From Firmicutes bacterium HGW-Firmicutes-1 (GTDB lineage: Bacteria; Bacillota; Clostridia; Lachnospirales; Vallitaleaceae), in NCBI GenBank assembly GCA_002841625.1, contig PHAG01000001.1:124001-188000 (forward strand): DNA of 64,000 bases. The letters run 5' to 3'. Made by a program: the position numbers and the translations under genes. The first letter of the stretch is position 1. Each line of letters begins with the position of its first letter. The notes beneath the pieces were generated by a model that was not told where the DNA came from, did no database searches, and saw only the letters and a program-made list of their open reading frames with translations. Shown here piece after piece: positions 1 to 64,000 of the stretch.

Positions 1-489
1 AATCATTACTTCTCCAAGATAGGAAATAGGTTCAATTTCTAAATGGATAACGAATAATTCTAATTGTTTAAATGATACCATCCTTTTGTAGCTAATCTTA
101 AGTGCTTCATTTTTTTGATTGAAATAAGTAAAACTTCTAGTAACATATCCCTTTTTCATATCTAGTGTACGCGTATAATTTGTTATCTTACCTGTTAATG
201 GTGAAACAATTTCTCCATCTTCAAGCTCAATAATCAAACCTTGACTATCAATAATATTTAGTAGCTTTTGCATCGTATCTGGAAATCCATATGCCTTTTC
301 GGCATAAGTGATGTCCACAACATCATGAAAAGCATTTATATATGTTCCACGTATTGTCGGTAATTCATCTAGGTAGCCTTCTTCAAAATTACCTCTAACG
401 CCAAGGTAACCATTTCCAATTGCAAAAATGCTTTCATTGATGATTAATTCATCCTTCAATATTTCGTTTTCTTTAATGTCGTGTTTCAT
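1..489 (-). CDS. GH65 family disaccharide phosphorylase, N-terminal part (runs off the window)
   Basis: The 163 codons present encode the N-terminal beta-sandwich of a glycoside hydrolase family 65 enzyme (maltose, trehalose, kojibiose or nigerose phosphorylase type). The family hallmark is the stretch reading NESIFAIGNGYLGVRGNFEE near residues 18-37. The catalytic (alpha/alpha)6 barrel lies beyond base 1, so the substrate cannot be read. Such enzymes cleave alpha-linked glucose disaccharides with phosphate in the cytoplasm, giving beta-glucose 1-phosphate and glucose. The ATG at 487-489 has an AGGTGAT ribosome site and starts 11 bases after the permease stop, so it is the last visible gene of the sugar import operon. 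The family call is firm; the substrate is unknown. Confidence 0.88.
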   Translation of the reverse strand, partial: MKHDIKENEILKDELIINESIFAIGNGYLGVRGNFEEGYLDELPTIRGTYINAFHDVVDITYAEKAYGFPDTMQKLLNIIDSQGLIIELEDGEIVSPLTGKITNYTRTLDMKKGYVTRSFTYFNQKNEALKISYKRMVSFKQLELFVIHLEIEPISYLGEVMI

Positions 490-500
490 TTAATCACCTA

Positions 501-1337
501 CTATTCTTTTAATGCTCCAGAAGTTAAGCCTGAAATAATTTGTCTTTGGAATAGCAATACAATAATTAAGGTTGGAATCGTAACAACTACAGAAGCTGCT
601 GTAACCTGACCCCAGAAAATTTCAAATTGTCCTCTTAAAAATGATATTGCAACGGGTGCTGTATGATAAGATAGGTCTGTATTTAAGGTTAAGGACAGAA
701 CATACTCATTCCATACACCAATAAAGGTAATAATTGCTGATGTGAATATACCAGGTAATGCCAACGGTGCAACAATTTTTAATAAAGTCTGAACTGGTGT
801 GGCACCATCAATTTTGGCAGATTCCTCTAAGGTATAAGGGATCTTTTTAAAATGTGTTACTAAAATATAGATGGCAACCGGTAACGAAATCATCGAATAT
901 GGAAAGATAATATTATAAGAATTCGTCCATCCTAATGCATTAAACATGTTATAAATTGGTCCCACTACAATCATCTGTGGAAACATCGATACCGCGAGCA
1001 CTAGAGTTAAAATAAAATTCTTACCCCTAAATTGAAGTCTTGCAAGTGCATAAGCAGCAAAGATTGAGATAACAGTTACATAAATCGTTGTAAGAGATGC
1101 TACAATAAAACTATTTCTTATCCCTCTGAGCACATTATTATTAACCAAGGCTCTGTAATGATCTAGTGTAGGATTCTCTGCGATTAGTTTAAGCGCACTT
1201 TTTCCCCATATTTCATTTTCTGGTTTAAAGGAAGTAATCAACACCCAGATAAATGGAAATACAATGATGATGAGATAAAAAATAATGAAGATGCTAAATG
1301 CTCTTGTTAAGTTTTTATTTGTCATTAATTTTTTCAT
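501..1337 (-). CDS. MalG-type sugar ABC transporter permease
   Basis: This is an inner-membrane subunit of a carbohydrate ABC importer of the CUT1 (maltose) class. It has 278 residues, about six hydrophobic segments, and the cytoplasmic EAA loop at residues 171-190 (EESAKIDGAT...), which docks on the ATPase. The N-terminal pattern, with the first membrane segment at 12-36 followed by SFKPENEIW, is typical of MalG/GanQ proteins. It follows the MalF-like gene by 12 bases and has its own GGGGGATGA ribosome site. No ATPase gene is in the operon, so a shared MsmX-type ATPase encoded elsewhere probably powers it. The neighbouring GH65 gene suggests a glucose disaccharide as cargo. Confidence 0.9.
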   Translation of the reverse strand: MKKLMTNKNLTRAFSIFIIFYLIIIVFPFIWVLITSFKPENEIWGKSALKLIAENPTLDHYRALVNNNVLRGIRNSFIVASLTTIYVTVISIFAAYALARLQFRGKNFILTLVLAVSMFPQMIVVGPIYNMFNALGWTNSYNIIFPYSMISLPVAIYILVTHFKKIPYTLEESAKIDGATPVQTLLKIVAPLALPGIFTSAIITFIGVWNEYVLSLTLNTDLSYHTAPVAISFLRGQFEIFWGQVTAASVVVTIPTLIIVLLFQRQIISGLTSGALKE

Positions 1338-1349
1338 ATAGTCATCCCC

Positions 1350-2579
1350 CTATTCTCTTGATGAAATATCTACATTTAGCACTTTAATGTAGAAATAACA
1401 AATAACAGCTACACATAGGGCAATGATAATGGTTAATGCTGAACCATACCCAAATTTTGTCTGAGCAAACATTGCTTTATAGGCATATATGGAAATGGTT
1501 TCTGTTTTACCACCTGGTCCACCGCCTGTAAGTACATAAATTAAGTCAAAGACTCTAAAGGCATCCAAGGTTCTAAAAAGCAATGCAACTAGAATTGACG
1601 GTTTTAACATCGGAAGTGTAATTCTAAAAAATTGTTGTAGTTTGTGAGCTCCATCTACTGAAGAAGCTTCGTATACCGAGTTTGGTATTGTTTGTAATCC
1701 AGCAAGAAGTAATAACGCCATATACGGTGTTGTTTTCCATACATCTGCAATAATAACTGCTCCCATTGCTGCCGTACTAGTAAGTAATAAGTCTGTTGGC
1801 TGTGATATAAGACCAATTTTAGAGAAAATCATAGCAACGACACCACTTGTTCCATTGTATAAGTACAACCATATTAGAGCAGAAACAACTGTTGGAATCG
1901 CCCATGGAATTAAGGAAAGACTTCTTATCAGCCCTCTTCCAAACATTGCCTTATTCATTATTAAGGCTAATAAAATACCGCAAACCAGTTCAATACTGAT
2001 TGAAAAAAACGTAAAAATCAGAGTGTTCAATAACGCAGTTCCAACTCTTGCATCGGTAAATGCTTGCTTATAATTATCAAGTCCAATGAAGTTAGGCTTG
2101 ATCACTGAGGATGCGTATCCTTCTGTTACAGCTAAAACATCATCTTTTATTGTAAAGCCCTCATCATTAAGTGTGTAAATTTCGTTGATTGCTTTTATTA
2201 CAGTTTGAGCGAATGCCTCAAATTCAATATTTTCAGCATCAGATAGCTTAACAACTTTTTCTTCACCGTATTTATTTAGAACTTTTTCTTCATATGAGTT
2301 AATATCTTGAAGTAGTACGTCTATCTTTTCTTTAGATTCCGTTAAGGTCGCTGTTGATTTCTCGCTATCCAAATAAAAGTTTAAGTACTGGTTTGTTTCT
2401 TTAAAGAGCTCAAGATTATATTGATTGCTCATTGATAGCCTAGATTTTGTTTGATCATTCAATTGATAATCAAATAAAGAATATGTGACCGATTGAATTA
2501 CTGGCCATAGCGAAAAAATGATAACAAAAAACATTGCAGGAAGTATTAAAAAATAAGCGATTTTATTATTTTGCTTCAT
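1350..2579 (-). CDS. MalF-type sugar ABC transporter permease with an enlarged first external loop
   Basis: This is the partner permease of the MalG-type gene downstream. The EAA loop is at about 302-323 (VYEASSVDGAHKLQQFFRIT), and the C-terminal half is a standard MalF/UgpA permease. At 409 residues it is about 100 longer than most Gram-positive MalF-like subunits. The extra length is a hydrophilic, helix-prone segment at roughly residues 41-160, between the first membrane segment and the usual FIGLDNY motif, so it should lie outside the membrane. It may contact the binding protein, by loose analogy with the large P2 loop of E. coli MalF, which sits at a different point in the topology. Family assignment is sure; the role of the insert is inference. 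Confidence 0.9.
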   Translation of the reverse strand: MKQNNKIAYFLILPAMFFVIIFSLWPVIQSVTYSLFDYQLNDQTKSRLSMSNQYNLELFKETNQYLNFYLDSEKSTATLTESKEKIDVLLQDINSYEEKVLNKYGEEKVVKLSDAENIEFEAFAQTVIKAINEIYTLNDEGFTIKDDVLAVTEGYASSVIKPNFIGLDNYKQAFTDARVGTALLNTLIFTFFSISIELVCGILLALIMNKAMFGRGLIRSLSLIPWAIPTVVSALIWLYLYNGTSGVVAMIFSKIGLISQPTDLLLTSTAAMGAVIIADVWKTTPYMALLLLAGLQTIPNSVYEASSVDGAHKLQQFFRITLPMLKPSILVALLFRTLDAFRVFDLIYVLTGGGPGGKTETISIYAYKAMFAQTKFGYGSALTIIIALCVAVICYFYIKVLNVDISSRE

Positions 2580-2598
2580 AGTAATCTCTCCTAAAGAT

Positions 2599-2636
2599 TA
2601 AGGTCGCATGCTTACATTGTAAGCATGCAAACCTTA
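2599..2636 (-). terminator. stem-loop between binding-protein and permease genes
   Basis: A strong hairpin with a 9-bp perfect stem (GCATGCTTA/TAAGCATGC) extends into an outer AAGGT/ACCTT stem. It sits directly after the binding-protein gene and before the MalF-like gene. No U-run follows, so it is more likely an mRNA-stabilising or attenuating structure that keeps the binding protein more abundant than the permeases than a full terminator. Confidence 0.55.
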
Positions 2637-2648
2637 AACATCCATTTA

Positions 2649-3893
2649 CTATTGTAGTGCAGTTTCGATTTCTTTTACTGCATCTTCTAATGTTTTAGAT
2701 CCTGATAAATAAGCATGTGCTGCTACTTGAATTTTATCTGATACTTCTTGGTAATTTGCTACAACTGGTCTAGCAATTGTTTTAGTTAAAGCTAATTTAA
2801 AGCCTTCATTTGATAATAACGTATTTGCAGCAATGATACCTTCATCGGCTAGTAGTGAATTCATACCTGGTAAGCTAGCATTTGTTGATGAATATATTCT
2901 TTGTCCGCCGTCACCTGCTAAGAATACAGCAAAATCCTTTGCTCCTTGAAGATTATCAGAGTTTTTATTTAGACCGATTAACCATCCACCAACTGTTCCT
3001 CCATTTGGAAGTGGAGCAAGGCCAACTTCTTCAACTACGATTGGAGTATCATCAGCTACTGCCATACCGTACATATAAGGCCAGTTTCTAGCAAATACAG
3101 CTTCTTTATTTGTAAATGATGCATGAGTTTCACCTTCTGTATATACTAAAATATCTTCTGGCATTGCACTTGACTCAGTAAAGGCTTTCATTGTTTCTAA
3201 GCCACCTTTTACATCAGTCCAGTTCTTTGAGAATTCATTTAAATTACAAATTAAACCTTCATATTGCTTAGATTGGTATACAAAACCGTATTTAGTTCCA
3301 CCTTGACCAACATATTTTTCTGACATTGCCAATAAATCTTCCCAAGTATATGTACCTGCTTCTAGTTTAGCTGCATCTTCAGGTGATACAACATCTTTTC
3401 TATAATATAAGAAACCTAAATCTGGGAAAAATGGTAATGCATAATTTTTACCTTGATATTTTCCTGATGCCATGGAACCCGCATTAAAATCACTAGCCTT
3501 CCAGCCTTGATCCATAAGTAGTGTATCTACTGGTTCAAGATAGCCCGCAGCTGCAAATTCGCCAGCCCATACAACATCCATTGCTAGAACATCATATTCC
3601 CCTGAACTAGCTGATAAAGAATTCAACAATTGATCATGCATTTGAGCTGAGTCATTTGTCATGTTAGCAAATTCTACGTCATATTGAGGATATTCAACTT
3701 CAAAAGCTTCAATAACCTTTTGAATACCACCAACAGGGTCAGCTTGGAAGCCGATTGTAATTGTTGTTTTTGCTACATCTGTAGTTTGAGTGTCTGCAGG
3801 TACGTCTTTAACTGCATCATCTTTTTTTGCTCCACATCCCACTACGCTAAACACTAGGATTGAAAGCATTAAAATAGATATTATTTTTTTCAT
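2649..3893 (-). CDS. sugar ABC transporter substrate-binding lipoprotein (family 1)
   Basis: This is the extracellular binding protein of the importer and the first gene of the operon. The start is the ATG at 3891-3893, because GGAGGG lies 8 bases upstream and a lipoprotein signal follows at once: KK, a hydrophobic core, then the lipobox VVGC near residue 20. An upstream in-frame extension of 16 codons lacks these features. The mature domain resembles maltose/trehalose-binding proteins, with a run beginning VGGIQKVIEAFEVEYPQYDV and a later FFPDLGFLYYRKD segment. About 414 residues is the normal length. The GH65 gene in the same operon suggests a glucose disaccharide ligand, which is inference. 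Confidence 0.9.
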   Translation of the reverse strand: MKKIISILMLSILVFSVVGCGAKKDDAVKDVPADTQTTDVAKTTITIGFQADPVGGIQKVIEAFEVEYPQYDVEFANMTNDSAQMHDQLLNSLSASSGEYDVLAMDVVWAGEFAAAGYLEPVDTLLMDQGWKASDFNAGSMASGKYQGKNYALPFFPDLGFLYYRKDVVSPEDAAKLEAGTYTWEDLLAMSEKYVGQGGTKYGFVYQSKQYEGLICNLNEFSKNWTDVKGGLETMKAFTESSAMPEDILVYTEGETHASFTNKEAVFARNWPYMYGMAVADDTPIVVEEVGLAPLPNGGTVGGWLIGLNKNSDNLQGAKDFAVFLAGDGGQRIYSSTNASLPGMNSLLADEGIIAANTLLSNEGFKLALTKTIARPVVANYQEVSDKIQVAAHAYLSGSKTLEDAVKEIETALQ

Positions 3894-4033
3894 TTTCTTC
3901 CCTCCAAAATTGATAAAATATTTAATTGCTACATCTTGCATTATAGACTCATTATCCTTTATAATATATCATATATATTATATTTGTATCAAATATATTA
4001 TATAATTATTTGTGTTAAGGAAAAGGTGATCAG

Positions 4034-5248
4034 ATGAATGAACTTACTCTTTCAATAAGTGAAAAAATGAATCTATTCTATCAATTTACTCAAGTACCCA
4101 TCCACTTATTTTCAGATGATGAACATATTTTTTCATATACTCAACCCAGTGTGGATTTCCAAAAACACTTTAATTGGTTTTATGAAATAGTACACGATTC
4201 CTTAAAAAATCAAGTTCTTGAAAATCTTTTATATTTATCAAATGACTTGGAAGAAGCTTTTCTGATTACAATTTTACAAATACATGATAAAAACCATTAT
4301 ATCTTATGTGGTCCCTATGTATTGGCACAATCTCATGAAGAATTTATAAACAAGCTTATACTTAAAAGAAAGGTATCTTTGGAAGATAAAGACGAACTCA
4401 TTCATTATTTTTCTTTTACTAGTTTAGTTGACGAAAAAAGAAATATTTATTACAGACAACTCTTTTGCGAATTATTTGTGAACTTAAGTTCAAATTCATC
4501 TGGAAAAGAAAATTCTCTTTCTGAAAAGTTTTATTTACATAGAATTGAAAACAAAGAAAAATGGTATTCACATCCTCCCTACTTCATTGAGCAAAGCCTA
4601 TTGGTTAAAATAAAAGAAGGTAATGTTGAAGAATCCGAAAAAATTGTACAAAGTCTAAATACTTACCATGATGCAACCTTATCTACCAATTCAATTCGCT
4701 CCTTCAAAAATTCTTTAATATGCCGCTGTACCTTATACACTCGAGCAGTAATTGAAGGAGGCGTAGATTCTGAATCTGCCTTTACTTTGTCTGATACCTA
4801 TATTAATGAAATTGAACATCGTAGCGATATACAAGACTTGTACCATTTGGACATAAAAATGATAAGAGAATTTGTGAAGCTGATTAACACAAAAATCAAT
4901 AGAATGTATTCGCCTTTGGTACAATCCACAATAAAAATTATATCGACTTCTTTAAATGATAAAATTAGTGTAAAGGAAATTGCGGAACAAATACCTGCCA
5001 ATGCAAACTATCTTTCTCAAGTATTTAAGAAGGAAGTAGGTACGGCTCTTAGTGTCTATATTAATCAAATTAAGATAGAAGAAGCGAAATACTTTCTTTC
5101 TTTCACAAATAGTTCCCTAGCAGATATTTCCAGCTTTTTTCATTTTGCTTCTCAAAGTCACTTTGCTAGTGTCTTTAAAAAGCACGCAAAAATGACTCCT
5201 CTAGAATATAGAAAGAACTATAAGAATTCAAGAAATACTTTACAATAA
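4034..5248 (+). CDS. AraC-family transcriptional regulator, divergent from the sugar operon
   Basis: A 404-residue regulator with a C-terminal AraC/XylS DNA-binding domain at about 300-398. The two helix-turn-helix motifs are visible as KISVKEIAEQIPANANYLSQ and, further on, LADISSFFHFASQSHFASVF. The roughly 290-residue N-terminal part has no motif I can name; such regions in YesN-like regulators sense ligands. An AAGGTGAT ribosome site precedes the ATG. It diverges from the binding-protein gene across about 140 very AT-rich bases, the usual arrangement for a local activator of the sugar operon. Its regulatory target is inferred from position alone. Confidence 0.88.
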   Translation: MNELTLSISEKMNLFYQFTQVPIHLFSDDEHIFSYTQPSVDFQKHFNWFYEIVHDSLKNQVLENLLYLSNDLEEAFLITILQIHDKNHYILCGPYVLAQSHEEFINKLILKRKVSLEDKDELIHYFSFTSLVDEKRNIYYRQLFCELFVNLSSNSSGKENSLSEKFYLHRIENKEKWYSHPPYFIEQSLLVKIKEGNVEESEKIVQSLNTYHDATLSTNSIRSFKNSLICRCTLYTRAVIEGGVDSESAFTLSDTYINEIEHRSDIQDLYHLDIKMIREFVKLINTKINRMYSPLVQSTIKIISTSLNDKISVKEIAEQIPANANYLSQVFKKEVGTALSVYINQIKIEEAKYFLSFTNSSLADISSFFHFASQSHFASVFKKHAKMTPLEYRKNYKNSRNTLQ

Positions 5249-5328
5249 AAATGTTCATAATGTAGGGTCTTTACTTTTACTCCCCAGCTATGGTAAACTA
5301 CTGTTTAGCATTATAAGGAGTCAATATT

Positions 5329-6615
5329 ATGAAAACAAAAAAGCACTTATTTGGTTTAAACATTTTATTGTTTATTCTAATCATAGCCTTGAACAACCAC
5401 ATGCAAGTTAACGCACAACAAACCAAAAAGATAGACCAATCACCGCCAGATATAACAGCTGAATCTGCAATTTTAATTGATGCAACTACTGGTCAAATTC
5501 TATATAGTAAAAATGAAAACTCTCAACAATATCCCGCTAGCATTACTAAACTTATGACTGCTCTACTTGCTATAGAAGCGCTAGACCCAAAGGATACAAT
5601 AACCTTTTCCAAAAATGCTGTATTTAGCATTGAGTATGGAAGTAGCCATATAGGAATGCAAGAAGATGAAGTTATCACTGTAGATCAGGCTATGCATGGT
5701 CTTTTATTAATGTCTGCAAATGAAATCGCAAATGGTTTAGCTGAAAAAACAAGTGGTTCTATTGAAGAATTTTCGAAGGATATGAATAAACGTTTAGAAG
5801 AAATTGGCGCATTAAATACTCATTTTGTGAATCCACATGGTCTACATAATGAAGATCACTATACAACTGCTTATGATATGGCTCTAATTACTCGGGAAAC
5901 GATAAAAAACGAATACTTTTTAAATATAATGAAGGATATAACCTATCAAATTCCTTTAACGAATAAATCGACAGAAATTAGATACCTTGCTCAACAGCAT
6001 AAAATGATGAATGAAAAAAGAGATGCCTCAATCTATCGAGAGGACGTTATCGCTGGCAAAACCGGGTTTACTAACGAAGCACAACATACGCTTGTAACTG
6101 TTGCACAACAAGATGATAGAACCCTTATTGTAGTTTTATTAAAGTCAGAAGCTAAGGACATTTACACGAATACTTCTAAGCTTTTAGATTATGGTTTTGA
6201 AAACTATAAAACAGTAAATTTAACTTCAAAAGATTACAAAGAAACGTTTATAATCATTAAAGATAATTTGCAAATTGGAGAGGCTATTGTTACATTAAAA
6301 AAACCTTTAAAAGTTTACATCGAAAATTTTCAAGATGAAAGTTCTATCGAATTCAAATCAGAAACTACTCCTCTATCCTACGATATTGAAAAGGGAGATA
6401 AGGTTGGTACTGTATCAATTTACAAGGATGGCGAGTTCATTGCTCAAGTTGATGCTGTGGTCCATGATGTAAATATTTCCATACCACTAAAAGCAGTGAA
6501 ATCTATTGTTACAATTTCTATACCTATACTAATTATTGTGTTTTTGATTACCCTTTTCTTCTTTTACAGCCTTCGTCCAAAAAAACATTATAGTAAATAT
6601 AAGAATAAGAGATAA
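5329..6615 (+). CDS. dacF: D-alanyl-D-alanine carboxypeptidase (peptidase S11, DacF type)
   Basis: A penicillin-binding protein that trims the terminal D-Ala from peptidoglycan stem peptides outside the membrane. It has a signal sequence (about 1-29) and the S11 catalytic triad motifs SITK at 71-74, SAN in the segment LLMSANEIANG, and KTG in VIAGKTGFT. A PBP5_C-like beta domain follows. A C-terminal hydrophobic segment (about 395-417) and basic tail probably anchor it. At 428 residues it is slightly longer than average. Spore formers carry several such genes, and dacF is the sporulation-associated form; which paralogue this is remains uncertain. The stop codon lies inside a palindromic repeat. 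Confidence 0.9.
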   Translation: MKTKKHLFGLNILLFILIIALNNHMQVNAQQTKKIDQSPPDITAESAILIDATTGQILYSKNENSQQYPASITKLMTALLAIEALDPKDTITFSKNAVFSIEYGSSHIGMQEDEVITVDQAMHGLLLMSANEIANGLAEKTSGSIEEFSKDMNKRLEEIGALNTHFVNPHGLHNEDHYTTAYDMALITRETIKNEYFLNIMKDITYQIPLTNKSTEIRYLAQQHKMMNEKRDASIYREDVIAGKTGFTNEAQHTLVTVAQQDDRTLIVVLLKSEAKDIYTNTSKLLDYGFENYKTVNLTSKDYKETFIIIKDNLQIGEAIVTLKKPLKVYIENFQDESSIEFKSETTPLSYDIEKGDKVGTVSIYKDGEFIAQVDAVVHDVNISIPLKAVKSIVTISIPILIIVFLITLFFFYSLRPKKHYSKYKNKR

Positions 6616-6647
6616 AGGGGGATAAAGGGGACAGGCACTTTTATCTC
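6609..6647. repeat. REP-like palindrome, copy 1 (GGGGACAGGCAC core)
   Basis: The ends GAGATAAA and TTTATCTC are inverted repeats flanking a core reading AAAGGGGACAGGCACTT. The element overlaps the stop codon of the carboxypeptidase gene. Three related copies, in the opposite orientation, lie at 7410-7450, 9640-9666 and 10041-10079. Confidence 0.75.
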
Positions 6648-6791
6648 ATTTTTATTTCTTAATTGACTCCTGTACATTCATTTCAATACCTATTCACTTT
6701 GCCACAAATGGTTTAAACGGAACTTTTTCATATTATCCTTCGTCAAATTAACATGTAACCAAAAACATACCGACTTAAAGGAGCAAACACA

Positions 6792-7277
6792 ATGAAAAAG
6801 ATAATTATAGCTATTTTGGCATTGGGCCTTATATTATTTTCAGTAAGCTGTACAAATGAAAAACAGATTCCTGAACCTCTGATAGACGAACCTGTAATAG
6901 AGGAAAAAAATACTGATACAGTAGATCCAGCTGCTGGTATTATATTAGCAGGCGCCGATGAAGCTAAACAAATTGATATTTCTTCAATTAAATCTATCGA
7001 GCTTTTTGATCTTGACAATACTCTAGTAGAAAAAACATTTACAGAGACTGAGGTGGCTACCCTAGGTAATGCTTATAATGAAAGCATGATTGACGATATT
7101 TCTTACATCGAAATGCTAGCTGGCTACAGTATGATCATTACCCTCGATACTGATCAAACAATTCATATAACGAGCTACGGAAATGAGAATAATATTGTGG
7201 CGACTACTAATGGCACAACTTATCACTTGATATGCCCAGAGATTGGCAAATTATTATTAAGCGGAAGCCCTCAATAA
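6792..7277 (+). CDS. small lipoprotein of unknown function
   Basis: A 161-residue secreted lipoprotein. Residues 1-19 form a signal with a lipobox ending in Cys20 (FSVSC), and the mature part is acidic at its start. The remaining 100 or so residues resemble small beta-rich sheets (SIKSIELFDLDNTLVEKTFT), but I do not recognise a family. An AAAGGAG ribosome site supports the ATG. It is a single gene, ended by a clear terminator. No function is assigned. Confidence 0.7.
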   Translation: MKKIIIAILALGLILFSVSCTNEKQIPEPLIDEPVIEEKNTDTVDPAAGIILAGADEAKQIDISSIKSIELFDLDNTLVEKTFTETEVATLGNAYNESMIDDISYIEMLAGYSMIITLDTDQTIHITSYGNENNIVATTNGTTYHLICPEIGKLLLSGSPQ

Positions 7278-7301
7278 AACACCTCTTATCGTTGCATTAC
7301 T

Positions 7302-7337
7302 AGAATCCCTGTATATTTCTCTTCAGGGGTTCTTTAT
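7302..7337 (+). terminator. rho-independent terminator after the lipoprotein gene
   Basis: AGAATCCCTG pairs with CAGGGGTTCT across an 11-base loop and is followed by TTATTAATT. It lies 25 bases after the lipoprotein stop codon. Confidence 0.8.
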
Positions 7338-7409
7338 TAATTCAAAGTTTTTTTACTCTAGATGATGCTTTAACATTTTAATCGGTCAGGTTTTCACAGT
7401 AGTCTTCGT

Positions 7410-7450
7410 AAGAGAAAAGTGCCTGTCCCCTTTCTCTTCCCCTTTCTCTT
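7410..7450. repeat. REP-like palindrome, copy 2
   Basis: The core GTGCCTGTCCCC is flanked by GAGAAAA and TTTCTC, with a second TTCCCCTTTCTCTT unit behind it. It is the same family as 6609-6647 in inverse orientation, and lies in the gap before the FIST gene. Confidence 0.75.
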
Positions 7451-7479
7451 CTCGATAACTTTTACTCGTTAAATATCAG

Positions 7480-7508
7480 TTGTCAAATAGTTGCAAATAC
7501 TGTAGAAT
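7480..7508 (+). promoter_or_regulatory. sigma-A-type promoter for the FIST/GGDEF pair
   Basis: The -35 box TTGTCA (7480-7485) and -10 box TAGAAT (7503-7508), each one mismatch from consensus, are spaced by 17 bases. The resulting leader is about 140 bases, in which no known riboswitch is seen. Confidence 0.6.
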
Positions 7509-7655
7509 TAAATATTATAGTGTATTTATATTGGAGTGAAATGAATGCTAAATTGCCTTTTTGCTACTCTATAAATACTAATATTGTGAATCGGGTTTTT
7601 TTAGGGTTTTGATTAATTTGTGAGGTAGTTTGATCACAACATAGGAGGTATTTTT

Positions 7656-8819
7656 ATGAAATCGGACCTTTTTATTGCTATAGCTCACAGTATAGAATTA
7701 AACTCATTTGACGCAGTTACGGAACTCATTGAAAATTGCGAACTTCAACTTGATTATCGCCACCCTACGGCAGGAATTCTCTATGCAAGTATTGACACTG
7801 ATCATCAGTTGGTACTTGATAAGATTTATGAAAAGTGGTCAGATTTACAGCTGATTGGTTGCACAACAGACGGAGAATTTTCTTCAGAATGTGAATATGT
7901 CGAGGATTCACTCGTTTTGACATTATTTGCCTCAAATGAAATAAAATTTGTTTCAGGTTATATCAATAATACTTCATTAGATATGAAGAATGAATGTAGC
8001 GAAGTATTATCTGAGGCCTTGAACAAATTAAAACAACCACCTAAACTATGTATATTGTTTTCTGATGTGCTTAAAACCAATGGTGAAACAGTTATGGAAC
8101 AGCTCAATATAGTTACTAATGGTAGTCTTCCAATTGTTGGTGGCATATCTGCAGACAGTTGGCGATTTGTTGATGCAAAACAATTTTACAACAACATATC
8201 ATCATCAAACATATCTCCATTTCTGCTTTTAGCTGGAGAATTCGATTTTTCTTTGGGAATGGATTGTGGCTGGGAACCCATAGGTGAGACGGGAACTATT
8301 ACAAAATCAGAAGGTAATATTCTTTATGAAATCAATCACAAGCCTGCACTTGAATTTTACAGAAGCATTCTTGGTGAATATACCAAACCTACACTAGAAC
8401 TACCAATAGCCGTATATGATGATCATGGTGATTTTTGTTTTATGCGCACGACCTTCGAAAATTATGATATTAATAATGGATCTGTTACCTATTTAGGTAA
8501 TGTTCCCCTTAATTATAAAGTTCGTATTACTATGGTAAATCGCGAGTCGATTTTAGCAGGTACTAAAAGTTCAATCAACCTATCCATTAATACATTTCCA
8601 TCAAATGCTTTGCCAGTTATAGTATTATGTTTCTCTTGTTCAGCTCGAAGGGTTTTACTTGGTACGCGTACCATTGAGGAGTATCAGCTTGTTCGTAATA
8701 ATCTTGATGAAAAAGTAAAATTTGTTGGCTTTTATACCTATGGCGAATTTTGTCCAAATTTAAATGAATTAACAAATAAATTCCACAACGAAACCTTTGT
8801 GGTTGTATCAATAGGATAA
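7656..8819 (+). CDS. FIST-domain sensor protein
   Basis: A 387-residue cytoplasmic protein with FIST_N (about 30-220) followed by FIST_C (about 225-375). The family pattern includes LIGCTTDGEFSSE near residue 68 and the late SCSARRVLLGTRTIEEY with FYTYGEFCP. FIST proteins are proposed small-ligand sensors, often found with signalling output domains. This one has no output domain of its own, but the next gene, 17 bases downstream, is a soluble diguanylate cyclase, so the two probably act as a sensor/effector pair. A TAGGAGG ribosome site supports the start. The ligand is unknown. Confidence 0.87.
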   Translation: MKSDLFIAIAHSIELNSFDAVTELIENCELQLDYRHPTAGILYASIDTDHQLVLDKIYEKWSDLQLIGCTTDGEFSSECEYVEDSLVLTLFASNEIKFVSGYINNTSLDMKNECSEVLSEALNKLKQPPKLCILFSDVLKTNGETVMEQLNIVTNGSLPIVGGISADSWRFVDAKQFYNNISSSNISPFLLLAGEFDFSLGMDCGWEPIGETGTITKSEGNILYEINHKPALEFYRSILGEYTKPTLELPIAVYDDHGDFCFMRTTFENYDINNGSVTYLGNVPLNYKVRITMVNRESILAGTKSSINLSINTFPSNALPVIVLCFSCSARRVLLGTRTIEEYQLVRNNLDEKVKFVGFYTYGEFCPNLNELTNKFHNETFVVVSIG

Positions 8820-8836
8820 TCTAACGGAGGTTCAGC

Positions 8837-9550
8837 ATGGAAAATCATAATATAGATGCTTTGAACAAACAAATATCAATCTTAAAAAAAAGATTAGAAC
8901 GCTCTGAACAAAGTCGAAAACTTACAGAACAGGCTATGGATCATTATGACTTGGTTTATCGTTCATCTATCCAAAAACTAGATGCACAGAAGAACTTACT
9001 AGATATTAAAAATAGCGAATTAGACTTAGTGAGATTAGAGTTGATTGTCAAAAATAAAGAATTAATAGAAGCATCAACTATCGATGGATTAACACGAATA
9101 TATAACAGGAAAAAAATTTGTGAGCTCTTGGATGAAGCATACCTTATGGCACAGCGTGATGGGATAATACTATCAGTGATAATAATTGATATTGACCATT
9201 TCAAATTGGTAAATGATACATTTGGACATCAAGTTGGGGACCAAGTATTATTCGAACTTGCTCAACTGATAAAAGATAGCCTCCATGTTAAAGAGCATAT
9301 AGGACGATGGGGAGGCGAAGAATTTTTAATGGTTTTACCAAATGCATGTGTAGAAATGGGATATGTACTTGCTGAGAGGATAAGGTTAAGAATATCTCGA
9401 TATAACTTTCCAATCGCAAAGCATCTCACTTGTAGCTTTGGGATTACTGAATATAAAAAAGATGACAGAATTGAACAACTCATTAAACGAGCGGATATAG
9501 CTCTTTATCAGGCTAAAGAATACCGAAATCACTGTTGTGTATTTAAATAG
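8837..9550 (+). CDS. soluble GGDEF diguanylate cyclase with N-terminal coiled coil
   Basis: A 237-residue protein that should make cyclic di-GMP from two GTP. Residues about 5-78 form a coiled coil, and the GGDEF domain covers about 80-237 with the signature GGEEF at 159-163 and the metal-site aspartate in IDIDHFKLVND. There is no RxxD inhibitory site five residues before the signature (HVKE instead), so product feedback through a canonical I-site is not expected. It has no membrane segment or sensor of its own, and follows the FIST gene in an apparent two-gene operon. GGAGG lies upstream of the ATG. Confidence 0.9.
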   Translation: MENHNIDALNKQISILKKRLERSEQSRKLTEQAMDHYDLVYRSSIQKLDAQKNLLDIKNSELDLVRLELIVKNKELIEASTIDGLTRIYNRKKICELLDEAYLMAQRDGIILSVIIIDIDHFKLVNDTFGHQVGDQVLFELAQLIKDSLHVKEHIGRWGGEEFLMVLPNACVEMGYVLAERIRLRISRYNFPIAKHLTCSFGITEYKKDDRIEQLIKRADIALYQAKEYRNHCCVFK

Positions 9551-9583
9551 AATGACCAGATTAATGTCTCTGAACTAACCGTA

Positions 9584-9628
9584 ATGCCCTATATGTTATA
9601 CGCTATCATATAGGGACATTTTTTTATT
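9584..9628 (+). terminator. rho-independent terminator after the GGDEF gene
   Basis: ATGCCCTATATG pairs with CATATAGGGACAT across a short loop and is followed by a T-rich run. Confidence 0.85.
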
Positions 9629-9639
9629 TTCAAAAGCAT

Positions 9640-9666
9640 GAGAAATAAGTGACTGTCCCGTTTCTC
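9640..9666. repeat. REP-like palindrome, copy 3
   Basis: GAGAAATAAGTGACTGTCCC followed by GTTTCTC is a diverged copy (GTGACTGTCCC for GTGCCTGTCCC) of the repeat family at 6609-6647. Confidence 0.65.
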
Positions 9667-9771
9667 TTTGTTTATTCATCACCTAATATTTGAGCATTAT
9701 AAAAGAGCCCGTATTAGTGACTCCGGTATCATTTATTTCTTATTCTACAACATATTTATATTTCTAGAGTA

Positions 9772-9993
9772 CTATAACTCCAAACCATTCAATAATTCCT
9801 TCAACTTTTTCATTTCCTCAACACTCAAAGTTACTCCCTTACCCATCTTGTCACCTTCTGGTGACCATTCACGAATATCATACTTTGACTCACGTTCATT
9901 CCAACTTATTAACCGTAATTCTTTGGTCCATCCTTTTGATGATTCAGATAAGATGCCGAGTTTTTCTTTAATTTCAAACTTAATTTCAGCCAT
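9772..9993 (-). CDS. ydbC: YdbC/PC4-family single-strand nucleic acid binding protein
   Basis: A 73-residue protein that matches the bacterial YdbC family, a PC4 (p15 coactivator) fold that binds single-stranded DNA as a dimer. The recognisable pattern is EIKEKLGILSES, then KGWTKELRLISWNERESKYD, then IREWSPEGDKMGKGVTLSVEE. Length and motif order are those of the family. GGAGG precedes the ATG. It is a single gene with no operon partner. The likely role in handling single-stranded DNA or transcription comes from family knowledge, not from context. Confidence 0.88.
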   Translation of the reverse strand: MAEIKFEIKEKLGILSESSKGWTKELRLISWNERESKYDIREWSPEGDKMGKGVTLSVEEMKKLKELLNGLEL

Positions 9994-10040
9994 TCATATA
10001 CCTCCTTGACCATATCATGTGTGTTTATTAGATCAAATTT

Positions 10041-10079
10041 GAGAGAAAGGTGCCTGTCCCTTTCTCTCCCTTTCTCTCT
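10041..10079. repeat. REP-like palindrome, copy 4
   Basis: GAGAGAAAG then GTGCCTGTCCC then TTTCTCTC, followed by a repeated CCCTTTCTCTC unit. It overlaps the stop codon of the ilvN-like gene, as copy 1 overlaps the dacF stop. Confidence 0.75.
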
Positions 10080-10563
10080 ATTGACGATTAGTACGATCTA
10101 TGGCAATTGTTCCTGTACGTACAATCTCACGAATTCCAAATGGTCTTAAAAGATCCTCCATGGCTTGAATTTTATCTTCACCTCCACTGATCTCAATTGT
10201 CATTGTTCGAATCCCTACATCAACGATCTCAGCTCTGAATATTTCAGCTAGGGTAAGGATGTCCTGCCTCTTAGCCTCAGGAGCTTCAACCATGATCAAA
10301 GCCAATTCTCTAAGTACCGATAAGCCTTCTGTAATTTTCTTAACTTTGATTAAGTTTGTGATTTCATTCATTTTAGAAATGACATGATCTAGCGAATCTT
10401 CTTCGCCCTCTGTAACGATCGTAATTCTGCTTACTTGACTGTTTTCCGTAGTCCCAACCGCAAGACTATCAATGTTTAATCCAGTTTCGCCAAAAATTGC
10501 TGCAACCCTAGATAGTACACCTGCTTGATTTTCAACCCAAATAGAAAAAATTTGTTTTTTCAT
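10078..10563 (-). CDS. ilvN: acetolactate synthase small (regulatory) subunit
   Basis: A 161-residue protein with an N-terminal ACT domain (about 4-76, starting IFSIWVENQAGVLSRVAAIF) and the C-terminal ALS small-subunit domain (about 82-156). In branched-chain amino acid synthesis this subunit binds valine and controls the large catalytic subunit. No large subunit gene (ilvB) is in the window. It follows ptb by 31 bases and is probably in the buk-ptb transcript, an unusual partner set hinting at a link to branched-chain acyl metabolism. Family identity is clear; which catalytic subunit it regulates is unknown. Confidence 0.88.
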   Translation of the reverse strand: MKKQIFSIWVENQAGVLSRVAAIFGETGLNIDSLAVGTTENSQVSRITIVTEGEEDSLDHVISKMNEITNLIKVKKITEGLSVLRELALIMVEAPEAKRQDILTLAEIFRAEIVDVGIRTMTIEISGGEDKIQAMEDLLRPFGIREIVRTGTIAIDRTNRQ

Positions 10564-10594
10564 TCTATGTTCACCTCGTAATTTTTTTAAGGTT

Positions 10595-11491
10595 CTATCT
10601 TAAGGCAAGAGCCAAAATGATAGAATAGTATTTGGTTATGCTGTCATCCGCCCTTGAAGTAACCACAATGGGGACTTTAGCACCTGCCAGTATCGAGCAG
10701 GATTTTGATTTATAAAGGAATGCCAATGATTTGATTAAAATATTTCCCGCCTCGATATTAGGGACAATTAAAATATCTGCATCTCCGGCTACCTCACTTT
10801 CAATATGCTTATGCAGTGCTGCATCCAAATTGATTGCATTATCCATCGCCAAAGGACCATCTACCCTACAATTTACAATCTGCCCTCTTTGGGCCATCTT
10901 GGAAAGAGCAGCGGCATGAATGGTACTTTCGATAGAAGGGTTAACCACTTCAACCGCCGACAAGACTGCTACCTTGGGTCTATCTATATCTAGTTTAAGT
11001 CCAATATTTACAGCGTTTTGTATAATTTCAGCCTTTTGCTTGAGATCTGGGTAGATGTTTATGCCAGCATCAGTCACCATCAAAAGTTTTCCATAGGTCT
11101 CCACCTCGAATACAGATACGTGGCTGATTACGCCACCCGTTCTTAAGCCATTTTCCTTTGAGAGAACAGCTTTAAGAAGTTCAGAAGTATGTAAATACCC
11201 CTTCATCAAAATATCAGCTTCATTGTTATTGATCATATCAACAGCCAATCTTGCGCTTTTCGCATCATCTATTTCTTTCACAATATTCATTTTCGAAATA
11301 TCCAATCCTATTTCTTCGGCAATTCTGAAAATTTTCTCTTTATCTCCAATCAATATGGGTTCAACATAACCCTTATCGTAGACTTCTTTGATGGAAGAAA
11401 GGACGTTATCATCGTGGGCAGCGGCAATTACCACTCTTCCCTTGGGTTTACCGACGATCAGGGTTTCAAGCATATCAAGTTTTCGTATCAT
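10595..11491 (-). CDS. ptb: phosphate butyryltransferase (phosphate acyltransferase)
   Basis: A cytoplasmic enzyme of the PTA/PTB family that exchanges CoA for phosphate on butyryl-CoA or a branched acyl-CoA. The ATG at 11489-11491 is preferred because GGAGGG lies 8 bases before it, giving 298 residues, the usual length; an in-frame ATG ten codons earlier has no such site. Typical segments are AAAHDDNVLSSIKEVYDKGY, GGVISHVSVFEVETYGK and ADILIVPNIEAGNILIKSL. It lies 38 bases after buk. The substrate (butyryl, isobutyryl or isovaleryl) cannot be told from sequence. Confidence 0.9.
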   Translation of the reverse strand: MIRKLDMLETLIVGKPKGRVVIAAAHDDNVLSSIKEVYDKGYVEPILIGDKEKIFRIAEEIGLDISKMNIVKEIDDAKSARLAVDMINNNEADILMKGYLHTSELLKAVLSKENGLRTGGVISHVSVFEVETYGKLLMVTDAGINIYPDLKQKAEIIQNAVNIGLKLDIDRPKVAVLSAVEVVNPSIESTIHAAALSKMAQRGQIVNCRVDGPLAMDNAINLDAALHKHIESEVAGDADILIVPNIEAGNILIKSLAFLYKSKSCSILAGAKVPIVVTSRADDSITKYYSIILALALR

Positions 11492-11529
11492 TTTATCAAT
11501 CCCTCCAATCACATTCGTCATGTGATATA

Positions 11530-12600
11530 TTATTCGTACAACTTAACAGCTTCTTCGCCATTTAAAACTCTTAGCCCGCCTTGAGTCAACGCGAGTAATT
11601 CATCCTCTCCTGGATATACGAACACAGGAGCAATAAAAGAAACCCTTTCTTTAATCGCGTTGATAATGGATTCATTATATGCAATACCACCTGTTAATAA
11701 GATGGCTTCGACTTTGCCTGAAAATACTGTTGCACATTTTCCAATCTCCTGTGCAATTCCATATGCCATAGCATTTTGGATTAATTGTGCTTTTTGATCT
11801 CCTTCTGCTGCTGCTTTGCATATTTCCCCTGTGTTGTTAGTTTGAAAGTATGCGACATATCCTCCTTGTCCAGTTAATAACTTGTTCATTTTATCCAGCG
11901 TGTAGGTACCACTAAAACACATTTGCATTATATCTCGTACTGGAAGTTTTCCTGAACGTTCAGGTGAGAAGGGTCCCTCACCATCAAGACCATTATTGAC
12001 TTCTACAACTTTACCTTGTTTATGTGCGCCAACCGTTATGCCCCCACCCATGTGAGCCACAATTAAATTTAGATTGCAGTATTCTTTATTTGAATCCTTA
12101 GCATATTTTCTACCGATTGCCTTTTGGTTTAACGCATGAAAAATGCTCCTTCTTCTGATTACAGGAATCCCTGTTATTTTAGCTACCTCATCTAATTCGT
12201 CTACACTTACAGGGTCCACGATATAAGCTGGGATGTTTAATGGTTTGGCTATCTCATGTGCAATAATCCCGCCAAGATTTGAAGCATGCTGTCCCTGAAC
12301 TCCGACTTTAAGATCTTGTAACATTGTATCGTTGACTTGATAGGTTCCGCTCTCAACAGGTTTTAATAATCCACCTCTACCTACTACTGCATCCAATGAA
12401 TGGATGTCGTAATTCTTCTGTCGTAGAGCATCTAAGACAACCTCTCGTCTAAATTCAAGTTGATCATAGATGCACGCATAAACTCCAATTTCTGTAGAGG
12501 AATGTCTCAATGTTTCTTCCAAAATCAGTTCTTCATCTCTATAAACCCCGATTTTGGTGGATGTGGAGCCAGGATTGATCGTCAATATATGATGAGACAT
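11530..12600 (-). CDS. buk: butyrate kinase
   Basis: A 356-residue acetokinase-family enzyme that makes ATP from butyryl phosphate. The N-terminal phosphate loop reads LTINPGSTSTKIGVYRDEE. The glycine-rich ATP motif HMGGGITVGAHKQGKVVEV and the later AILLTGGIAYNESI complete the ASKHA fold. Length is normal for Buk. It is the first gene of the apparent buk-ptb-ilvN operon, with AGGAGGTGATG before the start and a promoter at 12679-12707. The gene order is opposite to the ptb-buk order of C. acetobutylicum. Branched-chain kinases look the same, so specificity is open. Confidence 0.92.
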   Translation of the reverse strand: MSHHILTINPGSTSTKIGVYRDEELILEETLRHSSTEIGVYACIYDQLEFRREVVLDALRQKNYDIHSLDAVVGRGGLLKPVESGTYQVNDTMLQDLKVGVQGQHASNLGGIIAHEIAKPLNIPAYIVDPVSVDELDEVAKITGIPVIRRRSIFHALNQKAIGRKYAKDSNKEYCNLNLIVAHMGGGITVGAHKQGKVVEVNNGLDGEGPFSPERSGKLPVRDIMQMCFSGTYTLDKMNKLLTGQGGYVAYFQTNNTGEICKAAAEGDQKAQLIQNAMAYGIAQEIGKCATVFSGKVEAILLTGGIAYNESIINAIKERVSFIAPVFVYPGEDELLALTQGGLRVLNGEEAVKLYE

Positions 12601-12678
12601 GTCATCACCTCCTAGGGTTTGTGTTTTTCAATAAGCTACTTTGTCAAAGCTTTTTCAATCATTTTACTCACTTCATCC

Positions 12679-12707
12679 ATTGTACTATTTTATTTTCATT
12701 TTCTCAA
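12679..12707 (-). promoter_or_regulatory. sigma-A-type promoter for buk-ptb-ilvN
   Basis: On the minus strand, TTGAGA (12702-12707) and TACAAT (12679-12684) are separated by 17 bases, each one mismatch from consensus. It lies about 80 bases upstream of the buk start. Confidence 0.65.
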
Positions 12708-13209
12708 TACAATAAATGGAAAAACCATAGAATGTATTTGATATTAGTTTAATTTTAAATGATCCCTTTAGACTCATAAATCAACTTTATATGAGGTAAA
12801 ATTAAAGACAAAGGCTTTTAACAAGCAAACATATAAAAATAAGAAAGGGGGTAAAAGCTCATCCCTTCTACGCTTCATTGGCTATTCATTTACTATTACC
12901 GATACTGCCTTTTTTCTGTTGTTACCAACAAATGAACAAAATAATATCCACGCACCTTTCAGCCGTGAATATTATTTTGAATCATCTAATTATAATCTAT
13001 CTGTTCATCACTTTTATCTATTCTTTTCAATACTTTATATTCAACCTCATACACCCATGCTTCTATAAAAAGAGTTCATAGCTTTTATTGCAATTTTTGT
13101 TGGGAATCCAATGGAAACCTTCACTAAAGCATTCTATATAATAATTGATGTTAACATTGTTTATAAATTAAAGAGCTATAAAACCATAAGTTTGTTAAAA
13201 AATTATAAG
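12708..13209. other. AT-rich intergenic stretch without a recognised gene
   Basis: About 500 bases between the buk promoter and the spore coat terminator. One 67-codon open frame at 12878-13081 begins at a TTG without a ribosome site and has low-complexity hydrophobic content, so I do not call it. No tRNA, riboswitch or repeat is evident. Confidence 0.5.
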
Positions 13210-13247
13210 GTGGTAACTCATCAATATTAACTGAATTGTTACCACTT
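13202..13247 (-). terminator. terminator of the spore coat gene pair
   Basis: On the minus strand GTGGTAAC pairs with GTTACCAC over a loop of about 20 bases and is followed by TTATAATTTTTT. It is about 40 bases past the second coat gene. Confidence 0.7.
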
Positions 13248-13285
13248 TATATTTGTACTCCCTTACTATACCGCATAAAAATGTA

Positions 13286-13591
13286 TTACTGTAGATCCTC
13301 AATTGCCTGTTGTGATTGCTTATAGGATATTTGCAGTTGTTGTTCTGGTGTGGCATAAGGTGAAATCCAATCTTTCTTAACGGATAAATTGATGAGTGCC
13401 TCATGTGCCATGACATTTTGTGTGGTATATTCGCTAAAAAGCCTTCTAACTTCGGGTGTTGTAGATGTTAAAGTTGCGTTCAAGTATGCATTTGCAGATG
13501 CAGCAGCAGCAGCTAAGCCATTGACAGCAATGGTCTCATCAGCAGATTGATCTGTTACGTTTCCAAATAATGAACCTAAAACATTACTCAT
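13286..13591 (-). CDS. spore coat protein, CotF-like
   Basis: A small protein of 101 residues from the ATG at 13589-13591, chosen because GGAGG lies just upstream and the frame before it is an unsupported extension. It has an Ala-rich helical start (VNGLAAAAASANAYLNATL) followed by helices containing YTTQNVMAHEALINLSVKK. This matches the short CotF/coat family of Clostridia, which have ferritin-like helical bundles. Its start overlaps the stop of the preceding coat gene by 8 bases (ATGAGTAA), so translation is probably coupled. Expression during sporulation is expected from the family, not shown by the sequence. Confidence 0.75.
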   Translation of the reverse strand: MSNVLGSLFGNVTDQSADETIAVNGLAAAAASANAYLNATLTSTTPEVRRLFSEYTTQNVMAHEALINLSVKKDWISPYATPEQQLQISYKQSQQAIEDLQ

Positions 13592-13817
13592 AAGTTGAAC
13601 CTCCTTCATCTTCTTGATGAATAACATTATTTTCAATAATAAACTGCTGAAGTCCTTTAATCCTCATTTCTCCAGCTGTAATACCCGATTTTGCTTGAGC
13701 TTTCAGCTGTTCATCAGTAATAACATTGACACCAGCTTTAGCCATTGCTAACCCTGTCGTCTCCATTAGTATTAAATTGCTGATTGATAAAATTTCACTT
13801 GACGGTAATTTTTTCAT
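13584..13817 (-). CDS. small spore coat-associated protein, partner of the CotF-like gene
   Basis: A 77-residue helical protein reading KKLPSSEILSISNLILMETT and then LAMAKAGVNVITDEQLKAQA, a pattern typical of the short coat proteins encoded next to CotF-like genes in Clostridia. AAAGGAGG precedes the start. It overlaps the next coat gene by 8 bases, forming a two-gene operon. The C-terminal part (IKGLQQFIIENNVI) is also helical. Its exact role in coat assembly is not known to me. Confidence 0.72.
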   Translation of the reverse strand: MKKLPSSEILSISNLILMETTGLAMAKAGVNVITDEQLKAQAKSGITAGEMRIKGLQQFIIENNVIHQEDEGGSTYE

Positions 13818-14051
13818 GAATATTCCTCCTTTTATTTCAAAACTTAGTTTTTCCGTGTATAGGCATTAATATTCAATTTATCTTATTAATCAATTAATTA
13901 TGGATTTTTGTGTAGTGTTACTTATCAGAATAACATTTAACTAATTACTGTGCTTTACATTACAAACCAAGTCAACAAAAATACGACCCCTTCTTCACTT
14001 TATAATGAGTCCATAAAGTTCCAAATGAGTCGCTTTCTATTAATCATACAC

Positions 14052-15137
14052 CTATTTACTTGTAATATACCCTTCAGCTACCAACAGCTCTGCAATCAAA
14101 ACGGCACCACCAGCAGCACCTCTTAACGTATTATGAGACAAACCAACAAACTTATAATCATAAATATGATCTTTTCTCAAGCGTCCAACTGAAATACCCA
14201 TTCCATTCTCATAATCACGATCTAACTTCGTCTGAGGACGGTTATCTTCTGCCATGTATTTGATAAATTGTTTTGGCGCAGTTGGTAAATTGAGTTCTTG
14301 AGGTCGACCAACAAATCCATTCATTAAATCAATCAACTCTTCAATATTCGTTTCCTTTTCAAACTTAATCGAAACCGCTGCCATATGTCCATCCGCTGAA
14401 GGTACTCTAATACATTGAGCAGAAATGACTGGTGCAACTGCATCAACAATGATATCGCCATCAACATGCCCCCATACTTTAAGTGGTTCTTGCTCGCTCT
14501 TTTGTTCTTCTCCACCGATATAAGGAATTACATTATCAACCATTTCTGGCCAAGTATCAAAGGTTTTACCTGCTCCAGATATCGCTTGATATGTGCAAAT
14601 AACAGCTTCCTTTAATCCAAGCTTCTTCCAAGCATTCAGAACTGGAACATAGCTTTGTATTGAACAATTAGGTTTAACAGCAATAAAGCCTCTGTTTGTT
14701 CCTAATCTTTTTCTCTGAGCTTCAATTATTTTAATATGTTCGTTATTTACCTCTGGAATAACCATTGGTACATCTTTCGTTCCTCTATGAGCTGAATTGT
14801 TTGATACAACTGGAATCTCAGCTTTAGCATAAGCTTCTTCAAGTTCTTTGGTTGCTTGTTTATCCATATCAATTGCACAAAATACAAAGTCAACTTCAGC
14901 TGCAATATCATTGATAGCTATAGCGTCTTGTACCATCATATTTCCAATAAATTTTGGAATCTCAATATTTTGAGCCCATCTATCCCCTACTGCTTCATAA
15001 TAAGTTTTTCCAGCTGATCTTGGGCTAGCTGCTAAGCAAACAACATCAAACCATGGATGATTATAGAGTAATGTAATGAATTTCTGACCTACCATACCTG
15101 TTGCTCCAATAATACCAACCCTTAATTTTTTGTCCAT
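14052..15137 (-). CDS. asd: aspartate-semialdehyde dehydrogenase (archaeal/fungal-type)
   Basis: A 361-residue NADP-dependent enzyme that reduces aspartyl phosphate to aspartate semialdehyde in lysine, threonine and methionine synthesis. The Rossmann motif is GIIGATGMVGQKF near residues 8-20, the catalytic cysteine is in KPNCSIQSYVPV, and a late histidine is in SADGHMAAVSIKF. Its length and the SPRSAGKTYYEAV segment place it in the subfamily found in archaea, fungi and many Clostridia rather than the E. coli type. It is monocistronic with its own promoter at 15219-15247. Confidence 0.93.
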   Translation of the reverse strand: MDKKLRVGIIGATGMVGQKFITLLYNHPWFDVVCLAASPRSAGKTYYEAVGDRWAQNIEIPKFIGNMMVQDAIAINDIAAEVDFVFCAIDMDKQATKELEEAYAKAEIPVVSNNSAHRGTKDVPMVIPEVNNEHIKIIEAQRKRLGTNRGFIAVKPNCSIQSYVPVLNAWKKLGLKEAVICTYQAISGAGKTFDTWPEMVDNVIPYIGGEEQKSEQEPLKVWGHVDGDIIVDAVAPVISAQCIRVPSADGHMAAVSIKFEKETNIEELIDLMNGFVGRPQELNLPTAPKQFIKYMAEDNRPQTKLDRDYENGMGISVGRLRKDHIYDYKFVGLSHNTLRGAAGGAVLIAELLVAEGYITSK

Positions 15138-15218
15138 TTCTTTTTCCTCAATTCTTATAATTTTATTATTTATTGTTCAAATGTTTTCTCTAGAAAGACA
15201 TTTGTTTTCTATTGGCGT

Positions 15219-15247
15219 ATTTTATCATGTTTGAAAACAAAAATCAA
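15219..15247 (-). promoter_or_regulatory. extended -10 promoter for asd
   Basis: Minus-strand TTGATT (15242-15247), 17-base spacer, and TAAAAT (15219-15224) preceded by TGA, an extended -10. The start codon is about 75 bases downstream of the -10 box. Confidence 0.6.
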
Positions 15248-15357
15248 GCACTTTATTTATTTTTTTATTCTTATTCAGATTATATCATATCATGATTGAT
15301 TAATTAATCCTCTTATTTTACCATATCATTGCTCACACTTCTAGCTTAAATAACCAA

Positions 15358-17157
15358 CTACAGGCTCAAAGGCATTATATTTTCATACCCTTCTTCAATC
15401 ATATACCCTTGTATAATGTCAATAAACAATGCACCGTATTTTTCGTATTTAACCTCTCCTACTCCATTAATTTTCAGCATTGCTGCTTTATAAGTAGGCA
15501 AAAATTGGCACATCTCTCGTAAGGATTTATCGGGGAAAACAGTATATGGTGGCAGTCCTGCTTCACTAGCCAATCTTCTTCTCAATTCTCTTAAGCGTTC
15601 AAACAATTTATCGGCAGGAGCAATTTCTCTAACCTTTAATTGATTATGAATTACCTGAACGTCTTTTTTAATGACTGCTCGTCCAAGATGAGTGACACAT
15701 AAAATTGGATATTCGTCTGTGGATTGTATCAAATAACCATCAGCAATTAAACGACTAATAAAGTCTTTAATATCAGATAGGCTCCAAGTTTTCAGTAACC
15801 CATAAGTAGATAGTTGTTCAAAACGATTTTGTTTTACCTTTTTATTATTAGAACCCTTTAGTACCTCTGCTACTGTCGCAACGCCGAAGCGTTCCTTCAT
15901 ACGAAGCACACAGGAAATCACTTTCATTGCATCAATCGTTACATCTTCCTTAATGATCTCATCTGAACAGTTACTGCATTTTCCACAGTGATCAGGATAC
16001 TCTTCTCCAAAATAATGAAGTATATGCTTTCTAAGGCAAGTAGTGATATGGCAGTAATGCGTCATCTGTTGTAGCTTTTCGTAACGATGGGACAAGTATG
16101 TAGAGTCTTTTTCCTCCAATTGATCAATAAGATACCGTCTCACTTGTACATCCTGAGGACTAAAAAGCAAAATACACTCTGACATTTCGCCATCACGACC
16201 TGCACGGCCTGCTTCTTGGTAATAAGCCTCAATATTTTCCGGCATATTGTAATGAATAATGTATCTAACATTAGATTTATCTATTCCCATGCCAAAAGCA
16301 TTGGTAGCAACAATTATACTTGCTCTATCATATAGAAATTGTTCCTGTTGAGTTTTACGTTGATTCATTGTGAGACCTGCATGATATACGGCTGCTTTCA
16401 CACCTTTTTTAATTAGAAGCTCATAGACATTTTCTGTCTCTTTGCGAGTTGAACAATAAATAATTCCAGACTCAGTTATATTCTTAGTAACATACTCTAA
16501 AACAAACTGCTTCTTGTTGACTCCCTTTAAGACATAATATTGAAGATTGTTACGGTCATAACCGTATAAAAAAAGCTTGGGATCTTTAAGCTTGATTTGA
16601 AGGATGATATCCTCTTTAACATGAGGTGTTGCTGTTGCTGTAAAAGCAGAGACGATGGGTTTGATTGGTATTTTACAAATGAATTCATGAATTGTTAAAT
16701 ATGCACTTCTAAAATCATGCCCCCATTGCGATACGCAATGTGCTTCATCAATTGCAATATGAGATATCTTACACCGATGTACAATGTCCATCATCAAAGG
16801 TGAATCCAACCGTTCAGGCGCTACATAAACCAGCTTATATTTCCCCTTAATGATATCTGTAACTCTCTTGTTTAATTCCGTAGCACTTACTGTGCTATTA
16901 ATCAAGGTAGCTGGTATTCCCATATCAACCAAACTATCAACTTGATCCTTCATTAACGAAATAAGTGGTGATATTACCAAGGTGATTCCTTCAAAAATCA
17001 ACCCAGGTATTTGATAGCAGATCGACTTACCACCACCTGTTGGCATAATCACCAAACAGTCCTTACCCTCTAGTATTGCACTAATTACATCTTCTTGACC
17101 TTCTCTAAAGCTTTCATAGCCATAGATTTTCTTTAATAATTCTCTAGCTTGTTTCAT
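15358..17157 (-). CDS. recQ: ATP-dependent DNA helicase RecQ
   Basis: A 599-residue 3'-5' helicase of recombination and replication fork repair. Walker A lies at 39-45 (TGGGKS), the DEAH box at 137-140 in IDEAHCVSQWG, and motif VI in YYQEAGRAGRDGE. The RQC zinc site has four cysteines (CLRKH...CGKCSNC), followed by a winged helix. An HRDC domain fills the C-terminus from about residue 515 (LFERLRELRRRLASEAGLPP). All domains of a standard RecQ are present. It is preceded by a membrane diguanylate cyclase gene 24 bases upstream, with which it may share a transcript. Confidence 0.94.
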   Translation of the reverse strand: MKQARELLKKIYGYESFREGQEDVISAILEGKDCLVIMPTGGGKSICYQIPGLIFEGITLVISPLISLMKDQVDSLVDMGIPATLINSTVSATELNKRVTDIIKGKYKLVYVAPERLDSPLMMDIVHRCKISHIAIDEAHCVSQWGHDFRSAYLTIHEFICKIPIKPIVSAFTATATPHVKEDIILQIKLKDPKLFLYGYDRNNLQYYVLKGVNKKQFVLEYVTKNITESGIIYCSTRKETENVYELLIKKGVKAAVYHAGLTMNQRKTQQEQFLYDRASIIVATNAFGMGIDKSNVRYIIHYNMPENIEAYYQEAGRAGRDGEMSECILLFSPQDVQVRRYLIDQLEEKDSTYLSHRYEKLQQMTHYCHITTCLRKHILHYFGEEYPDHCGKCSNCSDEIIKEDVTIDAMKVISCVLRMKERFGVATVAEVLKGSNNKKVKQNRFEQLSTYGLLKTWSLSDIKDFISRLIADGYLIQSTDEYPILCVTHLGRAVIKKDVQVIHNQLKVREIAPADKLFERLRELRRRLASEAGLPPYTVFPDKSLREMCQFLPTYKAAMLKINGVGEVKYEKYGALFIDIIQGYMIEEGYENIMPLSL

Positions 17158-17181
17158 TTTCTCCCCTTCTTTAATTTTTCT

Positions 17182-18225
17182 TTATTTATGATCTTTTATT
17201 TCTTGGCTCTCAACTCTATTTCTTCCGTTCTTTTTAGCTTGATACATTGCTTCATCCGCTCGTTTAATAATAGAATCAGATGTATCTTCTTTTATATAAG
17301 TTGCAACACCAACGCTTACCGTAATTTGATGAACACCTTTAAATACGTTGTTTTGTACTGCAACTCTAATTCTTTCAGCAGTTTCATTCGCGTCATATAG
17401 ATTTGTCTCTGGAAGAATTACGATAAACTCTTCGCCTCCAAATCTTACTAATATATCATATGTTCTAATACAGTTATGGACAACTAATGCTAATTCTTTG
17501 AGAATATGATCCCCCTTTTCGTGGCCATACTTATCATTTATACGTTTGAAGTTATCTATATCCAGCATAAGGATAGAAAAGCTACCTTTATCTCTATATG
17601 CTTTGTTAATTTCATTATTTATATATTCATTAAAATAATGTCTATTATAAGTTTTTGTTAATTGATCATGAACTGCAAAAACCTCTAGCTTATCTTTTAT
17701 GTATATTTTTACATAGTAAATAATTAAAAAGACAATTAATAGATTTATAATAGAACCTAAAATGAAACTCTTATAATACTTAAGCTTAAGCTCTGATTCA
17801 AACTGGGCTTGCGTAACAACATTATTAGAAACATCCCATATTTTTTCACTCTTTAAATACAGGTCTTGTCTATATTCTTCATTTGGCTCAATTCTATATA
17901 ATCGAATAATATCCTTAATATTTTCCCATTCACTGTGCATTGCGACAAATAATTTTTTAGAATTATTAGTTTGTATTATATCATCATTAAAGGCATATTC
18001 AGCAAAAATATTATCAACATTGGTAATCAAATCATCCTTTTCAATACCTATTATTTCATTTTTTATGATCCTTTGCATTGAACCTCTAATAATTCCTAGA
18101 TGATTAATATCAGATGCATCATTTTTAAAGCTGTTTGCTATGTAAAACCTCGAAATCATGTCAATAATAGCTACTGTAGATATGAGTATCAATAACAAAA
18201 ACAAATAATTTGATCTCTTATTCAT
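17182..18225 (-). CDS. membrane-bound GGDEF diguanylate cyclase
   Basis: A 347-residue protein with membrane segments at about 7-27 and 152-172 flanking an external sensing region of about 125 residues. A C-terminal GGDEF domain carries GGEEF at 263-267. An inhibitory-site RTYD at 254-257 sits exactly five residues before the signature, so product inhibition is expected, unlike the soluble cyclase at 8837-9550. The external segment, with LGIIRGSMQRIIK, loosely resembles PilJ-type helical sensor domains; this is tentative. It should produce cyclic di-GMP in response to an unknown outside signal. Confidence 0.9.
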   Translation of the reverse strand: MNKRSNYLFLLLILISTVAIIDMISRFYIANSFKNDASDINHLGIIRGSMQRIIKNEIIGIEKDDLITNVDNIFAEYAFNDDIIQTNNSKKLFVAMHSEWENIKDIIRLYRIEPNEEYRQDLYLKSEKIWDVSNNVVTQAQFESELKLKYYKSFILGSIINLLIVFLIIYYVKIYIKDKLEVFAVHDQLTKTYNRHYFNEYINNEINKAYRDKGSFSILMLDIDNFKRINDKYGHEKGDHILKELALVVHNCIRTYDILVRFGGEEFIVILPETNLYDANETAERIRVAVQNNVFKGVHQITVSVGVATYIKEDTSDSIIKRADEAMYQAKKNGRNRVESQEIKDHK

Positions 18226-18325
18226 GTCAAGAATGCCTCCGAAAAATCGTGTAATGTAATGAGTGTCTCAATAATCATTTTAGCATAATTTACACGCTTC
18301 AACAATAAAAATCGTTTACAACTTA

Positions 18326-18982
18326 TTACTTCTCAAGCTCTTCTTCTGCAAACCATCCCCGCTTTAGTTGCTCCTTATAATGACTAATATCACCTATTGA
18401 ATTGATTCGAATGTCATCATTCTCGTAGCTTAAAGTAGATAAGCTGGTTGGGAAAATATGAGAACCCTCCCATAGTCTTGAGATTTCTCCATTTGTTTCA
18501 ATTGCATTCAATAAAGCTTTTATTACAACCGCATGAGCTACGATCAATATATTTTTATTCTTATAATGTACAAGCACATTATTTAAAAAGAATGTTACTC
18601 TCTCATTTAATTGAAGGAAACTTTCACCATCAATAGGTACATATTTCTCTGGTTCATTCCAAAAAGAATGATATTCGACTGGAAAATCTTTTTCTACTAC
18701 TTCTGATATACAGCCTTCCCAGCAACCTAGGTTAATTTCCTTCAACTCATCAACTGTTATGACTTCAAGCTTCCTGTTTGCTATTAAAACTTCCGACGTT
18801 TGTATCGCTCTTCCGAGTGGACTTGAAAGTACAACATCAATCTGTTCATCTTTCAATTTATCAAATAACCATTCGGCTTGCTTCATTCCAAGCTCGGACA
18901 AGGGGGAGTTATTATGCCCTTGCATTCTTCTTTCTGTATTCCATATTGTTTCACCGTGTCTGGTTAAAAATATCTTGCCCAT
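18326..18982 (-). CDS. histidine phosphatase family protein (phosphoglycerate mutase-like)
   Basis: A 218-residue enzyme with the catalytic RHG at 8-10 (LTRHGETIWNTERRMQGHNN) and the second histidine in IVAHAVVIKALL. These fit the cofactor-dependent phosphoglycerate mutase/CobC/broad phosphatase clan. The sequence does not tell which phosphoester is cleaved; true mutases are usually longer. It stands between the cyclase gene and the exopolysaccharide block as a single gene with its own GGAGG site. Confidence 0.85.
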   Translation of the reverse strand: MGKIFLTRHGETIWNTERRMQGHNNSPLSELGMKQAEWLFDKLKDEQIDVVLSSPLGRAIQTSEVLIANRKLEVITVDELKEINLGCWEGCISEVVEKDFPVEYHSFWNEPEKYVPIDGESFLQLNERVTFFLNNVLVHYKNKNILIVAHAVVIKALLNAIETNGEISRLWEGSHIFPTSLSTLSYENDDIRINSIGDISHYKEQLKRGWFAEEELEK

Positions 18983-19073
18983 ATTGCCTCCTTGAAGTTG
19001 ACTTGCTATTTGTACTAAACCAATATATTTATATGTCTATATATTTTTATAATTTTCAGGATTTAATGATGCA

Positions 19074-19099
19074 CAAAAAAACGACCAAAGTGCCGTTTA
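19074..19099 (-). terminator. terminator after the VanZ gene
   Basis: On the minus strand AACGGCAC pairs with GTCGTT across TTTG, with a two-base bulge, and runs into seven T. It marks the downstream end of the LCP-Wzz-CpsD-CpsB-VanZ unit. Confidence 0.6.
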
Positions 19100-19125
19100 T
19101 TTGACTTAGGGATTATATTAATGTT

Positions 19126-19602
19126 CTATTTTTTGAAATCATCAACCTTATTTTCGTTCAATAAAATCTGTTTAAAATACACCATAAAAACCCCACCTAT
19201 AATGATTCCTATCAGGACTCCAAAACTATCTATCATTATATCAAAAAGCGAACTGGTTCTTCCACCAGAACTTCTTTGAAAATATTCATCAATAAAAGCT
19301 AATGATACACCTACTATACTACTTATTAAAAGGGTTAGTAAAACTCTTCTTAAGAAATAACTACAACATACTATTAACAAAATAGTTAAAATTAAATATT
19401 CTGTAAAATGCGCAAGTTTTCTAATAACAAAATTTATATCTTCTGCATTGTAACTATTATTACCTTGAGCATCCAGGAATATCTCTATCTTATTAGCTAT
19501 TCTATTTGATATTCCATTGGATTGGTTCCCACTTTGAGAAGAAAACACGAGAATTGTTGCTAATGTAATTATTAACATAATAAAGGGTAAATATTTTTTC
19601 AA
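19126..19602 (-). CDS. VanZ-family membrane protein
   Basis: A 158-residue protein with four predicted membrane segments and the VanZ pattern: FSSQSGNQS after the first helix, then KLAHFTEYLILTILL, and DEYFQRSSGGRTSSLFDIMI before the third. VanZ proteins are linked to low-level teicoplanin resistance, but most chromosomal members have no known role. Here it ends the polysaccharide regulatory unit, about 80 bases after cpsB, so a cell-envelope role is plausible. Confidence 0.88.
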   Translation of the reverse strand: MKKYLPFIMLIITLATILVFSSQSGNQSNGISNRIANKIEIFLDAQGNNSYNAEDINFVIRKLAHFTEYLILTILLIVCCSYFLRRVLLTLLISSIVGVSLAFIDEYFQRSSGGRTSSLFDIMIDSFGVLIGIIIGGVFMVYFKQILLNENKVDDFKK

Positions 19603-19684
19603 TTTTGCACTCCTAAGTTATAAACCTTCTTAATTTCCTTCGAGAGAATTAAAGGCAATAATATTTTGGTAAGATATTCTTTAC

Positions 19685-20398
19685 TTATATAATAGTTCCG
19701 CCAAGTACTATTTTTTCTGGGTTGCTCAGAAATACGTTATCAGCTATCTCTCTCCCAATCTTTTTGCTAACCATATTATATGCATCCATTAGGATTGGCC
19801 TTCTATTACTTATATTATGCGCATCAGATGATACAAAGCTTATTGTATGATCCTTTAATCTTTTAAGCAACCACCGTTTTAACCATATTTTTGACTTATT
19901 AAGGATACTAACATTAATCTGCATATAGCAGCCCATTTCTTTAAGTTCAATGATTTTATTTAAATCATCTTTAGTACCAATGAGCCTTTCACAATGAGCT
20001 ATAATTGGTATATAACCACTTATTATAATATCAAACAACATCTTTTTTACCATTTGAAGCGGTGAATTGTAGCTCAATTCAATTAGAACATATTGACTTC
20101 CTCCTAAAGTTTTGCATTTTCCACCCACTAAAGCTTCCAGTAGATATTCATCTAAATATGCCTCATTACCAAGATAAAATTTCAGATCACTTTTATCTTC
20201 TTTAAATTTATCTACTATTTCTTGAAATCGCTTTTCCATTGACTCAATATCATAAATATAATATTTATTATAATGTGGTGTAGCTATCATCGAACGAATA
20301 CCATCGTTATAAGCCATATTAATCATCAATTCTGAATCTTCTATGGTTTTTGCGCCATCATCTAGTCCATATATTATATGGCTATGTATATCCATCAT
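19685..20398 (-). CDS. CpsB/YwqE-type metal-dependent tyrosine phosphatase
   Basis: A 237-residue PHP-fold phosphatase that removes phosphate from the CpsD-type tyrosine kinase. Metal ligands are visible in the opening MDIHSHIIYGLDDG, in ATPHYNKYY, in IIAHCERL and in VSSDAHNI. Length and order fit CpsB of pneumococcus and YwqE of Bacillus. It lies 27 bases after the kinase gene. CGGAGT precedes the ATG. Together with the kinase and Wzz-like protein it forms the standard phosphoregulatory switch for chain length and export of the polysaccharide. Confidence 0.92.
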   Translation of the reverse strand: MMDIHSHIIYGLDDGAKTIEDSELMINMAYNDGIRSMIATPHYNKYYIYDIESMEKRFQEIVDKFKEDKSDLKFYLGNEAYLDEYLLEALVGGKCKTLGGSQYVLIELSYNSPLQMVKKMLFDIIISGYIPIIAHCERLIGTKDDLNKIIELKEMGCYMQINVSILNKSKIWLKRWLLKRLKDHTISFVSSDAHNISNRRPILMDAYNMVSKKIGREIADNVFLSNPEKIVLGGTII

Positions 20399-20425
20399 AA
20401 TTTTACTCCGATAAACTTTAGTTTA

Positions 20426-21115
20426 TTATTTTGTTTTTATAATATTTTTTCCTTTTTCGCCATAATATTTCCCTTTTTGCTTTATGGTCATTTTTGTTAT
20501 TGTTACACCAACAATATTTGCACCCACTTTATCTAACGCTTTTTTTGCATTAACCACAACACTCTTTTTTGTTTTATTTGCTGCAACAACCAATATTACT
20601 CCATCTACTAATTGAGAAATTATAGATGCATCAGTAACATATAGAACTGGTGGCGCATCAAGCAAAATAATGTCGTATATATTACTTGCTGTATTAATCA
20701 AATTCTTAAATTTTTCAGAACCTAATAATTCTGCTGGGGCAGGTGGCTTTAATCCGGCACACAATATGTCTAATCCCTTTATTTCCATAGGTTGCTGTAC
20801 AACCTCAGATAAAAGCATATTTGTAGATAACAGCCCTGTTAGCCCTGGTGTTTGCTTTAGTCCAAAAATGTTATGTATATTTGCGCATCTTAGGTCACAG
20901 TCTATAAGTAATACTTTTTTTCCAACCTGTGCGAGTGAAATGGCCAGGTTACAAGTAGATGTTGATTTTCCTTCCCCCACAGTAGCACTAGTAGTCATAA
21001 ATATTTTATACTTCCCGTCAATATTTATATAGTTAAGATTTGTTCGAAACATTTTATAACACTCAGATATATAGGAATTAGGTTTTTTGATTGTAACTAA
21101 TCCATCGTTGTTCAT
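20426..21115 (-). CDS. CpsD/CapB-type tyrosine kinase
   Basis: A 229-residue cytoplasmic BY-kinase. The Walker A motif is VGEGKST at 46-52, Walker A' is LLIDCDLR, and Walker B is IILLDAPPV. The C-terminal tail has only one tyrosine pair (KYYGEKG), whereas many CpsD/CapB proteins carry a cluster of three or more tyrosines, so its autophosphorylation capacity may be small. It is activated by the membrane partner encoded just upstream (17 bases). It controls polymer length or export in Wzy-dependent pathways. Confidence 0.92.
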   Translation of the reverse strand: MNNDGLVTIKKPNSYISECYKMFRTNLNYINIDGKYKIFMTTSATVGEGKSTSTCNLAISLAQVGKKVLLIDCDLRCANIHNIFGLKQTPGLTGLLSTNMLLSEVVQQPMEIKGLDILCAGLKPPAPAELLGSEKFKNLINTASNIYDIILLDAPPVLYVTDASIISQLVDGVILVVAANKTKKSVVVNAKKALDKVGANIVGVTITKMTIKQKGKYYGEKGKNIIKTK

Positions 21116-21131
21116 AATATACTCCTCTCAT

Positions 21132-21812
21132 TTAAAATTTGGGAATGGTACCAATTACTGGTAATCCAATCAATTTTTCAATGTCTTCCTCTTTTTTTAT
21201 AGTATTATTTAATAGAAGTTGAATAAAAAGAAATAATAATCCCATCATAAAACCAACTATACCTGCAATCAAAGTATACATTATTTTGTTTGGACTAATA
21301 GGTTCCATTGGAATAATTGCCATATCAATAATTCTAATGCTTTCAACATCAACTATCTCAGCTGCAACTATAGTTAATTGTTTAGCTAATTCATTTGAAA
21401 TATTTGCTGCAAGTACTGGGTCCGTATTCTTGAACCCGACAGTGAAAAACCTCGAATCTTCAATTGTATTAACAAATAAACTCTCTCTAAACTCTTCCAA
21501 AGTCATCTGAAGTTTAAAATTTTGTATGACTTCTTCTACCACTAAACGAGTTCCTACAATTTGCTTATAATCAACTACTAGTTTATTCTTAACTTCAAAC
21601 TCTGACAATGATATACCTAATTCTCCAATATTGTTTTTCTCTTTACCAATAAATAGAGTGGTTTCAGCCTCATATACTGGTTGTATGTATTCTACATTAA
21701 TAAAAAGTGTTAAACTAGCACTTATAGCACTAAACAACATTAATATCCACCATTTGTTTAATATAAAATTTATAATTTCAACTAAATCCATTTCTTTATA
21801 TTGATCGTCCAT
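21132..21812 (-). CDS. Wzz/CapA-type polysaccharide co-polymerase (YveK-like)
   Basis: A 226-residue membrane protein with the Wzz domain. One membrane segment lies at about 20-40 and a second at about 183-203, flanking an external helical region. The motif PISPNKIMYTLIAG precedes the second segment, as in chain-length regulators. The short cytoplasmic tail (EDIEKLIGLPVIGTIPKF) is the part that activates the CpsD kinase in this family. AAGGTGGG lies before the start, and the LCP gene is 13 bases upstream. Confidence 0.92.
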   Translation of the reverse strand: MDDQYKEMDLVEIINFILNKWWILMLFSAISASLTLFINVEYIQPVYEAETTLFIGKEKNNIGELGISLSEFEVKNKLVVDYKQIVGTRLVVEEVIQNFKLQMTLEEFRESLFVNTIEDSRFFTVGFKNTDPVLAANISNELAKQLTIVAAEIVDVESIRIIDMAIIPMEPISPNKIMYTLIAGIVGFMMGLLFLFIQLLLNNTIKKEEDIEKLIGLPVIGTIPKF

Positions 21813-21825
21813 TAATATCCCACCT

Positions 21826-22749
21826 TTATTGATTTAATAATTCTTGTATTTCAGTTAAATCCTGTTCATCATATTCCCCATAATAAATCCCATTAATCAT
21901 TCTTGAACTTGTCTTCAAAGTTCTTTCATAAATCTCCAATTCATCTTTACTTTCCAATAACGTTAAGTAATTAATCATCTCTAATAGTTCCATATTTGTA
22001 ACCATATTTCCATACGCTTTATCTAGAACGGGGATTACGTTTTCTATATCCTCATTTTTGATGGTATGAGCCAAGGATTTCACTACTTCTTGCTGTCTAT
22101 TTATTCTTCCAAAATCTCCATCTGAGTCACTTCTATATCTTACATAGAACAATGCATCTTCTCCATTTAGTATATGTTCTCCTTTAGGTACTTGTACTTG
22201 ACCGTTGTAACCAAAATCTTTTACTGCATTAACAGTTACACCCTCAAAATCATCCACTATCATTATAAAATCTTCAAAACTAAATTTCAGATAATAGTCA
22301 ATTGATATATCAAATAAATTCTCAAGAGTTTTTTGCGATAATTCCGGTCCCCCAAAAGCAAAAGCATGATTTATTTTATCTAATTTCATGCCTGGTATTT
22401 CAACTCTAGTATCTCGGGGAATAGAAATTAGTATAGCTTTATTGGTTACAGGATAATATTTAATAACCATTATTATATCGCTACGAGAAGTCTCCGTGTC
22501 TCTTTCATCAGTTCCTAATATTGAAACTGTAATATTTTTCTTATTCAATCTGTCAATAAGCTCTTTATTATTGTACTCTAATTTTTCGACAATTGACTCG
22601 TCTGATTTTACAACATTTGGTACCTCTTGGCTTTTTTTTATCTCTGTTTTAGAAGATGAAGAAAACAATAAATTCCAAATTAAATATAAAAGGCTTATTG
22701 CCATAATAATTCCCAATATTGCTTTAAGCTTTTTATTTTGATTTTTCAT
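21826..22749 (-). CDS. LytR-CpsA-Psr (LCP) family cell wall polymer ligase
   Basis: A 307-residue membrane-anchored enzyme that transfers a polymer from its lipid carrier to peptidoglycan. The N-terminal anchor (about 10-32) is followed by a linker and the LCP domain. The domain shows SILGTDERDTETSRSDIIMV, SIPRDTRVEIPG and FYVRYRSDSDGDFGRINRQQ, with the arginine and aspartate residues that hold the pyrophosphate. The first 50 residues and the promoter closely resemble those of the beta-helix gene at 27202-28965. It starts the LCP-Wzz-CpsD-CpsB-VanZ transcription unit, so it probably attaches the exopolysaccharide to the wall. Confidence 0.92.
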   Translation of the reverse strand: MKNQNKKLKAILGIIMAISLLYLIWNLLFSSSSKTEIKKSQEVPNVVKSDESIVEKLEYNNKELIDRLNKKNITVSILGTDERDTETSRSDIIMVIKYYPVTNKAILISIPRDTRVEIPGMKLDKINHAFAFGGPELSQKTLENLFDISIDYYLKFSFEDFIMIVDDFEGVTVNAVKDFGYNGQVQVPKGEHILNGEDALFYVRYRSDSDGDFGRINRQQEVVKSLAHTIKNEDIENVIPVLDKAYGNMVTNMELLEMINYLTLLESKDELEIYERTLKTSSRMINGIYYGEYDEQDLTEIQELLNQ

Positions 22750-22841
22750 AGAGTATACCTTTCACTTTCTATTTTATGATTTAAATATCTTATACCCACA
22801 TTAAATAGGTTCCATTTTTTCAATATACTATACTCCCTAAA

Positions 22842-22869
22842 AGTATACCATAAAACATTTTTTTTGCAA
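22842..22869 (-). promoter_or_regulatory. promoter for the LCP-Wzz-CpsD-CpsB unit
   Basis: Minus-strand TTGCAA (22864-22869), a 16-base A-rich spacer, and TATACT (22842-22847). The spacer and box neighbourhood resemble the region before the beta-helix gene that ends at 28965. Confidence 0.6.
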
Positions 22870-22886
22870 AGTTAGCTTGAAATATT

Positions 22887-23894
22887 TTATTTATGGACTT
22901 CTTTCAAAAAAATCGGTTTATACCAATCAATGGTCTCCACCATTCCATTTTCAAAGGAATAAATGGGTTCCCATTTTATCTCATTTCTAATTTTTGTATT
23001 GTCAATGGCATATCTGCGATCATGCCCTAGTCGATCTTGAATATATTCAATCAAAGTGTCGTTCTTTCCCAATATTTCCAAAATCAGCTTAATAATTTCT
23101 ATGTTTTGTTTCTCTTGAATGCCCCCAATATTATAAACCTCACCTATGCACCCCATTTGCATAACTTGGTCTATGGCTCTACAATGATCCACTACATGAA
23201 TCCAATCTCTAATCTGTAAGCCATCCCCATAAACAGGTAGTTTTTCCATCTGCAAGGCTTTTTTTATCATCAAAGGTATCAGTTTTTCTGGGTATTGTCT
23301 CGGACCATAATTATTTGAACACCGCGTTATGATTGCTGGAAAATGATAAGTATTATGATACGCCTGTACCAATAAGTCTCCACTCGCTTTACTTGCTGAG
23401 TAAGGACTGTTAGGTGACAATGGGGTTAATTCAGTAAATAAACCCTCTTTACCTAAAGCACCATAAACCTCATCTGTCGATATTTGAATATATTTTACTC
23501 CTTCTTTATAAACAGGATATCCTTGTTCATCTGTCCCTTCTTCCCAGCTTCTTTTGCTAACATCTAACAATACTCCAGTACCTAAAACATTTGTTCTGAT
23601 AAAAACATCAGGATCATCAATGCTCCTGTCCACATGTGTTTCAGCAGCAAAATTTACAACATAATGGATTTCATTGCTATTAAAAATTTCCCACAAATGC
23701 TCTCTATCAATAATATCTCCTTGAATAAATTTATAGTTATCAAAAGATTTGGCTTCATTCAAATTTTCAAGATTACCTGCATATGTAAGCTTATCAAAAT
23801 TTATTATAAAATACTCAGGATATTTATTTAATATGTAAGTTATAAAAGTACTTCCAATAAAACCTGCTCCACCAGTAACTAATATTGTTTTCAT
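22887..23894 (-). CDS. rfbB: dTDP-glucose 4,6-dehydratase
   Basis: A 335-residue extended short-chain dehydrogenase that converts dTDP-glucose to dTDP-4-keto-6-deoxyglucose. NAD binding is by TGGAGFIG at 7-14. The active-site YSASK follows LTPLSPNSP, and the RmlB-specific HVDRSIDDPDVFIRTNVLGT is present. It is the third gene of the rfbA-rfbC-rfbB set. No dTDP-4-dehydrorhamnose reductase (rfbD) is in the window, so the final sugar may be rhamnose (if rfbD is elsewhere) or another 6-deoxysugar. Confidence 0.95.
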   Translation of the reverse strand: MKTILVTGGAGFIGSTFITYILNKYPEYFIINFDKLTYAGNLENLNEAKSFDNYKFIQGDIIDREHLWEIFNSNEIHYVVNFAAETHVDRSIDDPDVFIRTNVLGTGVLLDVSKRSWEEGTDEQGYPVYKEGVKYIQISTDEVYGALGKEGLFTELTPLSPNSPYSASKASGDLLVQAYHNTYHFPAIITRCSNNYGPRQYPEKLIPLMIKKALQMEKLPVYGDGLQIRDWIHVVDHCRAIDQVMQMGCIGEVYNIGGIQEKQNIEIIKLILEILGKNDTLIEYIQDRLGHDRRYAIDNTKIRNEIKWEPIYSFENGMVETIDWYKPIFLKEVHK

Positions 23895-23934
23895 CTCTTC
23901 TCTCCTAAACCGTATATAGATTAATATCTCTTTA

Positions 23935-24483
23935 TCACTTTAAATTGTTAAGTTTATTATCTTTTTCAGATAATAAAACTTCTGAAATACTGTTTATCGG
24001 CCAATTTATACCTATTTTAGGATCATCCCACATGACACCACTTTCGTCTTCTGGATAATAATCATTATCAACCATATATAAAAATTCTGCTTCTTCAGAT
24101 AAAACCAAAAATCCATGTGCAAATCCTCTAGGAATATATAGTTGTTTTTTATTTTGTTCCGAAAGCACTAGTCCAAACCATTTGCCATACGTTGTTGATC
24201 CCTCACGCACATCAACAGCCACGTCAAATATTTCTCCTCTCATTACCTTAACCAATTTTGCTTGAGGATAGTTTTTCTGATAGTGTAATCCTCTTAACAC
24301 ACCTTGTTTTGATCGCGAAACGTTAATCTGACGGATTTGCATATCGATACCCGCCTTTTTAAATGTGTCATAGTGAAACCCTTCCATAAAAGAACCTCTT
24401 GAGTCCTCAAATACTTGAGGTTCAATCATAATAACACCCTCTAAATCTGTCTCTGTAAATACGAAGTTGCCAATTTTATTCAC
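23935..24483 (-). CDS. rfbC: dTDP-4-dehydrorhamnose 3,5-epimerase
   Basis: A cupin-fold epimerase of about 182 residues acting on dTDP-4-keto-6-deoxyglucose. The GTG at 24481-24483 is chosen as start because AAGGAG lies 8 bases before it and the product then begins as other RmlC proteins do; an ATG six codons upstream overlaps this site. Signature segments are FEDSRGSFMEGFHYDTFKKA, QINVSRSKQGVLRGLHYQ with the catalytic histidine, and IPRGFAHGFLVLSE. It lies about 20 bases after rfbA. Confidence 0.93.
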   Translation of the reverse strand: MNKIGNFVFTETDLEGVIMIEPQVFEDSRGSFMEGFHYDTFKKAGIDMQIRQINVSRSKQGVLRGLHYQKNYPQAKLVKVMRGEIFDVAVDVREGSTTYGKWFGLVLSEQNKKQLYIPRGFAHGFLVLSEEAEFLYMVDNDYYPEDESGVMWDDPKIGINWPINSISEVLLSEKDNKLNNLK

Positions 24484-24504
24484 TTGATATCTCCTTATCA
24501 TTTT

Positions 24505-25404
24505 CTAGATAACTGTGTTACCTGCGAAAGTATTATTGAAATCCTCAGATATCATCTTTAAATAATCACCATATTGGGTATTTGAAAATCCATCTGCAAG
24601 TATTGTTAATTGCTCTCTGGAAATAAAACCTTTTCTATAGGCAATCTCTTCGATGCATGCCACATAAAAACCCTGTCTTTTTTGTATAGTTGCTACATAA
24701 TTTGAAGCATCTAATAAACTTTCATGAGTACCCGTATCAAGCCACGCCAAACCTCTACCAAGTAATTTAACACTTAGTTCTCCGCTTTTCAAATATGCTA
24801 GATTTACGTCTGTAATCTCCAATTCACCTCTCTGAGAGGGATGAAGCTCTTTTGCAATTTCTACAACTCTATTATCATAAAAATAGAGCCCAGGTACGGC
24901 AAAATGCGACTTTGGTACTGTCGGTTTTTCACATATTGAAATAGCTTTTCCATTTTCATCAAATTCGATAACTCCATACGCAGTAGGGTCTTGGAAATAA
25001 TATCCGAATATAATACTGCCATTTTTTAACTGTGCACACTCTTCAAGTAATTTAGAAAATCCCTGACCATAAAAGATATTGTCACCTAAAATTAGTGCAA
25101 CGGCTTCATTTCCGATAAAGGTTTCCCCTAGAATAAAGGCTTCTGCTATACCACTCGGCTTTTGCTGCTCAATGTATGAAAGATTAATGCCTAGATGTTC
25201 ACCCGAGCCTAGTAAATTTTTGTATAGTCCTAAATCCCTTGGTGTTGAAATAATTAGTATTTCACTTATGCCTGCAAGCATTAAAGTTGAAAGTGGGTAA
25301 TAAATCATTGGTTTGTCAAAAACAGGTAATAATTGTTTAGAAATCGCTTTCGTAATCGGATATAATCGTGATCCGGATCCTCCCGCAAGTATAATACCTT
25401 TCAT
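24505..25404 (-). CDS. rfbA: glucose-1-phosphate thymidylyltransferase
   Basis: A 299-residue nucleotidyltransferase that makes dTDP-glucose from glucose 1-phosphate and dTTP. The nucleotide loop is [20 protein letters not shown], and other family blocks are [31 protein letters not shown] and [15 protein letters not shown]. The ATG at 25402-25404 is preferred over a TTG five codons upstream because GGAGG lies 8 bases before it. It heads rfbA-rfbC-rfbB, behind the SAF-domain gene. Its substrate could be fed by the beta-glucose 1-phosphate pathway only after phosphoglucomutase steps. Confidence 0.95.
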
Positions 25405-25534
25405 GTCACTTTCCTCCAATATATATGATTAATCTAGTATAAAACCTCTTGTTTCATATACAAATCCAGTGCCTCAGTATAGCTACCTCAAACAATGAAT
25501 TTTATATGTTGCGAATTAAGACAAATCGTCCACC

Positions 25535-26821
25535 TTATCTTTTGTATTGTGTACTTAACAATGTCCATAAAATTGATTGCTCATTAAACTCAACATCCTT
25601 TAATGTAATCAACTCATCTTTTTGAATGTCTTTTTTTAGTATACAACCTGTAGCCAATGAAACCGGCAAGTAATTTCTCACAGATACCTCTTTGATATCT
25701 TCTAATAAACCATAGTAAGTATAACCTCCTATTTCATCCAGTGTATCTCCAGCCTTTAAATCCTTCTTTGCATAAACTAATACATCACATTTTTTCTCTT
25801 TTAATGGTTTAATGACGGAGGATTTAAATACAACATTTTTTGCTATTCCCATAAGCATTTCAAAGGCACATAGATGATACGGCTTGTAAAACAAATAATA
25901 TGGACCATTACCCATTTTATAGTATTTCAAATCACTTACTAGTGCTTTGTTCGTAGTATACCCTATAACAAAAACACCTCCGGTAGGTTCAACATTTCTA
26001 ACAATCTCTATAACGCCCTTTTTTGATAAAATACCACCATCTTCTTTAAGGCGAATAAGCTCTGTTACGGTATCTAATGAACCCTCAGGGCTATTCATGC
26101 CAGGAACATCTGGCACTAAACCTAGGGCATTTGCGGTAATACCCATTTCAATATTCATTTTCGTACCATCTGCAAAGGATGATAGCTTTATTGGATTTTG
26201 TTGATACAGATCTGCCCATTTTTGAACGGAAGTAGGATTAGCATAGCGATTGATATAATTTTTAAACTTCCCGACAGCAATAATATCCAAGGCAGTCATT
26301 TTAACATAGCTATATAGATTTCGAATTTCTCCTGGCTCATCACCTGAAAATCCTGAATACACCACATTATGTTGATCTGCTAGATTTGAGAAGAAGTGCC
26401 CTAAACAAATATCTATTTCTGGACTTGCCACTATATTACAATGATGCTTAATGGTTTCATAGGCAATTTCTGCACCATAAGCCGCATCACCTGTTAAATC
26501 TGCAACAATGTCAATATTTGCTTCAAACGCAAGTTGATAATTTTTGATTGCTGCAATCTCACCATTCTTTCTTGCCTGATTAACATCTTCTGGAGAATTG
26601 CATATTCTGATTTTATATATGCGTTCACAGTTGTCTAAACACCGATATAACTTGTCAATATCCCTATATACGACAACCGCTGGGAAAAAAAATTCTCTTT
26701 CCATTCTCGACATTTCAATAATTAATCCTTGAGCAATAAAACCGATTCCTACCACACACACCCTAATTGGTCCAGTAGCTTCAGTATACGATTCCAAAGA
26801 TTCCTGTAAATAAGTGTACAT
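25535..26821 (-). CDS. NAD(P)-binding oxidoreductase-like protein with C-terminal SAF domain
   Basis: A 428-residue protein. An N-terminal Rossmann fold begins VCVVGIGFIAQGLIIEMSR near residues 21-39, and a homoserine dehydrogenase-like middle part has ASPEIDICLGHFFSNL and GFSGDEPGEIRNLYSYVKMT. A C-terminal SAF-like region follows, from about 345 (AKKDLKAGDTLDEIGGYTYYG). Related proteins occur in sugar and surface-polysaccharide loci, but I know of no proven reaction. It is the first gene after a good promoter and precedes rfbACB by about 130 bases, so a role in making a special sugar is plausible. Function unassigned. Confidence 0.7.
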   Translation of the reverse strand: MYTYLQESLESYTEATGPIRVCVVGIGFIAQGLIIEMSRMEREFFFPAVVVYRDIDKLYRCLDNCERIYKIRICNSPEDVNQARKNGEIAAIKNYQLAFEANIDIVADLTGDAAYGAEIAYETIKHHCNIVASPEIDICLGHFFSNLADQHNVVYSGFSGDEPGEIRNLYSYVKMTALDIIAVGKFKNYINRYANPTSVQKWADLYQQNPIKLSSFADGTKMNIEMGITANALGLVPDVPGMNSPEGSLDTVTELIRLKEDGGILSKKGVIEIVRNVEPTGGVFVIGYTTNKALVSDLKYYKMGNGPYYLFYKPYHLCAFEMLMGIAKNVVFKSSVIKPLKEKKCDVLVYAKKDLKAGDTLDEIGGYTYYGLLEDIKEVSVRNYLPVSLATGCILKKDIQKDELITLKDVEFNEQSILWTLLSTQYKR

Positions 26822-26864
26822 TTTTATTCCCCCATTTTTTTATCAATTGTATAATTCCTCTATT

Positions 26865-26893
26865 ATTTTAAACCCATCTTACCTGGTTGTCAA
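26865..26893 (-). promoter_or_regulatory. sigma-A promoter for the SAF gene and rfbACB
   Basis: Minus-strand TTGACA (26888-26893, perfect) and TAAAAT (26865-26870, one mismatch) with 17 bases between. It lies about 45 bases upstream of the start codon. Confidence 0.75.
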
Positions 26894-27128
26894 CTATATA
26901 TCAATATTCTATTTTATATTTTACTTTTATACCTTGAGTGCATGCTTTATATTTATTTATTATTCGATTAAATAATATGATTTGTAAATGTGTCAAGTTC
27001 AGAAAATCGTTTGCTACTTTTAAGTATATTTAAACAATTGAACAACAATAATAGCATTATGAATCATTACACATCACCTTTTTGTACAGTATAACAAGCA
27101 AAAACACTTGGCTTTCCTTAGATACAAA

Positions 27129-27171
27129 AAAATCCAATTTAGTTATACTCGCCTTAACTAAATTGGATTTT
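27129..27171 (-). terminator. terminator after the first beta-helix gene
   Basis: AATCCAATTTAGTTA pairs perfectly with TAACTAAATTGGATT around a 9-base loop, followed by a T-run on both strands. It isolates the beta-helix gene from the SAF-rfb unit. The 230 bases between it and the SAF promoter show nothing else. Confidence 0.9.
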
Positions 27172-27201
27172 TTATATTTTTTGGACATAAATTAAGTAAA
27201 A

Positions 27202-28965
27202 CTAATATTTTTTTACTATCTTCGATGTTATAAATGATCCTGTTTTATTATCATTGTATTTATTTGCAACTGAATTGAATTTGTGATTAGGTGCCACATA
27301 AATAAAGTGCGTAGTTATGTTGCTCGGAGAAGTAACGGAATTTTTTTCAATAATCATATTATCACTACCTCCACCATAAAAAATGATTGCAAAGCCTTCT
27401 TTTGATTTCTTAGAAACTACACCACAATCTTCAAAAGTGTTTTTTGTAATCGTTACACTGCTGGCATTGTTAATTAGTAATCCAGCACCATCTTCAGTAT
27501 GACCTAGTTTTACAAAGGAATTACCTACCACATTCACATCAAGCACCTTTTTACCACCAAGACCTAAGCCTAAACCACTATTGCAATTTTGCAACAAATT
27601 CTCTTGGATATTTAATCCTCTAATGCCTTGCGCTTGTATAGGAGCAAAGCAATTTTTAATTGTATTCTTCAAGATATTAATGTTTAGCTTCGGAATAGAA
27701 TCATTCATAACTTCATATGCCTGTGTTAAATGAATACCAATATATGCACCATCAATAACATTTCCTTCTATTACTATGCCTTCTGTAGGTCCCAATAACA
27801 TTGTACTTAGATAATTAGGGTTATAATATACAATACCTATTGTTCCTATATCATTAAAATAATTGTTTTTAATAGTAATGTCTTTAATAATTGTCCACTC
27901 AATACTATTTTTATGGTTAGGTTCAATACAAATTGCTCCTGGCATATCGCTTCTACTAATACGCTTAAATTTATTATTTTCTATAAGTATGTCTGAGCCA
28001 TCAAGTATACTTATGCCATTTCTATTGTCCTTATTAATCCCATCAAACTGCGAATTTCTAATTGTTACATTTGAAACATGTCTTTCTTTCTTAGACTCTA
28101 CTCCAATAAAAATACCATCACCTCGAAAACCTTCAAACATAACCGTGTCTACTAATATATTAGAACATGAGTTTAATGAGAGTAAGTGCACCCATTCACT
28201 GAATCCTTCAGAATCAACAGTACCTTGTAGTTTAAGATTTTTTATTTCAACATTTTGAATGCTTCCTACTAATTTTTTATTACCATTTGGTTGATTTGTA
28301 TCAATTCCACCTTGATTTATACCTAAAAGTGATTGAAACTTATGTTCTTCTACTTTTTGTTGAAGTACAGAGTTCCACCCATCTCCTATGATCGAAATAT
28401 TAGACTTTAATTTAATATTATTGCAAAGATAATTACCTTTAGGGATATAAACTATGCCTCCCTCATCTCCTAAAAAATCGATAGCATCTTGAATAGATTT
28501 TGTATCATCAGTAATGCCATCACCCTTAGCACCAAACGCTACTATATTTACTTTATTTCGTTCGGATAAATCTGATGCCCCCAGGGCTACAGCACGATAT
28601 TTTTTATCAATACTAATAAATGGTGATTCAATTTTAGCAACATTAGCAACATTAGCAACATTAGCAACATTAGCAACATCAGCAACAATAACAGGTGAAA
28701 TGTTGTTTGTTATAGAATCAATTTCACTATCTGCACCAGAATTTTCTATGATTCCTTCATAGGTTCCCGAATCATCTATACTGTTATTGATTTCTTTATC
28801 ATCTATTTTATAAAGAATAGTTGATTCCGATACTTCCATAACTGGAATTTCTTCGCTTGTATTAATTTCTGTAGAAGATGAGGAAAACATTATAATGAGA
28901 TACAAAAAGCTAAATGAAATAATAATTCCCAATATTACTTTTTTATTTTTATTTTGGTTTTTCAT
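27202..28965 (-). CDS. membrane-anchored right-handed beta-helix protein (pectate lyase superfamily)
   Basis: A protein of about 587 residues. The ATG at 28963-28965 is chosen because the product then begins MKNQNK, matching the LCP protein; two earlier in-frame starts (28977, 28980) are possible. An N-terminal anchor (about 9-27) is followed by a low-complexity linker with five VAN triplets, then a Pectate_lyase_3 beta-helix from about residue 145 (NIVAFGAKGDGITDDTKSIQ). The helix turns show repeated NITI/N-ladder patterns. It is a close paralogue of the next protein. It may cleave, modify or bind the polysaccharide at the cell surface; no catalytic residues could be assigned. Confidence 0.85.
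   Translation of the reverse strand: MKNQNKNKKVILGIIISFSFLYLIIMFSSSSTEINTSEEIPVMEVSESTILYKIDDKEINNSIDDSGTYEGIIENSGADSEIDSITNNISPVIVADVANVANVANVANVAKIESPFISIDKKYRAVALGASDLSERNKVNIVAFGAKGDGITDDTKSIQDAIDFLGDEGGIVYIPKGNYLCNNIKLKSNISIIGDGWNSVLQQKVEEHKFQSLLGINQGGIDTNQPNGNKKLVGSIQNVEIKNLKLQGTVDSEGFSEWVHLLSLNSCSNILVDTVMFEGFRGDGIFIGVESKKERHVSNVTIRNSQFDGINKDNRNGISILDGSDILIENNKFKRISRSDMPGAICIEPNHKNSIEWTIIKDITIKNNYFNDIGTIGIVYYNPNYLSTMLLGPTEGIVIEGNVIDGAYIGIHLTQAYEVMNDSIPKLNINILKNTIKNCFAPIQAQGIRGLNIQENLLQNCNSGLGLGLGGKKVLDVNVVGNSFVKLGHTEDGAGLLINNASSVTITKNTFEDCGVVSKKSKEGFAIIFYGGGSDNMIIEKNSVTSPSNITTHFIYVAPNHKFNSVANKYNDNKTGSFITSKIVKKY
28634..28687. repeat. 9-bp tandem repeat inside the beta-helix gene
   Basis: Five perfect TTAGCAACA units and a sixth with one change. 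On the coding strand they give the VAN tripeptide repeat in the linker. Loss or gain of units would change linker length without a frameshift. Confidence 0.9.
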
Positions 28966-29164
28966 AATTAATTCCATCACCGTCTCTTTCTTTTATATTC
29001 TAGTAAAAGAGTATCACAATACATTTTTTTTTTCAACATATAAAACAAAATGTTTGTAGAATGAAATACAAATGAAATATAAATGAAATATAAGTTAAGT
29101 TTATTCAAATGAATAATCGACATTTTCTAATAATAATTACTCTTTTTTAACAAATAAAAACAAC

Positions 29165-29206
29165 CCCGAATATGTTTCATTTGCATAACACGGGATTGTT
29201 TTTATT
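29165..29206. terminator. bidirectional terminator between the two beta-helix genes
   Basis: CAACCCCG and CGGGATTG form a stem with G-U or mismatch tolerance around a 20-base AT-rich loop, with T-runs on both sides. It lies just after the riboswitch-controlled beta-helix gene. Confidence 0.7.
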
Positions 29207-29226
29207 ATTCTACAATTCTTGAGTTT

Positions 29227-31254
29227 TTATAATTTTACGATTTTAGATGAACTAAAACCACCTGTAATATTACCGCTGTATGTATTCGTAGTTGCATTAA
29301 AAGTATGATTAGAAGCTACGTAGATAAAGCTTGTGGTTATATTATTTGGGGATGTTACTGTATTTTTCGTAAAAATTATGTTATCGGTAGTTCCACCATA
29401 AAATATGATAGCAAACCCTTCTTTGTACTTAGTAGATACCACTCCACAATCTTCAAACTTGTTGTTTTCAATTGTTATCCTGCTTGCAGTTCCAATAAAT
29501 AATCCAGCAGCATCCTCTGTAGAACCGAGTCTTACAAAAGAATTGCCATTTACATTTACATCAAGTACTTTTTTACCACCTAGGCCTAAGCCTAAACCGC
29601 TATTACAATTTTCAAATAAGTTTCCTCGAATACTTAATCCTCTAATACCTTGAGCTTGAACAGGTGCTAAACAATTTTTAATTGAATTGTTTACTATATT
29701 AATGTTTAGTTTAGGAACTGAATCATTCATTGTTTCATAAATCTGCGATAAATAAATCCCAACATATGCTCCATCAATAACATTGCCTTCGATAGTTATT
29801 CCATCCGTAGATCCTTTAAGCATTTCACTTTGGTTATTAGGATTGAAATATACAATAGCTATTGCTCCAATATCTTTAAATGAATTATTTTTTATAGTAA
29901 TATTTTTAAGAATTGTCCATTTGATACTTTCATTATGATTAGGTTCAATATCAATTGCTCCTGGCATATCCTTTCTAGTAGTATGCTCAAACGAATTGTT
30001 TTCTATAAGTATGTTTGAACCATCGAGTATACTAATACCATTTCTGTTATCTTTATTAATCCCATTAAATTGCGAATTTCTAACGTTCACATCTGAAACA
30101 TGTCTTTCTACCCTTGACTCCACACCTATAAATATACCATCACCACGATAACCTTCGAATTTTACTGTATCGACTAATATATTAGAACATGAATTAAGTG
30201 TAAGTAAGTGTACCCATTCACTGAATCCGTCAGAATCAACTGTACCTTTTAACTTAATATTTTTAATTATAACATTATTAATACTTCCTAACAAATCGTT
30301 GTTACCTTCTGGTTTAAGCGTTCCAGCTCCACCTGAATTTATACCTAAAAGCGATTGGTATCCAGTTAATCCTGATTTTTGTTGAATTATAGATTCCCAA
30401 CCATCTCCCATTATTGTAACATTAGACTTTAATTTAATATTATTAGCGATAAAGATACCTTTTGGAAAAAATATTACGCCTCCATTTTCACCTAAAGAAT
30501 CAATCGCATTCTGTATAGATTTTGTATCATCGGTGAATCCATCTCCTTTAGCTCCGAAACTTACTACATTTATGTATTCAGATGGTAATTGTACATCAAT
30601 ACTAATTTCAGGTTGAGGCTCGTCAATAACTACTGGTTCGTTAATGACTACTGGTTCGTTATTGACTACTGGTTCGTTATTGACTACTGGTTCGTTATTG
30701 ACTACATTTTCTTCTTGATCTATTATCGTATTTACTGGTTCACTCTCACTAACTATTACTGGTTCATTAGATACTTCTTTAGTTAATAATTGTGCATTAT
30801 ATGCCAACTGATTGGCTTTTAATTGTTCATTATATGCTAATTTATTAACTATTAATTGTTCGTTGTATATTGTTTTATTTAACTCAAGTTGTTTTTGATA
30901 ATTTAGCTTGTTACTTGCTAACTGATTTGTATAAACTATCTTATTACTATTTATCTGTGAGGCATTAGCTCCAATATTAGCTAATTTTAGTTCTTCACTT
31001 GCTAATACATTCGCTTGTCTATAATCATTATTTGCTAACGCATTTGCTAATCTTAGTACTTCGTTTGTTGCTGCATTCGCTTTTTTATATTCTTCAAGAG
31101 CTGTCAAGTTTGCTACTTTTAGTTGTTCTGTTGTCAACACCCCATATTCTACAACTGTTGTTTCAGCCGCAATACTTGTATTTACAAATATTGAAGACTG
31201 AATGATACCTGCTAATAATAATACTGATAGTGCAAACGCTACTATTTTTTTCAT
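29227..31254 (-). CDS. secreted beta-helix protein with 11-residue Asn repeats, under c-di-GMP riboswitches
   Basis: A 675-residue exported protein with a signal peptide at about 1-29 (ending SIAAE). Residues 42-160 form ten full and one partial 11-residue repeats with Asn at position 8 in each full unit, for example YNEQLIVNKLA and YNEQLKANQLA, suggesting a right-handed coiled-coil stalk. Four six-residue NNEPVV-type repeats (about 186-211) follow. The C-terminal part from about 227 is a Pectate_lyase_3 beta-helix closely similar to the protein at 27202-28965. It is read from GGAGG 5 bases before the ATG, and its leader holds two c-di-GMP-I riboswitches. No LPXTG or other anchor is visible. 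Probable surface or matrix protein. Confidence 0.87.
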   Translation of the reverse strand: MKKIVAFALSVLLLAGIIQSSIFVNTSIAAETTVVEYGVLTTEQLKVANLTALEEYKKANAATNEVLRLANALANNDYRQANVLASEELKLANIGANASQINSNKIVYTNQLASNKLNYQKQLELNKTIYNEQLIVNKLAYNEQLKANQLAYNAQLLTKEVSNEPVIVSESEPVNTIIDQEENVVNNEPVVNNEPVVNNEPVVINEPVVIDEPQPEISIDVQLPSEYINVVSFGAKGDGFTDDTKSIQNAIDSLGENGGVIFFPKGIFIANNIKLKSNVTIMGDGWESIIQQKSGLTGYQSLLGINSGGAGTLKPEGNNDLLGSINNVIIKNIKLKGTVDSDGFSEWVHLLTLNSCSNILVDTVKFEGYRGDGIFIGVESRVERHVSDVNVRNSQFNGINKDNRNGISILDGSNILIENNSFEHTTRKDMPGAIDIEPNHNESIKWTILKNITIKNNSFKDIGAIAIVYFNPNNQSEMLKGSTDGITIEGNVIDGAYVGIYLSQIYETMNDSVPKLNINIVNNSIKNCLAPVQAQGIRGLSIRGNLFENCNSGLGLGLGGKKVLDVNVNGNSFVRLGSTEDAAGLFIGTASRITIENNKFEDCGVVSTKYKEGFAIIFYGGTTDNIIFTKNTVTSPNNITTSFIYVASNHTFNATTNTYSGNITGGFSSSKIVKL
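30621..30706. repeat. 18-bp tandem repeat encoding NNEPVV units
   Basis: Four to five near-identical 18-bp units of the form ACTACTGGTTCGTTATTG; on the minus strand they code for a Pro-rich spacer of the beta-helix protein. Confidence 0.85.
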
Positions 31255-31259
31255 AATTA

Positions 31260-31276
31260 TTCCTCCATTTTAGGAA
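31260..31276 (-). promoter_or_regulatory. possible ribosome-site sequestering hairpin
   Basis: In the transcript UUCCU (31272-31276), at the 3' edge of aptamer B, can pair with AGGAA (31260-31264), part of the GGAGGAA ribosome site, across 7 bases. This suggests translational control by the second aptamer. Confidence 0.5.
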
Positions 31277-31341
31277 ACTGGCTGCCATTTTACAGGCCCT
31301 GTAGTTTTGCGTCTTAGCTTTTCAGCTAATTTGCCTTTTGC
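31270..31341 (-). ncRNA. c-di-GMP-I (GEMM) riboswitch, aptamer B (start-codon proximal)
   Basis: On the minus strand the GEMM-I landmarks occur in order: GGCAAA after an A-rich lead, the hairpin TTAGCTGAAAAGCTAA with a GNRA-type loop, then GACGCAAAACTACAGGGCC, and TGGCAGCCAGTTTCC at the 3' end. These are the conserved bases that bind cyclic di-GMP. It ends about 6 bases from the ribosome site of the beta-helix gene. Confidence 0.88.
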
Positions 31342-31422
31342 ATTTGAAGTACAATTAATTAAAATCTAATTTTTTGCACTTTTAGTTTCTTATTAAGTTT
31401 GTACCCACATTTTTAGCAACAT

Positions 31423-31443
31423 AAAAACTCCCCTTTGGGAACC
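31423..31443 (-). terminator. short hairpin with U-run after riboswitch aptamer A
   Basis: UUCCC pairs with GGGGA around AAA and is followed by GUUUUU. It overlaps the 3' edge of aptamer A, as an intrinsic terminator expression platform would. The stem is only five pairs, so strength is doubtful. Confidence 0.5.
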
Positions 31444-31510
31444 GGCTGCCACCTATAATATAGAAGGCCCTTGGCTTTGCGTCCTATTCTTTCGAATAGT
31501 TTGCCTTTAT
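31436..31510 (-). ncRNA. c-di-GMP-I (GEMM) riboswitch, aptamer A (promoter proximal)
   Basis: On the minus strand: AAAGGCAAACTATTCGAAAG with its partner AATAGG (GAAA-type tetraloop), then GACGCAAAGCCAAGGGCC, then GGTGGCAGCCGGTTCCC. This is a near-consensus GEMM-I aptamer. It lies about 90 bases upstream of aptamer B in the same leader. Confidence 0.93.
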
Positions 31511-31634
31511 CAGTAGAAGTTCAATAAATAATCTAAAAAGTATATTCTGTAATGCTATTATGTTTAAATTAAATTCACTAATTTTAACCCCATTAAAAAT
31601 ATATAAAGATATACCTATTAATGTTTGTACACTA

Positions 31635-31663
31635 ATATTATCACCTTTAACCAATAATTGCAA
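31635..31663 (-). promoter_or_regulatory. extended -10 promoter for the riboswitch leader
   Basis: Minus-strand TTGCAA (31658-31663), 17 bases, then TAATAT (31635-31640) preceded by TGA. The predicted transcript would start near 31628 and have a leader of about 375 bases. Confidence 0.5.
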
Positions 31664-31711
31664 CCCTATTTTATAGGAATATAGTCCTGTTTTATGTGTC
31701 CACTTACATAA

Positions 31712-32791
31712 TTAAATAGAAAATATCCATTGATATGGTACTGTTTGATTATTATTAAAATGAAATAAAAAGATTAACCAAATAACAATCAGAATAATTA
31801 AAATCAAATAACTAATTACAACTAATTTCATTGAATTCAATATCCTTATGTAATAGGGTATTACAAATGTAAAAGCTGAAAAAAATACAATACTTGCTCG
31901 TAATGAAATTGTTGCAAATACTCCTCTACTGGCAAATTGTATAATAAACCCAATTACTAAGAGCATATAATAAAATACAAATCTATGGTCATGCTTTTTA
32001 ATGAAGCTATACAAAAAAATTCCTGGTAATATATAGGGTAAGTTTGATATATCCATCATAAGATGCCCCTGTGATTCAGCTACTGCGTTGTCCAAATAAA
32101 CTCCATACATATATAAAACAGGAAAAATATTAATGAGTTTCAATAAGATTAAATCAGCATAAAGTACCAGGAGCATAATAATCCCCCAAAGTAGAAACTG
32201 TAAGGATAACCTTGTTTTTTTCTCAACTATAAAATACATAAAATATACGGGTATAAAGAACAAAGCTGTAGTATGAATACTAGCAGAAAATAAAACACAA
32301 ATCATAAATTTTATAATCTTTTTCTTAAAGACATATTTAGTGCTAAATAGTAGTATTGCAACGGCTAATAATTGTCTTACATTATTAAATGAAGCTTGAT
32401 AATTAACCAACATATAAACAAACATACCTATTCCTACGCTTAGTTTGTCTTTATGTTCATATAGTGCTAAATAAACAAATAATATAGTTAGTAACGAAAC
32501 TACAAAAAAACCAACCTGTGCATTTCCACCTAACAAAGATATTGCTTTATTAAGCAAATTATATCCTATTTCGATTCTATTTTCAATATTATTCTTGCTT
32601 TGCTCAAAGGTTATTACATAATTATAATAATCAGTACCAATACCATATCTTACACCAGAAAAAAAAGCTGGAACAATTAACATTAATAACGCAAAATAAG
32701 CTTTTATAAATTTATTTTTTATTTTCACTGTACATTCTGCAAGTATACTAGTTGTTAAAATAATTCCACCGTATAATATAATTGATCCCAC
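31712..32791 (-). CDS. EpsG-family polysaccharide polymerase
   Basis: A 359-residue multi-pass membrane protein (about ten segments) with the EpsG motif FFSGVRYGIGTDYYNYV near residues 42-59, followed by helices with NVRQLLAVAI. EpsG/Wzy proteins join lipid-linked repeat units on the outer face of the membrane. The start is GTG with AAGGAG 6 bases upstream. It is the last gene of the long assembly run, right before the riboswitch-controlled unit. Family call is by motif; substrate unknown. Confidence 0.85.
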   Translation of the reverse strand: MGSIILYGGIILTTSILAECTVKIKNKFIKAYFALLMLIVPAFFSGVRYGIGTDYYNYVITFEQSKNNIENRIEIGYNLLNKAISLLGGNAQVGFFVVSLLTILFVYLALYEHKDKLSVGIGMFVYMLVNYQASFNNVRQLLAVAILLFSTKYVFKKKIIKFMICVLFSASIHTTALFFIPVYFMYFIVEKKTRLSLQFLLWGIIMLLVLYADLILLKLINIFPVLYMYGVYLDNAVAESQGHLMMDISNLPYILPGIFLYSFIKKHDHRFVFYYMLLVIGFIIQFASRGVFATISLRASIVFFSAFTFVIPYYIRILNSMKLVVISYLILIILIVIWLIFLFHFNNNQTVPYQWIFSI

Positions 32792-32906
32792 TTAAGTCTC
32801 CTTATTAACAATATATTTTACAAATATGTTGTTTCATAATATTTATGTATTTAAATGACACTTTTGATACCCATAAAATTTTTCTAACCTATTCTCAAGT
32901 TAATTG

Positions 32907-33953
32907 CTAGTTTTTCTTTGATGTCACAAGCATAAATCTCATCCATTCTATTATCGAAGTAATCAAGTATAATCTTTTTGATAAGAGAAAAAAAACAATA
33001 TCTGTATGTAATTTGTTAGATTTATTCTTAATTAATTGTGTTGATCTCGATGTTATACCCTGTCTTATCCAATGATAATAAATTTCCTCATTCAACATTT
33101 CTTTAATTTTCGACCGCAAGAATGCAATTCGATTGTTGTAACTATAACAATTAAATACTGTAGTTGAAAATCCCCTAAATACAATCAATGGTAATACTTT
33201 TTTCATATCCTCAAGGATTCCATTGGTTGTTGCCAAATCTATAACTTCTTTCATCGCAATCGCATATGTACTGATTTGGCTCTCTGAATATTTATGTGTA
33301 ATGGATGATTCATTTGCGAAGTAGTAATACAAGCTCTCATTTATAAAGGATATTTTCGGCATAAACGTTAATAATTTTAAATTCAGAATCATATCTTCAC
33401 CTAAAGGTAGTCGAACTGAGTTGCAATCGTAATTGAGAATCATTTCCGACTTAAAAAGTTTATTACATAGGGAAGCTCCTTCATATTCAAAGAAGTATTT
33501 ATAGCTTTCTTCACTTATATTATCTGAAGTTATTTTAACTATAAATTCTGACCCAGATACATTACTTACTATTTTATCTAAACTGTATGCTTTCATAATG
33601 CTACACATTACGATATCTGAACCTTCGCTCGCAGCATGATTATATAATGTTTCTAGCATGTCCGGTGCAATCCAATCATCTGAATCTACAAAGGAAATGT
33701 ATTTACCCCTAGCTAGCTTTATTCCGGCGTTTCTAGCCGCTGCTTGTCCTTGATTTTTTTGATTTAAGCCTATGATTCTTTTGTCTTTAATTTTATATTC
33801 ATCAATGATCTTCAAAGAGTTATCCGTAGAACCATCATTTATTAAAATGATTTCTAAATCGGATAAACTTTGATTACAAACTGAATCAAGACATCGACTC
33901 AAATACTTTTCAACATTATAGATCGGTATGATAACAGTAATTTTAGGTTTCAT
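32907..33953 (-). CDS. family 2 glycosyltransferase
   Basis: A 348-residue GT-A enzyme with the opening IIPIYNVEKYLSRCLDSVCN, the nucleotide segment IILINDGSTDNSLKI, and the metal-binding SFVDSDDWI near residue 95. The acceptor-binding second half ends in basic and aromatic residues without a membrane span. It adds a sugar to the growing repeat unit at the inner face of the membrane. It differs clearly from the two tandem GT2 genes further upstream in the operon despite equal length. Confidence 0.92.
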   Translation of the reverse strand: MKPKITVIIPIYNVEKYLSRCLDSVCNQSLSDLEIILINDGSTDNSLKIIDEYKIKDKRIIGLNQKNQGQAAARNAGIKLARGKYISFVDSDDWIAPDMLETLYNHAASEGSDIVMCSIMKAYSLDKIVSNVSGSEFIVKITSDNISEESYKYFFEYEGASLCNKLFKSEMILNYDCNSVRLPLGEDMILNLKLLTFMPKISFINESLYYYFANESSITHKYSESQISTYAIAMKEVIDLATTNGILEDMKKVLPLIVFRGFSTTVFNCYSYNNRIAFLRSKIKEMLNEEIYYHWIRQGITSRSTQLIKNKSNKLHTDIVFFLLSKRLYLITSIIEWMRFMLVTSKKN

Positions 33954-34116
33954 TCTTTCTTTCTCCTTTCCGCAAGGTGCACCTATTGAATTTTTATGAT
34001 CCTAGGTTTTCCTTACTTAATACGCAGTACTATATGCCCATATATAAAATTGCATCCAATTCATAAGGATACTATTGGTGACTTCAGTTTTTTTATGTTA
34101 AACCTATTTTTTTATG

Positions 34117-35640
34117 TTAAACATGTTTTTTTCTTGTCTTACCCCTTATCTGTATAATAATCTCTTCAATTTCAGGCACTTTCATTGCAAGAATTATGGC
34201 TCCGTACAAAAGCACCCCAATAGCAATTGCAATAAACAATCCTAAAGTATGACCAACACCACTAATAAGTCTATGGTAACTGAAATAAGATCCTGCTCCC
34301 ATTATAACCGAGGCTATTAATATTTTTATTGACGACATTAATATTTTTTTTATACCAAGCTGTCCTGTTTTTTTCCTTAGGCTCCTAATTAAAAGTACCG
34401 AACATATCACTGCAGATATACTTGTTGCTAACGCAAGCCCTGAAATTCCCATAACTTGAGATAAAACAATATTTAGTATGATATTAATGACTACCGTCAA
34501 CACCCCGTTATACATGGGAGTTTTGGTGTCCTGTAATGCATAAAAAGTCCTTGATAAAACCTCCTGCACCCCGAATGCCACCATGCCGATTGAATAAAAA
34601 AACAACGCTCCTGTCGTCAACACCACCGCCCTTTCGTCAAAAGCACCTTGACCGAACATCATCTGCACTATTGGTCTAGCAAACACCATCGTACCAACTG
34701 TTGCAGGTAAAATCAATAACATAATCGCATTAATTGATTTTGCAACCACGATCTTTAATTCGTCGTCTCTTCCTTCAGACGCCATCTGCGAAATTTTAGG
34801 ATAAATCACCACTACGATTGAGTAAACAAACATACCCTGCACAAAACCATTCAGTTTTGCTGCATAACTCAACGCCGATATTCCACCAACCACAACTGAT
34901 GAGGCCAATGTACGATCCACCAATGTATTTATTTGATTAACAGACGTTCCAATAATCACAGGCATTGCCAGTACAAGCATTGTCTTAATGTGTTCATCCT
35001 TGATTGATATCACCGCTCTATGACGATAACCCAATTTATATACCGATGGAAGTACAAATAACAATTGAAGAAAACTCGACAACATCGTTCCCCATATTAG
35101 AACACTTGAATTAGTTTTATGACTAATCACAATTGCAGCAATCACTGCAAAATTTAATGGAAAGCCAACGAGTGCAGGAATAACAAACCGATCTTTTACT
35201 TGAAGAAACGCCATCAAAATAGCCAGCGCACCTGAAGCTAACACACCGATGACGTTCAATCTTGTAAATACTATTGCAAGTTCAAGTGTCTCTCCTTCAA
35301 ATCCAACTGCAAAGATCTTAACCAACGGAGTTGTGAATAAAAATACGATTAAAATAAGCACCCCAGATAACAAAATGCTCATATTGATTAGGTTACTCGT
35401 AAAATAATTGGCTGCTTTTTCACCGTCATCATTCTTTATTCTACCGTACATTGGTATAAATGTATTTGTAATTGCTGTAAATAAAAAGGAAAAGAGCGTT
35501 GCCGAAATTGTAATTGCTATCAAATACACGTCTGTTAGCTCTGATGCGCCGTAATAGTAAGATAGCGCCACTTCTCTCATAAAACCAAACACTTTCGAGA
35601 TGATGGTAATAATCATGATGACCAATGCTGCTTTTCTCAT
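34117..35640 (-). CDS. MurJ/MviN-family lipid-linked oligosaccharide flippase
   Basis: A 507-residue MOP-superfamily protein with about fourteen membrane segments. It starts KAALVIMIITIISKVFGFMR and contains the MurJ-type PIVQMMFGQGAFDERAV and SRTFYALQDTKTPM. MurJ flips lipid II, and relatives inside polysaccharide loci act as flippases for the repeat unit in place of Wzx. Its location between glycosyltransferase genes favours the latter, but a peptidoglycan role cannot be excluded. Length and motifs are complete. Confidence 0.9.
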   Translation of the reverse strand: MRKAALVIMIITIISKVFGFMREVALSYYYGASELTDVYLIAITISATLFSFLFTAITNTFIPMYGRIKNDDGEKAANYFTSNLINMSILLSGVLILIVFLFTTPLVKIFAVGFEGETLELAIVFTRLNVIGVLASGALAILMAFLQVKDRFVIPALVGFPLNFAVIAAIVISHKTNSSVLIWGTMLSSFLQLLFVLPSVYKLGYRHRAVISIKDEHIKTMLVLAMPVIIGTSVNQINTLVDRTLASSVVVGGISALSYAAKLNGFVQGMFVYSIVVVIYPKISQMASEGRDDELKIVVAKSINAIMLLILPATVGTMVFARPIVQMMFGQGAFDERAVVLTTGALFFYSIGMVAFGVQEVLSRTFYALQDTKTPMYNGVLTVVINIILNIVLSQVMGISGLALATSISAVICSVLLIRSLRKKTGQLGIKKILMSSIKILIASVIMGAGSYFSYHRLISGVGHTLGLFIAIAIGVLLYGAIILAMKVPEIEEIIIQIRGKTRKKHV

Positions 35641-35785
35641 CAGTAAACTCCCTTATTAATTTGTTTCTTATCGTTATTAAATATATAACACAAGATTATT
35701 AACGAATCACTTTTGCATAATATTCAAATTAGCAAATATGTATACCGTAGTCAATGAAATACCTTTTTGATTAGTTTAGCGCTGG

Positions 35786-36832
35786 TTAACGACATTGCTT
35801 TCTCGATATTCTTACAACAATACTATAGTATCCCATCAGGTAAATACCTAACCCATATTTCATTGCAAATAAAACAAGTTTTTTCCTTATCTTATATCCA
35901 CTTGTGTTTATGCCATTTAAAATTTCATGCAACTTATCATTTCTACATAGTTCATTGATTACTCTTGTTTTTTCCCAAACGCTCTTATGATTGTCCTTAT
36001 GCACTTCATTCGTTATAGAAGTAATAAACATATTAACATATCTAATATTTAATTTGTTTTGAACTATACCTACTATATTCTCATTTATTAATATTTTCAT
36101 TGTAGCATCAAATACTTGTAGGTGCATCTTTAGTATATCTTTTTTATACAATGAAGAAAGTGAATTCAAGTTATTGACATAGTGATAATAAAACCCTCTA
36201 TTGACACTAACTATATCACTTTTCGAGAATGCTTCAATACAAAATACGAAATCTTCCATTAAATGAATATCTTCTCTAAACATTAAATTGTATTTATCGA
36301 ATAATTCTTTTTTAACAATTAATCTCCATACACTCGCCATTATATTTTCTGATTTGCTGTTCAAATCTGAAGTTGATATCATATTAATAATAATATTGTA
36401 AATAATCTCCTCACCTTGTAGCAAGTTCTGCTCAATACCCAGCGCAATAGGTATCGATTTATTATTAGTATCGACTTTATAGTTACACATACATATATCT
36501 GCTTGAATTTCACTCATTTGTTGATACATATTTTCATACATTTCAAGCTCTATCCAATCATCAGAATCTACAAAGCCTATATATTCTCCTGTTGCAACCT
36601 CAAGTCCAGCATTTCTAGCAGAAGATGACCCACCATTTGGTTTATCAATTACTATTATACGGTGATCTTGTTTTGCATACTTTCGGCAGACAGATAGACT
36701 ATGATCAGTAGAACCATCATTAACTAATATTATTTGTATTTCCTGTAATGTTTGATTTATAATGCTATTAATACATTTTTCCAAGTATTTAGATGTATTA
36801 TAAACTGGTACTACGATGCTCACTTTTGCCAT
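35786..36832 (-). CDS. family 2 glycosyltransferase, tandem paralogue 1
   Basis: A 348-residue GT2 enzyme with VVPVYNTSKYLEKCINSIIN, IILVNDGSTDHSL and the metal site FVDSDDWIE. The whole length, including the C-terminal RISRKQCR, closely matches the next gene upstream (36919-37965), so the two arose by duplication. The C-terminal hydrophobic stretch ending at IVVRISRK may lie against the membrane. It should add one sugar of the repeat unit. Confidence 0.92.
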   Translation of the reverse strand: MAKVSIVVPVYNTSKYLEKCINSIINQTLQEIQIILVNDGSTDHSLSVCRKYAKQDHRIIVIDKPNGGSSSARNAGLEVATGEYIGFVDSDDWIELEMYENMYQQMSEIQADICMCNYKVDTNNKSIPIALGIEQNLLQGEEIIYNIIINMISTSDLNSKSENIMASVWRLIVKKELFDKYNLMFREDIHLMEDFVFCIEAFSKSDIVSVNRGFYYHYVNNLNSLSSLYKKDILKMHLQVFDATMKILINENIVGIVQNKLNIRYVNMFITSITNEVHKDNHKSVWEKTRVINELCRNDKLHEILNGINTSGYKIRKKLVLFAMKYGLGIYLMGYYSIVVRISRKQCR

Positions 36833-36918
36833 AATTTAAGTCTCCTTAAATGAATAGCTTGTGGATTGTGGGTGTGGAGATTATAACAAATATTGTTTTT
36901 AATTGATTTAGCTAAAAA

Positions 36919-37965
36919 CTAACGGCATTGCTTTCTCGAAACCCTAACAATAAAACTATAGTATGCGAACAAGTAAATACTTATAACATATTTCACAGCA
37001 AAAATCACTAGCTTTTTCCTTAAAGTATAACCCCTTGTATCTATACACTTTAAGATTTCTTGCAATTTCTCATCACGACATAGTTTATCAATCACTCTGA
37101 TTTTTTCACTTATGCTCTTATGATTATCCTTATGTACTTCATTTGTTATTGCAGAAATAAACATATTCGCATATCTTATACCTAATTTGTTTTCTATTAA
37201 ATCAATTTTGTTTTCTTGAGTAAATATTTTCACTAAAGCATCAAACGTCTTTTTTTGTATGCCTAGCATATCTTCTTTATATGTTGCAGAGAATGAATTT
37301 ACATAATTCACATAGTGGTAGTAGCATCCTTTATCAATACTAACTCGATTTGTTTTCAAAAATGCTTCCATACAAAATACAAGATCATCCATTATAAGAA
37401 TATCCCCATGAAACCTGATATTATTTTTTTCAATAAATTCTTTTTTCACAATTAATCTCCATACACAAGCCATGATATTCTTTGAATTACTGTCTAGATT
37501 TTCAGTTGATACCATATTCAATATAATACTATGAAAAATTGCATCATCTTGCAGTAAATCCTCATCTATGTCCAAATATATAGGTATAGATTTATCCATA
37601 ACATCAGATTTATAGTTACACATACATATATCTGTTTGGGCTTGTTTAACTTGCTGGTACATATTTTCATACATATCAGTTTCAATCCAATCATCCTGGT
37701 CAACAAAACCGATATATTCTCCTGCAGCATTCTCTATCCCAGTATTTCTACCAGAAGCTAATCCTCCATTAGATTTATCTATTACTATAATACGCTTATC
37801 TTGTTTTGCATACTCTTGACAAATAGACAAACTATCATCTGTGGAACCATCATTAACTAAAATAATTTGTATGTCTTGTAATGTTTGATTTAAAATACTT
37901 TCAATGCTTTTTTTCAAATAATTACTTCCATTATAAACAGACATAATAATACTTACTTTTTCCAC
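36919..37965 (-). CDS. family 2 glycosyltransferase, tandem paralogue 2
   Basis: A 348-residue GT2 enzyme, same length as its neighbour and alike throughout: IIMSVYNGSNYLKKSIESIL, IILVNDGSTDDSLSICQEYA, then FVDQDDWIE. The metal-site motif reads DQDD instead of DSDD, so donor specificity may have changed after duplication. It ends in VRVSRKQCR like the paralogue. About 85 bases separate the two genes. Confidence 0.92.
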   Translation of the reverse strand: MEKVSIIMSVYNGSNYLKKSIESILNQTLQDIQIILVNDGSTDDSLSICQEYAKQDKRIIVIDKSNGGLASGRNTGIENAAGEYIGFVDQDDWIETDMYENMYQQVKQAQTDICMCNYKSDVMDKSIPIYLDIDEDLLQDDAIFHSIILNMVSTENLDSNSKNIMACVWRLIVKKEFIEKNNIRFHGDILIMDDLVFCMEAFLKTNRVSIDKGCYYHYVNYVNSFSATYKEDMLGIQKKTFDALVKIFTQENKIDLIENKLGIRYANMFISAITNEVHKDNHKSISEKIRVIDKLCRDEKLQEILKCIDTRGYTLRKKLVIFAVKYVISIYLFAYYSFIVRVSRKQCR

Positions 37966-38040
37966 ATCAATTATCTCCCCTAATTGTTTTTTTCCCGTAG
38001 ATTGCTACTTCTAAACTTGTACAAATTTCAATTTCTTTCA

Positions 38041-39189
38041 TTAATGATTTGCATTTTCAAATATTTCTTTATAAAAAAGGTCTCTCCTTTGATCTAAAAT
38101 AGCCTTATCAAAGTCCTTTGCACGTTTAAAGCTGGCAATTGCTCTGTCTATTAGATTGCCATTTATCATATTAATCATAACTCTTCCTAAATCATCCGTA
38201 TTTTTTCTTTTAAAAATAAAATTCTTTTCAATTAATTCAGGAATTCCCCCTACATTTGTTCCTATAACCGGACAAGCCCTACTAAGAGCCTCTACAATTG
38301 AACGTGGCAAACCTTCAGTATCACTTGGTTGTATATATATATCAATCAAATCCAACCATTCAAAGATATCCTGATGTTTCAAACTCCCTTTAAATATAAC
38401 ATGATCTATGATACCTAATTTTTGAGCTAGTCTCCTTAATTTTTCATCACTTCCACCACCAACTAGTTGGTACTCTAAATTATATCCTTTCTTAATTAAC
38501 TTGGCCATAGCCTCTAAAACATACCTTTGCCCTTTATATTTAACATATACCGCGCCTATTGTACCAAGTATAATCTTATGATCTTTTTCCATATTTTTAA
38601 TTTTATGTATTCTTTTTTCTAATATCATATTATCAATTTGGCCTAAATCAACATCTGAACATCCAATGAATTTTCCTCGGGTAGGGTATCTTTTTTGCAA
38701 AAAGCTTTCCGTTACATAAATAGTATTTGATGCTCTTAATAGTAGCAATCGTAATTTCAAAAAATAATACGGAGCAATTATCTTGCCTTTCCAACTATGA
38801 TTCCATAGTGAGCCTAATACACAGCCTACCATCTCAACTATAATAATTTTATTAGATTTTCTTGCATACTTTTCAACAAACCTACCCATTGTACTTGGCA
38901 AACGTATAATAACAACATCTGAAGAATCTATTAACTGTTGTATTCTTTTTTTAGTTTCGGAATAAAATAATTCATTGTAATTATTAATACCCTCAAACAC
39001 AATTCTATCATCAAGAATCGGTGTCAGTGTATTTTTTACATCGTCCTTAGTAGTACTTCTTGATAAAAAAGTAATTCTATCAAAATATTTAAAATATCTT
39101 TCAAAAACTCCAATAGAATATGAAGCATCAAAATAATATATACCTTCACTATTTATTACTCTAATGTCATGTGCAAATAATAATTTCAT
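38041..39189 (-). CDS. family 4 (GT-B) glycosyltransferase
   Basis: A 382-residue glycosyltransferase. The donor-binding C-terminal half has IDIYIQPSDTEGLPRSIVEA and PVIGTNVGGIPELIEKN, the E-x7-E type site of GT4 enzymes; the N-terminal acceptor half is less conserved. No membrane segment is seen, so it is probably peripheral. It is part of the assembly run between two other transferases. Confidence 0.9.
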   Translation of the reverse strand: MKLLFAHDIRVINSEGIYYFDASYSIGVFERYFKYFDRITFLSRSTTKDDVKNTLTPILDDRIVFEGINNYNELFYSETKKRIQQLIDSSDVVIIRLPSTMGRFVEKYARKSNKIIIVEMVGCVLGSLWNHSWKGKIIAPYYFLKLRLLLLRASNTIYVTESFLQKRYPTRGKFIGCSDVDLGQIDNMILEKRIHKIKNMEKDHKIILGTIGAVYVKYKGQRYVLEAMAKLIKKGYNLEYQLVGGGSDEKLRRLAQKLGIIDHVIFKGSLKHQDIFEWLDLIDIYIQPSDTEGLPRSIVEALSRACPVIGTNVGGIPELIEKNFIFKRKNTDDLGRVMINMINGNLIDRAIASFKRAKDFDKAILDQRRDLFYKEIFENANH

Positions 39190-39263
39190 TAAATATTACC
39201 TCCAACATGCTTAATATTTAAATATTAATTTTTTATACAAAATACAAGGATTGACATCGCAAT

Positions 39264-40376
39264 TTATAAATACTCATTATAGATTACAGCCATTTCTTTT
39301 ATCGTGTTTTCAATTGAATATTTTTTAATAATTTCTATATTGTTATTTGCAAATCTCATTCTATCTATAGGTGAATCATATAATTTCAGTATAGCGTCAC
39401 AAAAGTCTTGTGTGTTCTCTATGCCAATAATATATCCATTTTCATTATTTTTAACTAAATCTCTATTTCCTCTGCAATCTGTTACAATCATAGGTAGTCC
39501 TGTTGCAATTCCTTCCATTACATTAACTGGCAAACCTTCTTGCCGCGAAGAAGATACTGCTACATCTGATAGCATCATAAGATCTACTATATCATTTCTC
39601 TTACCCAATAAGAATACATATTCTTCTAATCCTAATTTAATAATCTGATCCTTATATTGGTCGTAAAAACATCCTTCTCCTGCAAGCAATAATTTTATAC
39701 CAGCTATGTTTTCCTTTACGCAACTAATTGCATTAATTAGTAGATCTTGGTGTTTTCTATAACTAAGCTCTCCCGCAAATGTTAAAATGAAATCGCTTTT
39801 TTTATATCCGTAATGTTTTCTTAATTGATCTTTTTTTTCTGTTGTTTGTGGTTTGTAGACAGTCAAATCAACCCCTATACCATTCACAAATCGTGTATTG
39901 TTTTTCGCTAAATGATTGCGGGATATATTATAATCCTCATCATTCATTGTAATAATACAGTCTGTATATCGTGCCATAAGCTTTTCAATTGGATAGTACA
40001 ATAACCAATTAATAATTGGCGCACCTTTAAAAAAGTGAAATCCATGCGCTGTATACATTACTTTTGCACCTTTTTTTCTTACTCTTCTTGCAGCTAATCG
40101 AGTAATAAAACTAGCCATTGGTGTATGACAATGAATTAATTTATAATCATTCTCTTCAATAATCTTCTTCAACTGTTTATAGGCCAATATATTGGTAAAT
40201 TTAAATGGTGATCGTTCAAATTGAATATTATGTTTCATATGAACATAAGGAATCTTACCGTTACCATTACTTGCTGTATGCACTTCATATCCTTGATCAT
40301 TAAACCATTTTATATAAGGAATATGAAATCCTATTAGATGTCCATCTATTGATGCTGTAAAAAGAATTTTTTCCAT
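39264..40376 (-). CDS. family 4 (GT-B) glycosyltransferase, EpsD/CapM-like
   Basis: A 370-residue GT4 enzyme. It starts ILFTASIDGHLIGFHIPYIKW and has CHTPMASFITRLAARRVRKK, AHGFHFFKGAPIINW and the donor site SSRQEGLPVNVMEGIATGLP. This pattern matches EpsD-type transferases that commonly add the second sugar to the initiating undecaprenyl-linked residue. It follows the ATP-grasp gene after a 218-base gap in which no clear promoter was found. Confidence 0.92.
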   Translation of the reverse strand: MEKILFTASIDGHLIGFHIPYIKWFNDQGYEVHTASNGNGKIPYVHMKHNIQFERSPFKFTNILAYKQLKKIIEENDYKLIHCHTPMASFITRLAARRVRKKGAKVMYTAHGFHFFKGAPIINWLLYYPIEKLMARYTDCIITMNDEDYNISRNHLAKNNTRFVNGIGVDLTVYKPQTTEKKDQLRKHYGYKKSDFILTFAGELSYRKHQDLLINAISCVKENIAGIKLLLAGEGCFYDQYKDQIIKLGLEEYVFLLGKRNDIVDLMMLSDVAVSSSRQEGLPVNVMEGIATGLPMIVTDCRGNRDLVKNNENGYIIGIENTQDFCDAILKLYDSPIDRMRFANNNIEIIKKYSIENTIKEMAVIYNEYL

Positions 40377-40594
40377 TTATCATTCCTGCCTTTGTATATA
40401 GCTCATTAAGGGAAATTATCATTTAAAAATTTCCCAAATTATTATTTTATCTTTTATATATCTTACGTTTTATGCATTTCATCTATTGCAACCACAACCA
40501 ACAAAGTCAGACTTATGTAATTGGCATTTGCTTTAGACATAAAAATATATAATATGTCTCTACAAGCTCTTCTACAAAAGCCAGTATCCGTTTT

Positions 40595-41572
40595 TTACTT
40601 AGCCAAATCTTTCTTTCTTTTAATAACAATACTATCATACATCATCATCAGTATATCTTCTTCATAATCTCCAAATTTGGGCTCATTTTCTATACCTTTT
40701 AAATTATTAATTATCAGCTTAATAAAATCTACACCACAACCATAAGCATGTAAGTACGCGCCACCAAACCTCGGATTAATTTCTGAGATAAAGTATTCAC
40801 CGTCTCTGTAAAAGAAGTCAATATCTATCGGTCCATTAAATTTAAATTTTGATATGATTTCTTCCACTAGACGAAATAACTTCTCATCCTTAAATGAAAT
40901 TGTCTTATTGGCTCCACCAATCTTTGTTTCTAATTTTTTCTTAGCAAATATGCTAACAGGCTTTTTACTTATAGTATCAATGTATACATCAACATCTAAG
41001 TCGATACCATCCATGAATTCTTGAATAATAAGATTTTGTTCCTTATCGCAAATCGTTCTTAGTTGTTCATACGATTCAATTTTTCTTGCTCCCTCACTGC
41101 CGCTACCCGTACGAGGTTTTATAAATACTGGCAATTGACATTTACCATTTTCAAAGTCTTCTTTAAAACAATTGAAAGTGTTATAGGTTTTAATAGTATT
41201 GATATTGTTTTTATATAAAAACTCATACATCTCGTATTTGTCAAAACACAATTTTGCAGTGTCAACAAATGGCGCTAAGACCTCTACTCCAATTTCTTTA
41301 AAAATCTCTCTATTTTTTGCTAACAACTCTATTTCTAGATCAATGAATGTTGTTATTGCGTCTATATTCTCATTTTTACAAATATCTATTATTATCGAAA
41401 TATAGTTTTCATCTGTTATTCTAGGAACTACATATTGTTTATCCGCAAAATATAATGCAGGTGCGTTATTGCTACAATCAGTTGCAATAATGCTAGAATT
41501 AGCATCTAATGAATTCTTAAAATATTTAATCAACTCTCCTCTTCTTCCTACACTACAAAATAAAAAATTCAT
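40595..41572 (-). CDS. ATP-grasp ligase
   Basis: A 325-residue protein with an N-terminal pre-ATP-grasp domain (FLFCSVGRRGELIKYFKNSL) and the CarB-like ATP-grasp fold. PVFIKPRTGSGSEGARKI forms the nucleotide loop, and PIDIDFFYRDGEYFISEINP holds the metal ligands. Such enzymes join a carboxylate to an amine or other nucleophile using ATP. Beside the amino-sugar genes its likely job is to attach an acyl or amino acid group to a sugar amine, which is inference from position only. Confidence 0.8.
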   Translation of the reverse strand: MNFLFCSVGRRGELIKYFKNSLDANSSIIATDCSNNAPALYFADKQYVVPRITDENYISIIIDICKNENIDAITTFIDLEIELLAKNREIFKEIGVEVLAPFVDTAKLCFDKYEMYEFLYKNNINTIKTYNTFNCFKEDFENGKCQLPVFIKPRTGSGSEGARKIESYEQLRTICDKEQNLIIQEFMDGIDLDVDVYIDTISKKPVSIFAKKKLETKIGGANKTISFKDEKLFRLVEEIISKFKFNGPIDIDFFYRDGEYFISEINPRFGGAYLHAYGCGVDFIKLIINNLKGIENEPKFGDYEEDILMMMYDSIVIKRKKDLAK

Positions 41573-41630
41573 TTAAAACCCTCCATGTTTATTTATTACT
41601 TAACCTTTACTACGAGAATTAACTAACTTT

Positions 41631-42305
41631 TCAGTTAATTATATCACTCTCTTCCTTATTATTAGTGCCTTCAAATCTCTCCATCATTTCCTCTCCTGAC
41701 TTGTTAATTCCATCTTTCACAAGAACCTGCTTTAGTGTCAGTAGTATTATCTTCAAATCACCTATAAAACTGATTGTATCCAAATATTGAATATCAAGGC
41801 TAAATTTTTCTTCCCAACTAATTTTATTTCTACCATTTACTTGCGCCAATCCTGATAAACCAGGTCTTACCTCATGACGACGTCTTTGCTGACTATTGTA
41901 AAGTGATAAGTATTCAATTAATAATGGCCTTGGTCCCACAAAAGCCATATCACCCTTTAAAATATTGAACAGTTCTGGTAATTCATCAAGAGATGTGCTT
42001 CTTAATAGATTCCCAAAGCTTGTTAAACGTTCCTCAGCTGATACTAGTTCTCCATTTTCATCACGTTTATCAGTCATTGTCCTAAATTTATAAAGTGTAA
42101 AATGTTTTTCATCAATCCCAGGCCGTTTCTGTTTAAATATCACCGGAGTTCCCATTTTCACTCTTACCAACACAGCCACAACTAGAAAAAGAGGAAAAAA
42201 GATGATAATTGCTAATAATGACAAAATAAAGTCCATTGGCCTCTTGATATATCTTCTATAAATGCCTCCATTGGAAGTCCTATTATTTTCAATTTTCATT
42301 TTCAT
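41631..42305 (-). CDS. initiating phosphoglycosyl transferase (PglC/EpsL-type)
   Basis: A small monotopic sugar-phosphate transferase that puts the first sugar phosphate on undecaprenyl phosphate. Visible are KRPMDFILSLLAIIIFFPLF (the re-entrant helix), FKQKRPGIDEKHFTLYKFRT with the conserved catalytic region, and SLDELPELFNILKGDMAFVG, then GPRPLL. At about 224 residues it is the short form. The ATG at 42303-42305 overlaps the aminotransferase stop (ATGA); another ATG two codons on has a GGAG closer to ideal spacing. Confidence 0.93.
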   Translation of the reverse strand: MKMKIENNRTSNGGIYRRYIKRPMDFILSLLAIIIFFPLFLVVAVLVRVKMGTPVIFKQKRPGIDEKHFTLYKFRTMTDKRDENGELVSAEERLTSFGNLLRSTSLDELPELFNILKGDMAFVGPRPLLIEYLSLYNSQQRRRHEVRPGLSGLAQVNGRNKISWEEKFSLDIQYLDTISFIGDLKIILLTLKQVLVKDGINKSGEEMMERFEGTNNKEESDIIN

Positions 42306-43411
42306 CTCCACAAGCTCTTTATTATCGTTACTATCCTATTTAAATCACTATCTGTCATTTTCGTATCACTTGGCAAACAAATACTATTTTCAAATATTTT
42401 CTCTGACACACCATTACCTATGAAGTCATATTCTTCAAAGAAAGGCTGCATGTGAATGGGTTTCCATATTGGCCTAGACTCAATATTTTCTATTTCCAAA
42501 GCCTCTATAATATCTAAAGGTCTAACTTTTCCACTTAAAGTCATACAGCTTAGCCAATAGTTCGGTTGATTCCATTCATTTTCTGGCATCATCTCAACAC
42601 CTTCTAGAATACCTAACTCCTGCTTATAAAACATAAATATTTCTCTTTTTCTCTTTACCCGCTGATCTAAAACCTTAAGCTGTCCTCTTCCAATGCCAGC
42701 AATAACATTGCTCATTCTATAGTTATACCCAAGCTCTGAATGCTGATAGTGCCTAGCTTGATCTCTGCTCTGAGTTGCCCAAAACCTCACTTTTTCAATT
42801 CTTTCCTCATTATTAGATACAAGCATCCCGCCACCAGAAGTTGTGATGATTTTGTTACCGTTAAACGAAAAAATACCATAATCACCAAATGTTCCCATAT
42901 GTTTACCCTTATATAAAGAGCCTAATGATTCAGCTGCATCCTCGATCAGTTGCACATTATGCTCCTTACAAATTTTCACAATTCTATCCATATCTGCTGA
43001 TAAACCATATAGATGTACGACCATTACTGCTTTCGGCGTATATTTCTTAAACGCCTCTTCAAGCGCAACTGGACTCATATTCCATGTTTCATAATCGCTA
43101 TCGATAAAAACGGGTACTGCATTTTGATATATGATTGGATTAATTGTTGCGGCGAAAGTAAGAGACGGACAAAACACTATATCTCCAGCTCCCACTCCAG
43201 CAGCTTTTAATGCAAGATGGATTGCAGCAGTACCTGTAGTTAATGCGGCACCGTATCCAATTCCTACATATTTTGCTAACTCTTTTTCAAATTCATTTAC
43301 ATTTTTTCCAAGTGGTGCAATCCAGTTGGTATCAAATGCCTCCTGAATATATTGCATTTCATAACCTTCATCACTCATATGCGGTGATGAGAGATATATT
43401 TTATTTTCCAT
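42302..43411 (-). CDS. DegT/DnrJ/EryC1/StrS aminotransferase (PglE/EpsN-like)
   Basis: A 369-residue PLP-dependent sugar aminotransferase. It starts KIYLSSPHMSDEGYEMQYI with TGTAAIHLALKAAGV, has EDAAESLGSLYKGKHMGTFG, and the PLP lysine in SFNGNKIITTSGGGML. It should convert the UDP-4-keto-6-deoxy sugar made by the next-door dehydratase into a 4-amino sugar, as PglE does in the bacillosamine pathway. It overlaps the initiating transferase gene at its stop. Confidence 0.92.
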   Translation of the reverse strand: MENKIYLSSPHMSDEGYEMQYIQEAFDTNWIAPLGKNVNEFEKELAKYVGIGYGAALTTGTAAIHLALKAAGVGAGDIVFCPSLTFAATINPIIYQNAVPVFIDSDYETWNMSPVALEEAFKKYTPKAVMVVHLYGLSADMDRIVKICKEHNVQLIEDAAESLGSLYKGKHMGTFGDYGIFSFNGNKIITTSGGGMLVSNNEERIEKVRFWATQSRDQARHYQHSELGYNYRMSNVIAGIGRGQLKVLDQRVKRKREIFMFYKQELGILEGVEMMPENEWNQPNYWLSCMTLSGKVRPLDIIEALEIENIESRPIWKPIHMQPFFEEYDFIGNGVSEKIFENSICLPSDTKMTDSDLNRIVTIIKSLWR

Positions 43412-43483
43412 CTAATTTTTTCCTATCCTATTTTTTTCTTGAAAATATACCACTACTAAATTTATCTACTTTCATTTTATAAA

Positions 43484-45394
43484 TTAATGGTTTTTAACCT
43501 TGTAAGGTTTTAGATTCTCATCTGAAATATTCAACACCTTTTCAATTTCTATTTCAGATTCAGATACATATGTATAAGTTGGTACGAGTCGCTTAATATA
43601 CTCCTTTAATTCCTCGATATCTAACTTCGCCAGTTCTTCTTTCAATTGTATAAAAGATTTTTTCAATAATGCATAAGCAAAATCGCCTGAACTCCCAATA
43701 AATATTTTCGGATATTTAGTATTTTCTAAGCCTTCTTCTTCCATTAACAATTCTTCAAATAACTTTTCACCAGGTCTAAGTCCTGTAACCTCAATTTGAA
43801 TGTCCTTATGTGGCTCTAATCCAGATAACTTAATCAAATCAATGGCAAGATCAAAAATTTTGACAGGTTCTCCCATATCAAGAACAAATATTTCTCCTCC
43901 ATTGGCTATAGCACCTGCTTGAATTACAAGCTGAGAAGCTTCTGGTATGGTCATAAAATAACGAATTATCTCCATATGGGTAATGGTTACCGGTCCACCT
44001 TCACTAATTTGTTTCTTAAATAAAGGAATAACTGATCCATTACTACCTAGTACATTCCCGAATCTAACAGCTACGAATTTAGTCTTACTTGACTTCGCTA
44101 ACCCTTGAATAACCATTTCACACATTCTTTTACTGGCACCCATCACATTAGTTGGATTCACAGCTTTATCAGTAGAAATAAGAACAAAACGTTCAACATT
44201 ATATTCATGGGCTGCTTCTGCTACGTTCATCGTACCAAAAACATTATTCTTAATTGCTTCTTTTGGAGAATCTTCCATAAGTGGTACATGCTTATGTGCT
44301 GCCGCATGAAAAATAACATTTGGTCTATTACTTTTTATTATATCAAATATTGTATCACGTTCCCGTACAGATGCTATAAGAACATCTAGGTTAAGTTGAT
44401 TTCCATATTGAGTTGAAAGCTCTTTTTGTATTTCATATGCATTGTTTTCGTATATATCTAAGATTATAAGCTTTTTAGGATTAAACTTAGCTATTTGTCG
44501 GCATAATTCTGACCCAATAGATCCTCCTCCTCCTGTAACCATGATAACTTTTCCTTCTAAATAAGAAGCTATCTCATGGACATTAAGATCAACTGGATCT
44601 CTTCCTAATAAGTCTTCAATTTCAACATCTCTAATTTTACTCATTGAAACTTTTCCGTCAATAATTTCTGTAATACCCGGTACAATTCTAACTTTTGCAT
44701 CGCATCGTTTAGATTCTTCTAGAATCTCTTTCAAGTCTGACTTTGACGCTGTTGGAACAGCAACAATAATTTCATTAACACCATATCTCTTTGATACACT
44801 ATAGATATCATGTCTATTTCCAACCACCTTAATTCCAGCAATAGTTTTTCCTAATTTTTGCTTATCATCATCTATATAACCAACAACTTGTCCATAAGTG
44901 TGCGGGTGATTTTTGATTTCATTTGCTACAAGACTAGCTGTCGATCCACATCCAATAATAAGTACATTTTTATCGTACTTATGTCGCCATATTGTTTGAT
45001 TATGCTTAATCCTTCTAACAAACCTATAACTAAATCGCAAACCTCCAACTAGCATTATTTCTACCATTACAGATATAATATATATTCCAGGGTAAACGTT
45101 GAAGCCCATAAATATCATGTAAATTATCGAAAAAAAGTTGGCTGAAATAACTGCTCCAAGCACTTTCATTAATTCTTCAATTGAAGCATACTCCCATAAA
45201 CTATCATATAGAGAAAATTGATAATAGAAAAAGATTTTTAACAACAAAATAATTATAATAATATGCTCATATTCCCGCATTAAATTACTAGGTATTTGAC
45301 CTTCAAAATGCATATACATTGAGAATAGAAAAGCAAAGTTTATAATAAATATATCAATTAAAACCAAGTACATCATTTTCATTTTTATTTTCAT
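43484..45394 (-). CDS. membrane UDP-sugar 4,6-dehydratase (PglF/CapD/EpsC type)
   Basis: A 636-residue protein. The ATG at 45392-45394 is chosen because GGGAGG lies 8 bases upstream. Four membrane segments (about 5-110) are followed by a CoA-binding-like Rossmann domain (IGCGSTASLVANEI), then an extended SDR domain with TGGGGSIGSELCRQI and STDKAVNPTNVMGASK. Such enzymes turn UDP-GlcNAc into UDP-4-keto-6-deoxy-GlcNAc. It is the first gene of the assembly operon, with a promoter about 300 bases upstream. Reaction is a family inference; the fold is certain. Confidence 0.93.
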   Translation of the reverse strand: MKIKMKMMYLVLIDIFIINFAFLFSMYMHFEGQIPSNLMREYEHIIIIILLLKIFFYYQFSLYDSLWEYASIEELMKVLGAVISANFFSIIYMIFMGFNVYPGIYIISVMVEIMLVGGLRFSYRFVRRIKHNQTIWRHKYDKNVLIIGCGSTASLVANEIKNHPHTYGQVVGYIDDDKQKLGKTIAGIKVVGNRHDIYSVSKRYGVNEIIVAVPTASKSDLKEILEESKRCDAKVRIVPGITEIIDGKVSMSKIRDVEIEDLLGRDPVDLNVHEIASYLEGKVIMVTGGGGSIGSELCRQIAKFNPKKLIILDIYENNAYEIQKELSTQYGNQLNLDVLIASVRERDTIFDIIKSNRPNVIFHAAAHKHVPLMEDSPKEAIKNNVFGTMNVAEAAHEYNVERFVLISTDKAVNPTNVMGASKRMCEMVIQGLAKSSKTKFVAVRFGNVLGSNGSVIPLFKKQISEGGPVTITHMEIIRYFMTIPEASQLVIQAGAIANGGEIFVLDMGEPVKIFDLAIDLIKLSGLEPHKDIQIEVTGLRPGEKLFEELLMEEEGLENTKYPKIFIGSSGDFAYALLKKSFIQLKEELAKLDIEELKEYIKRLVPTYTYVSESEIEIEKVLNISDENLKPYKVKNH

Positions 45395-45698
45395 TTTAAT
45401 TACCTCCCAGTAAATCATCTGATTCAACTTTGAACAATGTTATTTATGCTTGTCTTATTTTCAAACATGTTCATTTTTATATAAATCCTATAATAAAATT
45501 CCATCTCATTGGGGATTTTAGCATAAAAAATAAACATATTTTCTTATGCCTCAAAGTCAATTCATTTATGTAGTTCATAATTATTTATATTTACCTCAAA
45601 AATATAAATCTTATGAATGGAGATTCCATTACTCAAAAGCTTGAGTCTACTATAAATATTTACTATCTTTTCTTTATATAATTTAAATCTGTATACTT
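45395..45698 (-). other. 300-base leader of the polysaccharide operon
   Basis: Between promoter and first gene there is an AT-rich leader. A small hairpin (AATGGAATCTCCATT, near 45617-45631) is the only clear structure. No known riboswitch, T-box or bacillar EAR element was recognised, but leaders of such operons are often sites of antitermination. Confidence 0.4.
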
Positions 45699-45727
45699 AT
45701 ATTATATCTAGAAAGCTAATTTGTCAA
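45699..45727 (-). promoter_or_regulatory. sigma-A promoter of the exopolysaccharide assembly operon
   Basis: Minus-strand TTGACA (45722-45727, perfect) with TAATAT (45699-45704) at 17 bases, or TATAAT (45701-45706) at 15. It reads toward the PglF-like gene. Confidence 0.7.
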
Positions 45728-45869
45728 CATTTTTTGCGTAAATTTCCCCATTATTCTAATATTATTTTGTAAAAATAAGTCAATTCAAATCCCCTTTATT
45801 CTATCAATATCCGATTAAGGAATATAAATTTAGTATTTATACTCTTTTTCATATTTGCTTTGCAACATT

Positions 45870-46754
45870 CTAGCTCTCTTTTCCATAAATTCGTTTACAT
45901 ATCCTCTTTGCAGTAGGCGTAGCGGCTAGTCCACCTTCTGCCGTTTCTTTTAGGGAATATGACATTAAATCCCCTACTTTTTTCATAGCAAGAATTACTT
46001 CATCACATGGTATGGTGCTTTCTATGCCTGCTAACACCATTTCTGCTGCTACAAATGCATTGGCAACACCTGCTGCATTTCTTTTATTACACGGCACTTC
46101 AACCAATCCAGCTACTGGATCACACACCAATCCCAAAATATTTTTTAGTGCAATGGCACATGCATGAGCGACCATTTCTGGGGTTCCTCCTGCTAATTCA
46201 ACAAGTGCTCCGGCAGCCATAGCTGATGCACTGCCACATTCTGCCTGACAGCCACCTTCTGCACCAGAAATGCTAGCATTATGCGCAATTACGATTCCAA
46301 TTGCAGAAGCTGTAAAAAGAGCCATTACTATTTTTTCTTCCTCAATATTCTTTTCCTCAGCCATAGTGAATAATGCAGCTGGGAGGATACCACAGGCTCC
46401 AGCGGTAGGAGCCGCAACAATTCTACCCATGCAAGAATTAAGCTCTGCTACTGCCAATGCTCGTGCCAATGACATGCCAAAAGCATTCCCTAATAGACTT
46501 TTACCACTGTCGACATATTGTTTCATCTTGAAGGCCGAACCACCACTCATACCACTTGCAGATTTTAGATCTGGATTTAACCCCTCAGCTACTGATTGCT
46601 TCATAACCTCCAAACTATTTAACATGATCTTATATAAATCATCAGTAGATTTTTCTAATTCTTCTGCTTGTTGGTTTATTACTAACTCAGATATATTTTT
46701 ATTAGAAGCCATTGCTTTATCTACAAGTTCTTGTATAGAATCGTATTTAATCAT
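45870..46754 (-). CDS. sdaAA: L-serine dehydratase, iron-sulfur type, alpha subunit
   Basis: A 294-residue catalytic subunit that converts L-serine to pyruvate and ammonia with a [4Fe-4S] cluster. Conserved blocks are GMSGGSAFKMKQYVDSGKSL, ATAGACGILPAAL-like APTAGACGILPA, and GAEGGCQAECGSASAMAAGA with cluster cysteines, plus CDPVAGLVEVPCNKRN. It follows the beta subunit gene by 16 bases. The split two-subunit form is typical of Clostridia and Bacilli. A proline/sodium-type symporter lies divergently upstream of the pair. Confidence 0.95.
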   Translation of the reverse strand: MIKYDSIQELVDKAMASNKNISELVINQQAEELEKSTDDLYKIMLNSLEVMKQSVAEGLNPDLKSASGMSGGSAFKMKQYVDSGKSLLGNAFGMSLARALAVAELNSCMGRIVAAPTAGACGILPAALFTMAEEKNIEEEKIVMALFTASAIGIVIAHNASISGAEGGCQAECGSASAMAAGALVELAGGTPEMVAHACAIALKNILGLVCDPVAGLVEVPCNKRNAAGVANAFVAAEMVLAGIESTIPCDEVILAMKKVGDLMSYSLKETAEGGLAATPTAKRICKRIYGKES

Positions 46755-46770
46755 TCGTAAACCCTCTCCC

Positions 46771-47430
46771 TTATAATCGTTTTAACATTGTTGAACTTAT
46801 GACATTGGGAAGCTTGGATATTTGTTCATTAAGACTTTCATTTTCTGCACCATCAATTTCTATTGCCATTACCGCTAAGCCACCACGTTCTTCACGACTT
46901 AACCGAAAATTTCCAATATTTACACCATTTTCCGCTACAAAACTTGTTACGGCTGCAATCGTACCTGGCGTATCTTTGTGCACTACAATCAATGTAGTGT
47001 TTTGACAGGATAGTTCAACTTCTAACCCATTAATGTTATTGATAGTGATATTTCCACCCCCAACAGATGCCCCTCTTACCGTAACAAGCTTGCCGCTTTT
47101 ACCCGTCAAACGAATGAGTGCTGTATTTGGATGTGCTTTATCAAAAACAGTTTCTTCAAAGCTGATTTTAATACCTTCTTCTGCTGCTAATTCTAAGCTA
47201 TGTCTAATTCTTATGTCATCCGGTAGCATGTCCATAATTCCACCTACCAATGCTTTATCAGTACCATGACCACGATAAGTTTTCGCAAAAGAACCGTGTA
47301 ACAGAATATGAGCTTCAGCTACCTCTTCGTTTAAAAGCGTTCTTGCAACTTTACCAATCCTTACTGCACCAGCAGTATGTGAGCTAGATGGGCCAATCAT
47401 GATGGGTCCAACAATATCAAACACGTTCAT
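46771..47430 (-). CDS. sdaAB: L-serine dehydratase, iron-sulfur type, beta subunit
   Basis: A 219-residue subunit with the N-terminal domain FDIVGPIMIGPSSSHTAGAV and a C-terminal ACT domain from about 147 (TLIVVHKDTPGTIAAVTSFV), which is thought to bind serine. AAGGAG precedes the ATG. It is the first gene of the sdaAB-sdaAA pair. Confidence 0.95.
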   Translation of the reverse strand: MNVFDIVGPIMIGPSSSHTAGAVRIGKVARTLLNEEVAEAHILLHGSFAKTYRGHGTDKALVGGIMDMLPDDIRIRHSLELAAEEGIKISFEETVFDKAHPNTALIRLTGKSGKLVTVRGASVGGGNITINNINGLEVELSCQNTTLIVVHKDTPGTIAAVTSFVAENGVNIGNFRLSREERGGLAVMAIEIDGAENESLNEQISKLPNVISSTMLKRL

Positions 47431-47490
47431 AAGATCTGCTCCTTTGTTTGAAGTTGTGTGTTAAGGTGACTTCAAATTACTTTTGAATTC

Positions 47491-47518
47491 ATTTTACTAC
47501 TAAAAGATTTACTTTACA
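47491..47518 (-). promoter_or_regulatory. promoter for sdaAB-sdaAA
   Basis: Minus-strand TTGTAA (47513-47518), 16-base spacer, TAAAAT (47491-47496). The region between this and the symporter promoter holds nothing else recognisable. Confidence 0.45.
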
Positions 47519-47698
47519 AACTATAAATTAAAGTTATTTCTTTCGTTTAAAATAGCTTAAAAATAATAGACCTAGTACTAGGCAAACAGTTTTTATGGAT
47601 AAAATGACCATTTCCTGTTCGTTTTTTATTTCTATTAGCATGTATTAATGAAATTTCATGATGATTGGCTAAACTTTTCATATAAATACAATTAGTCA

Positions 47699-47727
47699 TT
47701 GTTACCTTGACTTTATTCATGTATAAT
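47699..47727 (+). promoter_or_regulatory. promoter for the symporter gene
   Basis: TTGTTA (47699-47704), 17 bases, then a perfect TATAAT (47722-47727), about 30 bases before the start codon. Confidence 0.6.
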
Positions 47728-47756
47728 AAAAAAAAATTAAAGAGAGAGGTTACACG

Positions 47757-49256
47757 ATGGATTCAGTAAATATTACGAAGCTGATAGTCTTAAGTATCTA
47801 TTTACTATGCATGATTGGTGTTGGTGTTATTACTTATAGAAAGACAAGCAATTTTTCAGACTATGTTTTAGGTGGTAGGAAATTGGGAAGTTGGACAACT
47901 GCCTTATCAGCACAGGCTTCTGATATGAGCGGCTGGTTATTATTAGGTCTTCCAGGAGCTGCTTATATTGGTGGTATTGAAGCAATGTGGATAGCAATTG
48001 GTTTGGCTCTTGGTACATACGTGAATTGGAAAGTTGTAGCGACGAGATTACGTAAATATACTGAGGTGGCTAAAAACTCACTCACCCTTTCGGATTTCTT
48101 TGAAAATCGTTTCAGAGATGATACTAGAATTTTACGTGTTGTTTCTGCGATTGTTGTTATTGTATTTTTTTCTATTTATACATCCGCTCAATTTGCTGCT
48201 GGTGCAAAATTATTCGAATTGCTCATGGGTATCCCTTATGTGGTTGCCTTAATCCTTGGAGCCTTCGTAATCGTACTTTATACTTTTCTCGGTGGATTTA
48301 TGGCGGTTTCCACAACAGATGTTATTCAAGGTACTTTAATGTTTATTGCACTTATTATAGTTCCCTTTGTTGCTGTTGCAGAGCTTGGTGGTTTTGGTGC
48401 AACCTTTACGGCTCTTCAAGAGGTTGATACAAATTACTTAAATATTTTTAAGGCTACTGGAACCACCAGCAATATATCCCTTATTGCCATCATCTCAAGC
48501 TTAGCATGGGGACTTGGATATTTTGGTCAACCTCATATTTTAGTGAGATTTATGGCAGCAAAATCTTCAGATCACATCAAAAAAGCCCGACTTATTGCAA
48601 TGATATGGGTACTGATTACACTTATAGCTGCTGTTTTTGTTGGAATGGTTGGTAGAATTTATTTTGCTGGTACAACAATGCCAGATCCTGAAAAAGTTTT
48701 CATGCACATGGTAGATGGAATGTTTATACCTATTATATCTGGACTTTTTTTATCAGCAATTCTTGCAGCAAGCATGAGTACTGCTGACTCACAATTACTG
48801 GTAACAGCTTCCTCTCTATCAGAAGATTTCTACAAACAGTTCTTTAGAAAAAATGCTAAAGATAAAGAATTAATCTGGGTTGGTAGAATAGCTGTAGCTC
48901 TCGTTTCTGTAATTGCGGTTATTATAGCAATTAATCCTAACAGCTCTGTTTTCGGCTTGGTTGCGAATGCATGGGCAGGCTTTGGCGCTGCATTTGGACC
49001 AGTTATTCTCCTTTGTCTTTTCTGGAAGAGAATGAATAAGTGGGGGGCAATGGCAGGTATGATTTCTGGTACGGTAACAGTTATCTTATGGATTACAATA
49101 GCTAAAAATATGACTGGTAGTATTTGGCAAATTTATGAAATTGTTCCAGCTTTTATAGTTGCAGTTATTTCGATTATCGTAGTTTCATTGATTACCAAAG
49201 CACCATCGAAAGAAATTATAGATGAATTTGAAAGCATTGAATTAACACAAATATAA
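47757..49256 (+). CDS. putP: sodium/solute symporter, PutP (sodium/proline) type
   Basis: A 499-residue protein of the SSS family with thirteen predicted membrane segments. The start shows SDYVLGGRKLGSWTTALSAQ followed by ASDMSGWLLLGLPGA, which matches PutP, and later GLGYFGQPHILVRFMA and ILAASMSTADSQLLVTASSL with the sodium-site serines and threonines. It imports proline (or another small solute) with Na+. GAGAGAGG precedes the ATG. Substrate call as proline is by closest family likeness. Confidence 0.9.
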   Translation: MDSVNITKLIVLSIYLLCMIGVGVITYRKTSNFSDYVLGGRKLGSWTTALSAQASDMSGWLLLGLPGAAYIGGIEAMWIAIGLALGTYVNWKVVATRLRKYTEVAKNSLTLSDFFENRFRDDTRILRVVSAIVVIVFFSIYTSAQFAAGAKLFELLMGIPYVVALILGAFVIVLYTFLGGFMAVSTTDVIQGTLMFIALIIVPFVAVAELGGFGATFTALQEVDTNYLNIFKATGTTSNISLIAIISSLAWGLGYFGQPHILVRFMAAKSSDHIKKARLIAMIWVLITLIAAVFVGMVGRIYFAGTTMPDPEKVFMHMVDGMFIPIISGLFLSAILAASMSTADSQLLVTASSLSEDFYKQFFRKNAKDKELIWVGRIAVALVSVIAVIIAINPNSSVFGLVANAWAGFGAAFGPVILLCLFWKRMNKWGAMAGMISGTVTVILWITIAKNMTGSIWQIYEIVPAFIVAVISIIVVSLITKAPSKEIIDEFESIELTQI

Positions 49257-49292
49257 TAGTTCCGAATAAAATAAAGGCTCTTTAATTATGGC

Positions 49293-49385
49293 AAAAGCAC
49301 TTATTGATGTTAACACTTTACACCTGCACTGCAGATTAGTTATCTGTTTGTGCACAATGTAAATGTTAATATGATAAGTGCTTTT
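49293..49385. terminator. long imperfect inverted repeat / bidirectional terminator
   Basis: AAAAGCACTTAT at one end pairs with ATAAGTGCTTTT at the other. Inner blocks GTTAACA/TGTTAA-like, TTTACA/TGTAAA and TGCAC/GTGCA continue the pairing for about 38 bases on each side. It lies between the symporter and the convergent ywbE gene. Confidence 0.7.
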
Positions 49386-49398
49386 ATTTTGATGTAAA

Positions 49399-49590
49399 TC
49401 AGAAAACCTCTTTCACCCTACCAACAATACCACCCTCTAGCATTACCTTAATGCCACGTGGGTGATTGGGAGAATTGGTCAGTATTCGTTGAACAATACC
49501 TTCTGTCAATTTTCCTGAGTTTTGATCTTGTTTTTGTACAACTTTTACTTTAACACCTTGTTTTACATTTACTCGCTTAGTTCCATCCAT
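49399..49590 (-). CDS. ywbE: YwbE-family protein
   Basis: A 63-residue protein of the conserved YwbE family (DUF2196). The pattern VNVKQGVKVKVVQKQDQNSG then LTEGIVQRILTNSPNHPRGI and KVMLEGGIVGRVKEV fits the whole family length. It resembles a small beta-barrel (KOW/SH3-like). Function is unknown. It is a single gene. Confidence 0.88.
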   Translation of the reverse strand: MDGTKRVNVKQGVKVKVVQKQDQNSGKLTEGIVQRILTNSPNHPRGIKVMLEGGIVGRVKEVF

Positions 49591-49660
49591 GATTTTTACG
49601 CTCCTAACTATTTTATATCAGCCCTAGTATATAACATTTTCTGTTAAAGTACAAACAGTT

Positions 49661-51070
49661 TTATGAACTTGATCTTGGATAGCGATATTGTTGATGCTTT
49701 TCGAAGGTATTGGCATATCCTAATAATTTATCTTCCGTAAAACTCTTTCCCGTCAATGTAATTCCCACTGGCTCATTTTCTTTTGCATACCCCCCTGGCA
49801 ATGTTACTGATGGATAACCTGCTTTCGCCGCAATCCCAACTCCTTCTGAACCCACAAAAAGAAGGGCATCCAAATTGCTTTGATCAATTACAGCTTCAAG
49901 TTCTTTACCATATTTTATACTATCACTAAGCGCTTGCTGATACTTTTCCTCATAATCCTTTTGAAGAGCTAAACACCTTTCAAATATTGTCTGCCCATAG
50001 GGTGCTCTTACTTGTGTATTTTCATTGTTAAATTGTACAATTTCTTCTAGTGTTTTTACAGGCGCTATTTCACCTAAGCTCTCAAAATACTTCTTTAATG
50101 CTATAGGAAATTCATAAAACAAAACATCCTTGTTTATATTGTGAGGACTGTTGTTAATTTTAACTTCTATAACTGTTGCACCTAATTCTTCAAATTTAGC
50201 AACTGCTTTATAAAACATTTCAAGCTTTTCAGTTTTTACATTTTTTATAAACTCACCTTGAGGCAGCCCTAATTTAACACCAATTAAAGAAGCACCTTCT
50301 AAGGAATGCAAATAATTTGGCAATGAATGCTTCAATTGGGTTGAAGCGTCCCAATGATCTTCACCTTTCATAATATCAAGAACGATTGCCGCGTCTATTA
50401 TATTTCTACTCATAGGGCCAGGTACATCTTGCGTCCAGGATATTGGAATAATGCCATATCTACTAGCAACACCAACGGTTGGTTTTACTCCAATAATTCC
50501 ATTGCAGCTCGCCGGATCTATAATGGATCCAGATGTTTCAGTTCCAATAGCTACAGTACAAAAATCCATGGCTATTGCAACACCCGAACCCGAACTCGAA
50601 CCTCCAACATCAAAATTACCATACGGATTTTTCACTTGCCCACCTAAAGTACTAAAGCCAGCAGGCATATGATCTGTGATAATATTAGCAAACTCCGTTA
50701 AATTCGTTTTTCCAATAATAATAGCACCCGCTTCTTTAAGCTTTTTAACAATGGTAGCATCATAATTTGCATAAAGATTTTCAAGGATTAGAGCACCAGC
50801 TGTTGTCCTTAGCTTCCCATCAAAATCAGCATTAATATTATCTTTTAATAAAATTGGAATCCCATGAAGCAAGCTTCTTCTCCCTCTTTCTCTTCTTTCT
50901 TCATCTAATTCAAGTGCTATACTCAAAGCATCTGAATTAATTTCAAAAACGCTGTTATATAAATGATCATATTGATGAATACGATCAATATAATATTGTG
51001 TTAGCTTTGTTGCTGACAACGTTCCTATTTGCATCTGCTCTTGTAGTTCTAATATATTAAAGTCTTTCAT
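49661..51070 (-). CDS. amidase signature family hydrolase
   Basis: A 469-residue amidase with the Ser-cisSer-Lys triad: K76 in ILLKDNIN, S158 in VGGSSSGSG, and nucleophile S182 in TETSGSIIDPAS. The start is an ATG with AGGAG rather far (about 14 bases) upstream. It resembles the long-chain Clostridia/Bacillus amidases of unknown substrate more than GatA, which would normally sit with gatB and gatC. It has no signal peptide, so it acts in the cytoplasm. Confidence 0.9.
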   Translation of the reverse strand: MKDFNILELQEQMQIGTLSATKLTQYYIDRIHQYDHLYNSVFEINSDALSIALELDEERRERGRRSLLHGIPILLKDNINADFDGKLRTTAGALILENLYANYDATIVKKLKEAGAIIIGKTNLTEFANIITDHMPAGFSTLGGQVKNPYGNFDVGGSSSGSGVAIAMDFCTVAIGTETSGSIIDPASCNGIIGVKPTVGVASRYGIIPISWTQDVPGPMSRNIIDAAIVLDIMKGEDHWDASTQLKHSLPNYLHSLEGASLIGVKLGLPQGEFIKNVKTEKLEMFYKAVAKFEELGATVIEVKINNSPHNINKDVLFYEFPIALKKYFESLGEIAPVKTLEEIVQFNNENTQVRAPYGQTIFERCLALQKDYEEKYQQALSDSIKYGKELEAVIDQSNLDALLFVGSEGVGIAAKAGYPSVTLPGGYAKENEPVGITLTGKSFTEDKLLGYANTFEKHQQYRYPRSSS

Positions 51071-51163
51071 ATTTACAAACTAAGCTCCTATTCATATTGG
51101 TTAGGTTCATTTATAGTTTGTTTCATCCTTTATATTTTAATTCCTTGATTTTTAATATATTCA

Positions 51164-51207
51164 ATGTTACAAAACCTCCGCATTCGCTACGGTTTCGTAA
51201 CCGAATG
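51164..51207. repeat. interspersed repeat with hairpin, copy 1 of family B
   Basis: A 22-base motif (ATGTTACAAAACCT, then CCGCATTC) recurs at 52477-52498 with one change. Here its end runs into a hairpin with arms CATTCG and CGAATG (51181-51207). A second G/C-rich inverted segment follows to about 51246. Confidence 0.6.
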
Positions 51208-51282
51208 AAAGCTTTGCTTGCACATCTGTGGGGGCTTGAATCCCCTCCGATGTTGGAATTAGTTTTTCATATATTAATTTAT

Positions 51283-51564
51283 TTATCCTTGTATCTCTTC
51301 AACCCCATGTATTTCAATCTCATACTGCTCTTCAATATCCTTCATTACAAGGTCCAATATTTGTCGACACAATAACCTATTATTTCCAACTACACCTATT
51401 CCAATAACTCCTTGATTTATCATATCATTTTTTTCAATTTCAGAAATACTGATATTATGCTTCCCTCTCATTCTGTTAATCATACTTTTTATAACACTTC
51501 TTTTATCCTTTAAAGATTGTGCATCAAATATTTTAAAAGAAACCTTAATCCCAAGTAACACCAT
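51283..51564 (-). CDS. DUF503 (YlxP-like) protein
   Basis: A 93-residue protein of the DUF503 family, recognised by LGIKVSFKIFDAQSLKDKRS and VIKSMINRMRGKHNISISEI. The YlxP relative is often encoded with ribosome-associated factors such as rbfA, but here it is alone. Its function is not established. Confidence 0.87.
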   Translation of the reverse strand: MVLLGIKVSFKIFDAQSLKDKRSVIKSMINRMRGKHNISISEIEKNDMINQGVIGIGVVGNNRLLCRQILDLVMKDIEEQYEIEIHGVEEIQG

Positions 51565-51727
51565 TTATATCATCTCCTTGCCCTAATAATCTTCAATTAA
51601 TGAACAACTATATCCATTTTACTCCAGTACAGCAATATTGGAAAGGCATATGGTATGATTTGCTTGTATGGAGTAATGAAAAAGCTGGCCATACTAATAA
51701 TATCCATCATAACGAAAGGAGCTAAAC

Positions 51728-51973
51728 ATGAAAAATTTTGTAGATGAATCCAAACTAACACGCGCTATGAAAAATTATATAGATGAAAACAAACTGAAAA
51801 GAGTACCGACTGGGACTATTTTTGGCTATAGAGACGTCGTATCTGATGTTTTAGATACCGCCAGACATTCTAAATATGGTGAAATATTCAAGAACCAAGT
51901 AGAAGAGGGTTTGATTAAAGATGTAGCGATCGAAAAAGAAACTGACGCTAGAATGCTATACAGAAAGTTATGA
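51728..51973 (+). CDS. small protein of unknown function with an internal repeat
   Basis: An 81-residue charged protein with a good GAAAGGAG ribosome site. Residues 2-12 (KNFVDESKLTR) and 15-25 (KNYIDENKLKR) are near copies. No signal or membrane segment is present. I recognise no family. It lies about 145 bases ahead of the CBM25 gene on the same strand and may be cotranscribed. Confidence 0.6.
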   Translation: MKNFVDESKLTRAMKNYIDENKLKRVPTGTIFGYRDVVSDVLDTARHSKYGEIFKNQVEEGLIKDVAIEKETDARMLYRKL

Positions 51974-52117
51974 TTAACGTACTCATTCGCTAGATAAAAA
52001 TTTTTTGAGAATAAATATTTCGCTCTCGGAGATAATAAAAACATAGCAATACTCGCAAATACAATATTGTTAAAAAACAACCTAAACGTCTAAAAAAACC
52101 AAAAGGAGAAACTCAAT

Positions 52118-52426
52118 ATGTACAATTTATATGTTGATAATGGTGTTATAATAAAACCAAACGTAATAGCTAAGGGCGACAGTACTACAGTTATATACAA
52201 TGGTCTTCTTTACAACTCTGGAGCAGATGATGTTTATCTTCATGCTGGTTATGGAAACACATGGGATAATTCGAAAGATATAAAAATGACAAAAACCTAT
52301 GATGGTTTCGAGGCAAGTGTTCCTGTTATAGGCAATCAACCCTTAAATATTGCTTTTAAAGATAGTGCTAATAACTGGGATAATAACTGCACAAGAAATT
52401 ATACCTTTGAAGTTCAAGATAAATAA
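52118..52426 (+). CDS. stand-alone CBM25-like carbohydrate-binding protein
   Basis: A 102-residue single-domain protein with the CBM25 starch/glycogen-binding pattern VIYNGLLYNSGADDVYLHAG, YGNTWDN and ...FKDSANNWDNNCTRNYTF, including aromatic binding residues. There is no signal peptide, so it should act in the cytoplasm, perhaps binding stored glycogen. AAAGGAG supports the ATG. Most CBM25 modules are parts of secreted amylases; a free one is less usual. Confidence 0.8.
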   Translation: MYNLYVDNGVIIKPNVIAKGDSTTVIYNGLLYNSGADDVYLHAGYGNTWDNSKDIKMTKTYDGFEASVPVIGNQPLNIAFKDSANNWDNNCTRNYTFEVQDK

Positions 52427-52436
52427 TTTAAAATGA

Positions 52437-52472
52437 ATAACCCTCCTAATAAATTTTAATAGGAGGGTTTTA
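52437..52472 (+). terminator. terminator after the CBM25 gene
   Basis: AACCCTCCTA and TAGGAGGGTT pair perfectly over an 11-base loop, followed by TTATTATAT. Confidence 0.88.
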
Positions 52473-52476
52473 TTAT

Positions 52477-52498
52477 ATGTTACAAAACCTACGCATTC
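52477..52498. repeat. interspersed repeat, copy 2 of family B
   Basis: The motif differs from 51164-51185 by one base. It touches the 3' end of the metalloprotease gene, whereas copy 1 is near the 3' end of the DUF503 gene. Confidence 0.6.
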
Positions 52499-52500
52499 AG

Positions 52501-53208
52501 TTAAACAGTCATTTTCCAACTTGATTTCGCTAACCAGTCTTGTCGTTGTTCATAATCAGGAAGTATTTTACCGACCAGTCTCCAAAAAGATCGATCATGA
52601 TTCAGATGTATCATATGACACATTTCATGAACAACTACGTAATCAATTACTTCCAGTGGTGCCATCGCCAACTTCCAATTAAAAGTCAACTGTAGTTTAG
52701 AATCGCAAGTTCCCCAGGTACGAATGCTATTATAAATTTGAATAGAACGTGGCTTTGTTTTGAAGCTGCTTTGATAAGCTCGAATACGGCCTTCTACTAA
52801 GGCCTTACACTGCTGATAATAAAACCGTTTTAGTGCCTGCTTGATTTTTTCATCTTCATGTTGTTTCACATATATAAATAACTTCTCTGTTTCTAATACG
52901 ACATAATCTTGCTTGATTTCATGATCTTCTACGATCTGTATGGGATAGGTTTTTCCTAAAAAAAGAAAGGTTTCACCATGGTCATAAATTTTGTCCTTTT
53001 TTCCATCTGTTCGGTCTTTCATTTCTTGCGTCTTTTGCAGAATCCAATCCCACTTACTCTCCAATAATTTAAGCACACTTTCTTCAGAAGTCTCTTTTGG
53101 AACCCGAACTTCTATGTGTCCATAAATATCTATATAGATACCTGTTGTTTTACGTTTCTTATAAGTTAAATTAAAATCTATGGTCTCACCTAAAAACATA
53201 TGTGTCAT
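52501..53208 (-). CDS. YgjP-like (DUF45) zinc metalloprotease
   Basis: A 235-residue protein with a zinc motif HEMCH at 194-198, followed by HLNHDRSFW, which provides the third ligand. TWGTCDSKLQLTFNWKLAMA ahead of it is the DUF45/SprT-like signature. YgjP relatives occur alone or with restriction systems; no such system is nearby. GGAG precedes the ATG. Substrate unknown. Confidence 0.9.
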   Translation of the reverse strand: MTHMFLGETIDFNLTYKKRKTTGIYIDIYGHIEVRVPKETSEESVLKLLESKWDWILQKTQEMKDRTDGKKDKIYDHGETFLFLGKTYPIQIVEDHEIKQDYVVLETEKLFIYVKQHEDEKIKQALKRFYYQQCKALVEGRIRAYQSSFKTKPRSIQIYNSIRTWGTCDSKLQLTFNWKLAMAPLEVIDYVVVHEMCHMIHLNHDRSFWRLVGKILPDYEQRQDWLAKSSWKMTV

Positions 53209-53238
53209 TATAATCTCCTCACTCGTCCCCTGCTTCTC

Positions 53239-54162
53239 TCATTTATGAATTCGATGCATAATGATTTCCTTCACATGATGAATGAAGTCCTCATGGGCTT
53301 TTTCAACGAAAAACATTGAGAGTCCACCCAATCCAACATGAGTACCAACTGCTACTCCCATCTGCATAATGAATATATCCCCTTTGAATCCTGTTTCAGT
53401 TATAAATTTCGCTTTGAGATTCTCTGCTTTATGCATATCCGATGTATAACCAATGATCACAAAATTTGTTTGATCATAATCAACCCGCTTTATAAATTCT
53501 TCAATATAATAATTTAATACCTGCTTATATCCTCGTTTTTTTGCAATGATAGCACCTTTTGTATTTTTCATTGACATAATAGGTTTAATGCTTAACATTT
53601 TACCAATCATTGCGCTTGTATTAGAAAGCCTTCCACTGCGAATTAAATTGTCTAAATCATCTACTGATAAATAATGCTTGATTCGATATTTTATTGCCTG
53701 ACAGTACTCAATGAGTTGTTCAAAGGTATAACCTTTATCACGAAGCATGGCACATTTCATAATAAGCCATCCACTTCCGTGACTCATAGCCACTGAATCA
53801 ATGACTTCGTACCGTATTTTTGATTCAGGATATTTTTCATAATAGAGATCTTTGGCTAATACTGCACCCTGATAAGATCCACTCGTTCCACTTGACATAC
53901 AAATACATAACACCACTTCATATCCTTGCTCATCTGCTTCTCGAATACAAGTAATAAATGATTCTGGGCTGGGCATAGATGTAGTAGGAGGATTTTTGTA
54001 GGTTGCTAACTTGTTGTAAAATTCATCTGTTTCAATATCCATTCGATCTCTAAATTCTTGCCCATCAATCGTAACGATCAATGGTGCGATACTAATCTCA
54101 TATTGTTCTAATATTTCTATGGATAAATCACAGGTAGAATCAGCCATTAATTTGATTTTCAT
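53239..54162 (-). CDS. DegV family fatty-acid-binding protein
   Basis: The ATG at 54160-54162 is used because GGGAG lies before it and the protein then begins MKIKLMADSTCDL, the normal DegV start. This gives 307 residues. Other blocks are PPTTSMPSPESF, CMSSGTSGSYQGAVLA and VDDLDNLIRSGRLSNTSAMI. DegV/FakB proteins carry a fatty acid to the FakA kinase for use in membrane lipids. No fakA gene is near. Confidence 0.92.
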   Translation of the reverse strand: MKIKLMADSTCDLSIEILEQYEISIAPLIVTIDGQEFRDRMDIETDEFYNKLATYKNPPTTSMPSPESFITCIREADEQGYEVVLCICMSSGTSGSYQGAVLAKDLYYEKYPESKIRYEVIDSVAMSHGSGWLIMKCAMLRDKGYTFEQLIEYCQAIKYRIKHYLSVDDLDNLIRSGRLSNTSAMIGKMLSIKPIMSMKNTKGAIIAKKRGYKQVLNYYIEEFIKRVDYDQTNFVIIGYTSDMHKAENLKAKFITETGFKGDIFIMQMGVAVGTHVGLGGLSMFFVEKAHEDFIHHVKEIIMHRIHK

Positions 54163-54308
54163 TTGCACTCCCATCGTTGATAGTGAATTTAACATATTTT
54201 TATAATAATTATTATACATATTGATTGCCTAGTATATTGCTTGTATATTTTACCATCTGTACTGACACCTTTCAACCTTTTTCGCGTCTATGCTACATAT
54301 ATTAAAGG

Positions 54309-54337
54309 TTGACAAATAATAGCAACTTCGATAAAAT
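54309..54337 (+). promoter_or_regulatory. sigma-A promoter of the P-type ATPase gene
   Basis: TTGACA (54309-54314, perfect), 17 bases, TAAAAT (54332-54337). The leader of about 110 bases is AT-rich with no obvious riboswitch. Confidence 0.7.
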
Positions 54338-54453
54338 GATTAATTAGCATATTAATCTAATATAATAAAAAGTTCTCACTTATTTTGTATAAATATAGCA
54401 TATAAGATAAACAATGAAAAATAATGAATAAAAAAAATAAATGAGGTGTTTAT

Positions 54454-57120
54454 ATGTGGTTTTCAAAAACCCAAGAGGAAGTATTGAAAGAATTTGATAT
54501 AAACCGTTTAACTGGACTTACTGGTGAGGAAGCCCAATTAAGGCTCGAAAAGTATGGCGAAAATAAGCTAAAAAGCAAACCTAAAAAAAGTTTGTTTTCC
54601 TTATTCTTTTCACAACTGAAAGATATGCTAATTTATGTTCTATTAGGAGCTTCTGTAATCACCATATTCATTGGCGAATATGTAGATGCAGTCATTATTT
54701 TATTGGTTGTTGTTTTAAATGCAGTAATTGGAGTTTTCCAAGAATATAAGGCCGGAAAGGCAATTGAGGCACTTCAGCAGATGACTTCTCCGAAAGCTCT
54801 TGTACGACGAGATGGAGAAGTGAAAGAAATTAATTCTGAAGAAATCGTTCCAGGTGATATCATTATATTAGATTCAGGTAGATTTATACCGGCAGATTTA
54901 CGATTAATAGAAAGTGCGAATCTACAAATTGAAGAATCTGCTCTTACAGGTGAATCTGTTCCTTCTGATAAGAATGCAAAAGACCTTTTTAAAGATCTTA
55001 AAATATCAATCGGTGATAAGACAAACATGGCTTTCATGTCTACCCTCGTTACTTACGGTAGAGGGGAAGGTGTTGTTGTTGCAACTGCTATGGACACAGA
55101 AATTGGTAAGATTGCATCGATTCTCGATGAAGATAATGAAGAAATGACCCCACTTCAAAAAAGGCTCGATGAACTTGGTAGAATACTTGGATTTATAGCA
55201 ATTGGTATTTGTGTTGTTATATTCATTATTGCCTTAATCCAAAAAAGAGATTTATTTGATATGTTCCTAACCGCGATTAGCTTGGCTGTTGCAGCTATTC
55301 CTGAAGGTCTCGCTGCTATAGTTGCAATTGTATTGGCACTCGGTGTTACTAGAATGTCTAAAATTAATGCCATAATAAAGAAGCTTCCAGCAGTAGAGAC
55401 CCTTGGATCAGTTAATATTATTTGTTCAGACAAAACTGGTACTCTTACGCAAAATAAGATGACTGTTGTAAAGCACTATACACTAAACAACTTAAAAGAA
55501 GTACCGGGGGGAGATACAAAGCTTCAACCCAATAACGATGAAGCAAGATTAATCGAGTCCTTTGTTTTATGCTCAGATGCTACCTATGAAAATGGCCAAG
55601 GCACTGGTGACCCAACTGAAATTGCATTGGTAGTATTAGGTGTTAAATATAACCTTACAGGAACAGACCTAAATGCTAAGAACAATAGAGTTTCTGAAAA
55701 ACCATTTGATTCTGATAGGAAGTTAATGTCAACCTTAAATGTAGAAGGAACTGGTTATCGTGTTCATACCAAAGGCGCAATTGACAATTTGTTGAATATT
55801 TCTACTAATGTTTTGTTAGATGGTAAGCTAGTTCCATTAACTGATGATATCAAAGCAAATTATTTGAAAATAACTGAAGACATGTCAAATAATGCTTTAA
55901 GGGTTCTTGGTGTAGCATTTAAGGATACTAATAGCGTGATAGAACCAGATGAAATGGAAAAAGATCTAACAATAATTGGAATCGTCGGTATGATTGACCC
56001 CCCAAGGCTTGAAGTAAAATCCTCTATTATCGAAGCAAAGGCTGCTGGTATTACAGCTATCATGATTACCGGTGATCACAAGAATACCGCAGTTGCAATT
56101 GCAAAAGAACTAGGAATCGCAGATTCCATTGAGCAGAGTTTAACAGGTGCTGAAATTGATGAAATACCCGACGAAGAATTTTCAAATAAAATCAATCATT
56201 ATAGAGTGTTTGCGAGAGTATCTCCTGAGCATAAGGTTAAGATCGTAAAAGCCTTTAAAGCACAAGGAAATATAGTTTCTATGACTGGAGATGGTGTAAA
56301 TGATGCCCCTTCCTTGAAATTTGCTGATATCGGTGTTGCAATGGGTATAACTGGTACCGACGTTTCAAAAGGTGCAAGTGACATGATACTAACAGATGAC
56401 AACTTCACAACCATCGTGCGTGCTATCGAAGAAGGTAGAAATATTTATAATAATATTAAGAAAGCGGTTATATTCCTGTTATCCTGTAACCTTGGAGAAG
56501 TAGTTGCGATTTTTACGTCAATTCTCTTCTTCTGGCCAATACCCTTATTACCAACACAGATTCTTTGGATAAATCTAATTACTGATACCTTACCAGCAAT
56601 AGCACTTGGTGTAGATCCTGGTGATAAGGATGTTATGAAGAAGAAACCAAGAGACCCTAAAGAAAGCTTCTTTGCAAGAGGCGCAGGCGCTAGAGCAATT
56701 ATTGGTGGTACGTTAATAGGTACATTAACCTTACTAGCCTTTTACTTTGGACTAAATGAATTTGGATACAGCCTTGGATCAAAAAACATTCCTGAAGATG
56801 TATTAACCTATGCTAGAACAATGGCCTTCGTTGTACTTGCTGCTTCTCAATTATTCTATTCATTGACAATGCGAAACTCAACTAAGTCGATCTTTCAAGT
56901 TGGATTATTTACGAATAAATATTTAATTGGTGCGATTATTGTAGGTTTTATTCTTCAGTTTGGAGTTATATCAATTCCTTTCTTAGCAAATGCATTTAAA
57001 GTGCATAATTTAGGCTTACGAGATTGGGGCTTAACGATACTTTTTGCTCTGATTCCCTTGATTGTGAATGAAATCATTAAAGTATTTATGAGAGCTAGAA
57101 AGACAACTAATCTTGATTAA
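54454..57120 (+). CDS. calcium-transporting P-type ATPase
   Basis: An 888-residue P2-type cation pump. An N-terminal cation ATPase domain precedes the first membrane pair; TGES lies at 165-168 and PEGL at 283-286 in the ion-binding helix M4 (VAAIPEGLAAIVAIVLALGV). The phosphorylated aspartate is D326 in SDKTGTLTQ, and the hinge reads MTGDGVNDAPSLKFADIGVA. Ten membrane segments and the LPTQILWINLITDTLPA in M6 fit bacterial SERCA/PMCA-like Ca2+ pumps. Ion choice is inferred from family. It is monocistronic, flanked by a promoter and a terminator. Confidence 0.93.
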   Translation: MWFSKTQEEVLKEFDINRLTGLTGEEAQLRLEKYGENKLKSKPKKSLFSLFFSQLKDMLIYVLLGASVITIFIGEYVDAVIILLVVVLNAVIGVFQEYKAGKAIEALQQMTSPKALVRRDGEVKEINSEEIVPGDIIILDSGRFIPADLRLIESANLQIEESALTGESVPSDKNAKDLFKDLKISIGDKTNMAFMSTLVTYGRGEGVVVATAMDTEIGKIASILDEDNEEMTPLQKRLDELGRILGFIAIGICVVIFIIALIQKRDLFDMFLTAISLAVAAIPEGLAAIVAIVLALGVTRMSKINAIIKKLPAVETLGSVNIICSDKTGTLTQNKMTVVKHYTLNNLKEVPGGDTKLQPNNDEARLIESFVLCSDATYENGQGTGDPTEIALVVLGVKYNLTGTDLNAKNNRVSEKPFDSDRKLMSTLNVEGTGYRVHTKGAIDNLLNISTNVLLDGKLVPLTDDIKANYLKITEDMSNNALRVLGVAFKDTNSVIEPDEMEKDLTIIGIVGMIDPPRLEVKSSIIEAKAAGITAIMITGDHKNTAVAIAKELGIADSIEQSLTGAEIDEIPDEEFSNKINHYRVFARVSPEHKVKIVKAFKAQGNIVSMTGDGVNDAPSLKFADIGVAMGITGTDVSKGASDMILTDDNFTTIVRAIEEGRNIYNNIKKAVIFLLSCNLGEVVAIFTSILFFWPIPLLPTQILWINLITDTLPAIALGVDPGDKDVMKKKPRDPKESFFARGAGARAIIGGTLIGTLTLLAFYFGLNEFGYSLGSKNIPEDVLTYARTMAFVVLAASQLFYSLTMRNSTKSIFQVGLFTNKYLIGAIIVGFILQFGVISIPFLANAFKVHNLGLRDWGLTILFALIPLIVNEIIKVFMRARKTTNLD

Positions 57121-57137
57121 TTTTCAACTTTGAAACA

Positions 57138-57177
57138 CAAAGGCCTCCTAATGCAATCTTGCTTAAGGGGGCCTTTG
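57138..57177. terminator. bidirectional terminator between the ATPase and chemoreceptor genes
   Basis: CAAAGGCCTCC pairs with GGGGGCCTTTG around AATGCAATCTTGCTTAA, which itself can form a small inner stem. It serves both convergent genes. Confidence 0.85.
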
Positions 57178-57180
57178 TAA

Positions 57181-58980
57181 TTATAACTTAAATGCTTTTA
57201 CAATAATATCCATTTCAGCTGCTAAGTTATTCAATAGACTAGCTTCTGAAGTTAATTCTTCTAAGCTGGCTAATTGTTGCTGTACTGAGGCTGAAATACT
57301 TTCACTCGAAGCTTCATTTTCTTGTACTATTTTTTCATTTTTCCCAATATTTTCATCAACAGCTTCCATTTTGATGATTAAGTCTTTTAAATCTTTTGCA
57401 TTATTTCTAACATCATTATCCACAATTATATTGGCTTCTTTGATAATTCCAAAATACTTTTGGGTCTTTTCTGCAATAACATTACCTTCGTTTATTTTTT
57501 GGACATTTTCTAACATTTGCAAGCCCATTTCTCTTAGTGATTGTTCAAATGTTTTTATTATATTTCCAATACTCTTTGCAAATACATCTGAGTCTGTTGC
57601 TAATTTCCTGATCTCTTCTGCTACTACAGCAAATCCTCTGCCTGCCTCACCTGCTCTAGCAGCTTCAATTGTGGCATTTAAAGATAATAGATTTGTCTGA
57701 GCTGAGATATTAGAGATAGAAGCTAATATTGAATGCATCTTTTCAGAACTTTTATTCAATTCTTCAACCGTGATGACTGTTTTACCAATCGTATTGGTAA
57801 TCACATGCATTTGACCTACAAACTCATTGATATATGTAGTTCCATCATTCGCTAATTCTACTGATTTGTTAGCACTATCTAATATTTTTTGGTCATTTGA
57901 ATCTATTTGAGATGTAATTTTATAGATATCTCTAATATTATCCATAATGTCCTTGATAGCATTGCTTTGAAGCTTGATTCCATTCACCATATTAATAATT
58001 TCGACCGATATCTCTTCTCCAGCTTTACTATTTTCTTCTGAAATGCTTGCTAGCTGTGAAGAAGAACTATGTACACTATTGCTCACTTCATTAATCATTG
58101 TCATGCTTCGTCTTATATTTCCAATCATCGTGTTAAACGCCTTTGCTAAATCGTTTATTTCATCATTCGATTTAACATATAATTCATTCACATTCAGATT
58201 CCCTTCAGCAATTAAAATGGCATTATTACGAACTTCTCTTAATGGTTTAGATATACCATTTACTATTTTCAACAAAACAATAATTGATACAAGAGAAACA
58301 AAAATAAGTATGCTACTATTTACCAAAACCATTGTATGAAAACCTTTATTGATCTCTTGCTTAAGTATGCTTACCTCTTCAAGCTGCAATAGTATGAACT
58401 TTTGCATATCAATCGTCGCATACTCACCTATTCTTTTCGAACCATCTTTCATTTCAATAGCTTTACTCATGTTCTTATCATTGAAATATGTCTCTGTCTC
58501 AACAACATTTTCTATTAAGGTATCCATTAATCTTTTTACAGCATCTAACGAAGATAATTTTTTAATATTATTCGTATAGGATTCTAATTCGTTCAAAGTA
58601 CTTTCAACCTCATTTATATATTCATTATATAGAAAGCCCTCTTCCTTATAACTGTAAATGAGATAATTCGTTAATTCTTCATCAATCTTAACTAGATTTG
58701 TTATGATCGAATAGGACATATCAATTTCAGTTAGTACTTGATTGTATTTTACATTGATACTCATACTGTTCATGATCGATATGCCGTTTACAATACCTAA
58801 AGTTAGAATAATTACAATTACCATGGTGATTATTTTAACCTTTACCCCTATTTTCACCTTAACACGGGTATCATTCTTTGTGTTATGTTTTGCTTTATTC
58901 TTTGTGCTATTTTTTGCTTTATTCTTTGTGCTATGTTTTATGATATTTTTTGTGTTATTCTTTGCATTATTTTTACTCAT
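57181..58980 (-). CDS. methyl-accepting chemotaxis protein with Lys/Asn-rich N-terminal tail
   Basis: A chemoreceptor of 599 residues. The ATG at 58978-58980 has GGAGG 7 bases before it; an earlier in-frame start is unsupported. The first 45 or so residues are Lys/Asn/Thr-rich (repeats such as [19 protein letters not shown]). One membrane segment then precedes a four-helix external sensor. A second segment, a HAMP domain ([20 protein letters not shown]) and the signalling domain with [20 protein letters not shown] follow. It lies 59 bases after the ribose-type permease gene and may be cotranscribed with it. Confidence 0.9.
58862..58978. repeat. degenerate tandem repeat in the chemoreceptor gene start
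   Basis: Repeated TTCTTTGTG(C/T)TATGTTTTGCTTTA-like units of about 24-30 bases encode the Lys/Asn-rich tail. Confidence 0.7.
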
Positions 58981-59039
58981 GTTGAAACCTCCAATGGCTG
59001 TAATTGCAAAGTTAATTTTCAATTACCAAATAGGTATAC

Positions 59040-60017
59040 TTATATCTTACCTAACTCTCTTTGTTTTCGCAAAAATAAATAACCATCGGAAGCTACAACA
59101 ATAACCAAAATTGCACCAATGACTACACTTTGCCATTGTGGTTTTACCTCAAATAAATTAAAGCAATTGGTAAGTAGTGTCGTGAACAATACACCGAAGA
59201 AAGCACCAACTACAGAACCTTTTCCCCCTGCAAGGCTACCACCACCAATGATACAACTGATGATAATACTCATATGCATGCCTTGTCCCATATATCTATT
59301 AGCCATCTCATATCTAGCAGTTGCGAGAATTCCAGCAAGAGCAGACAAGGTACCACTTAAGATATAGGTCGCAATTTTAATTCTATCAACATTGAAGCCC
59401 ATCTGTTTAGCAGCTTCCCTGTCACCACCAATATAATACAAGCGTCTGCCAGCTGGAGTGTATTTTAGAAACAACTGGAATGCTACTAGTAGAAATAACA
59501 TAATCCAAAACATATGGTAGATCCCTAAAAACTTTCCGGTACCTAAGTTAATAAAGCTTTGAGAAAAATTCCTAAAACCTTCTCGGCCTTTTCCAACTAA
59601 AAGAATTTCTGAAACGCCTCTAACCATATACATCGTACCGATTGTAGCAATTAATGGATTGATTCCGATTTTTGCAACCAATAATCCATTTAATAGTCCG
59701 ATTGCTGAACCTACAAATATCCCTGCTAAAATTGAAAGAAAAACAGATTGGCCATTTGTCAATAATGCTGCTGTAACCACTCCAGATATGCTCATGATCG
59801 AACCAACTGATAAATCAAAGTTTCCAGTAATAAGCAAGGCCATCATTCCAATAGCGATAATTACATTTGGAGCAATAGCAGTTTGCAAGGAATCTAAGTT
59901 ATTGACATCCAAAAAAATCGGGCTCAATACACCCAACACGATAATAAGAATAAAACATAAAACAAATGCTACAAATTCACTTCTTTTATATACGTTCAAC
60001 AAATTTTTCCACTTCAT
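59040..60017 (-). CDS. ribose-type sugar ABC transporter permease (second)
   Basis: A 325-residue CUT2 permease with the ATG at 60015-60017, supported by GGAGG 8 bases upstream. Motifs are GNFDLSVGSIMSISGVVTAA and ...GGSLAGGKGSVVGAFFGVL. It pairs with the permease encoded 25 bases upstream to form the channel of an RbsC-like importer. It lies just ahead of the chemoreceptor gene. Confidence 0.92.
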   Translation of the reverse strand: MKWKNLLNVYKRSEFVAFVLCFILIIVLGVLSPIFLDVNNLDSLQTAIAPNVIIAIGMMALLITGNFDLSVGSIMSISGVVTAALLTNGQSVFLSILAGIFVGSAIGLLNGLLVAKIGINPLIATIGTMYMVRGVSEILLVGKGREGFRNFSQSFINLGTGKFLGIYHMFWIMLFLLVAFQLFLKYTPAGRRLYYIGGDREAAKQMGFNVDRIKIATYILSGTLSALAGILATARYEMANRYMGQGMHMSIIISCIIGGGSLAGGKGSVVGAFFGVLFTTLLTNCFNLFEVKPQWQSVVIGAILVIVVASDGYLFLRKQRELGKI

Positions 60018-60042
60018 CTTAATAACCTCCATTCGTCCAATC

Positions 60043-61017
60043 TTATACTCTTTTATTCAATCGTGTATCCACAAATACCGCTACTATCAAAATAAACCCA
60101 ACAATGACTTGTTGTATAAATGGATCAATTTTAAAAATAATCATACCATTAAATACAACAGCTAAAAAGATAAGCCCAAATACCGATTTCATGATACTAC
60201 CTTTACCACCAAAAAGACTTGCACCACCTAGTACGGCTGCTGTAATCATAAGAAATTCTAAATTTTCGCCGGTTGTAACATCTGAATGCATGATTCTTGA
60301 TGTTGCAAGAATTCCTCCTATAGCTGCTGTAAAGCTGGAAATTCCAAAAGTAATAATTTTTATCCTGTTAGATTTAATCCCATAAATTCTTGCTGTTTCA
60401 AGATTAGCTCCGACATAATACATTTTTTTAAAGATTGTAGATCTGCTTAGCAATATTTCTAAAGTAATCACACTTATAATCATAAAAAGAATGGTCCAGT
60501 GAACTTTTCCTACCTGAAATTTAATCAATGCTCGATAGCTTGCTGGGAAAAAATAACCTTGTAACTCGCGTATGTAAAGCCAATTGATCCCTTTGATTAA
60601 AGATAACATCCCAATAGTAACCATCATTGAGTTCACTCTAAATTTGGTTACTATGAAACCAGAGATGACGCCAAACAATGAACAGACTAATAAAGTAATG
60701 ATCAAACTTAATGCAAAAGGCAAACCATTCATCATCAACATACCTAGTACTGTACCACTTAATCCATAAACAGCTCCCACTGACATATCAAGCTCACCCA
60801 TGATCATTAAGTATGTAAATCCAATGATTGCAAAAAACTGTATGGATACTCCAAACAATATAGAATAAATATTGCTAAATTGTAGAAATGTGCTTGTTGT
60901 AATACTTAAGAAAATAACCAATACTAAAGTTAATAAAGCTATCGTGATTGTACCTAAGTCCATTTTAGTAAATAAATTAACTCTTTTATGATTCAATATT
61001 CCAATATTTTTCATCAT
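60043..61017 (-). CDS. ribose-type sugar ABC transporter permease (first)
   Basis: A 324-residue CUT2 permease. It has GELDMSVGAVYGLSGTVLGM and AAVLGGASLFGGKGSIMKSV, the RbsC/XylH-type motifs. Its start overlaps the stop of the ATPase gene (ATGATGA), so translation is coupled. The presence of two different permeases suggests a heterodimer rather than the RbsC homodimer. Confidence 0.92.
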   Translation of the reverse strand: MMKNIGILNHKRVNLFTKMDLGTITIALLTLVLVIFLSITTSTFLQFSNIYSILFGVSIQFFAIIGFTYLMIMGELDMSVGAVYGLSGTVLGMLMMNGLPFALSLIITLLVCSLFGVISGFIVTKFRVNSMMVTIGMLSLIKGINWLYIRELQGYFFPASYRALIKFQVGKVHWTILFMIISVITLEILLSRSTIFKKMYYVGANLETARIYGIKSNRIKIITFGISSFTAAIGGILATSRIMHSDVTTGENLEFLMITAAVLGGASLFGGKGSIMKSVFGLIFLAVVFNGMIIFKIDPFIQQVIVGFILIVAVFVDTRLNKRV

Positions 61018-62543
61018 ACCACTCGCTCCTTTATTACTTCACCTACTGCTGCAAGAGCCATAATATTTTGTTCTTGTATTTCATTTCTCATCAATTCACC
61101 AACAATCTTCTTATTGCGCATAATAATAATTCTATCAACTAAACTAATTAATTCTGGAAGTTCTGAACTAAATACAATTACACCAACTCCACTATTCGCA
61201 ATTTCTTGAAGGTGCATATGAATTTCCGTTTTGGCACCAACATCTATACCTCTTGTTGGCTCATTCACGATAAGACACTCGGGTTCTGTACCTAAGCATA
61301 TAGATAGCATCAGTTTTTGCTGATTTCCCCCACTCAAAGAAGAAGGTACTGCAAGTACAGACGAAATGACGATTGAGAATTTTTCAATATATTTATTGGT
61401 GTATTCTTTAATCGCTTGTTGATTTAAAAATGACAGTTTGGATAATTTCTTAAGTACTGGAAGCGACATATTTTCAGTTGCTGGCATTTTTAATAATAGC
61501 CCAGCATTTTTACGATTTCCATTCAAATACAAAATTTTTCTATCAATTAAATCTATAGGGGTATACTTACTGATAGTCTCACCTTTAAAATGCAAGGTTC
61601 CTTTATCTTTGCTTTCTAAGCCAAATATCATACGTGATACATCCTCTGTACCCGATCCCTCTAAACCAAAAAATCCAATAATTTCACCTTTATGTAACGT
61701 AAAGCTAATATCTGTAGCTGAGTGTTTCTTACATAAATTTTCTACCTTCAATAGAATTTCATTATGATTTTCCTCAATATAATTCTTCTTCATATAAATA
61801 CTATCTTGTAAATTTCGACCAACCATTTTACTTACTAACACATTCTCATCAAGATTCTTATCATTTTCTAAGGTGCAAATATATTCACCATCTCGAAGTA
61901 CTGTTACTCTATCACTTATATCTAGTATTTCATTGATTCTATGAGAGATATAAATAATGGTTAGTCCATCGTCTCTTAACTTCTTTAAGGTTTGCATCAA
62001 TCTTTCTGCCTCTTTATTGTTTAAACTCGAGGTTGGTTCATCTAATACAATAATTTTATTCTCAAGACTAATTGCTCTCAATATCTCTACCATTTGTTGT
62101 TCAGCTACTGTTAATGAATCCATTTTACTACTTGGATTCAAGTTTAATTTCAAGATATCCTGACACCTATTCGTCTCCATGTACAATCTCTTTTTATCTA
62201 TTCCTCCAAATCTATTTCTAAAGTTACAATCAGGAAAGATATTTTCAGCTACAGACATATTTTCAAAAATTGCCAGTTCTTGATGAACCATAGATATACC
62301 AAGTTTATGTGCATGTTTGGGAGAGAAAAACGCAATTTTTTCGCCCTCAAGGTATATATTCCCACTATCAGGTGCTTGTTCACCTGCAATAATCCTCATC
62401 AAAGTACTTTTTCCAGCACCATTTTCTCCGAGTACGGTATGGATTTCACCTTTTCTAATATCAAAAGAAACACCTCTTAAAGCTTGAACAACCTCATAAT
62501 TTTTACAAACATTTTCAATCACTAAAAAATTATTATTTGTCAT
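61014..62543 (-). CDS. ribose-type sugar ABC transporter ATP-binding protein (double ATPase)
   Basis: A 509-residue RbsA/MglA-type ATPase with two nucleotide-binding halves. The first has Walker A GENGAGKSTLMRI, a signature segment SLTVAEQQMVEILRA and Walker B IIVLDEPTSSL. The second, from about 270, has SLSGGNQQKLMLSICLG and VNEPTRGIDVGAKTEI but a degenerate Walker A (GLEGSGTEDVSR), as in the family. It powers the two permeases. Confidence 0.94.
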   Translation of the reverse strand: MTNNNFLVIENVCKNYEVVQALRGVSFDIRKGEIHTVLGENGAGKSTLMRIIAGEQAPDSGNIYLEGEKIAFFSPKHAHKLGISMVHQELAIFENMSVAENIFPDCNFRNRFGGIDKKRLYMETNRCQDILKLNLNPSSKMDSLTVAEQQMVEILRAISLENKIIVLDEPTSSLNNKEAERLMQTLKKLRDDGLTIIYISHRINEILDISDRVTVLRDGEYICTLENDKNLDENVLVSKMVGRNLQDSIYMKKNYIEENHNEILLKVENLCKKHSATDISFTLHKGEIIGFFGLEGSGTEDVSRMIFGLESKDKGTLHFKGETISKYTPIDLIDRKILYLNGNRKNAGLLLKMPATENMSLPVLKKLSKLSFLNQQAIKEYTNKYIEKFSIVISSVLAVPSSLSGGNQQKLMLSICLGTEPECLIVNEPTRGIDVGAKTEIHMHLQEIANSGVGVIVFSSELPELISLVDRIIIMRNKKIVGELMRNEIQEQNIMALAAVGEVIKERVV

Positions 62544-62596
62544 TATTTATCCACCTATTATCCTTTTCATTGAATTAAAGATAAAAAGAAAATGAA

Positions 62597-62626
62597 AAGA
62601 AGGCTGAACACTCCTACAGCCTTCTT
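62597..62626 (-). terminator. partial terminator between binding-protein and ATPase genes
   Basis: AAGAAGGCTG pairs with CAGCCTTCTT across 10 bases and is followed by TTCATTTTC. It probably lowers transcript levels of the ATPase and permease genes relative to the binding protein. Confidence 0.75.
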
Positions 62627-62640
62627 GATTTTATTACTCT

Positions 62641-63726
62641 CTAATTGTAAAGCTCTTTTCCTTTAGGAAATTCTGGAAGATTCTCATATAAAAACTCTTC
62701 TACATTCTGTTGATTTATAACTACCGTATGTTCATATATCGTTTCTGGCACAATGTTAATTCCAGCCGCTTTATTGTCTCTTGAAACCGGTACATTTGAT
62801 AATCCAATTGTTTGATCGTTATATGCTTCTAATAGTAAAATTGCCATATAAGAGTCAGTAGCTGTCTTGTTGATAATTGTTGATCTAATCAATCCTTTTT
62901 GGATATATTCAATTGTTCCAACTTCTCTATCATGAACGACTACTGCTACATTTTTCGGATCTATCTTAAGTTCTTCCATTGCAATACCGATACCTGTTCC
63001 TGAACTTGAATCAAGTCCTACAATTGCTGTTAAATCTTCATAATTGTTAAATGCTGACTTTGCAGCTTCTATAGCAGTTTCTGTATTTGCTTTGTCATCT
63101 ACCTTACTTAATAATTCCCATTTAGTCCCTTTTAAGCCATCCATCAAACCTCTAAATTTATCATCCGTGTTTGACGCACCCCAATTTCCTAAAGCCACTA
63201 ACTTACCTGTATCACCTGCTTGATTAATGAGTTCCTTTGCAGTATCAATCCCACATTGATAATTATCTAATCCTATGTATGTCATTACACCTGAATCTGG
63301 TACATTTGACGTAGTTGCAATAACTGGAATTCCATCAGCCATAGCTCTTTGAATAGCTGGTACTTGAGCAGAATCCCACAGCATTGTTATAATTCCATCA
63401 GGTTTTTTAGCAATTGCTTGTTCCATTGCTTCAGAAGTAGCTTTGCTATCGAACCCATCAGGTCCCATTCTTACTATTTCCACATCAAACATTTCTGCAG
63501 CATATTCAAATCCCTTATGTGCATCAATTAAATAAGGATGACCTTGAAAACCAGCTACAAAGTAATAAACTCTTTTTTCTTTCACTGCTGTAGAATCCCC
63601 CGCCTTTGAATCCGATGAAGTCACTGCAGTTTCTTTGTCGTTTTTACACCCTGTAAAGGTTAGTGAAAAGAATACAACTAATAACGTAAATGCGATCATT
63701 TTTTGAAATAAATTTGATTTTTTCAT
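62641..63726 (-). CDS. ribose-type sugar ABC transporter substrate-binding lipoprotein
   Basis: A 361-residue periplasmic-binding-protein type 1 lipoprotein. The lipobox is FTGC near residue 27. The mature part has YYFVAGFQGHPYLIDAHKGF, KPDGIITMLWDSAQVPAIQR, and AVVVHDREVGTIEYIQKGLI, all typical of RbsB/XylF-like proteins. AAGGAGG precedes the ATG. It is about 90 bases after the SDR gene. The bound sugar is unknown; the SDR gene suggests a sugar or polyol. Confidence 0.92.
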   Translation of the reverse strand: MKKSNLFQKMIAFTLLVVFFSLTFTGCKNDKETAVTSSDSKAGDSTAVKEKRVYYFVAGFQGHPYLIDAHKGFEYAAEMFDVEIVRMGPDGFDSKATSEAMEQAIAKKPDGIITMLWDSAQVPAIQRAMADGIPVIATTSNVPDSGVMTYIGLDNYQCGIDTAKELINQAGDTGKLVALGNWGASNTDDKFRGLMDGLKGTKWELLSKVDDKANTETAIEAAKSAFNNYEDLTAIVGLDSSSGTGIGIAMEELKIDPKNVAVVVHDREVGTIEYIQKGLIRSTIINKTATDSYMAILLLEAYNDQTIGLSNVPVSRDNKAAGINIVPETIYEHTVVINQQNVEEFLYENLPEFPKGKELYN

Positions 63727-63816
63727 TTCTTCCTCCTTAAATTTTTTAATCTATCAAAACATATAGTTTTATATGATTTGACTGGTTTCATTTTCCTTAC
63801 CTTATTCAATGATGCA

Positions 63817-64000
63817 CTAAATATGTTTAATAATACCTGCATCCATTAAGATATTACTTCCGTTGATTCCATCATTAGCAGCTGTAAAAATAACAGTCAT
63901 TGCAACTTCTTCCGGAGTTAAAAATCTTTGAAGTAATGATGGTGAATCAGTCCCATTCGCAAAATATTCTACTTTTGCTTCTTCTAAAGTCAAACCATCT
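63817..64000 (-). CDS. short-chain dehydrogenase/reductase, C-terminal end (runs off the window)
   Basis: The 60 C-terminal residues end in LQRFLTPEEVAMTVIFTAAN, then DGINGSNILMDAGIIKHI, the closing pattern of classical SDR enzymes (R-F-x-x-P-E-E-V and G-x-N-I-x-x-D-x-G). The catalytic residues lie outside the window. It precedes the ribose-type transporter genes and probably acts on the imported sugar, polyol or its product, which is inference from position. Confidence 0.85.
   Translation of the reverse strand, partial: DGLTLEEAKVEYFANGTDSPSLLQRFLTPEEVAMTVIFTAANDGINGSNILMDAGIIKHI

Follow-up and report, generated by a model that had tools for sequence, protein, structure and literature searches.

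Tandem c-di-GMP-I riboswitches before a secreted beta-helix gene of Firmicutes bacterium HGW-Firmicutes-1: evidence for a possible two-level design

Introduction

The leader of a beta-helix gene in Firmicutes bacterium HGW-Firmicutes-1 raises the question of how two aptamers of one riboswitch class, placed in series, divide the control of a single gene. The c-di-GMP-I riboswitches are reported as the class with the most same-class tandems, 347 doublets and 12 triplets having been counted (PMC9481103). Bi-mechanism tandems were defined in the same work from SAM riboswitches; tandems are described there as not comprehensively evaluated for such bi-mechanism, and the division of labour among the platforms of c-di-GMP-I tandems is left open. 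In a further study the first unit of a tandem is expected to be transcriptional and the second to be of either type (PMC12452182).

The window considered here is a stretch of 64,000 nucleotides (contig PHAG01000001.1, positions 124,001 to 188,000). If one aptamer type could act at two levels through one helix, the evolution of such tandems would follow a simple rule, and the locus would allow a clear-cut decision between a stacking that steepens the response and one that layers it. The arrangement also appears to link c-di-GMP with secreted beta-helix proteins of one class, some of which at least are encoded in polysaccharide loci.

Results and Discussion

The locus and the regulated gene

The leader lies in the 457 bases that separate the beta-helix gene, starting at 31254, from an EpsG-family gene (31712-32791, minus strand). 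The product of the beta-helix gene has a signal-peptide-like start, as judged by eye, and an EPVV-repeat stretch. On the 5' side of the leader, and in the same direction, lie the EpsG-family gene and genes for glycosyltransferases, a MurJ-type flippase, an aminotransferase and a polysaccharide-biosynthesis epimerase, while a paralogous beta-helix gene (27202-28980), an oxidoreductase gene and genes for nucleotide-sugar enzymes are found on the 3' side of the regulated gene. An earlier reading made from the sequence only had proposed a beta-helix gene inside a polysaccharide locus; both parts are supported. The paralogous gene shows about 70% identity to the regulated gene over the matched part, and no riboswitch match was found before it in the Rfam scan of the window. 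The features of the leader are collected in Table 1. Promoter-like matches occurred at the frequency found in shuffled sequence (30 observed, 26.9 expected).

Table 1. Positions of the tandem riboswitch, its candidate platform elements and the regulated gene in the window
Feature	Position	Strand	Remarks
Candidate promoter-like site TTTAAA, 18 nt, TATACT	31539..31568	-	just 5' of unit 1; 9/12 consensus match; weak candidate
Outer P1 5' strand, unit 1 (GAACUUCU)	31515..31522	-	predicted to pair with 31432-31425, -7.9 kcal/mol
Aptamer 1, c-di-GMP-I	31433..31514	-	RF03167 63.9 bits (gathering 59, E 8.8e-13); RF01051 69.4 bits, same stretch
Terminator-like alternative hairpin GGUUCCC-AAAG-GGGAGUU	31426..31443	-	pattern scan; -5.5 kcal/mol
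Outer P1 3' strand, unit 1 (GGGAGUUU)	31425..31432	-	3' end inside U-run
U-run UUUUU, unit 1	31423..31427	-	sequence
Nine-codon frame MLLKMWVQT after U-run	31393..31422	-	behind GGGGAG; probably chance
Outer P1 5' strand, unit 2 (UAAUUGU-A-CUUCA)	31345..31357	-	predicted to pair with 31267-31263 and 31260-31254, -7.4 kcal/mol
Aptamer 2, c-di-GMP-I	31270..31345	-	RF01051 66.9 bits (gathering 35, E 6.3e-11)
Alternative hairpin UUUCC-UAAAAU-GGAGG	31262..31277	-	-3.8 kcal/mol; preferred in unconstrained fold
Ribosome site GGAGGA of beta-helix gene	31261..31266	-	within unit-2 P1 3' strand
Regulated gene	29227..31254	-	675 aa, pectate-lyase-like beta-helix: PF12708 7.1e-19, PF13229 2.8e-9

Identity and ligand of the two aptamers

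The presence of two GEMM-I (c-di-GMP-I) aptamers in one leader, which had been proposed together with a covariance score as the check, was borne out for both units: each exceeded the RF01051 gathering threshold (Table 1), and both matches are far beyond chance. Positions 20, 47 and 92, which we take to be the ligand-contact positions in Vc2 numbering, are occupied by G (31505), A (31478) and C (31438) in aptamer 1 and by G (31335), A (31308) and C (31274) in aptamer 2. Since the same G, A and C stand at the three contact columns in both units, c-di-GMP is the expected ligand of both, as in ordinary c-di-GMP sensors. The suggestion of an AND-like response did not hold in the sense of a two-signal gate, the three contact residues being identical in the two pockets; with one ligand expected for both units, the term can mean at most a steeper response.

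The best-ranked label of aptamer 1 was that of c-di-GMP-I-GGC (RF03167), a family for which aptamer 2 scored 56.8 bits, under the gathering value of 59. The RF03167 consensus has a G after GACGC, in a column where the alignment places an A in aptamer 1 and where all 85 tallied aptamers of the family likewise carry A; the GGC of the family name presumably refers to this base. The candidate of a variant binding a different ligand was ruled out by the A at the diagnostic column together with the higher bit score for RF01051, and the label looks like a cross-hit, which is also given to many relatives having A at that column. The Rfam clan filter was observed to choose RF03167 for 31514-31433 by E-value in spite of the higher RF01051 bit score. 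If annotation relied on cmscan alone, many ordinary c-di-GMP-I aptamers in these genomes would receive the wrong label.

An A at position 20 is known from c-AMP-GMP-type variants. This residue is absent from both window aptamers, which have G; in the family the tally of position 20 was G 61, A 20 and C 4 (n = 85, 17 of the 102 aptamers having been left out for lack of a recognisable anchor motif). A second tandem of the own genome (C4:96307-96124) has A in unit 1 and G in unit 2, and four transglutaminase-type tandems (L078, L080, L082 and L084) have A and then C. As position 20 differs between the units, A being the c-AMP-GMP-type residue, some tandems of this kind may read two signals.

Candidate expression platforms in the window

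The purine strand on the 3' side of each aptamer is contested by two helices, namely an outer extension of P1 and a hairpin formed with the base of P3 and C92-C93. The latter corresponds to the hairpins named in the sequence-only reading, a short hairpin with U-run acting on transcription in unit 1 and a hairpin over the ribosome site acting on translation in unit 2.

The hairpin after aptamer 1 has the core UUCCC-AAA-GGGGA and at most seven pairs including G-U, and it is among the strongest of the U-class units. Terminator-like sites numbered three in 4 kb on both strands, two of them being this hairpin, against 1.3 (sd 1.3) in shuffles, so that the unit-1 hairpin alone is not beyond chance. 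The unit-1 stem is weak under either model. The competing P1 stem would make an unusual terminator, being short with many A-U and G-U pairs, and this counts against a reading in which P1 itself terminates.

In unit 2 the last base of the P1 5' strand coincides with the first base of the Rfam match. The segments UAAUUGU and CUUCA of this strand would pair with UGGAG and AUAAUUA, so that the ribosome site is covered and the helix runs on as far as the first start-codon base. The element GGAGG (31266-31262) has two possible partners, UUUCC (31277-31273) or the upstream strand of P1, and in the window the ribosome site appears largely hidden whether or not ligand is modelled, the hairpin covering it in the free state and P1 in the bound state. 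Access thus shows no net change, a further point against P1 as the output.

Distribution of the layout in the own genome, the family and beyond

The platforms become convincing only through the relatives, judging from the recurrence of the layout. Matches to c-di-GMP-I were present in 21 of 22 genomes of the family, 102 in total, and the grouping of neighbours less than 250 nt apart gave 17 doublets and 5 triplets comprising 49 aptamers. In all 17 doublets the first aptamer is followed, within 14 nt, by a run of at least 5 U. The second unit runs into a ribosome site and ATG in 13 of the 16 assessable doublets, one being cut by a contig end; the second units without an adjoining ribosome site belong to G009, G010 and G011 and count against the two-level design. 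The proposed types of platform, transcriptional for unit 1 and translational for unit 2, find support among the relatives, whereas the particular hairpins named for them are weak and, as described below, lack specific conservation. The 5 triplets of the family behave differently: none of the 10 units ahead of their third units has such a U-run, which also counts against the two-level design, and the third units have GGGAGAG after the aptamer. In these triplets (L068-L072) the frame after the GGGAGAG of the third unit seems to start at CTG, no ATG, GTG or TTG being found at the expected distance.

The own genome contains six c-di-GMP-I matches, which constitute the window tandem, the second tandem and two single units. 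The second tandem precedes a transglutaminase-like gene (Transglut_core) and has the same layout of U-run and ribosome site. One single unit (C11:109292-109211) has a run of seven U and lies 129 bases before a flagellin gene; the other (C1:42349-42271) also has a U-run and lies before a gene of the T2SS-F/PilC type (Pfam). An apparent counterpart of the latter unit and gene was observed in a relative of the same genus (L130).

A typed pattern of unit 1 matched 14 stretches in named genomes, including Acetobacterium, Sedimentibacter and a Bacillus. Among 12 of these stretches scanned with Rfam (L146 and L150 were not among them), 11 contained c-di-GMP-I aptamers; the match in L152, having none, was set aside as chance. 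In the order-level search matches were obtained in 125 of 295 genomes, with three tandem-looking places among the matches listed (L153-L155).

The same layout precedes eight secreted beta-helix genes, including that of the window, each with a beta-helix Pfam match. A genome of the same genus has it ahead of a different gene for a secreted beta-helix protein, one with an EEVIVP-repeat stretch, near glycosyltransferase and aminotransferase genes. Doublets or triplets before secreted beta-helix genes with repeat stretches were likewise found in two Acetobacterium records (L140 and L141) and in three genomes of one genus (G381, G471 and G577); in these the last unit adjoins the ribosome site and the preceding unit has a U-run, the first unit of the triplets of L141, L219 and L221 being devoid of a clear one. 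Searches that started from the protein gave another picture. No relative was confirmed in the scan of the named genomes with the beta-helix protein, and in the family, class and phylum searches the beta-helix matches were mostly weak and partial. A c-di-GMP-I aptamer was present at only 3 of the 60 scanned loci from these protein searches (L164, L198 and L206), which indicates that beta-helix genes in general are not riboswitch-controlled.

Which helix is conserved as a pair

The two competing helices were compared by a re-deal test, in which the pairing energy within each unit is set against that obtained when the partner strands are shuffled between units, rows with identical strands having been removed beforehand. 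Three units fell in neither class (L145_1518, L219_8176 and L221_665), and two units of L142 and a single one each of L141 and L144 were absent from the test. For P1 the own partners gave -6.73 kcal/mol in the U-class (29 units) against -5.48 kcal/mol (sd 0.24) after shuffling, with 0 of 1000 shuffles as good, and -6.34 against -5.32 kcal/mol (sd 0.36) in the SD-class (25 units), with 5 of 1000 as good. These frequencies treat related sequences as independent; after thinning to 15 U-class and 18 SD-class units, which is a partial correction only, 0 and 8 of 1000 shuffles were as good, and the family-only run gave 0 of 2000 (19 U-class units) and 24 of 2000 (17 SD-class units).

The hairpins were not pair-specific, the energies being -2.17 against -2.30 kcal/mol in the U-class (809 of 1000 shuffles as good) and -2.70 against -2.83 kcal/mol in the SD-class (715 of 1000), with 813 and 454 of 1000 in the thinned sets; since the hairpin strand hardly varies, the test has little power for these helices, although their energies are low anyway. 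P1 being pair-specific and the hairpins not, P1 is the likelier output helix, and the hairpins are unlikely to be the conserved element that switches.

The position of P1 agrees with such a role. At least three of the four core ribosome-site bases are paired by P1 in all 26 SD-class rows (two of them with identical strands), and in the U-class P1 ends within -2 to +4 of the start of the U-run in 21 of 29 rows, reaching further into or past the U-run in the remaining 8; both counts stand without a shuffled control of their own. Folding with and without ligand gave a less clear result, which counts against this role of P1. In many units P1 formed also without ligand, and access to the ribosome site was little changed in most rows, with no consistent sign: it fell in G005:C1a, G008:C153, the own C4 tandem and G001:C75 and rose in G009. 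In L140, L141, L218 and L221 the strand on the 5' side of the aptamer could form a hairpin of its own, GGAA-N4/5-UUCC, in competition with P1, and this hairpin could be the ligand-free state there.

Proposed mechanism and alternatives

These data point, with somewhat better than even confidence, to a two-level design in which transcription and then translation are controlled with P1 as the shared output. The leader would contain two complete c-di-GMP-I riboswitches in series, responding to the same ligand. Bound c-di-GMP would clamp P1, the helix closing each aptamer, which would be the output of each unit. Where the 3' strand of P1 meets the U-run, in unit 1, the state of P1 would set the putative termination by RNA polymerase; in unit 2 the corresponding strand holds the ribosome site, and the state of P1 would set ribosome loading.

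Should the ligand clamp P1, in which the ribosome site lies, unit 2 would be an OFF switch. Unit 1 is most simply and coherently read as OFF too, P1 beside the U-run acting as a terminator stem completed by the ligand. Output of the beta-helix protein would then be lowered by c-di-GMP first through termination and then through a hidden ribosome site; this repression at both levels is the favoured sign, its chances being about even. The HMP-PP 'terminator-embedded' switch, at first regarded as a possible precedent for a P1 terminator, was dropped because it is described as an ON switch. The genes behind the U-run units are split as to the sign, as the same type of unit precedes both flagellin and T2SS-F/PilC-type genes. 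Repression by c-di-GMP is expected for flagellin and activation for a PilC-type gene, so that the U-run unit before the latter counts against the OFF reading.

The strongest alternative, though a less likely one, is that both units are ON switches, as the hairpins of the sequence-only reading would imply: without ligand the base of P3 and C92-C93 would pair with the purine strand, which would give a terminator after the first aptamer and conceal the ribosome site after the second, and the ligand would free both by way of P1. Published ON designs do use this other hairpin, with the C92 strand in the terminator, as in Bc3-5 (PMC4759541) and pilM (PMC9262584), both ON switches whose terminators employ the C92-equivalent base. 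The strength of the unit-1 hairpin within its class fits this alternative, as does the free fold of unit 2, where the P3-base strand lies over the ribosome site and is removed in the bound fold. Against it, the bound state of unit 2 hides the ribosome site too, in P1, and the hairpins average only -2.2 and -2.7 kcal/mol, no better than re-dealt partners in what is, for them, a low-power test.

It is improbable that the units differ in sign, c-di-GMP relieving unit 1 and shutting unit 2 so that expression is confined to a middle range. Anatomically, P1 could antiterminate in unit 1 and cover the ribosome site in unit 2, and incoherent regulation has been reported for the single riboswitch Bc1 (PMC11218506), but the 13 fully laid-out doublets of the family would then all need to have preserved such a scheme. 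That unit 1 governs translation of the nine-codon frame after the U-run instead of termination can hardly be maintained: the sequence does offer GGGGAG and, five bases on, AUG with an open frame, yet in none of the other 16 family doublets does an ATG directly follow the U-run, which rules out the frame as a conserved feature.

Returning to P1 as the common output helix, it is tempting to speculate on a switch design with interchangeable outputs, although this generalisation seems to us rather less than an even bet. The ligand-clamped P1 would be the effector, the content of its 3' strand, U-run or ribosome site, would set the level of control, and stacked copies would make a coherent two-level OFF device, kept or repeatedly gained ahead of secreted beta-helix proteins in two or more clostridial lineages.

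Relation to known systems

The tandem c-di-GMP-I riboswitches already described resemble the window in having two same-class aptamers per leader, for which a steeper, 'pseudo-cooperative' response is expected (PMC9481103), whereas the window units seem to differ in platform. The SAM-II/SAM-V bi-mechanism tandem and the mixed SAM-II doublets (PMC9481103) have the order proposed here, terminator first and ribosome site second, with one ligand; the window differs from them in ligand and aptamer classes, both units being of one c-di-GMP class and seeming to share the output helix. The triple c-di-GMP-I riboswitch Bc3-5 of B. thuringiensis likewise consists of serial units, each with its own platform, but all three are described as terminators and ON (PMC4759541), whereas the last unit of the window adjoins the ribosome site. 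Bc1 combines control of transcription and translation behind a c-di-GMP-I aptamer, but it has a single aptamer with a long platform, its two effects are opposite, and it did not respond to c-di-GMP under the conditions tested (PMC11218506). The c-di-GMP-I doublets before COG1305 transglutaminase-like genes (PMC12452182) are matched by the second tandem of the own genome, the gene in the window encoding a beta-helix protein instead.

In a literature search covering titles and abstract openings, which is weak evidence of absence, neither a two-mechanism c-di-GMP-I tandem nor a link of c-di-GMP-I riboswitches to Acetobacterium or to pectate-lyase-like genes of Clostridia was encountered. What appears to be new here is the putative same-ligand, two-mechanism c-di-GMP-I tandem, tandems and bi-mechanism designs as such being already known.

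A further arrangement was observed in a Peptococcaceae MAG (L142 2481-1801, minus strand), where a c-di-GMP-I doublet is followed by a c-di-GMP-II doublet within about 300 bases; the gene after the latter begins MKKKNTKRTIKTSLL.
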